Assembly (NCBI GenBank): GCA_017883235.1
Contig: JADGNY010000033.1
Coordinates: 1 to 52,090 of the forward strand
From: Thermoanaerobaculia bacterium
GTDB lineage: Bacteria > Acidobacteriota > Thermoanaerobaculia > Gp7-AA8
Length of the DNA: 52,090 nucleotides
Direction of reading: 5' to 3'
Shown: positions 1 to 52,090 of the stretch, piece after piece
Position numbering within the stretch: the first letter of the stretch is position 1
Layout: each line of letters begins with the position of its first letter
Program-made: the position numbers and the translations under genes
The notes under the pieces: model-generated
Databases searched by the model: none
What the model was told of the DNA's origin: nothing
What the model saw: the letters and a program-made list of their open reading frames with translations, nothing else

Positions 1-96
1 AAGAAACCGCGGGGGGAGAAGGACTCTCGACGAAGGGAGTGGCAAGGCTCTCGAGGGAACAATTCAAGTGAGCGTGTTTGAGCGTGTGAGAAATGC
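1..96. repeat. Truncated copy of a terminal-inverted-repeat element (second copy at 18160-18311)
   Basis: This stretch matches the reverse complement of 18161-18245 almost base for base, sharing the G-rich run followed by GAAGGACTCTCGACGA and the segment CTCGAGGGAACAATTCAAGTG. It ends at TGTGAGAAATGC, the same terminus found at 18300-18311. The window edge cuts the element at the point that forms the hairpin loop in the full copy, so only one arm is visible. It ends four bases before the ispE stop codon. No coding capacity was seen. Confidence 0.8.
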
Positions 97-99
97 AGG

Positions 100-903
100 C
101 TAGACGGTCTCGGCAGCCACGGCTCGCACATCGATGAATTGTCCTCTCGCTGCGTCCCGACCCTCGGCGGTGCGGAACGCTCCCACGATCGTCGAGCCGG
201 AGCCGGTCATTGCGGCCCACGCGGCGCCGGCGTCGTAAAGGCGCGTCTTCAGCGCCTGCAACACCGGCAGCCTTCTGAAGATCGGCTCTTCGAAATCGTT
301 GACCAGTTCGGCGGCGCGCGAGAGAAGATCGTCATCGGTCATCTGGCGATAGCGCTCGATCCCGAGCGGCGGCGAAAAGCGTTGCAGCTTGGCGAAGGCG
401 CGTGCGGTGCTGACCCGCTCCCGCGGTATCAGCAGCAGCAGCGGGATGCCGGCCTGGCGCGGCATCGGCGTCAGGATCTCGCCGCGGCCGGTGGCGTAGG
501 CGCTGCCGCCGGTGAGAAAGAATGGCACATCGGAGCCGAGCGTCAGCGCGAGATCGGCGAGCGGCTTGTCGATTCCGAACATCGTCGACAAGGTGATCAA
601 CGTCGACGCCGCGTCCGATGAACCGCCGCCGAGGCCGCCGCCGGAAGGGATCTCCTTATGCAGATCGATGGCGACGGGTGGCGCGCCAAGGAGTCGTGCC
701 GCGCGAAGGACGAGATTGCGCTCATCCACCGGGACGGTGGGATCGTCGCAGGTCAGCGAGAGATGATCGGATTCCGTGAATGTCAGGGTGTCGTGCAGCG
801 AAATGGTCTGGAAGAGGGTCTCCAGATCATGAAACCCGTCAGTCCGTTTGCCGGTGATGCGCAGCGACCAGTTGATCTTCGCGTAGGCGGGGACGGTGAG
901 CAT
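100..903 (-). CDS. ispE: 4-diphosphocytidyl-2-C-methyl-D-erythritol kinase
   Basis: This GHMP-family kinase phosphorylates CDP-methylerythritol in the non-mevalonate (MEP) route to isoprenoids, in the cytosol. The product is 267 residues, a normal length. The N-terminus reads AYAKINWSLRI with the conserved Lys9. The glycine-rich ATP loop SGGGLGGGSSDAA lies at about 87-99, and the SDVPFF motif carries the catalytic Asp at about 125. The frame is open further upstream, but that extension runs into an inverted repeat and has no IspE similarity, so I start at the ATG at 903. The gene lies downstream of the lipoprotein gene on the same strand, separated by the 934-1063 repeat. Confidence 0.96.
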   Translation of the reverse strand: MLTVPAYAKINWSLRITGKRTDGFHDLETLFQTISLHDTLTFTESDHLSLTCDDPTVPVDERNLVLRAARLLGAPPVAIDLHKEIPSGGGLGGGSSDAASTLITLSTMFGIDKPLADLALTLGSDVPFFLTGGSAYATGRGEILTPMPRQAGIPLLLLIPRERVSTARAFAKLQRFSPPLGIERYRQMTDDDLLSRAAELVNDFEEPIFRRLPVLQALKTRLYDAGAAWAAMTGSGSTIVGAFRTAEGRDAARGQFIDVRAVAAETV

Positions 904-933
904 CGTCGAAGGATGACATACACGGCAATCGCG

Positions 934-1063
934 ACGGAGCGCTGGCGTCTCGCCGGCTGGCTCGGCGGCGTCTCGCCGCTGAGGGTTACAACGACTGTAT
1001 CGCAAGCCGCCAGACCGGGGGCGAGACGCCCCCGGGCCAGCCGGCGAGACGCCAGCGCTCCGT
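934..1063. repeat. Nested inverted repeat between ispE and the lipoprotein gene
   Basis: Bases 934-960 and 1037-1063 are perfect 27-bp inverted copies, beginning ACGGAGCGCTGG on the left arm. Inside them are smaller palindromes built on GGCGTCTCGCC and GGGGGCGAGACGCCCCC. The design (small hairpins inside a large one) is the same as in other intergenic repeats of this window. It could act as a transcription attenuator between the two minus-strand genes; that is inference. Confidence 0.85.
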
Positions 1064-1083
1064 TACGGCGGCTTCGCCGCCGC

Positions 1084-1755
1084 CTACAGCCGCGGCGCAA
1101 CGCAGCACCGGTAGCTGCGCGGGACCTCCGGCTTCGCCACGGGTGCCGTGGTCAATGCCGACTGGTAGGTCTCGATCTCGAGTTTGAGCGCGCCGCGAAC
1201 GATCAGGACGTTCTTCGCCGGGTACGCCGGAGGATTGAACGTGACCACGACATCGCCAACTGTCGCGCGCGCGATCCCCAACGCGGCGTAGTCGTAGGTT
1301 ATCGTCTTCTCTTCCGCGGGAAGCCCGGCCATCAGCAATGCCATGGCCGAGGGGGGCGTGGCACCGAAGAAGCCGAAGGTCGTGGCGAATTCGGCGGCGC
1401 TGCCGTGCCACCACGTATCTTCGAGGTCATTGATGAACGTCACTTCGTCGCCCGAGGCGTGAAGGCGTACGGCGGTCGTTCCGAGCGGGGTGTAGGCGGT
1501 CAACAACATACGGCCCTGACCGTCGACCTGCAGTTGCGCGCGGAACGACTGGACATGATTGCCGTTCGTGGCGCGGATATGCAGAAGGATTCGCTCGCTG
1601 GTCAGTTGTGTACGCCGCGCGGCCAATTGCCGCGCCGCGTCGTCCGCCGAGGTCGACGTCAGTGGCGCCACGGGCGACTCTTCGCCGGCCGGACTAGTCG
1701 TCCGGCAACCGGCGAGCAGTGCCGCAAATCCGAGAGCAACGGCCGCCCGGCGCAT
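1084..1755 (-). CDS. Outer-membrane-type lipoprotein, LolB/DUF4292-like fold suspected
   Basis: The 223-residue product begins with a short lipoprotein signal peptide ending in the lipobox LAGC (Cys17), so it should be lipid-anchored and periplasm-facing. The body has alternating beta-type segments (ILLHIRATNG, SFRAQLQVDG, MLLTAYTPLG) that resemble lipoprotein-localisation (LolB-like) or DUF4292 proteins; this is a weak fold-level impression. The ATG overlaps the stop codon of the upstream TPR gene (TGATG), so the two are probably translated together. The C-terminus (SYRCCVAPRL) is encoded close to the 934-1063 repeat and may have been extended by it. The lipoprotein call is firm; the function is not. 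Confidence 0.75.
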   Translation of the reverse strand: MRRAAVALGFAALLAGCRTTSPAGEESPVAPLTSTSADDAARQLAARRTQLTSERILLHIRATNGNHVQSFRAQLQVDGQGRMLLTAYTPLGTTAVRLHASGDEVTFINDLEDTWWHGSAAEFATTFGFFGATPPSAMALLMAGLPAEEKTITYDYAALGIARATVGDVVVTFNPPAYPAKNVLIVRGALKLEIETYQSALTTAPVAKPEVPRSYRCCVAPRL

Positions 1756-3677
1756 CAACGCGGGGTGGATCCGGCCTGCTGCTGTTTCTCCAGCTCGGCG
1801 ATTTTCGAGCGGAGCTTGGCCTCATCCTTCGACTCCGGATCGAGGGTCAGCGCCACGCGGTAGAGCGAGAGGGCGCGGTTCGTATCGCCCCGTTTGGCGA
1901 GCACGTCGCCGAGGTGCTCGTGAACCGTGGCATCGCGCGGCAGAATCTGCGCCGCATTGTTCAGGTACTTCTCGGCCAGATCGAGTTTGCCCTGGCGGAA
2001 GTAGGCCCAGCCGAGCGAGTCGAGGTAGGCACCGTTGCCCGGCTCCAGCGTCACCGCTCTGTGCAGCATTTCCGCGGCGCGGTCGAGATGGACACCCTGC
2101 TCAGCCCACATGTAGCCGAGGTAATTCATCGTGCCGGTGTTTTCGGGATGTTTCTCAAGGATGGCCAGGAACGTTGCTTCCGCCGATGCCTTGTCGCCCG
2201 AGCGCTCCAGCGCGGCGCCGAGCTCGAACTGCAGCTCGACGTCGTCCGGTTTCGTGCGCAGCGCGTCCCGCACCACACCGATGGCCTGGTCGTACTGGTC
2301 GGCCTGCACGTACGCCTCGGCCGCGGAAATCGTATTGCGCACGCCGAACTTCGACTGCGTCGATGCGGCGACGCGAGCCCGGTCCTTGTCGCCGGCGCGG
2401 GCGAGCATCTCGATGTAGCGCGCGTTGACGAACGGATCGGAGGCGTATTTGTCGACGAGAGGCTGCAGCATGGTCACGGCATCGCCGTAACGTTTCTGCC
2501 TCTTCATCGCCTCGAGGGCGATGTTGATGGCCTGGGGATTCACCTTGTCGCGAAAGATGAAGAGCGGCTTCGCGGCATCGATGGCCTGCTGATAGTTGCC
2601 TTTCTGAAGATCGATGAACGCGAGTTGCGTTTTCGCCAGGGTCTGGACGCCTTCTCCGGCATCCGGAAGGGCGAGCAGGGTGCGGAAGGTCTTCGCGGCC
2701 TCGTCGTACTTCTTGCGGCCTACCTGGGCCAGACCGAAGCTGGCCAGCACGTCGGGATCGTCGGGCGTTTTCTCCAGAAGCTGGCGGTAGATGCGATCCG
2801 CCTCGTCGTAACGCTCGAGATCGCTGAGCGATTCGGCGAGATAGTACTGGGTGCGCGTGTCTTTCGGATCGACGACGAGCAGCTCCACGAAGCGGGCGCG
2901 GGCCTTTTCGGCCATGCCGGCGCGGAGATAGAAGAACGCCTGCTGCCGCTGAAAATCGAGGTTGGTGGGATCGTCGTTGATCAGCGGCTGCAGTACCTCG
3001 GCGGCCTTCTGCCACTGGTTGGTGCTCTGATAAATCTCGACGAGTTGCTGGATGGCCAGGCCGAAGGTCGGATCGACTTCTACCGCCCGCTCCAGGTACT
3101 TGAGCGATTCGGCGCCGCGGCCGAGCTTGGTCAGCACCTGCGCGTAGCTGTAGTTGAGACCGCGCTGATCGGGAGCGCGCTCGAGCATCGAGGCCAGCAC
3201 CTTCTCCGCCTCGGCCGGACGCCCGCTGAGGCTGTAGATCTGCGAGATGGCCATACCGGTGCCGAGGTCGTCGGGATAGATGCGGAAGGCGTTCTGGAGA
3301 TGGACGAGGGCCTCGTCGACTTTGGCCCGGTCGGTGCCGGCGCGGTCGAGGAGCACTCGGCCGAGGACGCGCTCGGCGTCGTAGAAATTCGGCTGGATCA
3401 CGACGACCTTGCGCAACTCCGCTTCCGCGGTGTCGACCTTCGAGGCGTCGATGAGAATCAGGGCCCGCTCGTAGAGAACGACCGCATTCTGCGGATTCTT
3501 CGCTACGATCTTGTCGATGCGCGAAAGAGCCTCGTCGAACCTGCCGTCGTCGGCGGCGAGCTTGGCAAGGATGAATTCGTAAGGATCGTCCGCGGTCTCC
3601 TGAGCACCAGCGGCAACGCTGAACGCCAGGAACGCCAGCAGCAGTAACGCACACTTCTTCATCAGTCTCATGGTCAT
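1755..3677 (-). CDS. Large secreted tetratricopeptide repeat protein
   Basis: About 640 residues. An N-terminal signal peptide (KKCALLLLAFLAFSVAAGAQ) is followed by an almost continuous series of TPR helix pairs to residue ~620, recognisable by the recurring A-x3-Y/L pattern and the P in fourth-helix turns (VVIQPNF, EVDPTFG, VTLEPGN). TPR solenoids bind protein partners; here the partner would be in the periplasm. The gene overlaps the downstream lipoprotein gene (TGATG), suggesting a two-protein envelope unit. A GTG lies just upstream at 3680, and ATGs at 3677 and 3671 are alternatives; none has a clear Shine-Dalgarno sequence. No enzymatic domain was seen. Confidence 0.85.
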   Translation of the reverse strand: MTMRLMKKCALLLLAFLAFSVAAGAQETADDPYEFILAKLAADDGRFDEALSRIDKIVAKNPQNAVVLYERALILIDASKVDTAEAELRKVVVIQPNFYDAERVLGRVLLDRAGTDRAKVDEALVHLQNAFRIYPDDLGTGMAISQIYSLSGRPAEAEKVLASMLERAPDQRGLNYSYAQVLTKLGRGAESLKYLERAVEVDPTFGLAIQQLVEIYQSTNQWQKAAEVLQPLINDDPTNLDFQRQQAFFYLRAGMAEKARARFVELLVVDPKDTRTQYYLAESLSDLERYDEADRIYRQLLEKTPDDPDVLASFGLAQVGRKKYDEAAKTFRTLLALPDAGEGVQTLAKTQLAFIDLQKGNYQQAIDAAKPLFIFRDKVNPQAINIALEAMKRQKRYGDAVTMLQPLVDKYASDPFVNARYIEMLARAGDKDRARVAASTQSKFGVRNTISAAEAYVQADQYDQAIGVVRDALRTKPDDVELQFELGAALERSGDKASAEATFLAILEKHPENTGTMNYLGYMWAEQGVHLDRAAEMLHRAVTLEPGNGAYLDSLGWAYFRQGKLDLAEKYLNNAAQILPRDATVHEHLGDVLAKRGDTNRALSLYRVALTLDPESKDEAKLRSKIAELEKQQQAGSTPR

Positions 3678-3822
3678 CACTCGGCAGAGGGGAACACCGT
3701 CAGCAGACTCCGCATTCTGGAAGCCTTTATTCGTGTCTCACGAATCATGAGACGTGACCGGTGAGAGCCCGTTTCGTGCCATATCTGTGCTAAAAGCACC
3801 GTCAAAGGATTAGGAAAGCGGC

Positions 3823-5265
3823 GTGAATCTGGAGCGGATCGAGGTCACACCCTTCGCCGCCATCGTAGGCGAAATTTTACAGGGGCGAAGGACCGGATCG
3901 CTGACGATCGTCCACGCGCCGCTGCGAAAGACCCTGTACTGGTCGCAGGGCGAGCTGGCGCTGATCACCTCGGCGGCGCCGGAGGATTCTCTGGCCGATT
4001 TCCTCAGCCGCCGCGGCATCCTTCCGGGCGATCGGGCTCTGACGTTGGCCAGCGTCGATCCGACCGAGGCCGCCGCCACGTTTCACGAGTTGGGCATCGT
4101 CGATATGTCGACGCGCCAGACTCTGCTGCGTGAATGGATGACGCAACAGTTCGTGCCGCTCTTTTCTCTCGACGAAGGGACGTCGGCATTCAACGATGAC
4201 CACGCCATCGAGCCGGAGAAGCGCGTCTTTCTGCAGTCGACGCCGGCCGTGGTGCTGGACGGCATCCGCGCCATTACCAACGGCCTGGTCCTGCGGCGAT
4301 CGCTCGGCGATCTGAAGCGCGAGATCGCACCGGAACGCGATGCACAAAGCGTCCTCGACACCATTCCCCTGACCGACGCGGAGCGGCAGATCGCCGATGC
4401 GCTGGTCCAGCCGCAATCGATCGAGACGTTCCTGAAGCAGTTCACGAACGACTCGGTGACCGCGGCGCGCGTCGTCATCGCCATGATGACGCTCGGATTG
4501 TTTGGCGTAGTCGATCACTCCTTGCGGCCGGCGCCGGCGGCCGACGCGAGCGACATGCAGCGCGACCTCGAGCTGCTCGCCGCGATCGGCTCGACCGATC
4601 AGCGGTCGTTGCGTGCCGTGGCGCTCTCGCGGCAGTTACCGTCGATCGATCACTATCAGCTTCTCGAGGTGCCGCGTGCCGCCACCCGAGGACAGATCGC
4701 GAGCTCGCTCGAGGAGAAACGGCGGCAGTACGCCGAGGCGACGTTTCCGCCGGTGGTGAAAGAGGCTCTGGCGGCGATCAACCGGCGGCTCGATGAGGCG
4801 GCGGCCGCACTCGAACATCCCGTGCGGCGGCAGGCCTACGACAAGCTGCTGGAGCAGCGGCCCGTACACGGGGGCGGTGACGATCTGGATCGGCGGCAGG
4901 CACAGCGGTCGATCGCCAATCAGAACTTTCAACGCGCCCGCGAGCTGAGCGCGACGGGCGATTACTACGGTGCGATCGTTCTCCTGAAACAGGCGGTGAC
5001 GTTCGCCCCCGATCACGCCGAGGCCTGGCATCTCCTGGGCGCATGCCAGGAACGCAATCCGAAATGGCGCCGCAACGCCGCCGAGAGTTTTCAGCGGGCG
5101 CTGTCCCTCGATCCGAATTCGGTCGAGGCCCTGATCTCCCTCGGCGATCTCTATCGCACCGAAGGTTTGACCTCCCGCGCGCAGGGTTGCTACGAAGACG
5201 TACTGAAAATCTCCGCCGAGCACGCGCAGGCGAAGAGCAGACTGGCGGCGATCAAGAAGCAGTAG
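3823..5265 (+). CDS. DUF4388 (PATAN-like) protein with degenerate J-like segment and C-terminal TPRs
   Basis: 480 residues. The N-terminal ~110 residues match the DUF4388 pattern (G-E-I-L-Q-G-R-R-T-G-S-L-T-I then LYWSQGELALITS), a domain common in bacterial signalling proteins. Residues ~274-345 (IDHYQLLEVPRAATRGQI ... HPVRRQAYDKLL) resemble a DnaJ J-domain but lack the HPD motif, so Hsp70 stimulation is unlikely. Residues ~365-478 form about three TPRs. The GTG at 3823 is chosen because AGGAA sits seven bases upstream. The gene is monocistronic and divergent from the TPR gene at 1755-3677. It is probably a cytosolic scaffold in a signalling pathway (inference). Confidence 0.85.
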   Translation: MNLERIEVTPFAAIVGEILQGRRTGSLTIVHAPLRKTLYWSQGELALITSAAPEDSLADFLSRRGILPGDRALTLASVDPTEAAATFHELGIVDMSTRQTLLREWMTQQFVPLFSLDEGTSAFNDDHAIEPEKRVFLQSTPAVVLDGIRAITNGLVLRRSLGDLKREIAPERDAQSVLDTIPLTDAERQIADALVQPQSIETFLKQFTNDSVTAARVVIAMMTLGLFGVVDHSLRPAPAADASDMQRDLELLAAIGSTDQRSLRAVALSRQLPSIDHYQLLEVPRAATRGQIASSLEEKRRQYAEATFPPVVKEALAAINRRLDEAAAALEHPVRRQAYDKLLEQRPVHGGGDDLDRRQAQRSIANQNFQRARELSATGDYYGAIVLLKQAVTFAPDHAEAWHLLGACQERNPKWRRNAAESFQRALSLDPNSVEALISLGDLYRTEGLTSRAQGCYEDVLKISAEHAQAKSRLAAIKKQ

Positions 5266-5448
5266 TTACCGCAGATCGCCCGGCTTGTTGTCCGCCAGCT
5301 CGTCGCGCTGATCCTTCGCTTTGGTGGGCGAGTTTTCCCCGCTGTGCTCTTCGCGGCCGGCTCCCTCGTAGCCGAGGGCCTCCCCGCCGCGGATCACGTC
5401 GATTCTCTGCATGTCTTCTTCGGTGGCACCTTTTTCGTCGTTGCTCAT
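5266..5448 (-). CDS. Small acidic hypothetical protein
   Basis: A 60-residue, highly charged open frame (MSNDEKGATEEDMQRIDV ... ELADNKPGDLR), convergent with and directly abutting the stop of the DUF4388 gene. The composition is hydrophilic and looks disordered, with no signal peptide or membrane segment. I do not recognise a family. It is kept because the composition is protein-like rather than the arginine/proline-rich type of shadow frames here, and because it is open from ATG to the base next to the neighbour's stop. No clear Shine-Dalgarno sequence is present. Confidence 0.45.
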   Translation of the reverse strand: MSNDEKGATEEDMQRIDVIRGGEALGYEGAGREEHSGENSPTKAKDQRDELADNKPGDLR

Positions 5449-5476
5449 GCCGTATTGCTGAGCAAGGAACGGGCCG

Positions 5477-5645
5477 TGTTACTGCGCTGCGCGCGTTGTC
5501 TGCCTGCGGCGTTGTCTGCGCTATCGCGCGTTTATCTGTGTTGCCCGCGTTGGTCCCGCCGACAAGACCACGCGCGGCGCGCAGACAACGCAAGCGAAGC
5601 GCCGCAGACAACGCCGAAGGCAGACAACGCGCGCTGCGCAGACCG
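5477..5645. repeat. GTTGTCTG palindromic element, copy A
   Basis: The left arm carries GTTGTCTG units alternating with short self-complementary stretches (GCGCTATCGCGC and similar). The right arm carries the reverse complement, CAGACAAC units. The left end reads TGTTACTGCG, close to the TGTAACTGCG terminus of the other copies (18029, 41037). The element fills the gap between the small acidic ORF and the korB stop codon. It is one of four copies in this window. Confidence 0.85.
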
Positions 5646-5649
5646 CCGG

Positions 5650-6708
5650 CTACATCAACTCCCGCATGATCTGGTCGAGAGCCTCTTTCGGCGGCCGCGT
5701 CTCCGCCTCGGTCAGCGACCAGAGCGGCTTGTCGCTCATGTTCAGCAGGCTGATGAAGCTCTTCTTCTCGGGGCGAAGGTAGATCAGGCCGGTGAGCATG
5801 GCGCCGTCTTCGATCGCTTTGTGCGAGCGCTGGAGGGCCTGCACGGCGTTCGACGGGTCGTAGTCCTCTTCCAGCTTTTTCAGGAGCAGGCGGGAGCCGT
5901 CGTGCAGGGTGACTTCGCGGACCGTGCCGGGCTCGTAGTCGATCTCGATCTGTTCGTACGACTGCACGAAGCCGATCTGGTGCAGCAGTTCGTCATGCTC
6001 TTTCGAGTATGCATAGCCTTTTGTCGAGCCGTCGTGATTGTTGAAGGTGACGCAGGGGGAGATGACGTCGATGACCGCCAGACCGTCGTGAGCGACGGCG
6101 GCTTTGAGGATGTTCACCATCTGCTTCGGATCGCCGGCATAACCGCGCGCCACGAAGCCGCATCCGAGCTCCACGGCCAGGGCGCAGAGGTCCATCGGCG
6201 GGAGGTCGTTGACGACGCCGGTCTTGAGCTTCGAGCCTTCGTCGGCCGTGGCCGAAAATTGCCCTTTCGTCAGGCCGTACACGCCGTTGTTCTCGATGAT
6301 GTAGATCAGCGGGATGTTGCGGCGGACGAGGTGCATGAACTGTCCGAGTCCGATGGAGGCGGTATCGCCGTCACCGGAAACGCCGATGCTGATGAGGTGA
6401 TGGTTGGCCAGCATGGCGCCGGTGGCGACGGCCGGCATGCGGCCGTGAACGCTGTTGAAACCGTGCGCGCGGCCCAGGAAGTACGCGGGCGTCTTGGAGG
6501 AGCAGCCGATGCCGGAGAATTTGGCCACCTTCTCGGGCTTCACGTTCATCTCGTAAAACGCGCGGACGATCTGGTTGCTGACGGCGTCGTGCCCGCAACC
6601 GGCGCAGAGCGTCGACTTGCCGCCCTGGTAGTCGAGCGCTTTCAGGCCGATCCGGTTTTCCTTCGGTACCGCTGCTTCGTTGGGTAGCTTGAGAGTGCTT
6701 TCCGCCAT
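5650..6708 (-). CDS. korB: 2-oxoacid:ferredoxin oxidoreductase, beta (TPP-binding) subunit
   Basis: 352 residues. With the alpha subunit it oxidatively decarboxylates a 2-oxoacid (probably 2-oxoglutarate) to the acyl-CoA, passing electrons to ferredoxin. Visible marks are CAGCGH near residue 35 and further cysteines (IGCSSK ~69, SPCVTF ~214) for the [4Fe-4S] cluster, and the TPP/Mg motif GDGDTASIG ... NNGVYGLTKGQ at ~112-150. A strong GGGGAGGAC ribosome site precedes the ATG. The gene lies three bases after korA, one operon. Length and motifs match the KorB branch; which 2-oxoacid is used cannot be settled by eye. Confidence 0.95.
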   Translation of the reverse strand: MAESTLKLPNEAAVPKENRIGLKALDYQGGKSTLCAGCGHDAVSNQIVRAFYEMNVKPEKVAKFSGIGCSSKTPAYFLGRAHGFNSVHGRMPAVATGAMLANHHLISIGVSGDGDTASIGLGQFMHLVRRNIPLIYIIENNGVYGLTKGQFSATADEGSKLKTGVVNDLPPMDLCALAVELGCGFVARGYAGDPKQMVNILKAAVAHDGLAVIDVISPCVTFNNHDGSTKGYAYSKEHDELLHQIGFVQSYEQIEIDYEPGTVREVTLHDGSRLLLKKLEEDYDPSNAVQALQRSHKAIEDGAMLTGLIYLRPEKKSFISLLNMSDKPLWSLTEAETRPPKEALDQIMRELM

Positions 6709-6711
6709 GAC

Positions 6712-8616
6712 TTAGTCCTCCCCGATCGTCTGCGTGGTCGCTTCGGCGCCGAGGCCGATGCGGACGACGCGCGTGCCGTCGTTCTCCATCTGCAGCAGCG
6801 AGTCGGTGATCGAGCGCGCGTCGCAGGGCAAACCGGTGTAGTGCAGGATTTTGCGCAGCTTGTGCTGGATATCGCCAACGTCCAGTCGGATGAGGTCGCC
6901 CATCTGGCCGTCCCGATTCTGTTCGACGACGTAGACGCGCTCGTGCGCTTCGACGAATGCCTTCACGTCCGCCGTGAGCGGCAATGCCCGCAAGCGGAGG
7001 TAGCTCGTCTCGACGCCGTGCTCGCTGCGGAGCTGATGGCGCGCCTCTTCGAGCGCCACATCCGTCGTTCCGTAGGCGATGAATCCGACTTTGGCGTCGG
7101 CGCGGCGGTCGATGACCGGCGGCGGCACGAACTGTTTGGCCGTCTCGTGCTTCTTCGCCAGCCGATCGACGGTGGCTTTGTAGTCCGACGGCTTCTCCGA
7201 GTAGCGCGCGTGCGCGTCGTGCCCGGAGCCGCGCGTGAAGTACGACGCCATCGGATGATCGGTCCCCGGAAGCGTCCGGAAGGGAATGCCGTCGCCGTCG
7301 ACGTCGAGATAGCGTCCCCACTTCCCGCCGAGCTCCTCGAGCTGCTTGGCATCGAGCACTTTGCCGCGGCGGTACGGCTTGGTGGGATAGACGAATGGAT
7401 CCGACATCCAATTGTTCATGCCGAGGTCGAGATCGGAGAGGACGAAGATCGGCGTCTGGAACATCTCCGCCAGATCGAGCGCCTCGCCGGCGAATTCGAA
7501 GCACTCGGCCACCGACGCGGGGATCAATGCGATGTGCTGCGTATCGCCGTGAGAGAGGTAGTAGACCTCGAAGATGTCGCCCTGCGCGGTGCGGGTCGGG
7601 AGGCCGGTGGACGGACCGACGCGCTGAATGTCCCAGATCACGCCCGGCAATTCGGCGAAGTAGCCGAGGCCTGCAAACTCCGCCATCAGCGAAATGCCCG
7701 GTCCGGAGGTGGAGGTCAGCGACCGCGCGCCCGCCCATCCCGCTCCCAGCACCATCCCCATCGCCGCCAGCTCATCCTCGGCCTGAACGATGGCAAAGGT
7801 GGCTTTCCCGTCGGGGCCGATGCGGTACTCTTTCATGTAGTCGATCAGCGACTCGCAGAGCGATGACGACGGGGTGATCGGATACCAGGTCACGACCGTG
7901 CAGCCGCCGAACATGGCGCCGATGGCCGCGGCGGCGTTGCCGTCGATGATGATCTTGCCGGCCGTGGCGTTCATCCGCTCGATCCGCCAGTGATGCTGCT
8001 TCGGCAGGTTTTCCCGCGCGTACTCGATCCCTTTGTCGATGGCGGCGACGTTCGGATCGATTGCCTTCTTCTTCCCTTTGAACTGCTTTCCGATGGCGTT
8101 GATGATCTCGTCGCGGTCGATGCCGAGGCGTTCGGCCACGATGCCGACGTAGATCATGTTCGTCAGCAGCTTGCGAAGCCGCGAATCCTGCGACAGCTCG
8201 CCGGCCAGCTTGGCAAAGGGGACCGCGAAAAAGGTGACATCCTCGCGGATGCCCTTGCAGGCCAACGGCGCGTCGTAGATGCAGACGGCGCCCGGCTGCA
8301 GCGCCTCGACGTCCTCGCGCGCGGTCGAGGCATTCATGCACACCATGATGTCGACTTCTTTCTTGCGGGCGATCCAGCCGTCTTTGTTCGCCCGGATCGT
8401 GAACCACGTGGGAAGACCGGCGATGTTCGACGGGAACATGTTCTTCCCGCTGACGGGCACGCCCATCTGAAAGATGGAGCGCATCAGGACGCTGTTGGAC
8501 GACATGGAACCGGAGCCGTTGACGGTGGCAACGTGGATCGTGCAGTCGTTGACGATCGAGGCGGCGCCGGTCAGAGGCTCATCGAGCACCGCCGTCGCGG
8601 TCATGCTATCGGGCAC
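6712..8616 (-). CDS. korA: 2-oxoacid:ferredoxin oxidoreductase, fused gamma-alpha subunit
   Basis: 634 residues. Residues ~20-200 are the gamma-type domain (ATVNGSGSMSSNSVLMRSIF), and ~215-634 the alpha domain that helps bind TPP (GNAAAAIGAMFGGCTVVTWYP, YPITPSSSLCESL). This fused arrangement is the common KorA form. I chose the GTG at 8616 because AAAGGAG stands seven bases upstream; the later in-frame ATG at 8604 is too far from it. A TACAAT box lies ~60 bp upstream, so unlike many neighbours this mRNA should have a leader. The KorAB pair supports reductive or ferredoxin-linked TCA chemistry. Confidence 0.95.
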   Translation of the reverse strand: MPDSMTATAVLDEPLTGAASIVNDCTIHVATVNGSGSMSSNSVLMRSIFQMGVPVSGKNMFPSNIAGLPTWFTIRANKDGWIARKKEVDIMVCMNASTAREDVEALQPGAVCIYDAPLACKGIREDVTFFAVPFAKLAGELSQDSRLRKLLTNMIYVGIVAERLGIDRDEIINAIGKQFKGKKKAIDPNVAAIDKGIEYARENLPKQHHWRIERMNATAGKIIIDGNAAAAIGAMFGGCTVVTWYPITPSSSLCESLIDYMKEYRIGPDGKATFAIVQAEDELAAMGMVLGAGWAGARSLTSTSGPGISLMAEFAGLGYFAELPGVIWDIQRVGPSTGLPTRTAQGDIFEVYYLSHGDTQHIALIPASVAECFEFAGEALDLAEMFQTPIFVLSDLDLGMNNWMSDPFVYPTKPYRRGKVLDAKQLEELGGKWGRYLDVDGDGIPFRTLPGTDHPMASYFTRGSGHDAHARYSEKPSDYKATVDRLAKKHETAKQFVPPPVIDRRADAKVGFIAYGTTDVALEEARHQLRSEHGVETSYLRLRALPLTADVKAFVEAHERVYVVEQNRDGQMGDLIRLDVGDIQHKLRKILHYTGLPCDARSITDSLLQMENDGTRVVRIGLGAEATTQTIGED

Positions 8617-8676
8617 GTCTTTCTCCTTTGGATAAGTGATTTGAAAGACTTGGCGGGATCATTGGCGAGGGTGCGG

Positions 8677-8682
8677 ATTGTA
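8677..8682 (-). promoter_or_regulatory. Candidate -10 box of the korAB operon
   Basis: TACAAT on the minus strand, about 60 bp before the korA GTG. It is the only good -10 match in the 244-bp gap upstream of korA. A convincing -35 was not found. The rest of 8617-8860 holds short GTCGGTTGTCGG repeats and no gene that I can support. Confidence 0.4.
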
Positions 8683-8860
8683 GCACCGGGGGGTGTGGGA
8701 TGTGGGGGATCGGCTGTCGGTTGTCGGTTGTCGGAGCGTACGTGCAGAACACGGCGGCATGCGCGAGCGTCGATGCGTGAACCCACGCGTCCGATTCACT
8801 TTGACGTCGTCGTCGACCTGGCGGACTACGAGTTGAGTCATCGCCGCGCGCCGCGAGCCG

Positions 8861-9919
8861 TCAGGGATTCACCGGCTGATACTCGAAGCTCGGGCCGGTG
8901 ATCACGGCGGGGTTCGGAATGCCGGTCATCATCGCCCTTGCCTGCCCTTTGAGCGACATCATGAGACCGATGATCGTGTTGAACTGCACCTGAGTGTTCT
9001 GGCCGTTGAAGAGCGAATGCAGCGTGAGGAGCAGGCTTGTGTAGGTGTAATTGAAGTTGTCGCACGCGAAACGCTGCGCGCTGCCGGTGGGATAGCCTGC
9101 GGAGGTCGGATTCGCCGGCACGGCGAAAACCCCCGTCGGGTCGAACGTGATCGGGTCGCCGGCGTAGGCCAAGTGGTTATCCGGGGGCACCGGCACGAGT
9201 TTTTTTCCTTTCTGAATCTGCAGGTAGCGGTAGTAGTGCGCGACGCCGAATGTGCCGACGATCTCGTCGGGTGACGTGCCCGTGCCCTCGCCTTGATCGA
9301 TGATGATCTGAATGGCCTGCTGCGCGGTGGCGACGTCCGTCACCACGACGGCGTTCTGCATTACGGGCGACTCCTGCATGATGTCGGGGCCGACCTGGTT
9401 GCGCGGCGGATTGACGAACGCGCCGTCGCCGAGGAGTCCGATCGCCTTCAAGATCGTGGCATAGAACTCCCCGATCGTGATCGCCTGTGCCGCCTCTGCC
9501 GCGGCCACTCTCTGCACCGGGAAGTTGAGCGGATCCTCCGGCTCCTCGATGTCCAGGAACGTCTGCAACTGCGCCGGCGAATACGGTGCCAGGTTGACGA
9601 TCAGACTAGTCTCGACACCGCCCGGCAGCGGCCCTGGATACGTGGGGATGAAGCCGGGCTGGCCGATCGCCGGAGCTCCGCCGAGGGCGTTCAGCACGTT
9701 CGCGGCGAGCGTCATGTGCAGCATTTCCTCGATGACGACGGAGTCGATGATGCTGCTGATGTCGCCGTTCTTCGCCGGGTCGAGTGAGTACTTCGCGTAC
9801 AGGTAGACGGGGATCGTCGCGTGCTCCAGTTCGATAGCCTGCTGCAGCGCGGGCCAGAGATCCTGTGCGGTAGCGGGAGCGGTGAGACGATCGAGAAGTT
9901 CCGGTTTCAGCAGGATCAT
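8861..9919 (-). CDS. Ferritin-like protein resembling the C-terminal half of VioB
   Basis: 352 residues. The N-terminal part has a ferritin-like helical pattern with metal-ligand type motifs: AIELEHATIPVYLY (Glu32, His33) and VVIEEMLHMTLAANVLNALGG (E-x2-H at ~65-68), plus a later helix with GEFYATI. This is the Pfam 'Ferritin-like' group that includes the C-terminal half of VioB, the iminophenyl-pyruvate dimer synthase of violacein synthesis. Its ATG overlaps the stop of the upstream gene, which looks like the N-terminal half of VioB. The frame is open upstream but that region is the other gene's shadow; an AAAGGGGC ribosome site supports 9919. Substrate unknown. Confidence 0.8.
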   Translation of the reverse strand: MILLKPELLDRLTAPATAQDLWPALQQAIELEHATIPVYLYAKYSLDPAKNGDISSIIDSVVIEEMLHMTLAANVLNALGGAPAIGQPGFIPTYPGPLPGGVETSLIVNLAPYSPAQLQTFLDIEEPEDPLNFPVQRVAAAEAAQAITIGEFYATILKAIGLLGDGAFVNPPRNQVGPDIMQESPVMQNAVVVTDVATAQQAIQIIIDQGEGTGTSPDEIVGTFGVAHYYRYLQIQKGKKLVPVPPDNHLAYAGDPITFDPTGVFAVPANPTSAGYPTGSAQRFACDNFNYTYTSLLLTLHSLFNGQNTQVQFNTIIGLMMSLKGQARAMMTGIPNPAVITGPSFEYQPVNP

Positions 9920-11793
9920 GACGTCGCCCCTTTCGCAGCTTGCAGGACCAGGCGCCGCGCGGCCGCTTGCGCCTTCCCTCCCATGCGCGCCTTCGCGCTG
10001 GTCGCCGGAGCCGCCGGTGCCACGGCAGCCACCGCCTCGGCAGCCGCTTTCGGCACGCCCATCTGCGGATTCGCGAGGAAGGAGAGGATCGCGTTCCGCT
10101 TCGCCGGCGACAGGTCGCGCGTGACCGGCATCGCGTTCGGGTTCGCAGGATCGAGACCGAAGGCCAGCGAGAGCAGCGCCGCGTTCTTCACCACCGAGTC
10201 GTAGTTGCCGAGGTTCAGAAAGCGGCTCATCACCGGATAGAGATTCCCGTATTGCACGAAGATCGGCTCGACATCGGTCCACGTCACCGGATCCGACGCG
10301 GTGAAGCCGCTCCACAACAGGATGCTGATGAAATTCCACTGGTTCACCGGACCCGTCGTGTATTGCGGATCGGTGAAGCTCGGCCGGATCCCGTAGACCT
10401 GACCGTCGATACCGTAGTCCAGGCCGTTGTTGAAGTAGCGCGGCGTCCCTGGATCGGTGACGTTGAGCGGGAACGTGGCCAGGCCGTTGCCGTCCGCCGT
10501 GACGGTGGCGGCGAAGTTGAGCGCGGTCGTCGGCGTGCCGACCGGCGGAACGTCATTCGTGATGAAGTTGCCGGGCTGCAGTTGCGACGGGTCCTGCGTG
10601 AAGGTCAGGCTCGCGCCGGCGAGCGGCTGCCCCCACTGTGTTGCGTACACGGCGATCTGGGCCGAGCTGCCGGGACTCATGCGATAGACGAAGCGGTCCG
10701 CGCGAACGAACGCGCCGCTCGGCCATTCACTGATCGACGCGTACAACGTCGCGAGAGTCAACGACGACGCGAGTGTCAACGGCGCCGCGGCGATTGCCGA
10801 GAGTTGCGCGGCGGTCAGCGGAAGCGCGACCACACCCGCCGTGCGCGAGTACCAGGTCGGATCCGACGCGTAGCCGCCGCTGCCAGTCGAAGGAATCGTG
10901 CCGATGGGCGTGGTCGAGCCGGCGACGGTGAGCGCGAGATCGCCGAGATCGTTGAGCTGACCCGTCGGGTTCGTGCTGATCGCGTTGCCGAGGTCAAGGA
11001 AGATGCAGCCGGCGCCCTGATCGACGACGGCCGGGAAGAAATTGATGCCGCCGACAGGCGAGAAGAAGTTGATGTTCGCCGACGGCAGTCCCTCGGCCAT
11101 GAACTGCCGCCCCAGGACCATGTGCTGCGGCTCCGACGTCGTGGCCGGGCCGATCGTGCCGACGATGCGCCCGCACATGAAGTCGGGCGACTGGAAGTTC
11201 ATGTTGATGCCGTCGACGTTGAACTTGATCGAGAGGAGGCCGTCGCCAGCCTTCTCCTGGAGCGCCGTGAGGAACGATGACGCGGAGACGTCCGCCCACT
11301 TCAGGTTTGTCAGCACCGACTGATAGGTCGCGCCGGCGTCGACGTCGCCTCCGCTCTCGGCGCCGATCGCACGATCCCAGATGTCGAGGAACGCCGCGGG
11401 CTCGAAATCGCCGGACATGAGCGTGTTGCCGCTGCTGTCGGCGATGCGCACCTGCATGCCCCAGATCTCCGACACCAGTTGTTGCTCGCTGTCGAGGTCG
11501 ACCAGCTTCGCCGGAGCCTGGGTGTCGGAGTCGGCGACGATGCATTGCAGCACGGGATCGGACGACGTGACCGCACCGGAGGGAAGCCACGCCGCCGTGA
11601 CCGTGCAGCCGAGGAGCCGCCATGTGGCATCGCCCTGCGGGTTGAACCAGCCGTTCGTCGTACCGTTTCCCAATTCCTGGTAGCTGGGAATGAAGGCCTG
11701 GTTGTCGAAGTGTCCGGGGTCGTTGTTGACCGTCGAGACGTTCGCCTGGAACTTGCCCGCGAAGTGCAGGCGCACAGGATTGAGATAGCTCAT
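9916..11793 (-). CDS. VioB/RebD N-terminal-half-like protein
   Basis: 625 residues. The start, MSYLNPVRLHFAGKFQANVS followed by TVNNDPGHFDN, parallels the VioB start (MS-x-L-x-P-R-I-H-F-x-G, then N-x-D-x-G-H-x-D). VioB, RebD and StaD couple two indolepyruvate imines in bisindole synthesis; VioB is about 1000 residues with a ferritin-like C-terminal half. Here the two halves are separate genes overlapping by ATGA, together 977 residues. The C-terminus (~590-625) is Ala/Lys-rich and may be a linker. AGGGG precedes the ATG. No tryptophan oxidase (VioA/RebO) gene is in the window, so the substrate may differ. The homology is recalled, not searched. Confidence 0.7.
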   Translation of the reverse strand: MSYLNPVRLHFAGKFQANVSTVNNDPGHFDNQAFIPSYQELGNGTTNGWFNPQGDATWRLLGCTVTAAWLPSGAVTSSDPVLQCIVADSDTQAPAKLVDLDSEQQLVSEIWGMQVRIADSSGNTLMSGDFEPAAFLDIWDRAIGAESGGDVDAGATYQSVLTNLKWADVSASSFLTALQEKAGDGLLSIKFNVDGINMNFQSPDFMCGRIVGTIGPATTSEPQHMVLGRQFMAEGLPSANINFFSPVGGINFFPAVVDQGAGCIFLDLGNAISTNPTGQLNDLGDLALTVAGSTTPIGTIPSTGSGGYASDPTWYSRTAGVVALPLTAAQLSAIAAAPLTLASSLTLATLYASISEWPSGAFVRADRFVYRMSPGSSAQIAVYATQWGQPLAGASLTFTQDPSQLQPGNFITNDVPPVGTPTTALNFAATVTADGNGLATFPLNVTDPGTPRYFNNGLDYGIDGQVYGIRPSFTDPQYTTGPVNQWNFISILLWSGFTASDPVTWTDVEPIFVQYGNLYPVMSRFLNLGNYDSVVKNAALLSLAFGLDPANPNAMPVTRDLSPAKRNAILSFLANPQMGVPKAAAEAVAAVAPAAPATSAKARMGGKAQAAARRLVLQAAKGATS

Positions 11794-12098
11794 TCAGACC
11801 CCTAGACTAACTGAATTACGGGTGGACAGCGGGTATCATATACGATCCGCCAATGAGGAGGGAGGTTGTGATAACGGTGCCATGTGACAATAGGGCACCG
11901 CAGGAATGAACTGCGACATAACTGATTGTCGCATCCATGGGCACATCCGCGCGCGCTGGTCCGACGCTGAACGTTCCAACAGCGCGCAACCGCCCACCCT
12001 CGGCCGGAACGCCCCAGCGGCCTGTCTGCCGATTCCGACCTGGGATTCTTCGCGCCGCTCAGAATGTAAGGTACCCCACCGTCATAAGATGCACGCTC
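11794..12098. other. 305-bp divergent intergenic region with small hairpins
   Basis: This gap separates the VioB-like operon (minus) from plsC (plus). It contains a 7-bp hairpin TGCGACA/TGTCGCA at 11912-11933 and a weaker GGTGCC/GGCACC pair at ~11876-11898. TATGAT at ~11834-11839 on the minus strand is a possible -10 for the VioB-like operon. A plus-strand frame covering 11937-12098 reads into plsC but is Arg/Pro-rich and looks like non-coding DNA. No other gene seen. Confidence 0.5.
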
Positions 12099-12806
12099 AT
12101 GCTCCGAACCATCTGGGCCGCGACCGTGGCCATCGTGGTGACCATCCCGCTGGCGACGACGGTGATGGTCATCGCTCTTCTTTCATCGTCCTCGCCGTTG
12201 ATCGATCCGGTGATCCGGCTCTGGGCCCGGCTGATCCTCTGGGGCGCCGGCATCGAGATTCGCGGCGAGGGAATCGAGACCATCGACCGCGACAGGCGCT
12301 ACATCCTCATCGCCAACCACCACTCGTACTTCGACATCCCCTGCATCTTCGCGGCGATTCCGCAGCCGATCCGTTTCATGGCCAAGAAGAGTCTCTTCAG
12401 CATCCCCATCTTCGGCTGGGCCATCGGCCGGGCCGGCTTCATCCCCATCGACCGCAAGAACCGGCGGACGGCGGTGAAGTCGTTCGACCTTGCCGTGCAG
12501 CGCATCCGCAAAGGCAACACGATCGTCATCTTCCCGGAGGAAGGACGCTCCCGAGAGCTGGCCATGCGGCCCTTCCAACGTGGCGCGTTCCTGCTGGCCA
12601 TCCGTTCGGAGCTGCCGATCCTTCCGCTGGCGATCGACGGGACGTACGACGTCTTCCGCGTCGGCGCGAAGAGGATCACCCCGGGAGTGGTGACGATCCG
12701 CGTCGGCACACCGATCGAAACGGTCGGCGTCGGCGTGCGGGCGAAGGACACGCTGCTGGAGCAATCGCGGGGGCAGATCGAGGAGATGCTTTCGCGTCCA
12801 TCCTGA
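12099..12806 (+). CDS. plsC: 1-acyl-sn-glycerol-3-phosphate acyltransferase (PlsC family)
   Basis: 235 residues. It transfers an acyl chain to lysophosphatidate, forming phosphatidate for phospholipid synthesis at the inner membrane. An N-terminal membrane segment (~5-30) is followed by the catalytic H-x4-D motif (NHHSYFD, His74 to Asp79), a substrate-binding block with FIPIDRKNRR, and FPEEGRS at 145-151. I start at the ATG before LRTIWAATV; the longer open frame upstream lacks protein-like composition. TAAGAT lies eight bases before the ATG with no ribosome site, so the mRNA may be leaderless. A damaged partial copy of this gene lies at 14011-14208. Confidence 0.92.
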   Translation: MLRTIWAATVAIVVTIPLATTVMVIALLSSSSPLIDPVIRLWARLILWGAGIEIRGEGIETIDRDRRYILIANHHSYFDIPCIFAAIPQPIRFMAKKSLFSIPIFGWAIGRAGFIPIDRKNRRTAVKSFDLAVQRIRKGNTIVIFPEEGRSRELAMRPFQRGAFLLAIRSELPILPLAIDGTYDVFRVGAKRITPGVVTIRVGTPIETVGVGVRAKDTLLEQSRGQIEEMLSRPS

Positions 12807-12893
12807 CGGCAGTTTATCTGTTCGGATGCCACCGTTTCGCAGTAACATCAGAGGTCAAACACGGCTTTGTACGATGAACGGAGGAGGCGTTGT

Positions 12894-13475
12894 ATGCGTA
12901 GTCGGCTGATAGGAATCCTGATGTTAGTTGCGTTATCACTAGGGAGCGTGGCGGCGTTCGCCCAGGAGAAGAAAGAGGCGGCGAAGCCGCTGAAGATCAA
13001 GGTCGGGGACATGGCGCCCGACTTCACGCTGCTGGAGTACGACGGCACCAAGCTCAAGGCGGTCTCGCTGCACGATTTCAAGGGGAAGAAGAACGTCGCT
13101 CTGGCCTTCTTCGTCTTCGCCTTCACAGGTGGCTGAACGACCGAAATGAAAGCCTTCCAGGCCAGTCTGGCCAAGATTGAAGGCTCAGACACCCAGGTCT
13201 TGGGTGTGAGCGTTGACAGCCCCTTTGCCAATCACGCATTCGCGCAGCAGAACGGCATCACCTTCCCCATCCTCGGCGACATGGACGCCAAAGCGATCAA
13301 AGCCTACGGACTGGAGAAGGATTACCACATCGGCGGCGCCACCATGGCCTCGGCGCGCCGGGCCTCTTTCCTGATCGACAAGGAAGGAAAGGTGGTCGAG
13401 GAGCAGGGGGACAATGATGCCGTCGATCCGACGAAGATCGTGGATGCCTGCCAGTTCAAGCCCCGCGCGAAGTGA
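12894..13475 (+). CDS. Selenocysteine-containing peroxiredoxin (AhpC/TSA family), UGA at 13134-13136
   Basis: Read through the in-frame TGA, the product is 193 residues: signal peptide (~1-24, ending AAFAQ), then a peroxiredoxin/thioredoxin fold. The TGA (residue 81) falls exactly where the peroxidatic Cys belongs: AFTGG-U-TTEM, compare the usual F-T-x-x-C-T-x-E. Both sides are in one frame and both show peroxiredoxin sequence (VGDMAPDFTLLEYDG before; FPILGDMDAKAIKAYGL and RASFLIDKEGKVVE after). Cys186 near the end could resolve the selenenic acid. A SECIS-like hairpin follows the TGA and selA lies 1.7 kb away. GGAGG precedes the ATG. It should reduce peroxides in the periplasm. A simple nonsense mutation is the alternative, much less likely. 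Confidence 0.88.
13151..13185 (+). promoter_or_regulatory. Bacterial SECIS-like stem-loop for Sec insertion
   Basis: It begins 14 bases after the TGA. The lower stem pairs AGCCTTC (13151-13157) with GAAGGCT (13179-13185). After an asymmetric internal loop, the upper stem pairs GGCC (13160-13163) with GGCC (13169-13172). The apical loop is AGTCT, 27 bases from the TGA, inside the usual bacterial range, with a G early in the loop as SelB prefers. The element lies inside the coding region, as in bacteria generally. Confidence 0.75.
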
Positions 13476-13483
13476 CACTCCCA

Positions 13484-13512
13484 GGCTCGCGTCGTCGTGA
13501 ACGACGCGAGCC
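13484..13512 (+). terminator. Hairpin terminator after the selenoprotein gene
   Basis: A perfect 11-bp stem, GGCTCGCGTCG (13484-13494) and CGACGCGAGCC (13502-13512), with a 7-base loop. It starts eight bases after the stop codon and is followed by a moderately T-rich stretch rather than a clean T run. Confidence 0.65.
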
Positions 13513-13557
13513 TTGAGATTGGACGTTTCTTCGTGCGCTACGTGGCAAGGCGCCGCG

Positions 13558-13836
13558 GGCGCCGCGGAGCGGCGCAATCTACGTAGCCCACAGCGTGAGC
13601 TGTGGGGAAATCGATTCAGCAGACGTTGAGCCGCGGAGCGGCGACATCTCGAACGCCGCGTCAGCTACCAGGATGAGGTGTGCGCGTTCCTGAAAAAGCA
13701 GGGATGCAGTGCGATGAGCGGTACATGTGGGAATGATCACTCCGAAATGTCGCCGCTCCGCGGCTGGAGATTGCCCGATCACTTTCCCACAGCTCACGCT
13801 GTGGGCTACGTAAATTTGCGCCGCTCCGCGGCGCCC
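13558..13836. repeat. Nested-palindrome intergenic element (~280 bp)
   Basis: The outer arms 13558-13610 and 13783-13836 are near-perfect inverted copies that include TACGTAGCCCACAGC and GCCGCGGAGCGGC. A second, inner pair (13629-13647 and 13747-13765) repeats the GCCGCGGAGCGGCGACAT motif in inverted order. Each arm therefore contains its own small palindromes. The order is hairpin rows followed by their mirror image, as at 28447-28833 and 21596-21825. No coding frame in it is credible. Confidence 0.85.
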
Positions 13837-13886
13837 ACGCTGGCTACACCGGCGGTGGGCGTTGGGGGGCGTCAACACGTAGGCGC

Positions 13887-14003
13887 TATCGCCGAATCGC
13901 CTCCGCCACGTCCCGCCCATCCGCCTCCCCCAGCGTCCGCACCTCGATCGTGAACCGGTCATCGACGATGCGTCCCACGATTGGCGGATCGTTTCGAAGG
14001 AAC
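13887..14003 (-). pseudogene. selA: Duplicated 3' fragment of selA
   Basis: About 117 bp matches the last codons of selA (15193-15311) in the same orientation, with roughly seven differences including one indel. It encodes only the C-terminal ~38 residues of SelA and has no start. It joins the plsC fragment at about 14003-14011. Confidence 0.85.
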
Positions 14004-14010
14004 CGTGACT

Positions 14011-14208
14011 CGATCGGAGCTGCCGATACTTCCGCTGGCGATCGATGGGACCTACGACGTTTTCCGCGACGGCGCGAAAAGGATCACCCCGGGCGTGGTG
14101 ACGAACCGCGTCGGCACGCCTATCGAGACGGTTGGCGTAGGCGTGCGGGCGAAAGACACGCAGACTCGATCAATCGCGGGGGCAGATCGAGGAGATGCTG
14201 GCGCGCGG
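14011..14208 (+). pseudogene. plsC: Duplicated 3' fragment of plsC, frameshifted
   Basis: This matches plsC from about 12608 to 12790 (SELPILPLAIDGTYDVF, then KRITPGVVT and RVGTPIETVGVGVRAKDT) at roughly 88-90% identity. A one-base insertion near 14163 breaks the frame after KDT. There is no acyltransferase catalytic core and no start. The end differs from the intact gene, so the source may be a diverged relative rather than a recent copy. Confidence 0.88.
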
Positions 14209-14247
14209 CGTCGATGAAAAGCTATCGCTTTGAGTGCTCGTTCGCTT

Positions 14248-14592
14248 TCATGCGGGCACCGTGATCTTGTTCCGCAGCTCTCTCAGAAGTGCATCCCCCC
14301 GTTTAGCATCAATACCCACGCTCTTGCGCATACGATCATGCACGATCTCACCGATTCGACTGATGTGGTACTCCACTCGGACACGGCTAAGATCAGCTAA
14401 GGGTAGCTGCTCTGCTTCCTCGATTTCGTGCACGATGCGCTCAGCCAATTCGCGAGCCTCGGCGGATTGGGCACCAAAAGGAGTATCCGGGGCCACGATC
14501 GAGCCGGAGAGATGCTTCAGAGCACGGATGGCCAGGTACCCAGCCTCAACGGCTACATTTTGCGGAGCGGAGATTAAAGTTTCCAACGACAT
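14248..14592 (-). CDS. Hypothetical protein, second gene of an unrecognised two-gene operon
   Basis: 114 residues, mostly helical by composition, with amphipathic stretches (EARELAERIVHEIEEAEQLPL, shown here as separate helices) and no membrane segment. The ATG overlaps the TGA of the upstream gene and has a strong GGAGG site, so the pair is certainly co-translated. No family recognised. The operon sits between a duplicated selA tail and selA itself, which suggests it was inserted here. Possible roles such as a defence or toxin-antitoxin component are speculation. Confidence 0.75.
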   Translation of the reverse strand: MSLETLISAPQNVAVEAGYLAIRALKHLSGSIVAPDTPFGAQSAEARELAERIVHEIEEAEQLPLADLSRVRVEYHISRIGEIVHDRMRKSVGIDAKRGDALLRELRNKITVPA

Positions 14593-15092
14593 CACGGGCC
14601 TCCAAGGGGCAATTCAAGTACGTCAAAATCAGCACGCGGCAACCGTGCGACGATGTACTCACGAGAGAGCGGATGAGCACGGAGCTCAACTGGCGCAGCT
14701 TCGACAACCGCCCGCACGCGATCAAACGGGATAACGTACAGCAGGGGCCGAAAATCCCTGCCTGACGCCTGTTCGAGTATGGACAAGATATCCTTCTGCT
14801 CCGCGTCCGATATTACTCCGGCAGCACGCTTCGCCGCGGCACCCCTCAAGATGCCTGCGTTGTTTTCCCTGACTTTAGCGCTGTGCCGATCGCCCCGACG
14901 AACATCGTCGTATAGACCACGATAAATCTCAGAGGGTGAAGAGCTTGGAGGGACCACTTGATCAACGCTCGCAAGGGACCGGGCGTCAAAATCAGGCGTG
15001 CACCAGACGTAGTGTTCGCCACGGTAGAACCGTTCACCGATCACATACGCGAGCCAGGTGTTGGCCGAGTACAAAATCAGAGGATCTGTCAT
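14592..15092 (-). CDS. Hypothetical protein, first gene of an unrecognised two-gene operon
   Basis: 166 residues starting MTDPLILYSANTWLAYVIGE, then RFYRGEHYVWCTPDFDARS. The opening has a beta-strand then aromatic-rich look, and a conserved-looking WCTPDFD block near residue 33-39. No signal peptide or membrane segment. I have a vague memory of similar N-termini in accessory regions but cannot name the family. The frame is open 29 codons further upstream; I chose this ATG because the sequence becomes protein-like here and a TATACT box stands 12 bases before it, fitting a leaderless transcript. It overlaps the next gene. Confidence 0.75.
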   Translation of the reverse strand: MTDPLILYSANTWLAYVIGERFYRGEHYVWCTPDFDARSLASVDQVVPPSSSPSEIYRGLYDDVRRGDRHSAKVRENNAGILRGAAAKRAAGVISDAEQKDILSILEQASGRDFRPLLYVIPFDRVRAVVEAAPVELRAHPLSREYIVARLPRADFDVLELPLGGP

Positions 15093-15186
15093 GTTTAGGC
15101 CGGAAGTATACCCTTGTGAATGCTGTCCTCCGGAGGGCTGGACGGGATACTCCACGATTTCTTCCGGCCGAGGAGACACAGAAGGA

Positions 15187-16542
15187 TCAACCTATCGGCC
15201 GAATCGCCTCCGCCACTTCGCGCCAATCCCCCTCCGCCAGCGTCCGCACCTCGATGGTGAACCGGTCATCGACGATGCGTCCCACGATTGGCGGATCGTT
15301 TCGAAGGAAGCGCTCCGCAAGTGCGCTGGCGTCGCCGGGCACTTCGATGGCGATCGAGGGGATCGTCTCGGTCGGCGTTGTGCCTCCGCCGAGGGCGCAT
15401 TGGCTGTCGATGATGCGGCACTCCGTTCCCTGAACCATCTCTGCGGCGTGGGAGCGCAGGACGCCCAGAGGCGTGGCCAGCATCCGGTAGATCGGGATCT
15501 CCGTCTCGTGACGGCCGATGGCGAAGGCGCGGAGAGTCTCGGCGATCACGGCGTATGACTCCTTCCCCGCGCGCAGTGCGCGCATCAGCGGATGCTTGCG
15601 CACGCGGTTGAGGATGCTCGCGCTGCCGACGATGAGGCCCCCCTGCGTGGCGCCGATCAGCTTGTCCGTGGAGAAGGAGACGGCGTCGACACCGTCCGCG
15701 ATCAGCTCACGGATCGTCGGCGCGGAGGTGAATCCGTACGGCGCAAGGTCGACCACCCGGCCGCTCCCTTCGTCGTACAGCAGCGGGAGATCGTGTTTGC
15801 GGGAGACGGCGACCAGCTCCTCGATTGATGGCGACTCGGTGAAGCCGACGATCTCGAAATTCGAGCGATGGACGCGCAGGATCGCCGCGGTAGCATCGGA
15901 GACCGCGGCTTCGTAGTCGCCGGCGCGCGTCCGGTTCGTCGTCCCCACCTCACGCAGGCGCGCGCCGCCCTGCTGGATGACGTCGGGAACGCGGAACGAG
16001 CCGCCGATCTCGACCAGCTCGCCGCGCGAGACGATGACTTCGCGCCCGCCGGCGACGGCGGCCAGCAGCAACAGCGTGCCGGCGGCGTTGTTGTTCGTGA
16101 GCACGGCGGCCTCGCAGCCGAAGAGCGTGCGGCAAAGCTCCGTAAGGTGCTCGTCGCGGCGGCCGCGCGATCCTTCCTCGAGATCGAATTCGAGGTTCGA
16201 GTAGCCGGCCGTGATGGCGGCGGCGCGCGACCAGATCGCCGGGTCGATGGGCGAACGGCCGAGGTTCGTGTGGATGATGACGCCGGAGCCGTTGATCACA
16301 CGGCGCAGCGTCGAGGCGGTCGAGGCGGCCACCTGCTTGCGGACATCGCCGGCCGCGGCGGTCTCCTCGAAGGTCTCACGCGTGCTGCGAAGCGCTTCCA
16401 GATGAACGGCCACCGCCTCCTTCACGCGGTCGCGCCCGAATTCGTCGATGAGCCCGGCGAACGCGCCGCTGGAGAGAATCCGCTCGACGGAGGGGATACT
16501 TCGGAGCGCGGAATCTCCCGGCACGGGCGCCGATTTAGCCAT
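15187..16542 (-). CDS. selA: L-seryl-tRNA(Sec) selenium transferase
   Basis: 451 residues, the usual SelA length. This PLP enzyme converts Ser-tRNA(Sec) to Sec-tRNA(Sec) using selenophosphate. Visible marks are the N-terminal region ending in RRVINGSGVIIHTNLGRSP (~80-98), the NNNAAGTLLLL block, and the PLP lysine in SFSTDKLIGATQGG (Lys294). The 62-residue upstream open extension is translated repeat DNA, so I start at ATG 16542; TACAAT lies eight bases before it and no ribosome site is visible. Its presence explains the UGA-containing peroxiredoxin at 12894. selB, selC and selD must lie elsewhere. A fragment of its 3' end is repeated at 13887-14003. Confidence 0.96.
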   Translation of the reverse strand: MAKSAPVPGDSALRSIPSVERILSSGAFAGLIDEFGRDRVKEAVAVHLEALRSTRETFEETAAAGDVRKQVAASTASTLRRVINGSGVIIHTNLGRSPIDPAIWSRAAAITAGYSNLEFDLEEGSRGRRDEHLTELCRTLFGCEAAVLTNNNAAGTLLLLAAVAGGREVIVSRGELVEIGGSFRVPDVIQQGGARLREVGTTNRTRAGDYEAAVSDATAAILRVHRSNFEIVGFTESPSIEELVAVSRKHDLPLLYDEGSGRVVDLAPYGFTSAPTIRELIADGVDAVSFSTDKLIGATQGGLIVGSASILNRVRKHPLMRALRAGKESYAVIAETLRAFAIGRHETEIPIYRMLATPLGVLRSHAAEMVQGTECRIIDSQCALGGGTTPTETIPSIAIEVPGDASALAERFLRNDPPIVGRIVDDRFTIEVRTLAEGDWREVAEAIRPIG

Positions 16543-16550
16543 GGAGGGGT

Positions 16551-16556
16551 ATTGTA
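16551..16556 (-). promoter_or_regulatory. -10-like box of selA, leaderless arrangement
   Basis: TACAAT on the minus strand, eight bases before the selA ATG. The intervening bases (ACCCCTCC as read on the minus strand) contain no Shine-Dalgarno sequence, so transcription probably starts at or next to the start codon. Confidence 0.5.
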
Positions 16557-16560
16557 GTGG

Positions 16561-16652
16561 CGGGGGTCGGGAGTCGGGAGTCGGGAGTCGGAGAAGAAGC
16601 TCGCCGGTAGTTGGCCTTTCTCCGACCCCCGGCTCCCGACTCCCGGCTCCCG
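16561..16652. repeat. GGGAGTCGG inverted repeat, copy 1
   Basis: The left arm 16561-16595 is four GGGAGTCGG-type units in a row; the right arm 16617-16652 is the inverted series (CCGACCCCCGGCTCCCGACT and so on). It lies between the divergent genes selA and the MXAN_5187-like gene. Related copies are at 26153-26214 and 29891-29980. Confidence 0.85.
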
Positions 16653-16663
16653 AAAGTTCACCA

Positions 16664-17269
16664 GTGATCAAACAAGACGACGAGCTCGACAAGCTCGAAG
16701 AAGACATCCGCAAGCTGAAGAACAAGTACGACCAGTTCTTCGCCGGGATCCAGAAGTTCCCGCCGATGCACGAGCGGCGGGTGCTCGAGGTCTACATCCA
16801 CGAGCTGGGGAAGCAGAAGATCCGGGACAACACCCGCCGCTTTCGCTACTCGCAGCTCCTGACGCGCTACAACCAGCTTCGCGAGCTGTGGGGCCGCAGG
16901 ATGCGGGAACGGGAGGAGGGCCCTCTCGATTTCCGGCGCCGCTCGGCGTTATTGAACGCGCCCTCCGAACCGCCGGCACCGAAACCGGCGCCAATCCAGG
17001 AGCCGCGCGTAACGTTGCCGAAGGCCGATCCGTATGTAAGGGTGGCGACCGGCGCGAACGGCGACGAGATCCAACGGCTTTACGGTGACATCGAAAAGGA
17101 GCACCTCCGGCTCGGCAAACTGCCGGACATCACCATCGAGCAGTTCCGAACGATGGTGCAGAAGCAGAGCGAATTCGTACGTGAGAAATATCATGTCGCC
17201 GTCGTCGCCTTCCGGGTGGACGTCGTCGACGGCAAAGTGAAATTGAAAGCGAAACCGATTCAGGAATGA
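16664..17269 (+). CDS. MXAN_5187 C-terminal-domain-like protein
   Basis: 201 residues. The first ~90 residues are a charged helical region (DELDKLEEDIRKLKNKYDQF, then RRFRYSQLLTRYNQLRELW) that matches my memory of the 'MXAN_5187 C-terminal-like' family known from myxobacteria. A proline-rich linker (~97-115) leads to a second domain (~125-195) ending in FRVDVVDGKVKLKAKPIQE. The GTG at 16664 is taken as the start because everything upstream is repeat DNA. It overlaps the next gene by ATGA, so the two form an operon. Role unknown; cytosolic. Confidence 0.75.
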   Translation: MIKQDDELDKLEEDIRKLKNKYDQFFAGIQKFPPMHERRVLEVYIHELGKQKIRDNTRRFRYSQLLTRYNQLRELWGRRMREREEGPLDFRRRSALLNAPSEPPAPKPAPIQEPRVTLPKADPYVRVATGANGDEIQRLYGDIEKEHLRLGKLPDITIEQFRTMVQKQSEFVREKYHVAVVAFRVDVVDGKVKLKAKPIQE

Positions 17270-18033
17270 TGATGAAACGACTCCTACTCATAGCCGCATC
17301 GCTGGCGCTGGCCGCCTGCGCAACCACCAGACACCACGATCAGAATCCGTACGAACATCCGTTCTATCAGCGCTATCTGAACACCGGCTCACCGCTGGAT
17401 ATGCAGATCAGCAGCACGATGAACGATCTGCAGGCCAACCCGCGCTCGGCCGCTCTGCACAACAGGATGGGACAACTTCTCCTCCAGAAGGGCTTTCCGA
17501 AGGATGCGGAGACGGAGTTCGAGCGCGCGGTGAACGCCGACGGGCACTTCTACCCGGCCTGGTACAACCTCGGACTGGTGCGCATGTCGCGCGGCGACTT
17601 GATCGGCGCGCATTTCGCCTTCTCCCGGACCGTTCACTACAAGCCCGGCCATTCGGCGGCGCTTTTCCAGCTCGGTCTGATGGAGGAGAAGCGCAACCAT
17701 CAGCGCGCGGCCATCGACTACTACGCGAAGGCATTCCTGATCAATCACTCGCTGCTCGACGTACGCGTCAATCCGCGCATCCTCGACAGCAAGCTGGTCG
17801 ACATCGCCCTGCTGAAGGCGTATCCAAACGAGCACGCCCGCCAGAGCATGTCCATCCAGCCGGCACCTCCGGGCTACATCCAGCAGGGTCTCGAAGCTCC
17901 GTCGACGCAGCCCTCGGCAGAGCAGATCGTGACCCCGTCGCTCCCACTGACAGATCCATCGCAACAGGCACCGCCGCCAACGCCGGGGATGCCTCTGCAA
18001 CCGGCGCCGCAGCCGGCGAAACCGCCGTTGTAA
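17266..18033 (+). CDS. TPR lipoprotein
   Basis: 255 residues. The signal peptide ends in a lipobox LAAC (Cys18 counting from the first Met), so the protein is lipid-anchored. Residues ~50-155 hold three TPRs (SAALHNRMGQLLLQKGFPKD, YPAWYNLGLVRMSRGDL, SAALFQLGLMEEKRNHQ). The C-terminal ~60 residues are Pro/Gln-rich and probably disordered. Its TAA stop codon lies inside the terminus of the downstream GTTGTCTG element (TTGTAACTGCG), so the repeat sets the end of the protein. It is co-translated with the MXAN_5187-like gene. Confidence 0.88.
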   Translation: MMMKRLLLIAASLALAACATTRHHDQNPYEHPFYQRYLNTGSPLDMQISSTMNDLQANPRSAALHNRMGQLLLQKGFPKDAETEFERAVNADGHFYPAWYNLGLVRMSRGDLIGAHFAFSRTVHYKPGHSAALFQLGLMEEKRNHQRAAIDYYAKAFLINHSLLDVRVNPRILDSKLVDIALLKAYPNEHARQSMSIQPAPPGYIQQGLEAPSTQPSAEQIVTPSLPLTDPSQQAPPPTPGMPLQPAPQPAKPPL

Positions 18034-18409
18034 CTGCGCCTTCGGCGCGTTGTCTGCGGCTTTGCCGCGTTGTCTGCGCTGGCGCGCGTTGTCTGCGCGC
18101 GGCGCGTGGCCGGTATTCTGCAGGCAGCGGTACTGCGTGTACGCGGTCGGAGATAGTCGGCATTCTCACACGTTCACTTGAATTGTTCCCTCGAGAGCCT
18201 AGCCACTCCCTTCGTCGAGAGTCCTTCTCCCCCCGCGGTTTCTTGCGGGGGGAGAAGGACTCTCGACGAGGTACAGGGTGCCGACGATTCCATTGAAAGT
18301 GTGAGAAATGCGGGATAGCCGAATTGACGGTTACCCCGACAACCGACAACGCGCGCCAGCGCAGACAACGCGCGGCAAAGCCGCAGACAACGCGCGAAGC
18401 GCAGCTAAA
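18029..18409. repeat. GTTGTCTG palindromic element, copy B, carrying a nested element
   Basis: The left terminus TGTAACTGCG (18029-18038) is matched by an imperfect inverted right terminus CGCAGCTAAA (18400-18409). The left arm has GTTGTCTG units joined by GCGGCTTTGCCGC and GCGCTGGCGCGC type hairpins; the right arm has the CAGACAAC mirror (18350-18400). Between them sits a different element (18160-18311), apparently inserted later. The whole fills the 384-bp gap between the TPR lipoprotein and the kinase gene. Confidence 0.88.
18160..18311. repeat. MITE-like element with long central hairpin, nested in copy B
   Basis: Its ends read GCATTCTCACAC (left) and GTGTGAGAAATGC (right), a terminal inverted repeat. 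Inside, 18212-18236 and 18245-18269 form a perfect 25-bp stem with an 8-base loop. The arm outside the hairpin matches window positions 1-96. The same terminal 13-mer (GCATTTCTCACAC) is found at 21489-21501, at the point where a vapC gene is cut. No ORF; any transposase would act in trans. Confidence 0.82.
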
Positions 18410-18411
18410 CT
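18406..18411 (+). promoter_or_regulatory. -10-like box at the end of element B, kinase gene
   Basis: TAAACT ends six bases before the kinase ATG at 18418. Sixteen bases upstream is CAGACA, part of the element's CAGACAAC unit, which matches TTGACA at four of six positions. The promoter thus appears to be supplied by the repeat. Confidence 0.5.
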
Positions 18412-18417
18412 ACCGCC

Positions 18418-20658
18418 ATGCCTCTCCCACGTGGCGCGCGCCTCGGGCCGTACGAGATCGGAGAGATGATCGGCCGCGGCGGGATGGGCGAGGTCTATCG
18501 CGCGACCGATACCCGCCTCGGACGCGAGGTGGCCGTCAAGGTCCTTTCCCCGCATCTCGCCGATGACCCGGCCTCGCTGGCTCGCTTCCGGCGCGAGGCG
18601 CGCGCCGTCGCCGCGCTGTCGCACACCAACATCGTGGCCGTCTTCGACGTCGGCAGCGAAGGCGGCACGCAGTTCGTCGTCACCGAGCTTCTCGAAGGGG
18701 AAACCCTGCGCGCCAGACTCGGAGCGTCGCCGATGCCCGCCGGCGAAACGCTGCGGATCGCCACTGCCATCGCTGACGGTCTGGCCGAGGCGCACGTGAA
18801 AGGCATCATCCACCGCGATCTGAAACCGGAGAACGTCTTTCTGACGGCGGCCGGCGCCGTAAAGATCCTCGACTTCGGGCTGGCCAGCATGCTGCCCAAC
18901 GCCGGCGCGCCGTTCGATTCGGTCGTGCAAACCGCCGCCCTGACCGAGCCGGGACTGCTCATGGGAACGATCGGCTACACGTCGCCGGAGCAACTGGCCG
19001 CAAAGCCGCTCACGCCGGCCACCGATGTCTTCTCGTTCGGCTGCGTCCTCTTCGAGATGCTCCAGGGACAGATGCCGTTCAAGCGCGACAGCAACATGGA
19101 GGTCATCGCCTCCGTGATGCGCGATGAGCCGTTCAGCCGCGATGACGCGAAACAGTTGCCGCCGGCGATGCGGAGCGTCGTCGAGCGCTGTCTCGAAAAA
19201 CAGCCGGCCGCGCGGTTCCAGAATGGCGCCGAGGTGGCGAAGGCGCTGCGGGAGCTGCCCGAAGACGGATCGTCGCTGCCCACCTCTTCTCTGGATCCCA
19301 CGCTGTTGCGATGGCGCGCAAAGCGCCACTTCCTCGGCTGGTTCATCATCGCGATCTCGTTGCTGCTCGTCGTCCTAATCCTCGTCAGAAATCGATATGA
19401 AGTCGTCGACGACGGCTACGATCTCCGCGCCTCGGATATCACCGGCGACAAAGAAACGCGCCGCCTGACGGCGCTGGCGCTGCACGCCGACAGCGCCGGC
19501 GACCGCTCGGAAGCGATCCAACTGCTGAGCGAGGCGGCCCGGCGCGCGCCCGATTCGCCGCTGCCGGCGGCATTCCTGGCGTCATTCACCCGCTACAACG
19601 GCGACCGGAAGGGGGGCGAGCGATGGTCGGCCGAGACCAGGCGCCGCATGGCCAAGGCGACGTCGCCCTATGAGGCGCTGCTCTGCCGCTACCTCCTGCC
19701 CGAGAACGAAGGGAGGATGGAGATGGGCCTCTCGACGTCGCTCCTGGACTTACGTCCCCGCGCCTGGAGACTGCGGCTGGGGCTCGCGCATCTTCACCTG
19801 AGCCGCCGCGAGACGAAGGCCGCCCTTGCGCAGTTGATGCAGATCGACGTCGGCGCCCCCGACGACCGCCGCCTGGCCATCGTTCTGGCCGACCGCGCCT
19901 CGCTCGGCGACGTGGCGGGCGCCACGCGCGACCTCGCTCGCAGCAAGCTGACCACCCGCCTCGCGCTGCTCGCCTACACGCAGGCGCGCATCGCCTGGAG
20001 CAGCGGCAAGGCAGCCGAGGCCGCGCGCCTGTACGACAGCGCCTCAGAGAACGCCACGATCGATAACCTCCTGCCGGTCGCTATCGAATCGCGCGTGCTC
20101 GCCGGCGTGGCGCGCGTCGGCATGAACGATCTCGAGCAAGCCCAGTCAGCGTTCGATCTGGCGGCGGTAAAAGCACACGACGCCGGCCTTGGCGAGAGCG
20201 AGCTCGAATCCGACGCCTTCGCCGCCTGGGTGGCTGGCCGCCGAGGAGATGCGGAGGGGCTTGCGCGACGGCTCCGGCTCGCCGCGGCGCTCGCCGAACC
20301 CGGTACGACCGACTACGGCGCCCTTCGCCTGTTTGCCGCGCGCGAGCATCTCAACGTCCTCGGGACGACGGCATCCCCTCCAACTGATGAGGAGAGTCCT
20401 GCGGTGGTGACGCTGATCAAAGCACGCGACGCCTGGTCGCAGAACGATCCGGCAACAGCGTCGCGTCTGTTGCAGCAATCACGTTCCGAGGGGATCGACG
20501 CCACCTGGTTCAGCGAGGAAGCCGCCCTCCTCGCCTACGACCTCGGCGGACCGACCCGCGCGTTTCGCGCCGATCCGCCGTATCCAAACCGGCTGCGGTT
20601 CATCGCCATCTGGGAATTGGGAAACCCCCGGATGGGAATCGCTGGTCTGAACCGGTAA
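18418..20658 (+). CDS. Transmembrane serine/threonine protein kinase with extracytoplasmic TPR-like region
   Basis: 746 residues. The cytosolic kinase domain (~11-275) has the Gly loop GRGGMGEVY, Lys41 in VAVKVL, the catalytic loop HRDLKPEN (Asp134), DFG (Asp152) and SPEQ, all intact, so it should be active. A single membrane helix follows (~305-323, FLGWFIIAISLLLVVLILV). The remaining ~420 residues are helical repeats of TPR character, presumably outside the inner membrane as a sensor or scaffold. This layout is typical of Acidobacteriota PknB-like kinases. No ribosome site is seen; the start is only six bases from a -10 box. The kinase acts on unknown partners. Confidence 0.95.
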   Translation: MPLPRGARLGPYEIGEMIGRGGMGEVYRATDTRLGREVAVKVLSPHLADDPASLARFRREARAVAALSHTNIVAVFDVGSEGGTQFVVTELLEGETLRARLGASPMPAGETLRIATAIADGLAEAHVKGIIHRDLKPENVFLTAAGAVKILDFGLASMLPNAGAPFDSVVQTAALTEPGLLMGTIGYTSPEQLAAKPLTPATDVFSFGCVLFEMLQGQMPFKRDSNMEVIASVMRDEPFSRDDAKQLPPAMRSVVERCLEKQPAARFQNGAEVAKALRELPEDGSSLPTSSLDPTLLRWRAKRHFLGWFIIAISLLLVVLILVRNRYEVVDDGYDLRASDITGDKETRRLTALALHADSAGDRSEAIQLLSEAARRAPDSPLPAAFLASFTRYNGDRKGGERWSAETRRRMAKATSPYEALLCRYLLPENEGRMEMGLSTSLLDLRPRAWRLRLGLAHLHLSRRETKAALAQLMQIDVGAPDDRRLAIVLADRASLGDVAGATRDLARSKLTTRLALLAYTQARIAWSSGKAAEAARLYDSASENATIDNLLPVAIESRVLAGVARVGMNDLEQAQSAFDLAAVKAHDAGLGESELESDAFAAWVAGRRGDAEGLARRLRLAAALAEPGTTDYGALRLFAAREHLNVLGTTASPPTDEESPAVVTLIKARDAWSQNDPATASRLLQQSRSEGIDATWFSEEAALLAYDLGGPTRAFRADPPYPNRLRFIAIWELGNPRMGIAGLNR

Positions 20659-20696
20659 GGTGATGAAACGAAGCGGAGTGTGCTTCGCCTTGATGC

Positions 20697-21074
20697 GAGT
20701 GGAGTCCAGGAGTCCGCTAGTCGACTCCACGACCTCACCAGGTGGCCTCCAAGAATCCACTAGTGGACTCCAAAACATCACCAGGTGGCCTCCACGAGTC
20801 CACTAGTAGACGCTAAAACATCACTAGGTGGCCGCCACGAGGTCACTAGGTGGCCTCCAGGAGGTCACTAAGTGGACTCCAGAGGTCACTAGGTGGACTC
20901 CAAAACATCACTAGGTGGCGTCCAGACCTTTACTAGGTGGCCCCCGCGAGTCCACTAGTGGACTCCAAAACATCACTAGGTGGACTCCACGAGTCCACTA
21001 GTGCACTCTAAAACATCACTAGGTGGCCTCCAGACCTGACTAGGTGGCCTCCACGAGTCCGCTAGCGCAGTCTG
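20697..21074. repeat. 21-22 bp degenerate tandem array, about 17 units
   Basis: Units begin AGGTGG or AGTGG and read roughly AGGTGGCCTCCACGAGTCCACT, alternating 21 and 22 bp. Many contain the palindrome TCCACTAGTGGA, and about every second or third carries CCAAAACATC. The mix of 21 and 22 bp steps destroys any reading frame, so the array is non-coding. It starts about 40 bp after the kinase stop. The following 21075-21240 holds no gene I can support. Confidence 0.9.
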
Positions 21075-21240
21075 GAAGTTCGGTGTCGATTCGATACCGC
21101 CACCTCATCTCACGACGTATGAAGTCCAGTTGCAGCCGGACAACCTTCGGTTCCGCGTAGGAGAGCGGGCGTCTCGCCTGCTCTCCCACCGTCGAGCTGT
21201 ATTACACTCCATCGATCGATCGGACAACAGGACACCCAAC

Positions 21241-21450
21241 ATGGCTCGAACGAAAGTATCCCCCAAGTATCAGGTAGTGATCCCGAAGGAAATCCGCGAA
21301 CGCCACGGTCTGAAGCCCGGCCAGGAGATGCAGGTGATCAGCAGAGGCGGCACGATCACGCTCGTTCCTGACCGCCCGCTCTCTGCATTCCGCGGCATTT
21401 TGCGCGGGATGCCCACAACCGGATACCGGGAAAAGAAAGACCGCACATGA
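21241..21450 (+). CDS. AbrB/MazE-type antitoxin
   Basis: 69 residues starting MARTKVSPKYQVVIPKEIRE, the classic swapped-hairpin AbrB DNA-binding sequence, with RHGLKPGQEMQVISRGGTIT completing the barrel. Such proteins bind and repress their own promoter and neutralise a PIN-domain toxin. The next gene (ATG at 21447, overlapping the TGA) begins like a VapC toxin but is cut after ~14 codons, so this antitoxin is now an orphan. The frame is open upstream from 21130 but that part is not protein-like. Confidence 0.88.
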   Translation: MARTKVSPKYQVVIPKEIRERHGLKPGQEMQVISRGGTITLVPDRPLSAFRGILRGMPTTGYREKKDRT

Positions 21451-21557
21451 TTGTGGTCGACTCTTCGGGTTGGTTGGAGTTTCTGACGGCATTTCTCACA
21501 CGCCATGCAGCGTATGGGAAGTACGCGCTCGGACATTGGTTGGGACGGACGGCGTGA
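21447..21557 (+). pseudogene. vapC: Truncated VapC-type PIN toxin
   Basis: The first 14 codons read MIVVDSSGWLEFLT, a standard PIN-domain start with the first acidic residue (Asp5). Then the sequence changes to GCATTTCTCACAC, the terminus of the 18160-18311 element family, and the frame ends after 22 unrelated codons. The other catalytic acids are missing, so the product cannot be a ribonuclease. Confidence 0.8.
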
Positions 21558-21595
21558 TCGGTGCGGCGAGGCGTTTTGAAGTTACGGGTGATCTC

Positions 21596-21825
21596 GCGCC
21601 GGAGGCGCATCGGATATCAGCCGGTGGCAAGCGCGAAAGCGCGCAGCCACCGGAACTGATGCGTGATCATTTCGGAGCCCCGGAGGGGCAGCGGAGAATC
21701 GGAGAATGCAGTACTTGTGGTGAGCTCCGACGCCCCTCCGGGGCTGGAGAAACAGAACCAACCGAGGTCCGGTGGCTGTGCGCTGCGCGCTTGCCACCGG
21801 CTGATGTCCGGTGCGCCTCCGGCGC
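21596..21825. repeat. Nested-palindrome intergenic element (~230 bp)
   Basis: The outer arms 21596-21653 and 21769-21825 are inverted copies (GCCGGTGGCAAGCGCG on the left, CGCGCTTGCCACCGGC on the right). The inner arms 21674-21689 and 21732-21748 carry GGAGCCCCGGAGGGGC and its inverse. It occupies the space between the two broken vapC remnants. Confidence 0.85.
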
Positions 21826-21875
21826 TGAATCCTCCGCATATGCCGGCCTTCTTCAGAGCTTCGGGGCGCTGAATC

Positions 21876-22083
21876 TCACGATCTCTCGACATTTGAAGGT
21901 AACAAGGTAACTGCCGGAAGCGGAAGCTTGCCGAGCTGATACTTGATCGTTGCTTCCCAAAGCGAAACAACGCTCAGCTAGGCGGCCTCCGAGTCCTCGA
22001 CCGCCCGGCGGATGTGGGGGGAGACGCGCTCGTCGCCAGTGATGTACCACAGGAAGATGTGCGTATCGGAGCGGCAGTCTCAT
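21876..22083 (-). pseudogene. vapC: Inactivated VapC-type PIN toxin
   Basis: The ATG overlaps the stop of the Phd antitoxin gene. After MRLPL, a one-base insertion is needed to continue as DTHIFLWYITGDERVSPHIR, then RAVEDSEAA, an in-frame TAG, and LSVVSLWEATIKYQLGKLPL. These are unmistakable PIN-domain blocks. Two lesions (frameshift and nonsense) plus loss of the C-terminal third make it non-functional. Confidence 0.85.
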
Positions 22084-22310
22084 TGCTCGAAATCTCGAAG
22101 GACGTCCTCCGGCAATGGGTCATCAAAGTCATCGGGCACAACGAAGGAACCTGCCACGAGCCCGAAAGGTCTTGGCCGGCGCACGGCTTCGATCGGGCGG
22201 ATCTCCGCGACGGGCCGGTCCTTGTCGGTGACGACAAGTGTTTCACCCTCGATCACACGATGAAGAAATCCTTCCGGATCCCGCTTCACTTCTTCCACGC
22301 TGACGTTCAT
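22080..22310 (-). CDS. Phd/YefM-type antitoxin
   Basis: 76 residues: MNVSVEEVKRDPEGFLHRVI, then EGETLVVTDKDRPVAEIRPI. This is the Phd/YefM N-terminal fold that binds operator DNA; the C-terminal tail (DDFDDPLPEDVLRDFEQ) is the toxin-binding part. The ATGA overlap with the following vapC remnant shows the former operon. Because that toxin gene is broken, this antitoxin is an orphan. TAAACT lies ten bases upstream. Confidence 0.88.
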   Translation of the reverse strand: MNVSVEEVKRDPEGFLHRVIEGETLVVTDKDRPVAEIRPIEAVRRPRPFGLVAGSFVVPDDFDDPLPEDVLRDFEQ

Positions 22311-22319
22311 GACCGAGCG

Positions 22320-22325
22320 AGTTTA
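22320..22325 (-). promoter_or_regulatory. -10-like box of the Phd antitoxin gene
   Basis: TAAACT on the minus strand, nine bases before the ATG, with no ribosome site between; a leaderless arrangement. Confidence 0.45.
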
Positions 22326-22388
22326 GCAAACATCTGTCGCTCACCAGCCGCCGCCCGCACGAATGCGGCGAGAATTGGACCAGCCTTT

Positions 22389-22607
22389 TTACGCGTACAG
22401 GAGACGGCCGCGAGGTTCGGGAACCGTTCTTCCGAGCTGCTGCGCTGTTTCGATCCACTCCTCGATGACAACCCGGACATTCGCGAGCGCCGTCTCGTAC
22501 GTAGGACCATCGGCGGCACACCCCGGAAGCTCGGGAACCTCGGCGATAAACGCCTCGTCCTCCGCACTCCAGTAGATGATGACTTCGTATCGCGGATCAG
22601 ATTGCAT
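22389..22607 (-). CDS. hicB: HicB-like antitoxin
   Basis: 72 residues starting MQSDPRYEVIIYWSAEDEAF, then IAEVPELPGCAADGPTYETA, the HicB partial RNase-H fold. It normally neutralises the HicA mRNA interferase. There is no room for hicA on either side (79 bp to phd, 97 bp to the protease gene), so it is an orphan or acts on a distant partner. GAGG five bases before the ATG at 22607 decides the start over a GTG three codons earlier. Confidence 0.85.
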   Translation of the reverse strand: MQSDPRYEVIIYWSAEDEAFIAEVPELPGCAADGPTYETALANVRVVIEEWIETAQQLGRTVPEPRGRLLYA

Positions 22608-22704
22608 CGTCCTCACCTGCCAACCGGTAGCGTATAACTACTTGCCGCGCCTGCTTCACCGATCTCCTGAAGCAGATCGAGCAGCAGCGATCGCCCCGGA
22701 CACC

Positions 22705-23139
22705 TCAGAACTCGAGTGTGAATTGGTTCCGCGGGCCCGCGTAGGTCAACGTGGCGAGCCGTAGAATGTCACGACCGATTAGACACTGGTACGGCACTCC
22801 TCCCATCCGCGCCTCGATCGCGAAGACATTCTCGACGACGAAGTCTTCTGAGAAGTACACGTTGACGTGATACCGATTGCAGGTCAGCGCCGCGGTCGTC
22901 GAGGGAGTAACGATCGAGGCGACGCCGACCGGCTTGATGCCGAGGCGCGATACGACATCCGGATTCAGGACAGTGGAATGCGCACCGGTGTCGATCACCG
23001 CCGTGACAAGCTGTGGCGATGCAACGCGGACACCGAGGGGCGTGAGCGCGTTGATCAGCTCACGTGATGGCCCCACCGAAATCTGAAGACCGGGACCAGA
23101 GGCGAGCAGATCGGCAACGGTACTGGTGAATGTCGGCAA
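22705..23139 (-). CDS. Retropepsin-like aspartic protease
   Basis: 144 residues. The catalytic motif VTAVIDTGAHSTVL (Asp50-Thr-Gly) and the second hydrophobic block CLIGRDILRLATLTYAG are those of single-lobe, retroviral-type aspartic proteases, which act as dimers. There is no signal peptide, so it is probably cytosolic. The start is a TTG directly after the stop of the upstream small gene, with GGGGATG as ribosome site; the two genes form an operon. Substrate unknown. Confidence 0.85.
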   Translation of the reverse strand: MPTFTSTVADLLASGPGLQISVGPSRELINALTPLGVRVASPQLVTAVIDTGAHSTVLNPDVVSRLGIKPVGVASIVTPSTTAALTCNRYHVNVYFSEDFVVENVFAIEARMGGVPYQCLIGRDILRLATLTYAGPRNQFTLEF

Positions 23140-23391
23140 TCACATCCCCAGATTGAACGACGTGAAGTTCAAAGGCACGTCCGCCTCGACGATGTGCTTC
23201 ACGAGGAATGCTTCGTTCCCAAACCGGCGGTACCCCTCTCGAATGGCCTCCGCTTCGCTCCCGAACGTGTCGACGAGATCCCTGCCCTTCACGAGCGCGT
23301 ACTTACCCGGAGCGCGATCGAGAAGGCTCAACCTCAGTCGTTCGAACACATCGAGCTCAGTCTGCAGTGTGATGGTTCCGGATGTGGTCAT
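23140..23391 (-). CDS. Small protein, DUF5678-like, paired with the retropepsin gene
   Basis: 83 residues. The core (PGKYALVKGRDLVDTFGSEA, then EAIREGYRRFGNEAFLVKHI) resembles DUF5678, a short domain often found next to aspartyl proteases. GGAGAG precedes the ATG at 23391; the long upstream extension of the frame is not protein-like. It abuts the protease gene and is probably its regulator or substrate (inference). Family call is from memory. Confidence 0.65.
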   Translation of the reverse strand: MTTSGTITLQTELDVFERLRLSLLDRAPGKYALVKGRDLVDTFGSEAEAIREGYRRFGNEAFLVKHIVEADVPLNFTSFNLGM

Positions 23392-23573
23392 GATCGCTCT
23401 CCGACGAGGTCCGTTGATCGTGAGTCGAATGATAGCAGTCGAGCCGCCGCGGAGCGGCGGCCCCGATAAATTCTGCACAAAACACAGATCCCACTCTCCA
23501 GTCCGACCTATTAGCGTAGACGGTTGGGCTTGGTCCACATCTCGTGTGAGACCTTCGGATGTGACCCGAACTG

Positions 23574-23783
23574 TCACTTCTTAGATTCGTACGTTCGCAG
23601 AGCTGTGTATGTTTTTTGCCGCGACGGATCATCGGCGAATTCTCCGACCACACTCGAAAGCGTTTCGTTGAGGTCCGCCAAACGGCGATCAATACTCTCA
23701 AGAGCCTTCACGAGGCGCTTGCCGACCAGAAACATCGACTGCTCGTTCGGATAATTCACGTTGTCGAGTTCGTCTTGTGCCAT
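23574..23783 (-). CDS. Small hypothetical protein
   Basis: 69 residues: MAQDELDNVNYPNEQSMFLV, then a probable amphipathic or coiled-coil helix (GKRLVKALESIDRRLADLNE) and a polar tail. AAAGGAG seven bases before the ATG makes it very likely to be translated. No family recognised. It stands alone between the protease pair and the secreted protein. Confidence 0.7.
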   Translation of the reverse strand: MAQDELDNVNYPNEQSMFLVGKRLVKALESIDRRLADLNETLSSVVGEFADDPSRQKTYTALRTYESKK

Positions 23784-23865
23784 TGCTATGCTCCTTTCGC
23801 CATTGTAAGCGACATGTTGGTATATGAGCGGTTGTGTGCGGCTCCATGGCGGGTGCTGCGCCGAG

Positions 23866-24390
23866 TTAGGTTGCTGGTGCGGCATTCGCCTTTCGAGCAC
23901 CGTTGATGAGGGACTCAATGACTTCTTCGACGGTTGAGTTGACGCTATCCTTCGGTGACCCAGGCGGCGCCACCAGCTTCTTCAACTTAGGGTCATAGCT
24001 CATCGTCGCCCGATCTACCCCGACCGCTCTCCAGATAATCACTTGAATGTTTCGATCGGGCGCGAGAGGTGAAACAACCTTGGCCGTCAGCAGCACCTCG
24101 ACCGCATATTCCGCACCACCGCCGCCTGTGCTCTTGCCAGTAACGATGACTTCGACCTCAGGGAGATCGTCATTGGTCGATCCCAGCAATTTGGCCGTTT
24201 CGAGCTTTGATCGGACCAACCGCTGTACGTGCTGCGCCTCGACTTGAAGTACTTCGGCGCCCTGAAGGTTCAGGGTCACGTGTACGTTGGGAGACACAGC
24301 CTTGAGTCCTGCGAGGTTGGCCCACGGTGTAGTTCCGTCGGCGGCCGCGCTAGTCGCGAGTAACAACACTACTAACGCAAACCGCCTCAT
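23866..24390 (-). CDS. Secreted hypothetical protein
   Basis: 174 residues with a clear signal peptide (MRRFALVVLLLATSAAADG). The mature part has alternating strands (VHVTLNLQGAEVLQVEAQ, EVEVIVTGKSTGGGGAEY, AVEVLLTAKVV, IQVIIWRAVGVD) and a C-terminal helix (TVEEVIESLINGARKANA). It has no lipobox or cysteine. No family recognised; periplasmic location is the only firm inference. Confidence 0.75.
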   Translation of the reverse strand: MRRFALVVLLLATSAAADGTTPWANLAGLKAVSPNVHVTLNLQGAEVLQVEAQHVQRLVRSKLETAKLLGSTNDDLPEVEVIVTGKSTGGGGAEYAVEVLLTAKVVSPLAPDRNIQVIIWRAVGVDRATMSYDPKLKKLVAPPGSPKDSVNSTVEEVIESLINGARKANAAPAT

Positions 24391-24631
24391 CCTTAACCTC
24401 CGGGCGTCTAGCTCCTACCTGATCCGCGCTGCGTACAACTCCAGTTCTATCACGGCTTAGCGATTCTATCTTGGCAGAGTGCCTGACGATGCTCAGAGGT
24501 GGGTAGCGCGAGGATCGCAGCGGCGCAAGTCGTGTAGCACTCACCGTGCAAAGGTCAAACATGCGCTTTTCCGGCGTCAGCGATCACATCGCCACCCGTC
24601 TATCGCCTCGAATGAATATCATGTGCGCCGC
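24391..24631. other. Divergent intergenic region upstream of lysS
   Basis: 240 bp between the secreted-protein gene (minus) and lysS (plus). TATCAT at 24617-24622, nine bases before the lysS ATG, is a possible -10 for a leaderless lysS mRNA. No repeat or T-box-like structure was recognised. Confidence 0.4.
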
Positions 24632-26152
24632 ATGTCTCACCGTGAAGAAGCACCACCCGAAGTCCCCGAATCTGAGCTGATCCGCGTCCGCCGCGAGAAG
24701 CTCGACCGCATCGTCGCCCTCGGCTTCGATGCCTTTCCGACCAAGGCTGACGTCGATACGACCATCGCCGAGGTCGTGAAAACCTACGGCGAGAAGACGG
24801 CGGCGGAGTTGGAAGCCGCGCACGTCACCGTCAAGATCGCCGGGCGCATCATGACGATCCGCGAGTTCGGGAAGGCGGCGTTCCTCGTCCTCTCCGAGAA
24901 GACGGCGCGGATTCAGGTCTACTGCCGGATGGACACGCTGCCGGAGAGGGAGTGGGCGCTCTTCAAGAACCTCGATGCCGGCGACTGGGTGGAGGTGGGG
25001 GGGACGCTGTTCCGGACCAAGACCAACGAGCTGTCGGTCAAGGCGGCGCACCTCGGGTTTCTGGTCAAGGCGCTGCGGCCGTTGCCGAGCAAGTGGCATG
25101 GGCTGACCGACGTCGAGCAGCGCTACCGGCAGAGGTACGTCGATCTCATCGTAAATAATGAAGTCAAAGCCACATTCGAGACGCGGGCGAAAATCGTCCG
25201 CTACATCCGCAACTACTTCGACGGGAACAGCTTCATCGAAGTTGAGACGCCGATGATGCAGCCCATCGCCAGCGGCGCGGCGGCGCGGCCCTTCCAGACG
25301 CACCACAACGCCCTCGATATCGACCTTTATCTGCGCATCGCCCCGGAGCTCTACCTCAAGCGGCTCATCGTCGGCGGGCTCTCGCGCGTCTACGAGATCA
25401 ACCGCAACTTTCGCAACGAGGGGATCTCCACGCAGCACAACCCCGAGTTCACCATGCTGGAGTTCTACGAGGCCTACGCCGACTACAACGACCTCATCGC
25501 GCGCACCGAGGAACTGCTCAGCGGGCTGGCGCATGAGGTGTGCGTCGCCGAGAAGATCCAGTTCCGCGGAAACGAGATCAGTTTCGCCCGGCCGTTCGCG
25601 CGGTTCACGATGAAGGAAGCGATCGCGCACTTCGGAGCGATCAATGAACACACTCTCGATGACCGCGGCGCGCTGGAGCGGTTCCTCCTCGAGCGCAGCA
25701 GCCGCGACGAAGCCGACATCGCGGCGATGAACGGGGGCAGGCTGATCGCCGAGCTGTTCGAGCTCGTCGCCGAACAGCACCTCATCAACCCCACCTTCAT
25801 CACCGATTTCCCCACCGAGGTCTCGCCGCTGTCGAAACAGAGGAAGGATGATCCGGACTTCGTCGAGCGCTTCGAGCTCTACATCGGCGGGATGGAAGTG
25901 GCCAACGCCTTCTCCGAGCTCAACGACGCCGACGAGCAGGACCGCCGCTTCCGCCAGCAGCTCGGCGAGCGCGAGCGCGGCGACGACGAAGCGATGCAGA
26001 TGGACCAAGACTACGTGAACGCCCTCGAGTACGGCATGCCCCCGACCGCCGGCGAAGGCATCGGCATCGACCGGCTGACGATGATCCTCACGGACTCGCC
26101 GTCGATCCGGGATGTGATCTTGTTCCCGCTGATGCGTCCTATACGGGAGTAG
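24632..26152 (+). CDS. lysS: Lysyl-tRNA synthetase, class II
   Basis: 506 residues, normal for bacterial LysRS-II. An N-terminal OB-fold anticodon-binding domain ([20 protein letters not shown]) is followed by the class II core: motif 1 ([19 protein letters not shown]), motif 2 ([38 protein letters not shown]) and motif 3 ([12 protein letters not shown]). It charges tRNA-Lys in the cytosol. The frame is open 51 codons upstream, but this ATG is where the protein-like sequence begins. Monocistronic; the GGGAGTCGG repeat follows the stop at once. Confidence 0.97.
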
Positions 26153-26214
26153 GGGGTCGGGAGTCGGAGAGCCAGTAGACAGTCATCTCCGACCCCCGAC
26201 TCCCGACCCCCGAC
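26153..26214. repeat. GGGAGTCGG inverted repeat, copy 2
   Basis: GGGGTCGGGAGTCGGAGA (26153-26170) is mirrored by TCTCCGACCCCCGACTCCCG (26186-26205) and further units to 26214. It begins one base after the lysS stop and ends 12 bp before the permease start. Confidence 0.85.
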
Positions 26215-26226
26215 ACCCTTCTCCCC

Positions 26227-27402
26227 ATGATCGAAACCCGCATCGCCCGCCGCTATCTCTGGTCCGCCCGCAAGCGGGCGCATACGGCGTTTCTCTCATC
26301 GATCTCGATGCTGGGACTGGCCGTCGGCGTGGCCACGCTGCTCGTTTCGCTGGCGTTGATGGCGGGGCTGCAGGGGCAGATCAAGAAGCGGCTGATGGCA
26401 TCGAGCCCGCAGCTTCTCATCGAGCCGGCCGGCGCGGCGACGATCGCCGACGCCGATGCCATTGCCGCCGCCGGCCTCCGGCTCGGCATGCACGACGTCC
26501 ATCCCCTGGTCAGCGGCATCGGCTGGGGGGCCAACGACCGGGAGCGGCGCGGACGGCCGATGCGCCTCCGCTCCGGCAAGGCGCGGGAGCTCGAATCGAA
26601 TACCGACATCGCCGTGACGCGCGACTTCGCCGCCGCGCTGTCGCTCGACACCGGCGAGACCGTGACCGTGGTGGCGCCGCGCACGCGGCTCACACCGTTC
26701 GGCCCGATGCCGGTCTGGCGGAAGTACCGCATCGCCCGCCTGCTGCCATTCATCGCGAATGAACGGTCGTCCGACGATTCGCTGCCCGCGGACGGCGTCC
26801 TCAACCTCGGCGAAACGGAAAGCCTCTTCGGCACCGGCGGCAAGCCGACCTCGATCGAAATGTACGGCCAGGAAGAGCGCGCCCAGGAGATTCAGGGGCA
26901 GCTCGCGAAACAGTTTCCGGGCGTGCAGGTGAAGACGTGGAAAGAGATCAACCGGCCCCTCTTCCTTGCGCTGCGCCTGGAAAAGATCGTGATGTTCGTG
27001 ACCATCTCGCTCATCATCTTCGTGGCGGCTCTGAACCTGATCTCATCCCTCTCCATGCTGATCCTCGAAAAGCGCCCCTCGGTCGGCGTGCTCCGGACGC
27101 TCGGAGCCACGGAGCGGACCATCCTGACGATCTTCCTGGAGGTCGGCCTCCTGATCGGTCTCTCCGGCACGCTCCTCGGCAATGTCTTCGGCCTCAGCGT
27201 CTCGTGGCTCGTCAATCACTACCACCTCATTCCCCTGCCCGCCGGGATCTACCCGATCCCCTATCTCCCGCTGACGATCGATCCGACCGACGTCCTCGGC
27301 GTGAACGCCGTGGCCGTCATCCTGTCGATCATCGCCACCTGGTATCCGGCGCGGATGGCCTCGCGTCTCGATCCCATCGCCGCCATTCGGGAGGAAGCAT
27401 GA
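26227..27402 (+). CDS. Lipoprotein-releasing-type ABC transporter permease (LolC/LolE family)
   Basis: 391 residues. The N-terminus (ETRIARRYLWSARKRAHTAF) and the first membrane helix with GLAVGVATLLVSLALM are characteristic of LolC/E. A periplasmic domain (~50-250) follows, then three membrane helices in the C-terminal third (ILEKRPSVGVLRTLGA marks the cytosolic loop that contacts LolD). In the Lol system it extracts lipoproteins from the inner membrane. No lolD ATPase gene is next to it; the downstream lipoprotein gene overlaps by ATGA. Confidence 0.9.
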   Translation: MIETRIARRYLWSARKRAHTAFLSSISMLGLAVGVATLLVSLALMAGLQGQIKKRLMASSPQLLIEPAGAATIADADAIAAAGLRLGMHDVHPLVSGIGWGANDRERRGRPMRLRSGKARELESNTDIAVTRDFAAALSLDTGETVTVVAPRTRLTPFGPMPVWRKYRIARLLPFIANERSSDDSLPADGVLNLGETESLFGTGGKPTSIEMYGQEERAQEIQGQLAKQFPGVQVKTWKEINRPLFLALRLEKIVMFVTISLIIFVAALNLISSLSMLILEKRPSVGVLRTLGATERTILTIFLEVGLLIGLSGTLLGNVFGLSVSWLVNHYHLIPLPAGIYPIPYLPLTIDPTDVLGVNAVAVILSIIATWYPARMASRLDPIAAIREEA

Positions 27403-28436
27403 GACGCGCAACGTTCGCCGCGGTCGTCTTCCTCTTCGCCGCCTCGTGCGCGAACATCGTCCATCACGATCTGACGCTGACGTTCGACGACACCGGCGAG
27501 CACGTCACCGTCGCCGCGGCGACGTCGATTCCGACGACCAAGGATTCGCGCGACCGCGGGCGCGACGACCGGCTGCGCGACGACATCCTGGCCGGCCGCG
27601 ACGAGTGGGGCCTTCGCTTTGCCAATGCCAACCCGGAGTCGTACCGGGTCATGCTCGACCGCACTCACGGTGAGCTGCTCCGCGCCGAGCGGATCGCCCG
27701 CATCGACAGCGGCGACCTGCAGAAAATCTTCTTCGACGTCGCCGTCTCTGCTGTAGTCACGCGCGGCGACGGCTGGGCGGAGCTGGCCATCTATCCCGGC
27801 ACGTCGACCCGTGCCACGCGGCCGCAGCGCGACGACGCGGAGAAAAAGCTGCGCGCCTACTCCGAGCGCGCCATCCGCTACTTCGATGCCGTGCGCACGA
27901 TGTATGAATACATGAACGAGCGCCCGTTGCGCGCGGCGGAGCTTTTCAGCGCGCTCTTCCGGGATACCGATGACCTGCGGCCGTCGTTCCTCACCGAGGA
28001 AGAGCGCGATCTCGTCGCTGCCGTCCGGCGAGGCGTCGACGGCCTCACGGAGAATGACGACACCGAGCAGCTCGAGGCAGAAGCGGATCTCGTCTACAAC
28101 CCGCTTCCGGCGCGGATCGTCGTCCGCGTCCCCGGCGAGCCGCTGCTCGTCGAAGGATTCGCGCGCGGCAAAGAGGGTGAGCTCGTGGCCGAGCCTCCCT
28201 CTCTGATCGAAGCGATCGCGGCACTCGAAGGACGATGGGTGACTCCCGATCCCCTCGCTTTCTCCATCCGCCCGGGCGGCGGCGGCGATTCCGATAAAGA
28301 GGCCGCCCTGATCGCTGCCATGCCTCGCCACGCCACGGCCGTCGTCGGGCCGATCGAGGTTGGTGATGCTTTGATCCAGAAGCTGCGGCCCGCGCCAAGG
28401 TATCGAGTGCGATGGATTACGAAGACGAGCGGATGA
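27399..28436 (+). CDS. Lipoprotein of unknown function, co-translated with the LolC/E permease
   Basis: 345 residues. The signal peptide MRRATFAAVVFLFAASCAN has a lipobox (A-A-S-C, Cys17). The mature protein is acidic and charged, with a strand-rich opening (HHDLTLTFDDTGEHVTVAAA) and a helical middle (~135-215). GGGAGGAAGC gives a good ribosome site and the ATG overlaps the permease stop. I do not recognise the family; position suggests a role in envelope or lipoprotein handling. The stop lies 10 bp before the 28447 palindromic element. Confidence 0.8.
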   Translation: MRRATFAAVVFLFAASCANIVHHDLTLTFDDTGEHVTVAAATSIPTTKDSRDRGRDDRLRDDILAGRDEWGLRFANANPESYRVMLDRTHGELLRAERIARIDSGDLQKIFFDVAVSAVVTRGDGWAELAIYPGTSTRATRPQRDDAEKKLRAYSERAIRYFDAVRTMYEYMNERPLRAAELFSALFRDTDDLRPSFLTEEERDLVAAVRRGVDGLTENDDTEQLEAEADLVYNPLPARIVVRVPGEPLLVEGFARGKEGELVAEPPSLIEAIAALEGRWVTPDPLAFSIRPGGGGDSDKEAALIAAMPRHATAVVGPIEVGDALIQKLRPAPRYRVRWITKTSG

Positions 28437-28446
28437 TTTGACTTAC

Positions 28447-28833
28447 GCACAGACAAGGACTTGTCTGTGCTCTTATGCCGGCGAAGCCGGCTTGAGATCG
28501 TAGCCCCCGGTTTCAACCGGGGGTCTTCGAGGTCGCCCCCAAATTGCAAGCCCGCTTTAGCGGGCGACAGATTCCGAGGTGGCATTCCGCCGGGACGTCT
28601 GCATGGATCGCGCACCATGGCTCCAGCTACAGCAACCTCTTGACCCATATCGTCTATCGAACGGCAGAAGGCACATCACCTGACCTTTCAGCTCTGTCGC
28701 CCGCTGAAGCGGGCTCGCAATTTTGGGATCGCCAAGAACCCCCGGTTGAAGCCGGGGGCTACGATCTCAAGCCGGCTTCGCCGGCATACCGACCAGGACG
28801 TCCAGAGAGCACAGACAAGAACTTGTCTGTGCT
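28447..28833. repeat. Giant nested palindrome with four mirrored hairpins
   Basis: Each arm carries four small perfect hairpins in order, mirrored on the other arm: (1) GCACAGACAAG stem at 28447-28470 and 28808-28833; (2) GCCGGCGAAGCCGGC at 28477-28491 and 28771-28785; (3) CCCCCGG-CCGGGGG at 28504-28523 and 28739-28758; (4) GCCCGC-GCGGGC at 28550-28565 and 28699-28714. Loop bases differ between arms while stems are kept. It fills the gap between two convergent genes and ends 9 bp from the rimI stop. No ORF is credible. Confidence 0.92.
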
Positions 28834-28842
28834 CTTGAAAAA

Positions 28843-29286
28843 CTACAGCTCCTTCATCATCACTACAGCCGACTCCCCATCCGGGTAATACCCCTTACGG
28901 ATGTACTCGGCCTCGAAGCCGAGAAACGTGTAGAACCGCTGGGCCTCGTCATTGGATTGGCGTACCTCGAGAGAGATCGACGTCACTCCCTGCTCGATGG
29001 CGAAGCCGGTGCAGCGTTGCATCAGCGCCAGAGCGACGCCCTGCCGGCGCGCGCCCGCATCGACGGCAATCTTGTTGACGTGCATCTCATCGGCGAACCA
29101 CATGGCGAAGAGGTAGCCGATGATGACGCCGCCGCGGCGGGCCACGAGGTTGTAGCGGCCGTCGTTCGCGATCTCGCTCTCGAAGAACTCTTTGCGCCAC
29201 GGCGAGGGAAAGCAGCGCTGTTCGAGGGCGTAGACGGCGCGGATGTCGGCGGCGACCGCGCGTTCGATGATGACCAAGTCCATCAT
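28843..29286 (-). CDS. rimI: Ribosomal-protein-alanine N-acetyltransferase (GNAT)
   Basis: 147 residues of GNAT fold: IERAVAADIRAVYALEQRCF (substrate helix), the acetyl-CoA loop DAGARRQGVALALMQR (~79-94) and the C-terminal SLEVRQSNDEAQRFYTFLGF (typical of RimI). It acetylates the N-terminus of ribosomal protein S18 in E. coli. It overlaps the upstream tsaB by ATGA; tsaB-rimI is a widespread gene pair. Confidence 0.93.
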   Translation of the reverse strand: MMDLVIIERAVAADIRAVYALEQRCFPSPWRKEFFESEIANDGRYNLVARRGGVIIGYLFAMWFADEMHVNKIAVDAGARRQGVALALMQRCTGFAIEQGVTSISLEVRQSNDEAQRFYTFLGFEAEYIRKGYYPDGESAVVMMKEL

Positions 29287-29885
29287 CCTTGCTTCTGCTG
29301 CTGCAATTTCACCTCGGCCTCGGCGAGGCGGACATAGATCGGCGTGACGTCGCGATAGCGCTCGCCGTCGCCGCGAGCCACGATGGCGCGGGCCCGCCGC
29401 GCACAGGCCAGGGCCACATTTTCACGCTGCATGACCTCGGATACCCGCATGACAGCGACGAGCGAATCGACCTCATCGCGCTTCGCCAGGTGCGGAGCGA
29501 CGATCTCGCGGCCGTCCTCGAAAAGGGAAACGTACGACTCGCCGCGGCCGGCATCGTCGACGATGGCGGCGCGTCCAGAACCGGGAGCGATGGCCTCGTG
29601 CGTCGACATCGCGCAAACGGGCTTGCCAAGGGCCATGGCAAGACCCTGCATCGTGGCCAGTCCGATACGGACGCCGGTGAATGAGCCCGGCCCCCGAGTG
29701 ACGGCAACCAGGTCGATCGATGCGCGATCGATGGCGCCCTCGGTCAACAGCCAGTCGATGGCCGGCAGAAGCTTTTCGTTGCGCGACGACTTTCCCTCCA
29801 TCGCAATCGCGCCGAGGAGCGCGTCATCGAGCACCAGAGCGACGGAAAGGATTGGGAGGGAAGCGTCGGCTGCGAGGATGAGCAT
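29283..29885 (-). CDS. tsaB: tRNA threonylcarbamoyladenosine biosynthesis protein TsaB
   Basis: 200 residues. The ASKHA-type N-terminus (MLILAADASLPILSVALV) and the signature VAVTRGPGSFTGVRIGLATM identify TsaB (YeaZ), the inactive TsaD paralogue that scaffolds the complex making t6A37 in ANN-decoding tRNAs. The C-terminal half is shorter and less conserved, as usual. First gene of the tsaB-rimI operon; the GGGAGTCGG repeat lies directly upstream. Confidence 0.93.
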   Translation of the reverse strand: MLILAADASLPILSVALVLDDALLGAIAMEGKSSRNEKLLPAIDWLLTEGAIDRASIDLVAVTRGPGSFTGVRIGLATMQGLAMALGKPVCAMSTHEAIAPGSGRAAIVDDAGRGESYVSLFEDGREIVAPHLAKRDEVDSLVAVMRVSEVMQRENVALACARRARAIVARGDGERYRDVTPIYVRLAEAEVKLQQQKQG

Positions 29886-29890
29886 GGTTG

Positions 29891-29980
29891 CGGGGGCCGG
29901 GTGTCGGGAGTCGGGTGTCGTAGTGAACCGACATCGCCGCTCTCAGGCTCCGACCTCCGACTCGCGACTCCCGACCCCCG
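29891..29980. repeat. GGGAGTCGG inverted repeat, copy 3, partly coding
   Basis: Left arm 29891-29920 (CGGGGGCCGGGTGTCGGGAG and on) and right arm 29941-29980 (CCGACTCGCGACTCCCGACC and on). The deaminase gene at 29943 ends inside the right arm, so part of the repeat is translated. Confidence 0.8.
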
Positions 29981-30398
29981 TCCCCGCGATCTCTGTCAGC
30001 TCGATGCCGATCTGCTTCGCGATCTCGGTCGAGCGGTCGTCGCGGTAGAACTCGCTGTAGTAGATGCGGCGGATGCCGCAGTTCGCGATCAGCTTGAAAC
30101 AGTTCCAGCATGGTGAAGCGGTTGTGTACATCTCCCCGCCGTCGATGGCCACACCGTTCTTTGCCGCCTGCAGAATGGCGTTGGCCTCGGCATGAACGGT
30201 CGTAATGCAATGGCCGTCCTCCATCACACAACCGGAGTCTTCGCAGTGCGGCAGTCCGCGCAGCGATCCGTTGTACCCGGTCGACAGCACCGTGCGGTCG
30301 CGCACGATGACAGCCCCAACGTGTTTGCGCGGACAGGTCGAGCGCGTAGCCGCCTGATGCGCGATGCCCATGAAGTATTCGTTCCAACCGGCTCGCAT
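29943..30398 (-). CDS. dCMP/cytidine deaminase family protein (ComEB-like)
   Basis: 151 residues. The zinc site is complete: HAE at 69-71 and PCWNC at 96-100 (Cys97, Cys100), with an upstream Cys/His cluster (CEDSGC) as in dCMP deaminases. It probably converts dCMP to dUMP for thymidylate synthesis. The last ~13 residues (GTGVGSRESEVGA) are encoded by the GGGAGTCGG repeat and are unlikely to be ancestral. I start at ATG 30398; TACAAT stands six bases upstream with no ribosome site (leaderless). Confidence 0.9.
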   Translation of the reverse strand: MRAGWNEYFMGIAHQAATRSTCPRKHVGAVIVRDRTVLSTGYNGSLRGLPHCEDSGCVMEDGHCITTVHAEANAILQAAKNGVAIDGGEMYTTASPCWNCFKLIANCGIRRIYYSEFYRDDRSTEIAKQIGIELTEIAGTGVGSRESEVGA

Positions 30399-30404
30399 GG
30401 AGGG

Positions 30405-30410
30405 ATTGTA
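30405..30410 (-). promoter_or_regulatory. -10-like box of the deaminase gene
   Basis: TACAAT on the minus strand; six bases (CCCTCC) separate it from the ATG at 30398. Confidence 0.5.
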
Positions 30411-30419
30411 AGGGGTTGC

Positions 30420-30453
30420 GCGGTCTCGCGGTTGCGCGGGACCGCGAGACCGC
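30420..30453. repeat. Short perfect hairpin between divergent genes
   Basis: GCGGTCTCGCGGT (30420-30432) and ACCGCGAGACCGC (30441-30453) form a 13-bp stem. It lies between the deaminase and response-regulator genes, with extra GCGCGGTT copies around it. Confidence 0.75.
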
Positions 30454-30489
30454 ACGGCAACCGCGCACGAAACCTGCAAGCGCCGGAGC

Positions 30490-30849
30490 ATGGTCCCCAG
30501 GGCAAAGGTCTTGATCGTAGAAGACGACTCTGACGTCCGGAGGCTGTACGCCATCGGCTTGAATCAGCACGGTTTCGAAGTAAAGCTTGCCGCGAACGGC
30601 GCCGAGGCCGTCGAACGGATCCACGCCGAAAAGCCGGACATCGTCCTCCTCGACTGGCTCATGCCACTGATGGACGGCGGCGAAGTGCTCAGCAAGCTCA
30701 GCGAAAACGGCAACCGAAGCGTGCCCGTCATCGTCATCAGCGGACAACCAGCCCCCGAGAAGCTCGATCCGCGCATCCGTAGGTGGCTGGTAAAACCGGT
30801 GACGATTGAACAACTGGTGGCGGAGGTTGCGGGGGTTGCTGGGGGCTGA
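30490..30849 (+). CDS. Single-domain response regulator
   Basis: 119 residues, only a receiver domain. Acidic pocket Glu11-Asp12-Asp13, phospho-acceptor Asp55 in VLLDWLMP, Ser84 in VIVISG and Lys102 in WLVKP are all present, so it should accept phosphate from a histidine kinase. No output domain and no kinase gene nearby. It is followed 45 bp later by an FHA-domain gene on the same strand. Confidence 0.93.
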   Translation: MVPRAKVLIVEDDSDVRRLYAIGLNQHGFEVKLAANGAEAVERIHAEKPDIVLLDWLMPLMDGGEVLSKLSENGNRSVPVIVISGQPAPEKLDPRIRRWLVKPVTIEQLVAEVAGVAGG

Positions 30850-30878
30850 TCCCCAAACAGCCCACTCCGCCAATCAGC

Positions 30879-30884
30879 TACAAT
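30879..30884 (+). promoter_or_regulatory. -10-like box of the FHA gene
   Basis: TACAAT followed by CCGCCAACCC and the ATG at 30895; no ribosome site, a leaderless arrangement. Confidence 0.5.
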
Positions 30885-30894
30885 CCGCCAACCC

Positions 30895-31371
30895 ATGGCC
30901 AAGCTCTTTTTCGTCGGGCTCGACGGTACAGAGAAGAGTTATCGATTGCAGACGCACCGACCATTCACGGTCGGGCGCGACCCCGGCAACGACATCATCC
31001 TCCGCGATCCGAAAGTCTCCCGGCATCACGCCGAGATCATTTTCGAGCGCGGCTTCTTCGTCGTCCACGATCTGACCAGCGCCAACGGCACCTACGTCAA
31101 CGGCAAGCGCGTACGCGTTGCGCCGCTGACCCATTCCGCCAAGGTGCGTATGGGGAACACCCACGGACGATTCTCCGAGGAGTTGCCGACGGAGAATGAC
31201 GACATGGCGGCAGCCGAGCCCTTCGAACAGCCGCTTCCGATTCCTTCCGGCGCACAGGACTTCGGTTCCGCGCTTGATGTAATGGCCACTTCGCAACACG
31301 ACCGATTCAACCTTTCGACCCAGCCACACCAACAGATCGAACCGGAAGAGCTAAAAAAAAAAGCGGAGTAG
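30895..31371 (+). CDS. FHA-domain protein, first part of a probable frameshifted gene
   Basis: 158 residues in this frame. The FHA domain (~5-90) has the phosphothreonine-binding residues GR (27-28), SRHH (42-45) and NGTYVNG (65-70), so it should bind phospho-Thr proteins, perhaps targets of the kinase at 18418. After a polar linker the frame meets a run of ten A (31353-31362) and stops eight bases later. The -1 frame is open from the A run onward through a proline-rich linker into a membrane domain, so the natural product is probably the longer fusion. Confidence 0.88.
   Translation: MAKLFFVGLDGTEKSYRLQTHRPFTVGRDPGNDIILRDPKVSRHHAEIIFERGFFVVHDLTSANGTYVNGKRVRVAPLTHSAKVRMGNTHGRFSEELPTENDDMAAAEPFEQPLPIPSGAQDFGSALDVMATSQHDRFNLSTQPHQQIEPEELKKKAE
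31351..31364 (+). other. A10 slippery run joining the FHA and membrane frames
   Basis: CTAAAAAAAAAAGC. Reading CTA AAA AAA AAA then slipping back one base gives AGC GGA GTA and an uninterrupted frame to 32208. Polymerase or ribosome slippage, a one-base deletion, or a homopolymer sequencing error would all give this picture. Confidence 0.6.
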
Positions 31372-31532
31372 CGGACGGCGATCCGGCGGCGGTAATCGAT
31401 TCTCCCACCGAGCCAATACCCGACCTGCCACCGCCCCCTCGGCCGAATCCTGCTCCCTTTCCTCTTCCCGCTCCCACCCCCTCTCCTCCGCCCGCCCCTC
31501 CGACCGCCCTCGAGCGCTCCCGGTTCCAGTTC

Positions 31533-32210
31533 ATGACCGGAGTCCCGGCCGGCGAGACGGCCTACATCCGCGGTGAAGACGGCAACGCCGTCCTGTCGTA
31601 CCGCAGCTTCGCCAGCGCGGTCGGCATCATCGCGGCGCTGCTCTCGGCCGTGGTGCTCGCAGCCGGCGTGATGGGAATGCTCTTTCTCCTGATCATGGAG
31701 CAACGCCCATTGCCGGCCATCGCGGCACTGATGCTCAGTGCCGTCTTCGCGGCCTTGATCGTCATGCTCATCCCCGCGACGAATGTGACAATCTCCGATG
31801 CCGGCGCGCCCGTGATTACGATCGTGCAGCAGCCGGGGCTCAGCTTTCCGAGCGTTACCTATGTCGTGTCGACGCCGGAGAGCAACCCGGTAGCCCGCAT
31901 CACCAGCTCGTTCCTCTCCCGCCTCGGCCGGAACCGCTGGTCGCTCGACAGCGCGGACGATTTCCTGGCCAGAGGTGAGGCCGTCGAGGAATCATTCGGC
32001 CGCGCGCTCGTGCGCAAGGCCTTCGGCACGTTCGCTCCCGCCTATCAGTCGAACATCCGCATCACCTGGATGGGCGAAGAAGCGGGATGGATCATCCGCC
32101 GTCCGGGCGCCGACGGCCACGCGGATGTGCTCGACCTCAATCCCGCGACGACGCTCGACCGCCGTGTCGCCGTCGCTCTGGCGGTGCTGGTGTTGGGGAG
32201 CGAGCCGTAG
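31533..32210 (+). CDS. Membrane domain protein, second part of the probable FHA fusion
   Basis: From its first ATG 225 residues, but the same frame has no stop back to the A10 run, and 31371-31532 encodes a Pro-rich linker (PDLPPPPRPNPAPFPLPAP) of the kind that joins FHA domains to membrane parts. Two membrane helices (~30-55 FASAVGIIAALLSAVVLAAG and ~63-88 PAIAALMLSAVFAALIVMLI) precede a ~130-residue extramembrane beta-rich region. Family not recognised; a scramblase- or DUF-like fold is possible but not claimed. As a separate protein it would lack a ribosome site. Confidence 0.7.
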   Translation: MTGVPAGETAYIRGEDGNAVLSYRSFASAVGIIAALLSAVVLAAGVMGMLFLLIMEQRPLPAIAALMLSAVFAALIVMLIPATNVTISDAGAPVITIVQQPGLSFPSVTYVVSTPESNPVARITSSFLSRLGRNRWSLDSADDFLARGEAVEESFGRALVRKAFGTFAPAYQSNIRITWMGEEAGWIIRRPGADGHADVLDLNPATTLDRRVAVALAVLVLGSEP

Positions 32211-32226
32211 AGGGGTCCATCCTGTT

Positions 32227-34488
32227 CTATTGTCGCGGCACCACCGGAGATCCTGCGTCTTCGCGCAGGATGGACAGCTTCCCGATCTCGATCCCCGTGT
32301 AGTAGTGCATCAGAATCTGTTGCGCTGTCCACCCTCGGGTGGCCATTCCGTACGCGCCCACCTGACAGAAACCGACGCCGTGGCCCCAACCCTTGCCGTA
32401 GAAGGTGTAGCGGTCCATGCCGTCCGCATCCTGCGTCTTTTCATAAACGAAGAGGTTGTCCGGCACGTTGAGCGACCAGCGCACGGGCAGACCGCGCAAA
32501 ACGAAGGTGCGGCCCCCTTCGGCGGTCACCTCCAGCTCGGCGATGCGCTGCGAGGCATCGATCGTCAGCGGACGGATACCCTGGAGCTGGCGGATCGGAT
32601 TGCGTTTGTTGATGGAGACGACGAGATCGTCGGCCCGGAAGCTGCGCGTCCAGCTCGCAAAGCTGGAGCTGCGATCGAACGATGCGCCGTCGAGGTAGGC
32701 GTTGATGACCATCGCCACCGGCGTCCGCCCGCTTTCCGACGTAATCGTGGCGCGGTCGCCGATCGTCACCGGGGCGCTGCGGTACTCCTGATACCGATCG
32801 TTGATCTTGCGGAAGACAGGCGTGTTCACCGGCAGGGTGAAGCGCGTCGGCTTCCCGTCGATCTTCAGCGTCACCTCGCGGCCGGCGATTGTCAGGATCT
32901 TCCCGGTGGCGTCGCTGATCACGCCGTGTTTGCGAATCCAGAAGCCGAGCAGACCGTAAAGTTCCTCGCGCGGCATGGCCGCGTTCATATCGACGCGATC
33001 GATCCCCTCGGCGGGAAGAAATCCGAACTTGATGAGGAACGCCGCGGCGCGATACGGCGTCGTCTCCTTCGCCGCAGATTGCGGGAAGTAATAGCTGCGG
33101 TCCTCCGGCATCGTCACCACCGCCGAGTAGCGATCGAAATCCAACGCCGCCGCGAGATAGGTCAGCACGTCGCCTCGCCGCGATGAGACCGGCGCGATGG
33201 TGCTGCGCGGATCGAAATGCAGCTTCTGCATCGCCGCGGTTACCGCTTGCGACACCTCGCGCGCGCTCCACGCCGTGCCGGCGTCGGGCAAACCGGCCAT
33301 CGCGGCGAAAAGCCGGGCGTTGACCTGCTGCTCGGTAAGCAGGCCGCTGTCGGCGCGGCCGGGAATCGTCAGCACCTCGTCCTCGACGCAACGGACGCGC
33401 TTCAGATACGGCTCGCTGCGTCCGGGAAACATCGTCCCGACATCCGAGGTCTCGCCGCCGCATGTGGCCGTGTAGAGCGCATCGATCGGCTTGCCGTTGT
33501 AGGTGGCCACGAGTCCGGCCGTCTCGCGCACGGCGCGGTCGGTCAGTGCCTCCTCGCGCATTACGCCGTCGTACGCCTGACAGGCCGGGCCGGCGCAGAT
33601 GTCGTAGCCCTCGCGCCGGAACTGCCCGAGGTTTCGGACAGCGTAGGTGCGGGCAGCGATGGCCTGCGCTTTCAACGCCTCCAGCTCGTCGTAGATTCTG
33701 GGACCCATTTCGGCGGGCACAACCCCGCGAAGGTAGTCCTCCATGTTCAGCTCATTGATGACGTTGTAAGTACCCCGCGCGTTGATGAAGACGCGCGCCG
33801 CGGTCCGGTACACCTTGTCTCCGATCGTGAGCGTGTCGACGCTGACCGGCATGACCAGTACCGACTCGCCGGCGAGCGTCGTGTACTCTCCCTCGTCGTC
33901 GACGATCTGATGTTTCTTCTCGAAACTCTGATCCGTGGGCCGCTTGACGATGAGCAGGTTCGCACCGTAGCCGCGCTCTGTGAGCTGATCGCGCAGCGGC
34001 TGCGCGTCATTCGACGTCGGAAAATCGCCCACGATGACGTGGTAGGCAGTCCCCGCCGTATCGAACACGGAGTCGACGCGCTGCTGCGTATCCGCCCGCA
34101 GCTTTTCTGCGAGCGCGCTCGCGCTGGTGATGTCGGAGATCGTGCTGACCTGCACCGCGTAGTGCGCCGGCGCGTCGGGCACCGGCGCGGTCATGGTGAA
34201 GCCGCGTCGGATCATGGCCGAGCCGGCATCGCTGACGACGTAGTACCCGCCGGCAACGCGCGGAAACGTCACCGTGGCCTGATCGCTCACGATCCCGACA
34301 CGGATACGAGGCTCGGCGATCGTTTTCGCCACCGTCGTAACCGGCGTCATCGCGTTCGCCGAGCGGGCGGGCGGAGGGGGCGGTGTCACGGCGGGCGTCA
34401 CAACGGGCGGGCGGGCGGGAGGGGTCGGGGGCGCGGAGGCGCACGCGGCGAACACGAAGAGCAACACGGCAACGGCGGTACGTTTCAT
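32227..34488 (-). CDS. SPOR and SpoIID/LytB domain lipoprotein
   Basis: 753 residues. Lipobox FAAC (Cys16), then a Pro-rich linker. Residues ~108-182 are a SPOR domain (HYAVQVSTISD ... YHVIVGDFPTSNDAQPLRDQ), which binds denuded peptidoglycan. From ~235 a SpoIID domain follows (NVINELNMEDYLRGVVPAEM with the catalytic-type Glu260, QAIAARTYAV, CAGPACQAYDG) and its C-terminal block GWGHGVGFCQVGAYGM. SpoIID enzymes are lytic transglycosylases on stripped glycan strands, so both domains act on the same substrate. AAGGA upstream supports ATG 34488; the longer frame is repeat-like. Confidence 0.9.
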   Translation of the reverse strand: MKRTAVAVLLFVFAACASAPPTPPARPPVVTPAVTPPPPPARSANAMTPVTTVAKTIAEPRIRVGIVSDQATVTFPRVAGGYYVVSDAGSAMIRRGFTMTAPVPDAPAHYAVQVSTISDITSASALAEKLRADTQQRVDSVFDTAGTAYHVIVGDFPTSNDAQPLRDQLTERGYGANLLIVKRPTDQSFEKKHQIVDDEGEYTTLAGESVLVMPVSVDTLTIGDKVYRTAARVFINARGTYNVINELNMEDYLRGVVPAEMGPRIYDELEALKAQAIAARTYAVRNLGQFRREGYDICAGPACQAYDGVMREEALTDRAVRETAGLVATYNGKPIDALYTATCGGETSDVGTMFPGRSEPYLKRVRCVEDEVLTIPGRADSGLLTEQQVNARLFAAMAGLPDAGTAWSAREVSQAVTAAMQKLHFDPRSTIAPVSSRRGDVLTYLAAALDFDRYSAVVTMPEDRSYYFPQSAAKETTPYRAAAFLIKFGFLPAEGIDRVDMNAAMPREELYGLLGFWIRKHGVISDATGKILTIAGREVTLKIDGKPTRFTLPVNTPVFRKINDRYQEYRSAPVTIGDRATITSESGRTPVAMVINAYLDGASFDRSSSFASWTRSFRADDLVVSINKRNPIRQLQGIRPLTIDASQRIAELEVTAEGGRTFVLRGLPVRWSLNVPDNLFVYEKTQDADGMDRYTFYGKGWGHGVGFCQVGAYGMATRGWTAQQILMHYYTGIEIGKLSILREDAGSPVVPRQ

Positions 34489-34558
34489 CGATGGCCGTCC
34501 TTGCAAGAAGAGAGACAGCGGGAAGTGGTAACAGAACATTCCTGTTCCGTGAATCAGG

Positions 34559-34564
34559 TACACT
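34559..34564 (+). promoter_or_regulatory. -10-like box of the first mini-gene
   Basis: TACACT in the context GGTACACTTTACGAACC before the ATG at 34574. The same block (GGTACACTTCTCGAACC) precedes the paralogue at 35407. Confidence 0.5.
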
Positions 34565-34573
34565 TTACGAACC

Positions 34574-34768
34574 ATGCCTGCCAAGCTTCGAGAGATCCGC
34601 ACGACCAGACGCGCGGCCAGCGTGACGCGCAAAGAAGTTGCTTCGGCCATTAAATCCGTTATCCGGGATCGCACGACAGGCGGTTTCGATCGCAATGTAC
34701 CCGGCCGCAAGAAAGTCGCAGGAGCAACCCGCAAGGTAGTTGATGCCGGCGGCAGAGTACGACCATAG
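34574..34768 (+). CDS. Small basic protein, paralogue of 35407-35592
   Basis: 64 residues: MPAKLREIRTTRRAASVTRK, then EVASAIKSVIRDRTTGG. The first ~32 residues match the protein at 35407 (shared pattern KLR-x-I-x-TTRRA-x-SV-x-RK), then they diverge, so its C-terminus may have been replaced. It overlaps the next gene by 26 bp. The promoter region is shared as well, indicating duplication of a promoter-plus-gene unit. Function unknown; possibly an antitoxin-like partner (inference). Confidence 0.6.
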   Translation: MPAKLREIRTTRRAASVTRKEVASAIKSVIRDRTTGGFDRNVPGRKKVAGATRKVVDAGGRVRP

Positions 34769-35366
34769 CGTCTTCGTCAACTGTCCCTTTGACGAAGAGT
34801 ACCGGCAGCTTTTTGAGGCTGTCGTGTTCGCGGTCCACGACTGCGGGTACATTGCGCGATGCGCTCTCGAGCTCGACGACGCGAGTGAGGTTCGGATCGA
34901 CAAGATCATGAGAATCATCGCTGGTTGCAGGTTTGGTCTGCACGATATTTCGCGAACGGAAATCGATTCCGCAACCAGCCTCCCGCGCTTCAACATGCCC
35001 CTTGAACTGGGCCTCTTCCTAGGCGCCAAACGATTCGGTCGCGGCGAGCAGAATCTCAAGTCCTGCCTGATTCTTGACGTCGACCAATACCGTTATCAGA
35101 AGTTCATCTCAGACATTGCCGGTCAGGACATCGCCGCACATGGAGGAGATACGGGTAGGGCGATCCGCAGGGTACGAGACTGGCTTAGTAACGCAACATC
35201 CAAAGCCAGTCGCATCCCAGGTGGAAAAGCCATCGCTGCACGCTACATCCTCTTTCGTCAGGGCCTTCCCGCGTTCTGCGAGAGGCTTCACCTGAGCGTC
35301 GATGAGTTGACGTTCAATGAGTACGTTCTTCAAGTCGAGGAATGGCTCAAGGCTACGCGCACCTGA
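34743..35366 (+). CDS. NCPFD-motif protein, nucleotide-hydrolase/TIR-like fold suspected
   Basis: 207 residues. It starts with AAEYDHSVFVNCPFDEEYRQ and continues with LFEAVVFAVHDCGYIARCAL, GCRFGLHDISRTE and RFNMPLELGLFLGAKRFG. I recall a widespread unnamed family with this NCPFD ... HDISR ... NMPxELG signature; the pattern (beta strand, Asp-rich loop, conserved Glu in MPLELG) resembles nucleoside deoxyribosyltransferase/TIR-like folds, which in defence systems act on NAD or nucleotides. This fold idea is inference. The ATG overlaps the preceding mini-gene; AAGGTAG is a fair ribosome site. Confidence 0.78.
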   Translation: MPAAEYDHSVFVNCPFDEEYRQLFEAVVFAVHDCGYIARCALELDDASEVRIDKIMRIIAGCRFGLHDISRTEIDSATSLPRFNMPLELGLFLGAKRFGRGEQNLKSCLILDVDQYRYQKFISDIAGQDIAAHGGDTGRAIRRVRDWLSNATSKASRIPGGKAIAARYILFRQGLPAFCERLHLSVDELTFNEYVLQVEEWLKATRT

Positions 35367-35391
35367 CGAGCTAAGCCGGGGTTCTCCGAGG

Positions 35392-35397
35392 TACACT
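35392..35397 (+). promoter_or_regulatory. -10-like box of the second mini-gene
   Basis: TACACT nine bases before the ATG at 35407, within a segment duplicated from 34558-34573. Confidence 0.5.
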
Positions 35398-35406
35398 TCT
35401 CGAACC

Positions 35407-35592
35407 ATGAAACCTAAGCTTCGAACGATCATCACGACCAGACGCGCAACCAGCGTACCGCGCAAGGATATTCGTGCTGCCGTAAAGGCGGTCTCGGCTG
35501 CTCGGACCCCGGAAATGGAACGGATCATTCGCGGCGAAGCCACCCCGGAAGAAGTCGAACGAGCGCTCGGCAAAATATCCACCCGCCGGTGA
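35407..35592 (+). CDS. Small basic protein, paralogue of 34574-34768
   Basis: 61 residues: MKPKLRTIITTRRATSVPRK, DIRAAVKAVSAARTPEMERI and a helical tail TPEEVERALGKISTRR. Nucleotide similarity to the first mini-gene extends ~16 bp upstream of the ATG and ~90 bp into the gene. It looks like the intact version of the family. No domain recognised. The following ~110 bp to 35705 holds short TCTGCG-TCATCTGCGG repeats and no gene. Confidence 0.6.
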   Translation: MKPKLRTIITTRRATSVPRKDIRAAVKAVSAARTPEMERIIRGEATPEEVERALGKISTRR

Positions 35593-35705
35593 CGTTCCCT
35601 TAGCACCAGACGTTCAGTCGCGCAGAACAAGAGGGTAGCGGCAGCACGAAAACACCAATCTGCGCTCATCTGCGTCATCTGCGGATAAATTCGTCCGCAC
35701 ATGAA

Positions 35706-36881
35706 CTAAAAATTGAGAACCCCCGCCAGCCTCCTGATCCCCTCTCGTATCCGCTCGTCATTCTCTTTCGCGAACGTCAGCCGCATCGTGTTGCGGCCGC
35801 TGCCGTCGACGAAGAAGGGTGCTCCGGGAACGTAGGCCACGCCGGCGGAGATGGCCTCCGGGACCAGCGCCGCGGTATCGATGTCGTCGCGCAGCGTTAC
35901 GAAGGTGAAGAGGCCGCCATCGGCGGGCGTCCATGTGGCGTGATCGTGAAAATGCTCCTCCAGCGCCTCCAGCATCGTCGCCCGTTTCTTGCGATAGAAA
36001 GCGCGAACTTTCTCGATCTGGGCCGGCAGCTCGCCGGCGGCTGTGAACTCATCGACGATCGATTGATCGAGCATGCCCGAGCAGAGGTCGGCGGCCTGTT
36101 TGGCGATCTCGAGCTTTGACAATAGCTCCGGTGCTGCCACGATCCAGCCGCAGCGCAGGCCCGGAGCGAGAACCTTGCTGAACGATCCGAGGTAGATCAC
36201 GCGATCGTCGTCGTCGCGCGACTTCATCGCCAGCGTGTCGGCCTCGCGGACGTAGAGCAACTCGCCGTACGGATCGTCCTCGATGACCAGGAAGTCGTAC
36301 TCGGACGCGATGCGCAGTACCTCGGCCCGGCGCTGCTGCGTCATCAGACGTCCCGATGGATTCTGAAAGTTCGGAATGGTGTACAGCAGCTTCGGTTTCG
36401 TCCTCGCCGCGACTTCGGCCAGCGAGTCCGGAACGATGCCGTCGTCATCCTGCGCCACACCGATCAGTTCCGCGCTGCGCGCATGAAACGACGACGTGCC
36501 GCCGATGTAGGTCGGCAGCTCGACCAGGACGACGTCGCCGGGATCGAGGAGCGTGTGGGCGATGAGATCGAGCGCCTGTTGCGAGCCGGTCGTCATCAGG
36601 ACGTCGTCGGGCGTGCAGTCGATGCCGCGTGCGCGGCAGACGGCGGCCACGAAGTCGCAGAGCCGCGTCAGGCCGCGCGTCGGACCGTACTGCAACGCCA
36701 CCGAGTGTTTCTCGAGGATCACGCGTGCGGCGATCTCGGCAATCCGCTCGGCAGGAAACGTCTCCGGGCTGGGGACGCCGCCGGCGAAGGAGATGATGCT
36801 GGGATCGTTGATCAGTTTGGCGAAGGCCCGGATGGCCGAGGGACGGAAATTCCGCGCATCCCGCGAGAGAAATCTCTCCAT
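35706..36881 (-). CDS. PLP-dependent aminotransferase, class I/II (2-aminoadipate/MocR-like branch)
   Basis: 391 residues. Typical sites are ISFAGGVPSPETFP at the start, TTGSQQALDLIAHTLLDPGD (cofactor phosphate region), the IPNFQNPSGRLM motif, EDDPYGEL, and the Schiff-base Lys in YLGSFSKVLAPGLRCGW. The lack of a GntR domain fits stand-alone 2-aminoadipate or aromatic aminotransferases rather than MocR regulators. The ATG overlaps the stop of the upstream membrane-protein gene, so it belongs to a three-gene operon with 36881-38529. Confidence 0.9.
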   Translation of the reverse strand: MERFLSRDARNFRPSAIRAFAKLINDPSIISFAGGVPSPETFPAERIAEIAARVILEKHSVALQYGPTRGLTRLCDFVAAVCRARGIDCTPDDVLMTTGSQQALDLIAHTLLDPGDVVLVELPTYIGGTSSFHARSAELIGVAQDDDGIVPDSLAEVAARTKPKLLYTIPNFQNPSGRLMTQQRRAEVLRIASEYDFLVIEDDPYGELLYVREADTLAMKSRDDDDRVIYLGSFSKVLAPGLRCGWIVAAPELLSKLEIAKQAADLCSGMLDQSIVDEFTAAGELPAQIEKVRAFYRKKRATMLEALEEHFHDHATWTPADGGLFTFVTLRDDIDTAALVPEAISAGVAYVPGAPFFVDGSGRNTMRLTFAKENDERIREGIRRLAGVLNF

Positions 36882-37801
36882 CAACGCTCCTCGGTCATCG
36901 AAACGAAGCACGCCAGCAGGCACGATCCGATCGCCGCGCCGACGATGCGCTGTGCCACGCCGATCACGATCCGCGCCGGCGCAAACATCAATGCCACGGT
37001 CGACATCCGGTTCGCGGTGATGCTCATCGGAATCGAGAAAGCCGAGACGACCGAATTGATGGCCATGGAGATGACGAATATGATCGCCGCGATCGCGAGA
37101 TGACGGCCCAGATCGCCTTTGATGGCACGCCAGCCGGCGGAAAGCGACTCGCGCGCTGGCAACGAGCGGGCCACGCAGATCGTGATCGCCTTCGTACACC
37201 AGATCGACGTCGCGATGCCGACCGGGATGAGCACCAGCACCGCCAGCGCCACACCGGAACAGCCGATGACTACCCTTCCGGTCGTGTCGGAGATCGCCAG
37301 CATTCCGATGATCGTGAAGAGCAACGGCACCAGGACGAAGATCAGACCGACCGACCAGGCCAGGTTGTAGATCCAGAAAATCCGCCACCATGACGACGCG
37401 CCGCCGGCAAGCCAGCGGTCGATGGAGAAGGCACGAAAATCGCCGCCCTTGTTCGCCTTCCGTTCGCCGTCGACGTAGATCTGCGTCGATCCGGCCTCGA
37501 CGAACGAATGGATGGCGATCATCACGCCGAACACGATGAAGCCGAGCGCGAAGATCCAGACGAACAGCATCAGGTGGCTGATGATCCATTCGACCACCGC
37601 CCCGCCGGGATCGGCGGAGTTGACGATGTCGTCTTTCGACAATCCCGCGGCGACGACCGCCGGAACGATGGCAGCGAGAATCGCGGCGATGACGATGGCC
37701 GCGAAGGCGATGCTCTCGACGATGCGCATCATGATCACCGGCCAGTTGGCGACGGTGGAGTCGAATCCGCGGCGAAGAACTTCTGTGATCGTGCGTTTCA
37801 A
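36881..37801 (-). CDS. Multi-pass membrane protein
   Basis: 306 residues with about six hydrophobic helices (SIAFAAIVIAAILAAIVPAV, LMLFVWIFALGFIVFGVMIA, LAWSVGLIFVLVPLLFTIIG, VALAVLVLIPVGIATSIWC, LAIAAIIFVISMAINSVVSA, IVGAAIGSCLLACF). The pattern is that of uncharacterised glycerophosphoryl-diester-phosphodiesterase-type or DUF membrane proteins; no function is claimed. It overlaps both neighbours by ATGA. Confidence 0.85.
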   Translation of the reverse strand: MKRTITEVLRRGFDSTVANWPVIMMRIVESIAFAAIVIAAILAAIVPAVVAAGLSKDDIVNSADPGGAVVEWIISHLMLFVWIFALGFIVFGVMIAIHSFVEAGSTQIYVDGERKANKGGDFRAFSIDRWLAGGASSWWRIFWIYNLAWSVGLIFVLVPLLFTIIGMLAISDTTGRVVIGCSGVALAVLVLIPVGIATSIWCTKAITICVARSLPARESLSAGWRAIKGDLGRHLAIAAIIFVISMAINSVVSAFSIPMSITANRMSTVALMFAPARIVIGVAQRIVGAAIGSCLLACFVSMTEER

Positions 37802-38529
37802 ATGATGTTGCCAGTCTGCTTGTTCTTGATTCGATGATCGTCGACGCCTCTCATCGAGATCAACTCGGTCATCTCATGAAGCCGGCTGCGCGAGCGAGTA
37901 CCGATCTTATGCTCCAAGCCTTCATCGTCGGCCTTGTCCGGAACGTTGGTCGTGAAAATCGTGGTTCGTACGGCGTTGTAGCGGCTATTGATAACGTAGT
38001 AAATAATGTCCTGAACGAACTGCGACGGCCTCACCGATCCAAGTTCGTCGAGGACGAGCAAGTCAGCCTCGAGCAGAGGCCGGAGGATCTCCGATTTGCC
38101 GACCGCCGCGTCGGCGTCGAAGCTGGCCTGGATCTCCTGAATGAGCTCCTGAAAGTTGCAGAAGAGCACTCTTCCTGACTTGCCGCTGTGGATGATTTCG
38201 ACAAGCACGGCCACGGCGAGGTGCGTCTTTCCCGCACCACATCCCCCGATGAGCAGCAGGCCGCGCCCCTCGTTCGTCATCGGCCAGGCATCGGCGAACT
38301 CGCGCACGCGGTTCCGCGCCGATTTTAGGACGGTGTTGTTCTTCTCGTAGAAGGTCTCGAAAGTGCAATTCGGGTAGTAGCGCCGCGGAATGTTCGACGC
38401 CGCGATGCGCTGCCGCCGCCGCAGATCGCCCTGACACCCGCACGGCTCCACGCGCAGCGAGTCCCCCGCTGTCGGAACCCAACCGGACCCGTTGCAGCGG
38501 GCGCAGGTGGCGGGAAGGAGGGCGGACAT
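37798..38529 (-). CDS. DnaC/IstB-like AAA+ ATPase
   Basis: 243 residues. An N-terminal zinc-finger-like region (Cys9, Cys12, Cys30, Cys32) as in primosomal DnaC/DnaI proteins is followed by the AAA+ core: Walker A GGCGAGKTH, Walker B LLVLDELG, and sensor TTIFTTNVP. DnaC-type proteins load the replicative helicase; IstB-type ones serve transposition. There is no transposase next to it and the zinc finger favours DnaC/DnaI. First gene of the operon with the membrane protein and aminotransferase. Confidence 0.88.
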   Translation of the reverse strand: MSALLPATCARCNGSGWVPTAGDSLRVEPCGCQGDLRRRQRIAASNIPRRYYPNCTFETFYEKNNTVLKSARNRVREFADAWPMTNEGRGLLLIGGCGAGKTHLAVAVLVEIIHSGKSGRVLFCNFQELIQEIQASFDADAAVGKSEILRPLLEADLLVLDELGSVRPSQFVQDIIYYVINSRYNAVRTTIFTTNVPDKADDEGLEHKIGTRSRSRLHEMTELISMRGVDDHRIKNKQTGNII

Positions 38530-38554
38530 GGTGGTCAGTTTAATTCATGCGCGC

Positions 38555-38700
38555 GTTAACTGCGCGTCTACGCGCGCGTTGTCTGCGGCTTCGCCGCGTT
38601 GTCGGTTGTCTGCGCTTCGCGCGTTGTCTCAGCCTCCGGCACGTTCAAATAACCGACAACGCGGCAAAGCCGCAGACAACGCGCCGCAGGCGCATATAAT
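38555..38700. repeat. GTTGTCTG palindromic element, copy D
   Basis: The left end GTTAACTGCG (38555-38564) begins rows of GTTGTCTG and hairpin units (GCGGCTTCGCCGC, GCGCTTCGCGC). The mirror row (CAGACAAC) ends at CGCATATAAT (38691-38700). It separates the DnaC-like gene (minus) from the cyclase-like gene (plus) and ends 13 bp before the latter's ATG. Confidence 0.88.
38695..38700 (+). promoter_or_regulatory. Perfect -10 box at the end of element D
   Basis: TATAAT, 13 bases before the ATG at 38714. CAGACA of the last repeat unit lies 16 bases upstream as a -35-like sequence. Confidence 0.55.
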
Positions 38701-38713
38701 CTCTCCTCCGCCC

Positions 38714-41041
38714 ATGCCCTCTCCACTCGTGACCTATCTCGAGTCGCGGCCGGATACCGCCACGTTCCTTCTCGGAAGCGAGTTGGAGCGGACGGTGGAG
38801 GAGATCTTTCCGCGGGCCGAGACCCTGCTGCCCCGGCCGTACAAGATCTTCCCGGCCGACGAGACGCAGGCGCCATCCCTCGGCTTTCCGGTCGCCGACG
38901 CCCCCGTGATGCGCGAGCTCGACGCGAAGCTCGACCGCTGGCTGGCCGAGGAGGTGGCATGGCAGGCCGGGCGGCAGCAGGCCGCCAAAGAGAAGGCGCA
39001 GATCGCCTACAGCGCCTACATGACCCAGCTCCTGCGCCTGGCCGAGAACGCGCTGATGTCGAACCTGCTCAGCGACTACCACGCCGTCTTCTGGCTGGCG
39101 CATTCGTTCGACCTGGCAAAGCAGTTCTCGTCCATTCCCAGAAGAGTGAGCACCTACGACACGCAGACCGGCCGCACGCAAGGCGATGCCTTCAAGTACC
39201 GGATCTTCGCCAAGTGGGCCTCCGACACGCGCGAGGCGATGGCGCAATTGGCCACGAAAGCGTCGTCGATTCTGGACGGGGAGGAGCAGCGCGGACTGCA
39301 GTTCTTCCGGCTCCTGACCGACGATGTCCTCATCCTCTCCGAGGAATTCATCGGTCCCGATCTGCGCGAGCTGCGCTCATTCGTCAACGGCTACCTGCGC
39401 CGTGATTTCCAGGCCTTCCGCGACTCCATCGAACGGATCCGCGAGATCGCCATCGAGCTCCTGCAGCGCGACCGCACGTTCCGCGCCGCGCTGGCGTTGC
39501 TCGGCTCGACGGCCGAGACCATCCCCATGGCGCTTCTGCTCGACACCCGCTTTCAGAGCTTCCTCTTCGAGCAGAACGCCATTCAATCCGCCGTGACGCG
39601 CGAGGACCGGGAGCAACTCCAGTTGATCGCAAAGCGGCTGCGCGAGTTCGCCATCCTGAATCAGCTCCGGCGCGGGATCACCACGATGACCGTCACGGCC
39701 GACAATCAGATCGTCTCGGCTGACAAGCGGGCCACCGTCTACTCGCGGTCGACGCGGCCGATGGATTTCGGCAGGCCGGGCGTCGTCGATCCGATGGTGC
39801 ACCGCTTCGGCCTGATCTACGACATCTCGAACTTCACCGAAACCCTCGGCAATATCCGCCGCGGCGGACGGAAAGAGGAGATCAGCTCCTATCGCCAGAT
39901 GCTGCTCTTTCAACGGAAGCTCGATTCGATCGCTGGCCGGCATCTCCTGCAGTTCGAGAAGTTCCTCGGCGACGGCGCGTTCTACACCACCCGCCGGGCG
40001 CTGCGCCTCGTGCGTGCCGCGGTCGAGATCCAGCGCTGCTATGCCGACGTCCGCCGCAAGGGTTTCGCGTTCAACAAAGGCGTGCGCATCGCCCTCAACT
40101 TCGGCTACTACCGCCTGCTGCCGATGAAAGGATCCGGCAATGAGCGGATCACGGAGTTCTACGGCCCCGGCATCGTCGAGTTGTCGCGCCTCACCACCGG
40201 CAAGGCCAACAAGGAGATCGAGGAGTTCGTCTCCTTTCTCCTCACCCACGGCTACGACCAGGCCAAAGTGCAGGCGTTCTTCGCACCGCTCGCGCACGGC
40301 GTCGACGTCATCGACCACACTCAGCACGCCCGCGAGTTCTACGCCTACGTGAACAACAGCGGACATCTGGTGAACGAAGGGATCGTCAGCTCGTTCTCGC
40401 TGCTGCAGGAGCTCTCGAACGAGTTGACCGCCGAGGGACAGCAGCTCTATCGCATCCGCGCGCCGTGGGGAACCTACATCGGTTTCGCGCCGTCGTTGAC
40501 GGGGCTCCAATATGTCGGCGTGCGGTTGATCGGCATGGTCTCGCTGAAGGGACTGGAAGAGGTCCAGGTCGGCGAGATCGTCCCCTTCGCCCCCGGCGAG
40601 GTCGAGGCCCTGCCGATCGACGGCACCGACCCGCTGTCGCTGGTAATCCGGCAGGAGTTCCACCAGGAGCGCCAGTCCGATCTGCAACTCTCGCCGGCGA
40701 AGGATTTCAACAAGACGACGAGCGAGCAGGCCCTCGAGCCGGAAATGCTGGTCTGCCTGCACAACGAGCCCGACGGCACGGAGAACGACGTCATCATCGG
40801 CGAGTGGGACCCCCGCACCGACTATCTCCGCCGCCCGCTCCGTTTCCCCCGAGGCGACTTCGTCCGTCTCTTCGACCTCCGAGGCGAGCTGACCCTCGAG
40901 CTACTGATGACGCGGCGCGAAACCTTGCGCGACCTCTACAATCGCCTCTGCGACCGCACTCCCACCCCAGCCGTCTCCCTGGCCGATTTCCGCGAAACTT
41001 ACGCGACGTTCGTGCTCGGGGCGGTGGTGGAGAAGCTGTAA
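38714..41041 (+). CDS. Large protein with divergent nucleotide-cyclase-like domain
   Basis: 775 residues. Residues ~1-340 are mostly helical with no recognised domain. Residues ~370-510 look like a class III adenylate/guanylate cyclase core: a metal-type Asp in IYDISNFTETL, FEKFLGDGAFYT (second Asp), a helix ALRLVRAAVEIQRCYADV, RIALNFGYY, and FYGPGIVELSRLTTGK where active cyclases have the N-x3-R motif. The last Asn/Arg pair is not evident, so catalysis is doubtful. A C-terminal ~200-residue region follows. The TAA stop overlaps the terminus of element E. Domain call is by eye. Confidence 0.75.
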   Translation: MPSPLVTYLESRPDTATFLLGSELERTVEEIFPRAETLLPRPYKIFPADETQAPSLGFPVADAPVMRELDAKLDRWLAEEVAWQAGRQQAAKEKAQIAYSAYMTQLLRLAENALMSNLLSDYHAVFWLAHSFDLAKQFSSIPRRVSTYDTQTGRTQGDAFKYRIFAKWASDTREAMAQLATKASSILDGEEQRGLQFFRLLTDDVLILSEEFIGPDLRELRSFVNGYLRRDFQAFRDSIERIREIAIELLQRDRTFRAALALLGSTAETIPMALLLDTRFQSFLFEQNAIQSAVTREDREQLQLIAKRLREFAILNQLRRGITTMTVTADNQIVSADKRATVYSRSTRPMDFGRPGVVDPMVHRFGLIYDISNFTETLGNIRRGGRKEEISSYRQMLLFQRKLDSIAGRHLLQFEKFLGDGAFYTTRRALRLVRAAVEIQRCYADVRRKGFAFNKGVRIALNFGYYRLLPMKGSGNERITEFYGPGIVELSRLTTGKANKEIEEFVSFLLTHGYDQAKVQAFFAPLAHGVDVIDHTQHAREFYAYVNNSGHLVNEGIVSSFSLLQELSNELTAEGQQLYRIRAPWGTYIGFAPSLTGLQYVGVRLIGMVSLKGLEEVQVGEIVPFAPGEVEALPIDGTDPLSLVIRQEFHQERQSDLQLSPAKDFNKTTSEQALEPEMLVCLHNEPDGTENDVIIGEWDPRTDYLRRPLRFPRGDFVRLFDLRGELTLELLMTRRETLRDLYNRLCDRTPTPAVSLADFRETYATFVLGAVVEKL

Positions 41042-41223
41042 CTGCGGCTCTGCCGCGTTGTCTGCGCTTCGCGCGTTGTCTGCGCTTCGCGCGTTGTCTT
41101 CCGCTGCGGCGGCGTTGGAGGCAATGAACATCTCCCGCGGTAGGCTGCTGAAAGGCTTTTCGACCACGCGCGGCGCGCAGACAACGCGGCAAAGCCGCAG
41201 ATAACGCGCGAAGCGCAGTTACA
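41037..41223. repeat. GTTGTCTG palindromic element, copy E, with perfect terminal inverted repeats
   Basis: TGTAACTGCG (41037-41046) and CGCAGTTACA (41214-41223) are perfect 10-bp terminal inverted repeats. The left arm has three GTTGTCTG-type units with GCGCTTCGCGC hairpins; the right arm has CAGACAAC and CAGATAAC. The left terminus contains the stop codon of the cyclase-like gene (TAA 41039-41041); the right terminus contributes the TACAAT box of the helicase gene. Confidence 0.9.
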
Positions 41224-41225
41224 AT
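41220..41225 (+). promoter_or_regulatory. -10-like box at the end of element E
   Basis: TACAAT, six bases before the helicase ATG at 41232. CAGATA of the repeat lies 16 bases upstream. Confidence 0.5.
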
Positions 41226-41231
41226 AACCCA

Positions 41232-43670
41232 ATGCGCGTCGACCATGAAAAGAGAGAGATCGTCTGTTCGGTCGGCGATCTCATTCACGAATCGACGTAC
41301 CGGCGCATCGGCGTCGAGCGCGGGGACGGGTTCCGCCGGATGTGGATCGGACAGGACATCCACACCAAACGGGCCGAACAGCGCACCGGCGAGGACGCCA
41401 ATTACCGCGCCGAGGTTCATGTCGTTCATCGCACGCAGCTCGGGGCGTGGAGCGTCACCATCACCGGGCGCATCGACGGGCTGTCGGTCGACAAGGCCGG
41501 GAAGCGCGTCGTCATCGAAGAGGTGAAGTCGATCCACTTCGACCTCGAGCTGGAAGCGCTTTACCGCTCCGACAAACTGCAGCGGCACCTGCTGCAATTG
41601 CTGCTGTACGCGTACTTCCTGTCCGGCCAGCCGGACTTCGAGGGCTTCACCTTCGTCCCGCAGCTCGTCCTCATCGATCTCATCTCCGGCGACGCGAAGA
41701 CGATCGACGCCGAGTTCGACCGCCGGCGCGTCATCGACACGCTGAACGAGCGGCTGGAACGGCTCATCACCGACCTCGAGACCGCCGTGGCGCTACGCGT
41801 GGCCAAGCGCGCTTTCGCCGACACGCTGACCTTTCCGTTCGCCGAAATGCGTGCCGGGCAGCAGGAGATGATCTCCGCCGTCGCCCGGACCGTCTACCAG
41901 AAGGAAGCGCTTCTCGTCTCCGCCCCCACCGGCATCGGCAAGACCATGGCCGTCCTCTACCCGGCCGTGAAACAGGCCCTGAAAGCGGGCAAGAAGCTCT
42001 TCTTCCTGACGTCGAAGACGATGCAGCAGGATGCCGCGGTCGAGGCGCTGCAGGCCCTCAACGACGGCTCCTTCCGCGTGCTGCGGATCCGGGCCAAGCA
42101 GAAGATGTGCGCCCACACGGAGATCATCTGTCACGAGGATTTCTGCCCGTACGCGGCGCGCTACTCGGAGAAGATGCAGCGCACCGACCTTCTCAATCAC
42201 CTCGTCACGTCGTTCAGCTACTTCAATCCCGAGATCACCTTCGAGATGGCCAAGTCGAACGAGGTCTGCCCGTTCGAGGTGTCGCTGGAGCTGATCGAGC
42301 AGGCCGACGTCATCGTCTGCGACTACAACTACATCTTCGATCCCTACGTCGGGCTGAAGGCGTATCAGCAGGAGAACGACTACGGCGATTGCGTGCTGGT
42401 CGTCGATGAAGCACACAATCTCGTCGACCGTGGCCGCGGCTATTACTCGCCGGAGCTGCACGAGGAACAGTTCGACCGCATTCGCAATCACCTGGGGTCG
42501 CGCAATTGCTGGCTCGAAGGGGCGGAGGAGTTGCTGGAGGTCCTTCGCGATCACTTCCACTCCCTGGCGGAAACGATGGGCGAGGATCCCGAGGTAATGC
42601 AGGCGCTCTGCGAACCGGACCGCGAGCTCTTCATCGAGCAGCGCACCAAGTGGGAGCGCCTGGTCATGCACTACATCGGCTGGAAGATCGAGAACCGCAT
42701 CGTCGAGACCGACGATCCGCTGATCGATTTCTACTTCAAGCTCGTGAAGGTCGCCAACCTGATGACCGAAAAAGGGGATGAATTCGCGCATCTGATCGAG
42801 CGCACACCGGAAGGCCTGAAGTTCAAGGTTTTCTGCAAGGACCCCTCCCGCTTCCTCGGCCGCATCTTCGACTCCGCCCACGCCACGATCGCCCTTTCGG
42901 CGACGCTCGAACCGTTCGATTTCTACCGCAAGCTCCTCGGCTTCCCCCCCGACCGGACCACCGAGCTCTCACTCCCCTCGCCGTTTCCGCGCGGCAACCG
43001 GAAGATCGTCATCATCTCCGAGGTCGATACGTCGTACAAGCGCCGCGCCGATTCCTATGACCGCATCGCCGACAACGTCGCCTCGATCGCCGAGGCGGGG
43101 GACGGCAACTTCCTGGCGCTCTTCCCGAGCTATGCCTTCCTCCGCGAGATCGCAGACCGGATGCCGCCGATCCGCAAGCATGTGATGGTGCAGCGCACCG
43201 ACATGACCGACTACGAGCGCAACGCCATGCTGGACATCCTCCGCGAACGGTCGCGGAAGGGGAACCTGATCATGGCTGTCTCCGGCGGGATGTACGCCGA
43301 GGGGATCGACTATCGCGGCGACATGCTCTCGGGAGTCATGGTCATCGGCCCGGCCTTGCCGCAGGTCAGCTTCGAACAGGAGCTTCTACGGCAGTACTAC
43401 GACGAGCAGTACGGCTCCGGTTTCGAGTTCGCCTACCTGATCCCGGGGATGACGCGCGTGGTGCAGTCGGCGGGACGGGTGATCCGCAGCGAGACCGACA
43501 TCGGTATCATCGCCCTGCTCTGCCGCCGCTTCACGCAGCAGCCGTACACGCAGTTCTTCCCGACGGATTGGTATGAGGTGTCGCCGAGGGAGTTGATCTC
43601 GAAGAAGCCGGCCAGTGAGATCAAAGCGTTCTTCGAGGCGAAGATGACCCCACAATTGAGGTTGGTATGA
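41232..43670 (+). CDS. XPD/DinG-type DNA helicase with N-terminal PD-(D/E)XK nuclease-like domain
   Basis: 812 residues. The N-terminal ~180 residues look like a RecB/Cas4-like nuclease core (GRIDGL with Asp81; VIEEVKS with Glu and Lys near 97-99). The helicase starts at ~205: Walker A SAPTGIGKT (~232-240), a four-cysteine cluster region (Cys293, ICHEDFC, VCPFE) fitting the [4Fe-4S] of XPD/DinG, VVDEAH (~390), and the C-terminal ATPase block with GGMYAEGIDY and SAGRVIRSETD. Such 5'-3' helicases act on DNA repair or R-loops. Its start is six bases from a -10 box. It overlaps the next open frame. Confidence 0.92.
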   Translation: MRVDHEKREIVCSVGDLIHESTYRRIGVERGDGFRRMWIGQDIHTKRAEQRTGEDANYRAEVHVVHRTQLGAWSVTITGRIDGLSVDKAGKRVVIEEVKSIHFDLELEALYRSDKLQRHLLQLLLYAYFLSGQPDFEGFTFVPQLVLIDLISGDAKTIDAEFDRRRVIDTLNERLERLITDLETAVALRVAKRAFADTLTFPFAEMRAGQQEMISAVARTVYQKEALLVSAPTGIGKTMAVLYPAVKQALKAGKKLFFLTSKTMQQDAAVEALQALNDGSFRVLRIRAKQKMCAHTEIICHEDFCPYAARYSEKMQRTDLLNHLVTSFSYFNPEITFEMAKSNEVCPFEVSLELIEQADVIVCDYNYIFDPYVGLKAYQQENDYGDCVLVVDEAHNLVDRGRGYYSPELHEEQFDRIRNHLGSRNCWLEGAEELLEVLRDHFHSLAETMGEDPEVMQALCEPDRELFIEQRTKWERLVMHYIGWKIENRIVETDDPLIDFYFKLVKVANLMTEKGDEFAHLIERTPEGLKFKVFCKDPSRFLGRIFDSAHATIALSATLEPFDFYRKLLGFPPDRTTELSLPSPFPRGNRKIVIISEVDTSYKRRADSYDRIADNVASIAEAGDGNFLALFPSYAFLREIADRMPPIRKHVMVQRTDMTDYERNAMLDILRERSRKGNLIMAVSGGMYAEGIDYRGDMLSGVMVIGPALPQVSFEQELLRQYYDEQYGSGFEFAYLIPGMTRVVQSAGRVIRSETDIGIIALLCRRFTQQPYTQFFPTDWYEVSPRELISKKPASEIKAFFEAKMTPQLRLV

Positions 43671-43686
43671 CAAAGGATGAAGGCAA

Positions 43687-43855
43687 AAGGATGAAGGATG
43701 AACGCACGAACCACCGCTTCCGGCCTTTCATCCTTCATCCTTCATCCTTCATCCTTCGCTTTCTTGGAAGGATGAAGGATGAACGCATGAACCACGGATT
43801 CCGGCCTTTCATCCTTCATCCTTCATCCTTCATCCTTTGCTTTCTCTTTGCCGCC
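43687..43855. repeat. 81-bp direct duplication built of GGATGAA/TTCATCC arms
   Basis: Two copies (from 43687 and from 43768) each start AAGGATGAAGGATGAACGCA and end in a run of TTCATCC repeats, so each is itself an inverted repeat. The 81-bp period keeps frame (27 codons). The second copy encodes the signal peptide of the downstream lipoprotein. Confidence 0.88.
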
Positions 43856-44362
43856 TGCGCCTCTGCACCAAAAGCCCCGCCCCCACCCCACCTCCCGCAG
43901 TGGAACGCCATGCCGGCCGCGGTGCTCGAGTCGTTCTGCGCGAACTTTCGCGACGAAGGGATCTCGACGTCGACGACGATCAACGTGGTGAAGACGACGC
44001 AGAAGTCGCTGATCACGCCGCTGACGATGCAGTCGCTGTCGGACTCGGTGTTCTACCACGGCCCTGTCGACTCCTCGCGCGCCGCCGCCGCCGCGACAGC
44101 CACCGCGGCCGAGATCCCGATCACCATCCCCCAGACCTGCGCCTGGCGCGGCATCGCCCCCAACACCGCCTCCCGTTACATCGACACGATGACGCTGGAG
44201 CTCTCCCCTCCCATCGTCAATCCATTCGTCCGCAATACCGCCGGCATGTTCGCCCGCATCGCCCTCGCCGGCGAAGCGCCAACGTGGTACTGGTTGCCGC
44301 TGGTTCCAAGAGGCGAAACGTGGACCGCGGGAAGGTTGACGCTGCTGCCGTACCGGCAGTGA
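43787..44362 (+). CDS. Lipoprotein whose signal peptide is encoded by repeat DNA
   Basis: From the ATG at 43787, 191 residues: MNHGFRPFILHPSSFILCFL then the lipobox FAAC (Cys24). AGGA eight bases upstream supports this start; in-frame ATGs at 43772 and 43667 (overlapping the helicase stop) would leave the hydrophobic core too far from the N-terminus. The mature part (~165 residues) begins with a Pro-rich stretch and has strands ending in RLTLLPYRQ; family not recognised. The -FILHPSSFIL- hydrophobic core is translated TTCATCC repeat. Confidence 0.7.
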   Translation: MNHGFRPFILHPSSFILCFLFAACASAPKAPPPPHLPQWNAMPAAVLESFCANFRDEGISTSTTINVVKTTQKSLITPLTMQSLSDSVFYHGPVDSSRAAAAATATAAEIPITIPQTCAWRGIAPNTASRYIDTMTLELSPPIVNPFVRNTAGMFARIALAGEAPTWYWLPLVPRGETWTAGRLTLLPYRQ

Positions 44363-44374
44363 AGCGGACCGGGG

Positions 44375-45361
44375 TTAGCGCAGAGTCCCTCCACTACGTT
44401 CGACGATACGAGTGGCGAGCTCTTGAAAGTCGAGGTACGCCCGACGAACGGCTTCGTTGTGCGCTCCGATCGCCCCGTCAGCGGGTTTGAGGGCGAAAAC
44501 CGGTTTACGTGCCTCCATCGCCATCGGCATCAGGCTCCGATAGTGCTTCAGCACCGCCAGGCAATGCGGATCATCGACGACGTCTATGACCGCGTCGACT
44601 GGCTCTCCCAACACCGACGTACGATAAGCCCCAGGAATCCGATCGATCCAGCGTAGATAGGCCTTGGGCGGCCGGTTCCCGCGCATGCCATGCAGCATCA
44701 CCACGTAGCCGAGCGGCTTAATCTCTCCGCAAGGCAGATCGAGCAAGGCGTCGGGGTTCTTTGTGAGCATTTTCTGCCAGATCTCACGCCATGACTTGAG
44801 TGAAGGTCCAAGATTGCGGAGCCCTTGTAACGAAAACAGGTCTGGGCTCAGCGGGATCACGACCTGCTCACTGGCTATCAATGCCGCGCGGTTGATGGCG
44901 CTCAGATTGGGACCAATGTCGATCAGGACCCATTGGGCATCGATCTCTTCCGCCGCCTGACGCATCTGCCGATGGAACGCGCTCATGATGACGAAGGCCG
45001 TCCTGTCCCCATCCCGGCAATTTGACCAGGCCTCAGACCATCGGTCTTCGAACGTTGCGAGCCTCGGGTCGCCGACGAAGAGCACCAACTTCGGGCTGAT
45101 TTGCGCGATGTGAAACGACGGTTCGTAGGCGAATCCTCTGACCATCGGCCGGAGTGCGCGAGAGATGGCCGGCGAAAATTCAAGCTCCGACCAAGTCTCC
45201 AGTTCATCCTCGGCCAGAAACATCCTCGTCAGGTTGGCCTGTGGATCGAGATCAACCGCCAGCACCGTCTCGCCGCGATCCGCAATCATGGAGGCAAGGT
45301 GGTAGACCAGCGTCGTCTTCCCGACTCCTGCCGTGCTGTTGAAGAAGGCGATCGTCTTCAC
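44375..45361 (-). CDS. ParA/MinD-type ATPase
   Basis: 328 residues. The deviant Walker A lies at STAGVGKTT (Lys15), with VLAVDLDPQANLT for switch I/Walker A' and VLIDIGPNLSAINRAAL for Walker B. Unlike a chromosomal ParA there is no ParB next to it; it is co-translated with the AlbA_2 gene (ATGA overlap). The ~150 C-terminal residues are longer than in ParA and contain FALKPADGAIGAHNEAVR. Stand-alone ParA-like proteins of this kind occur in accessory islands. Confidence 0.88.
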   Translation of the reverse strand: MKTIAFFNSTAGVGKTTLVYHLASMIADRGETVLAVDLDPQANLTRMFLAEDELETWSELEFSPAISRALRPMVRGFAYEPSFHIAQISPKLVLFVGDPRLATFEDRWSEAWSNCRDGDRTAFVIMSAFHRQMRQAAEEIDAQWVLIDIGPNLSAINRAALIASEQVVIPLSPDLFSLQGLRNLGPSLKSWREIWQKMLTKNPDALLDLPCGEIKPLGYVVMLHGMRGNRPPKAYLRWIDRIPGAYRTSVLGEPVDAVIDVVDDPHCLAVLKHYRSLMPMAMEARKPVFALKPADGAIGAHNEAVRRAYLDFQELATRIVERSGGTLR

Positions 45362-46539
45362 ACGCGCCTCCGAATGGTCGCCAGCACGAACCCCGAGTCA
45401 AACTTGAACTCGGCCGGCGGGCTACCGTTCTTGCTCAGTGCGTCCTGGGCACGAAGGACTCCTCGCCCGTAACGGTTCACATAGCCGAGGGCCTTCATCG
45501 CCTCGGCGATTACGGGATTTCGGTAACTCGTCTGCCGCGGGAAGTTCGCTTCCGAAGCCTCGCCATACAAGCCTCCGGGGCTCTGGATCTCCAGCCTGTC
45601 CTCGAGCCAGGTGATCCGGAGCGGCGCTGTGGACGCGTAGTCCCGATGCATCACCGCGTTCATCAGCAACTCGCGCACAGCGATGCGTGGATACGATTCG
45701 ACGCTGCGCTCGCGCAGCGTGCTTTCATCCACCGGGAACTGTTCCAGTTGCGCGTCAACCAGCGCGTCGAGCTCGCGCAGGATCGTGAGCAGGTCGCCGT
45801 CAAGCTCGCGGTCGTTCGTCACCGGAGCGACGAGCGAATCCCCTTGCACACGCAGAAACTGTATGTAGGCACCAGGCAACCACTTGCGGGCGTAAAGTCC
45901 GAACAGAAGAATCCCCGCGTTTGTGGCGCAATCGCGGCCCAGATCGAAGAAACGCAGCGAGGCCAACTGCTCCTTCACTGTTCGATTGTTTTCAGCGATC
46001 ACTTCCGGCGCTACCGCCTGCTGACGGTAATCGATCAGGAAGAGCGGCTCGGACAACTCCTCCACGTTGCTGCCAAGACACGGCTGCGCATCGAACGTCC
46101 TGGCATGCGAAACGCGGCGCTCGATGAGTGTTCGTTCTTCCTGTTCCGTGGCATAGCCACGCCGAGGTCCGATGCGGATACAAATTCGTCCCTTGTAGCG
46201 CACCGGAGGGAGCATCGCCGGCTGCACGGTTACCACGGCGACCTCACCTTCGCTCGTGACGACCTTTTCAACCTTGAGCTCCGGAAGAGGCTGGATGTTG
46301 CCGTTGTCGCGCAGCCCTCCGAGGTCGCGCAGGATCTCGTCGCTGACCGTAAGGCCAGCGACGTGTCCCGAATCAACGACACCGATGATCAGATATCCGG
46401 GACTGCCGTGATTGGGGAGGTCGTTGGCAAACGCACAGACTGCTTCGGAAAACTTGTCGGTGTCCCTGGTCGCGGTCGTAAATTCGACATGGTCAGCCTC
46501 GTGCCTGGCTATTAGTTCGCGAAGTTCTTGCTCAGTCAT
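45358..46539 (-). CDS. AlbA_2 (Schlafen-type) domain protein with C-terminal HATPase_c_4-like domain
   Basis: 393 residues. The N-terminal ~130 residues fit the Schlafen AlbA_2 domain (HVEFTTATRDTDKFSEAVCA, FANDLPNHGSPGYLIIGVVD). The C-terminal part fits the helix and ATP-binding block often following it (RIAVRELLMNAVMHRDYAST, LRITWLEDRLEIQSPGGLYG, YGRGVLRAQDAL). Such proteins are usually called transcriptional regulators and are common in defence islands. First gene of the pair with the ParA-like ATPase. No ribosome site was seen. Confidence 0.88.
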   Translation of the reverse strand: MTEQELRELIARHEADHVEFTTATRDTDKFSEAVCAFANDLPNHGSPGYLIIGVVDSGHVAGLTVSDEILRDLGGLRDNGNIQPLPELKVEKVVTSEGEVAVVTVQPAMLPPVRYKGRICIRIGPRRGYATEQEERTLIERRVSHARTFDAQPCLGSNVEELSEPLFLIDYRQQAVAPEVIAENNRTVKEQLASLRFFDLGRDCATNAGILLFGLYARKWLPGAYIQFLRVQGDSLVAPVTNDRELDGDLLTILRELDALVDAQLEQFPVDESTLRERSVESYPRIAVRELLMNAVMHRDYASTAPLRITWLEDRLEIQSPGGLYGEASEANFPRQTSYRNPVIAEAMKALGYVNRYGRGVLRAQDALSKNGSPPAEFKFDSGFVLATIRRRV

Positions 46540-46840
46540 GACGGGAGGGAACGACTTACAAGCCGAAGCATAAGCTTCTGGGGGCCGGATTCGAGTAGTT
46601 GATCATGGCCACGTCGGGATTGTAGCTTCTGCTCGGAAGGGACTGCCGTTTTGGGGGCGGCAAGAGGAGACGTTGACCACGTGCCGACGCTTTCTGCGCG
46701 TACCGAGAACCGAACCAGGCAATGAAACGATGCGCGCGGCATTCAAAATGATGCAGGGCCGTTAGCGACGGACGCGTGCCGGCTCCGGACGTTTCGTTTC
46801 TCGATCCGGTCGAGACGGGGTGACGAGTGCTTGCACCGGA
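46540..46840. other. Intergenic region upstream of the AlbA_2 gene
   Basis: About 300 bp with no gene I can support. It contains the palindrome GAAGCATAAGCTTC at about 46565-46578, which could be an operator for the AlbA_2-ParA pair, and GTAGCTTCTGCTCGG nearby. Short open frames here are Arg/Ser-rich shadows. Confidence 0.4.
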
Positions 46841-47455
46841 GGGTCAAAACGGTGCACGCGACCTTCGGAACGACCCTCGCGAGGTTCCAAACGAAGCACG
46901 CCGAGGGTCGGGAGCGATGCTCGCGGGAGTCGAAACGAAGCGCCGCAAGGGTGAGAACGATGCTCGCGACCTCCAAAACGAGGCGCGTAAGGGTCGCGCG
47001 AGATGCTCGTGTGGGTCAGAAATGAACCACGCGAGCTTCAAAATGATGCTCGCGAGGGTCGAAACGATGCTCGCGAGGGTCGAAATGAAGCGCGCGAGGG
47101 TCAAAACGATGCTCGCGAGGGTCAAAACGAAGCACGCGAGGGTCAAAACGATGCTCGCGAGGGTCGAAATGAAGCACGCGAGGGTCAAAACGAAGCGCGC
47201 GAGGGTCAAAATGAAGCGCGCGAGGGTCAAAATGAAGCGCGCGAGGGTCAAAACGAAGCGCGCGAGGGTCAAAACGAAGCGCGCGAGGGTCGAAATGAAG
47301 CGCGCGAGCATCAAAACGAAGCGCGCGAGGGTCGAAACGATGCTCGCGAGGGTCGAAATGAAGCGCGCGAGCATCAAAACGAAGCTCGCGACCGTCAAGA
47401 CGAAGCACGCGAGCATCGAAACGAAGCTCGCGACCGTCAAAATGAAGTGGCAGAG
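46841..47455. repeat. 21-bp tandem array, about 29 units
   Basis: The unit is GAAGCGCGCGAGGGTCAAAA plus one base, with variants GATGCTCGCGAGGGTC and GCATCAAAAC. Units are degenerate at 46841-47000 and most uniform at 47080-47300. Because 21 is seven codons and the unit lacks stops in five of six frames, long open frames arise on both strands (heptad N-E-A-R-E-G-Q on plus; F-V-L-T-L-A-R on minus). I treat these as by-products and the array as non-coding. Confidence 0.92.
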
Positions 47456-47529
47456 GTTCTCGGGGCGGATGCAGTTGAATGATCCGCGACATGGGGCGCG
47501 GCCAATGCCGAAAGCTACACAGCCGGCGC

Positions 47530-47535
47530 TACACT
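47530..47535 (+). promoter_or_regulatory. -10-like box of the methyltransferase gene
   Basis: TACACT followed by CAGATCC and the GTG at 47543; leaderless arrangement, 75 bp after the 21-bp array. Confidence 0.45.
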
Positions 47536-47542
47536 CAGATCC

Positions 47543-48388
47543 GTGCAGGAGGGTAAAGCCAGCCGGACCGCCGACCGCGTCGCGGAACGTCGTGCGGCGC
47601 ATCAGGTGCGCGACCGGCCGCTGGTGCTCGACGATCCAATCGCGCTGCGGGTGATTCACGCCGAGGTGGCGAGGGCGCTGCGCGAGCACCCGCCGAAGCA
47701 CGAGACACCGCTGGGGCCGTATCTGCGGGCGTTCTTCGTCATGCGCAGCCGGTTCGCCGAGGATGAGTTGGCGCTTGCCGTTGGACGTGGCGTCCGGCAG
47801 TACATCGTCCTCGGCGCTGGATTCGACACCTTCGCCTATCGCAATCCCTTTCCGGATCTGCGCGTCTTCGAGGTCGATCACCCGGACACGCAGGCGATCA
47901 AACGGCAGCGGCTCGCCGATGCCGGCATCGACACCCCCGCGTCGCTGACGTTCGTCCCGATCGACTTCACCACCACCGCGCTCGCCGACGCGCTGCACGC
48001 CGACGGCTTCGACGCCTCGGCGCCGGCGTTTTTCTCCTGGCTCGGCGTCGTCCCGTATCTGGAGCGGCCGGCGATCGACGCCACTTTCCGCTTCATCGCG
48101 GCGTTGCCGCAAGGAACGGCGGTCGTCTTCGACTACGCCGTACCGCCGGAAACGCTTAGCTGGACCGGACGCTTGATCTACCGGCAGATGGCCAAGCGCG
48201 TCGCGGCCGTCGGCGAGCCGTGGAAGACGTTCTTCGATCCGAAGGAGTTGATGGCTGACCTGCACCGCCTCGGCTTCACCTCGGCCGAAGAGTTCGACGG
48301 CGACGCGCTGAACGAACGCTACTTCAAAAGCCGCACCGACCGCCTGAAGGTCGGCGGAATGGGACACATGGCCATGGCCCGCGTCTGA
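47543..48388 (+). CDS. SAM-dependent methyltransferase, leucine-carboxyl-methyltransferase-like (TIGR00027 type)
   Basis: 281 residues. The SAM-binding motif is VLGAGFDTFAYR (~89-100), followed by VFEVDHPDTQAIKRQRL, the hallmark of the LCMT/PPM1-like family. FFSWLGVVPYLERPAIDAT is the next conserved block. Members methylate small molecules or proteins; the substrate is unknown. The GTG start is supported by the -10 box seven bases upstream and by non-protein DNA before it. Convergent with xdhC, with no gap between stop codons. Confidence 0.88.
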   Translation: MQEGKASRTADRVAERRAAHQVRDRPLVLDDPIALRVIHAEVARALREHPPKHETPLGPYLRAFFVMRSRFAEDELALAVGRGVRQYIVLGAGFDTFAYRNPFPDLRVFEVDHPDTQAIKRQRLADAGIDTPASLTFVPIDFTTTALADALHADGFDASAPAFFSWLGVVPYLERPAIDATFRFIAALPQGTAVVFDYAVPPETLSWTGRLIYRQMAKRVAAVGEPWKTFFDPKELMADLHRLGFTSAEEFDGDALNERYFKSRTDRLKVGGMGHMAMARV

Positions 48389-49261
48389 TCACGCGCACGT
48401 GGGCTTGTCCGCGGTCTCGTGGATCGACGTCTTGAGCTCGCGGAGCGAGCACGCCGAACGGCGCTCGAAGGCGGCCTGAATCTCCGCCACGATCGAAAGG
48501 GCGATCTCCTCAGGCGTCTCGCCGCCGAGGTCGAGACCGATCGGACTGTGCAGGCGAGCGTCGCGCGATGCTCCGACCTCGGCGAGTAGCTCATCGCCGC
48601 GCGATCTCGGACCGAGAAGGCCGATGTACTGGATCGGTGACGCAAGGAGCTGGCGCAGGATCTCGGCGTCGCGCGCAAAGTTGTGGGTCATCACCACCGC
48701 GGCATCGAAGTCGCGGGCATCGAACGCCGCCCGCGGCTTGGGCACTTCGACCAGCCATCCCATCGCTCGTGCGAGCTGCGCGACCGGTTCCGCGTCCGAT
48801 GCCCCAAAAACAACGATCCTGCGCGGCGGACGAACGATCTCGATCATCGTTTCGCCGTTCGGCAGGACCGTCGTCCACTCCGCCGGCTCGATCCCGTTCC
48901 ACTGAAAGTCGGTAACGAGGCGCGGAAGATGCGTTGAATCGAACGGTTCGATGAGCAGATCGAGCACCCCCCGGCATCCCAACCCGAGGCCGAAGATCAG
49001 ATCGTCGCCGCGCGTGGAGTCGTAGGTGACGAGCCGCGGAGTCATGTCCGCAAGCCACATCGACAGCCGTTCGCCCATGTCGCGCTCGAGGCACCCGCCG
49101 CTGATGGCGCCGGCGAGGGTTCCGTCCTGTCCGATAACCGCCCGCGCCCCCGCGCGACGATACGTCGATCCCTCCGTTCGGACGACGGTGACCAACACCC
49201 CTCGGCTACCGGCGTCAATCACCGAGCGGCAGGCGGCGATGACTTTGTCGATCTCGTGCAT
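48389..49261 (-). CDS. XdhC/CoxI-family molybdenum cofactor maturation protein
   Basis: 290 residues. The XdhC domain (RGVLVTVVRTEGSTYRRAGA, TLAGAISGGCLERDMGE) is followed by the Rossmann-type XdhC_C domain (RRIVVFGASDAEPVAQLARA, IGLLGPRSRGDELL). XdhC sulfurates and delivers the molybdenum cofactor to xanthine-dehydrogenase-type enzymes. It lies 43 bp after the molybdenum hydroxylase large-subunit gene on the same strand and surely serves that enzyme. Confidence 0.93.
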   Translation of the reverse strand: MHEIDKVIAACRSVIDAGSRGVLVTVVRTEGSTYRRAGARAVIGQDGTLAGAISGGCLERDMGERLSMWLADMTPRLVTYDSTRGDDLIFGLGLGCRGVLDLLIEPFDSTHLPRLVTDFQWNGIEPAEWTTVLPNGETMIEIVRPPRRIVVFGASDAEPVAQLARAMGWLVEVPKPRAAFDARDFDAAVVMTHNFARDAEILRQLLASPIQYIGLLGPRSRGDELLAEVGASRDARLHSPIGLDLGGETPEEIALSIVAEIQAAFERRSACSLRELKTSIHETADKPTCA

Positions 49262-49304
49262 GGAGAAAACCGGAGCGGATCTTCATGATCCGCACCCGGC
49301 TCGC

Positions 49305-51949
<2,645 letters not shown>

Positions 51950-51953
<4 letters not shown>

Positions 51954-52090
51954 GATGTGGCATCCCCCGCCGCTTTGTGGATCGCAGCCCTGATCCGTGG
52001 ATAAGTGCCGCAGCGGCAGATGTTGCCGCGCATCGCCGCGTCGATCTGCTCGTCATTGGGGTGCGGATTCGCCGCGAGGAGTGCCGCGGC
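51950..52090 (-). CDS. [2Fe-2S] subunit of the molybdenum hydroxylase (IorA-like), C-terminal part
   Basis: Only the last 46 codons are inside the window: [20 protein letters not shown], then [20 protein letters not shown]. The C-R-C-G-T-Y-P-R-I motif binds the second [2Fe-2S] cluster of this family. The TGA overlaps the ATG of the large-subunit gene, so the order is small subunit, large subunit, xdhC. The gene continues beyond 52090. Confidence 0.92.

Follow-up and report, generated by a model that had tools for sequence, protein, structure and literature searches.

How is the TGA codon in the middle of a peroxiredoxin gene read, and what kind of enzyme results from it? The gene occupies positions 12894–13475 of the forward strand in the window, by which we mean the whole 52,090-nucleotide stretch of DNA analysed here. 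Ordinary gene calling yields two open reading frames (12867/12894–13136 and 13146–13475), the split that the preliminary description had expected of standard callers. Read as a single frame, the gene encodes 193 residues including selenocysteine (Sec) at position 81 and ends at the TGA codon 13473–13475. The reading frame and the relatives place the TGA of codon 81 (13134–13136, forward strand) at the peroxidatic position, within AFTGG-U-TTEM. A strong Shine-Dalgarno-like stretch, GGAGGAGG (12880–12887, forward strand, recognised by sequence reading), lies 6 nt 5′ of the ATG. The host genome consists of 6.9 Mb in 246 contigs, and the sequence relatives are Acidobacteriota. Taken as a whole, the locus very likely specifies an exported Sec peroxiredoxin, with hairpin-directed Sec insertion and pairing of the selenocysteine with Cys186.

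Does the TGA simply terminate translation, leaving a pseudogene or two short genes? The two called frames, the downstream one beginning with ATG, would suit such a stop. However, the AhpC-TSA family (PF00578) matches across both halves in one frame (residues 37–168; 108.1 bits, cut-off 26), and the TGA recurs throughout the family in the same column, with homology on both sides. A search of 396 genomes of the phylum Acidobacteriota gave an in-frame TGA in every one of the 48 top rows, which come from 47 genomes and score at least 97.5 bits. The best 30 of these 48 rows were extracted as orthologues (L022–L051), and each of the 30 has a single in-frame TGA, always at the shared column, together with a C-terminal cysteine. 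The decay of close relatives downstream of this codon, named in the preliminary description as the outcome that would speak against Sec, is absent: the dN/dS ratios of five pairs are 0.13–0.20 upstream of the TGA and 0.10–0.25 downstream, indicating purifying selection beyond it. The covarying hairpin in relatives and the Sec machinery in the genome also argue against a true stop, which is thus extremely improbable. As a separate observation, two of the 48 best rows, G266:C267:1737–2186 and G385:C206:3992–4435, have a further in-frame stop (TGA in one, TAG in the other) in addition to the expected TGA.

A second set of relatives, the best 80 of 567, broadens the comparison. The protein alignment comprises 109 rows, 81 with Sec (79 distinct cores) and 28 with Cys; one locus, L088, was excluded from it (NN gap between two copies). 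The peroxidatic column holds TGA in the 81 Sec rows and Cys in all 28 others. Among the best 80 of 567, 52 rows have Sec (51 aligned, plus L088) and are titled Acidobacteria, Terriglobia, Blastocatellia and similar; the closest relative in this set, from the MAG “gp7 AA11” (L052), shares 75% identity with the window's gene. Sec peroxiredoxins had been described beforehand as known but rare; known they are, but among the Acidobacteriota sampled here this form is frequent. Two Cys variants, L089 and L095, have Cys in the Sec column and are nested within Sec groups of the tree, whose well-supported branches require a minimum of three Sec/Cys changes in total.

Can the genome insert selenocysteine? 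The genes whose absence had been named in advance as contrary evidence are present: selB (352.7 bits), selD (365.7 bits) and tRNA-Sec (68.5 bits) all score above their cut-offs, and ARAGORN reports a tRNA-SeC with the anticodon TCA. The genome's own selD match (L009, 1501–2436) itself contains an in-frame TGA. Among the 47 genomes that supplied the best Sec rows, 46 have a selB score over the cut-off, as compared to 254 of 396 in the phylum sample as a whole (p 5e-9 by a hypergeometric test, a value that is only indicative because the genomes are related); the lone exception, G266, is 72% complete. No selB match at 1e-30 was found in the genome of the Cys variant L095, and selB is still present in that of L089.

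A different decoding, by suppression or a reassigned code, would place Cys, Trp or another residue at codon 81, and the identity of residue 81 as Sec does come from comparison. Such a decoding is nevertheless hardly credible, given the TCA anticodon of the tRNA-Sec, the presence of SelA, SelB and SelD, and the fact that the gene itself ends in TGA. In addition, the codon stands at the peroxidatic site, where Cys is the only alternative residue in 109 rows. Selenocysteine is almost certainly inserted at codon 81, as judged from these comparisons.

The selA gene (selenocysteine synthase; 15187–16725, reverse strand; TIGR00474, 482.9 bits against a cut-off of 267.9) does lie 1.7 kb away, as previously noted, but this nearness does not stand as support for the reading. 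Its position is not conserved: selA was found in none of the 90 related loci (L052–L141; the flanks span roughly 4 to 10 kb and are in some cases truncated by contig ends), and its nearness is therefore no evidence. SelA is needed for the mechanism, but as far as conservation goes, the closeness of its gene is incidental.

Positions 13886–14005 are a copy of the selA 3′ end (93% identical to 15192–15312), and positions 14011–14205 copy the corresponding end of the acyltransferase gene (89% identical to 12603–12796). The two copies are joined in the order that a tandem duplication of the acyltransferase–selA stretch would leave at its seam. Just 3′ of the peroxiredoxin gene, positions 13554–13839 (286 bases) form an imperfect self-inverted repeat that matches its own reverse complement at 70% identity and may be a small mobile or intergenic element. 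Two overlapping reverse-strand open reading frames (14248–14595 and 14592–15179; 115 and 195 amino acids, no Pfam match) make up a two-gene cassette between the duplication seam and selA.

How would the ribosome distinguish this TGA from a stop? The two-tier hairpin with a short G-containing loop that the preliminary description had placed 14–49 nt after the TGA was recovered. This candidate SECIS (13151–13185, forward strand) has an outer stem of 13151–13157/13179–13185, an inner stem of 13160–13164/13168–13172 and the loop GUC at 13165–13167. As a single sequence, the window's hairpin folds only modestly better than its shuffles: its z value is −2.16 against dinucleotide shuffles, with −1.18, −0.53 and −0.89 for three other cuts, and −2.34 against synonymous-codon shuffles. 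It is the comparison with relatives that makes the hairpin more than chance. The Sec segments, 78 in total with none dropped, comprise 23 distinct ones in the window's own group and 55 in the sister group (group B).

In the sister group, the hairpin comprises nine pairs, a loop of three letters and a single bulged base, and 85.9% of the cells pair (n = 55). Double-sided changes amount to 48 cells, as compared to 15.3 in shuffles, and none of 500 shuffles reached as many; the covariation score is 0.262, and at most 0.135 when the partner is slid. The numbers of pairs with changes (4 against 4.1 shuffled) and of pair types (10 against 9.9) show no excess. The invariance of pairs 25–31 and 26–30 is partly due to selection of the rows, because group B was chosen partly by the letters of the loop-side pairs, in alignment columns 22–27 and 30–32. 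A codon test was applied with Tyr (TAT/TAC) or Phe (TTC), CAG and Asp/Gly in place, leaving free the third letters of the U+9 codon and of the Asp/Gly codon. The U+9 codon has T as its last base in 54 of 54 sister-group rows, although the background frequency of such codons in these genes is 23%. Each Tyr/Phe codon also matches the paired Asp/Gly codon throughout (TAT–GAT 36/36, TAC–GGT 13/13, TTC–GGA 5/5). To judge from these codons, the pairing in the sister group is beyond what protein constraint alone would impose.

The window's own group (n = 23) uses a shifted stem, in which 77.9% of the cells are paired, as compared to 51.8% or less when slid. It covaries weakly (9 double-sided cells, with 17 of 500 shuffles as high), and several pairs of this stem are open in the window itself. 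Against synonymous-codon shuffles, the 77 distinct Sec rows fold with a mean z of −1.44 (50 below −1), whereas the 28 Cys rows have a mean z of −0.27 (5 below −1). The hairpin is not preserved in the Cys variants L089 (z +0.70) and L095 (z +0.57); the latter codes YQAGI like its Sec relatives, but its codons break the stem. Rfam gives no gathering-level match in the window, and around the hairpin no credible one even at E 10. In Escherichia coli, the fdhF SECIS hairpin sits just after the UGA. Its CAGGTCTG (the query sequence was confirmed as fdhF) resembles the CAGTCTG of the window, although the two hairpins, compared by sequence only, differ in stem lengths and bulge.

Where does the protein act? 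Residues 1–23 form a predicted signal peptide, MRSRLIGILMLVALSLGSVAAFA followed by Q (AFA/Q; 12894–12962, forward strand), with the cleavage site placed by eye. The hydrophobic N-terminal stretch, scored by hydropathy, recurs in all 81 Sec rows (75 directly and 6 with sequence upstream of the chosen start), and among the 28 Cys rows only in L089 and L095. The exported character proposed for the window's protein would thus extend to the whole Sec set, and export of the peroxiredoxin from the cytoplasm is highly probable from its N-terminus.

Of the putative catalytic set surrounding Sec81, Thr78 and Arg156 are present in all 81 Sec rows. One position departs from the usual pattern: codon 74 (13113–13115, forward strand) aligns as Val, not the usual Pro of PxxxTxxC (position −7). 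The accessible text of PMC8945050 presents the Pro of Pxxx(T/S)xxC as a mark of all peroxiredoxins. With Val74, the window's protein lacks the strict motif, and its AhpC/TSA membership rests on the Pfam family and on descent. Among the 81 Sec rows, position −7 is Val or Ile in 67, Pro in 12, Thr in 1 and Lys in 1. Pro occupies it in 27 of the 28 Cys rows, including both L089 and L095, and the single Cys row without this Pro lies outside the clade. On the tree, the association between Sec and the −7 residue is not significant (3 independent pairs). Peroxidase activity of the exported Sec protein is likely from its family.

The protein falls under all 14 NCBIfam cut-offs scored, the best being PRK09437 (75 bits against 140), and it does not reach that of Prx-SUH (NF045827; 42 bits against 298). 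The same general NCBIfam models, whose cut-offs were scored for the window protein, are matched by 44 alignment members. We tentatively raise the possibility, to which we give somewhat less than even weight, of an unrecognised, exported subfamily that extends over much of the phylum Acidobacteriota. Its members would work through a Sec–Cys pair linking the last helix to the first turn of helix 2, and most of them would have lost the Pro, perhaps because selenium makes this loss tolerable; the Pro of the variants L089 and L095 is in keeping with this idea.

Which residue would resolve the oxidised selenocysteine? The proposed candidate is Cys186 (13449–13451, forward strand), located in the last helix and invariant in the aligned Sec rows. 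It occurs throughout the Sec rows (81 of 81) and in L089 and L095, whereas the 26 Cys homologues outside the clade all lack it; 24 of these carry a +5 or +6 Cys. The 109 rows accordingly divide into 81 with U and a C-terminal Cys and without a +5/+6 Cys, 21 Cys rows with a +5 Cys, 3 with a +6 Cys, 2 with a C-terminal Cys (L089 and L095) and 2 with neither. The second Cys of the clade lies 98–105 residues past the peroxidatic residue, and on the tree Cys186 requires 2 changes.

The AlphaFold model (pLDDT 90.3, from an alignment of 44) adopts the peroxiredoxin fold. Residue 81, modelled as Cys, is near the start of the helix 79–90, and Cys186 is in the last helix, 180–188. In Prx5, the resolving Cys resides in the last helix, and human Prx5 aligns to the model with Z 20.8, a comparison made at the level of the overall fold. 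The closest folds are BcpB, Bcp4, Bcp1 and AhpE. Bcp4 (Sulfolobus, PDB 3hjp; Z 23.7, 38% identity) and AhpE (Mycobacterium tuberculosis, PDB 1xxu; Z 23.2, 33% identity), each aligned over about 150 residues, are Cys enzymes with 153–158 resolved residues, unlike the Sec protein of the window.

The likeness to AhpE raises a different reading, a 1-Cys-type Sec peroxiredoxin in which an outside thiol reduces Sec81, and Cys186 serves a structural role or an inter-subunit bond. By structure, AhpE is one of the best matches (Z about 23, 32–33% identity), and in GPx-type enzymes Sec chemistry needs no resolving Cys. Cys186 is also helical in the model. Moreover, the locus L088 has a second peroxiredoxin copy directly after the first (4441–4935, NN gap between), with TGA at the peroxidatic site and a similar hairpin sequence, and without the C-terminal Cys, which counts against a universal need for it. 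On the other side stands the distribution of Cys186: AhpE is termed 1-Cys in the consulted part of PMC5811025, a type defined by the lack of a conserved second Cys, whereas the Sec rows retain theirs in 81 of 81. The 1-Cys reading is consequently rather unlikely. Cys186 is moderately likely, from its conservation, to be the resolving residue, forming a selenenylsulfide with Sec81 in the same subunit or across a dimer. The preliminary description had called it a possible resolving cysteine; its presence is borne out, and its role is strengthened and unproven.

How does this protein differ from known systems? In some PrxQ/BCP proteins, the resolving Cys lies elsewhere, in a later helix. The sequence neighbours outside the clade are mostly of the +5/+6 type (24 of 26), as compared to 0 of 81 within it; the available portion of PMC5811025 gives +5 as the position of the resolving Cys in PrxQ/BCP. 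PrxU of Eubacterium acidaminophilum was reportedly described by Sohling et al. in 2001, and NF040737 presumably models this protein. As a Sec peroxiredoxin, it has detectable homology to the window's protein, which scores 63.8 bits, far under the equivalog cut-off of 270. Sec peroxiredoxins are already known, and what is new is the exported form with an invariant C-terminal cysteine.

Several surveys, as far as their accessible text goes, list such proteins: PMC9312934 places a Sec Prx (TxxU) under COG1225 Bcp, with the reference WP_011365628.1, and such proteins are also listed in the review table of PMC13188914. Forty-three Sec peroxiredoxin sequences were counted in the Sargasso set (PMC1088965) and 12 in 2006, when the corresponding table gave Acidobacteria 3 families and 4 selenoproteins (PMC1794560); deep-Sep reports 3 selenoprotein genes in Occallatibacter riparius (PMC12013277). 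In their accessible text, these accounts of Acidobacteria do not mention the present protein by name. The COG1225 Sec Prx resembles ours in having Sec at the peroxidatic TxxU and an in-gene bacterial SECIS; its descriptions, in the passages at hand, mention no signal peptide or C-terminal Cys, and it is by description only that the two are set apart. Within the accessible portions of the open-licence literature, no report of an exported or an Acidobacteriota Sec peroxiredoxin was found.

On the basis of conservation and the machinery present, we propose the following sequence of events. First, SelB and Sec-tRNA(Sec) would read the UGA at 13134–13136 as Sec, steered by the hairpin at 13151–13185, and the signal peptide would direct export of the protein from the cytoplasm. 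There, with Thr78 and Arg156 as the activating residues, Sec81 would reduce hydroperoxides, as expected from the family, and become a selenenic acid. Cys186 may attack this selenenic acid to form the Sec81–Cys186 selenenylsulfide, taking the place of the PrxQ-type +5/+6 Cys. Finally, a periplasmic thioredoxin-like protein would reduce the selenenylsulfide. No conserved neighbour gene that would name the reductant is general among the related loci: the commonest cluster accompanies 9 of 65 loci, and plsC is found in 0 of 90.

The natural series of Sec enzymes, Sec-to-Cys variants and other Cys homologues offers a test of what selenium gives a peroxiredoxin, and of whether resolving cysteines may move once Sec is used. 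The codon-by-codon pairing in turn constitutes a natural data set on the requirements of bacterial SECIS elements within coding sequence. Since ordinary gene calling cuts the gene in two, this extracytoplasmic selenium enzyme, conserved among soil bacteria, is likely to be overlooked or recorded as two fragments.
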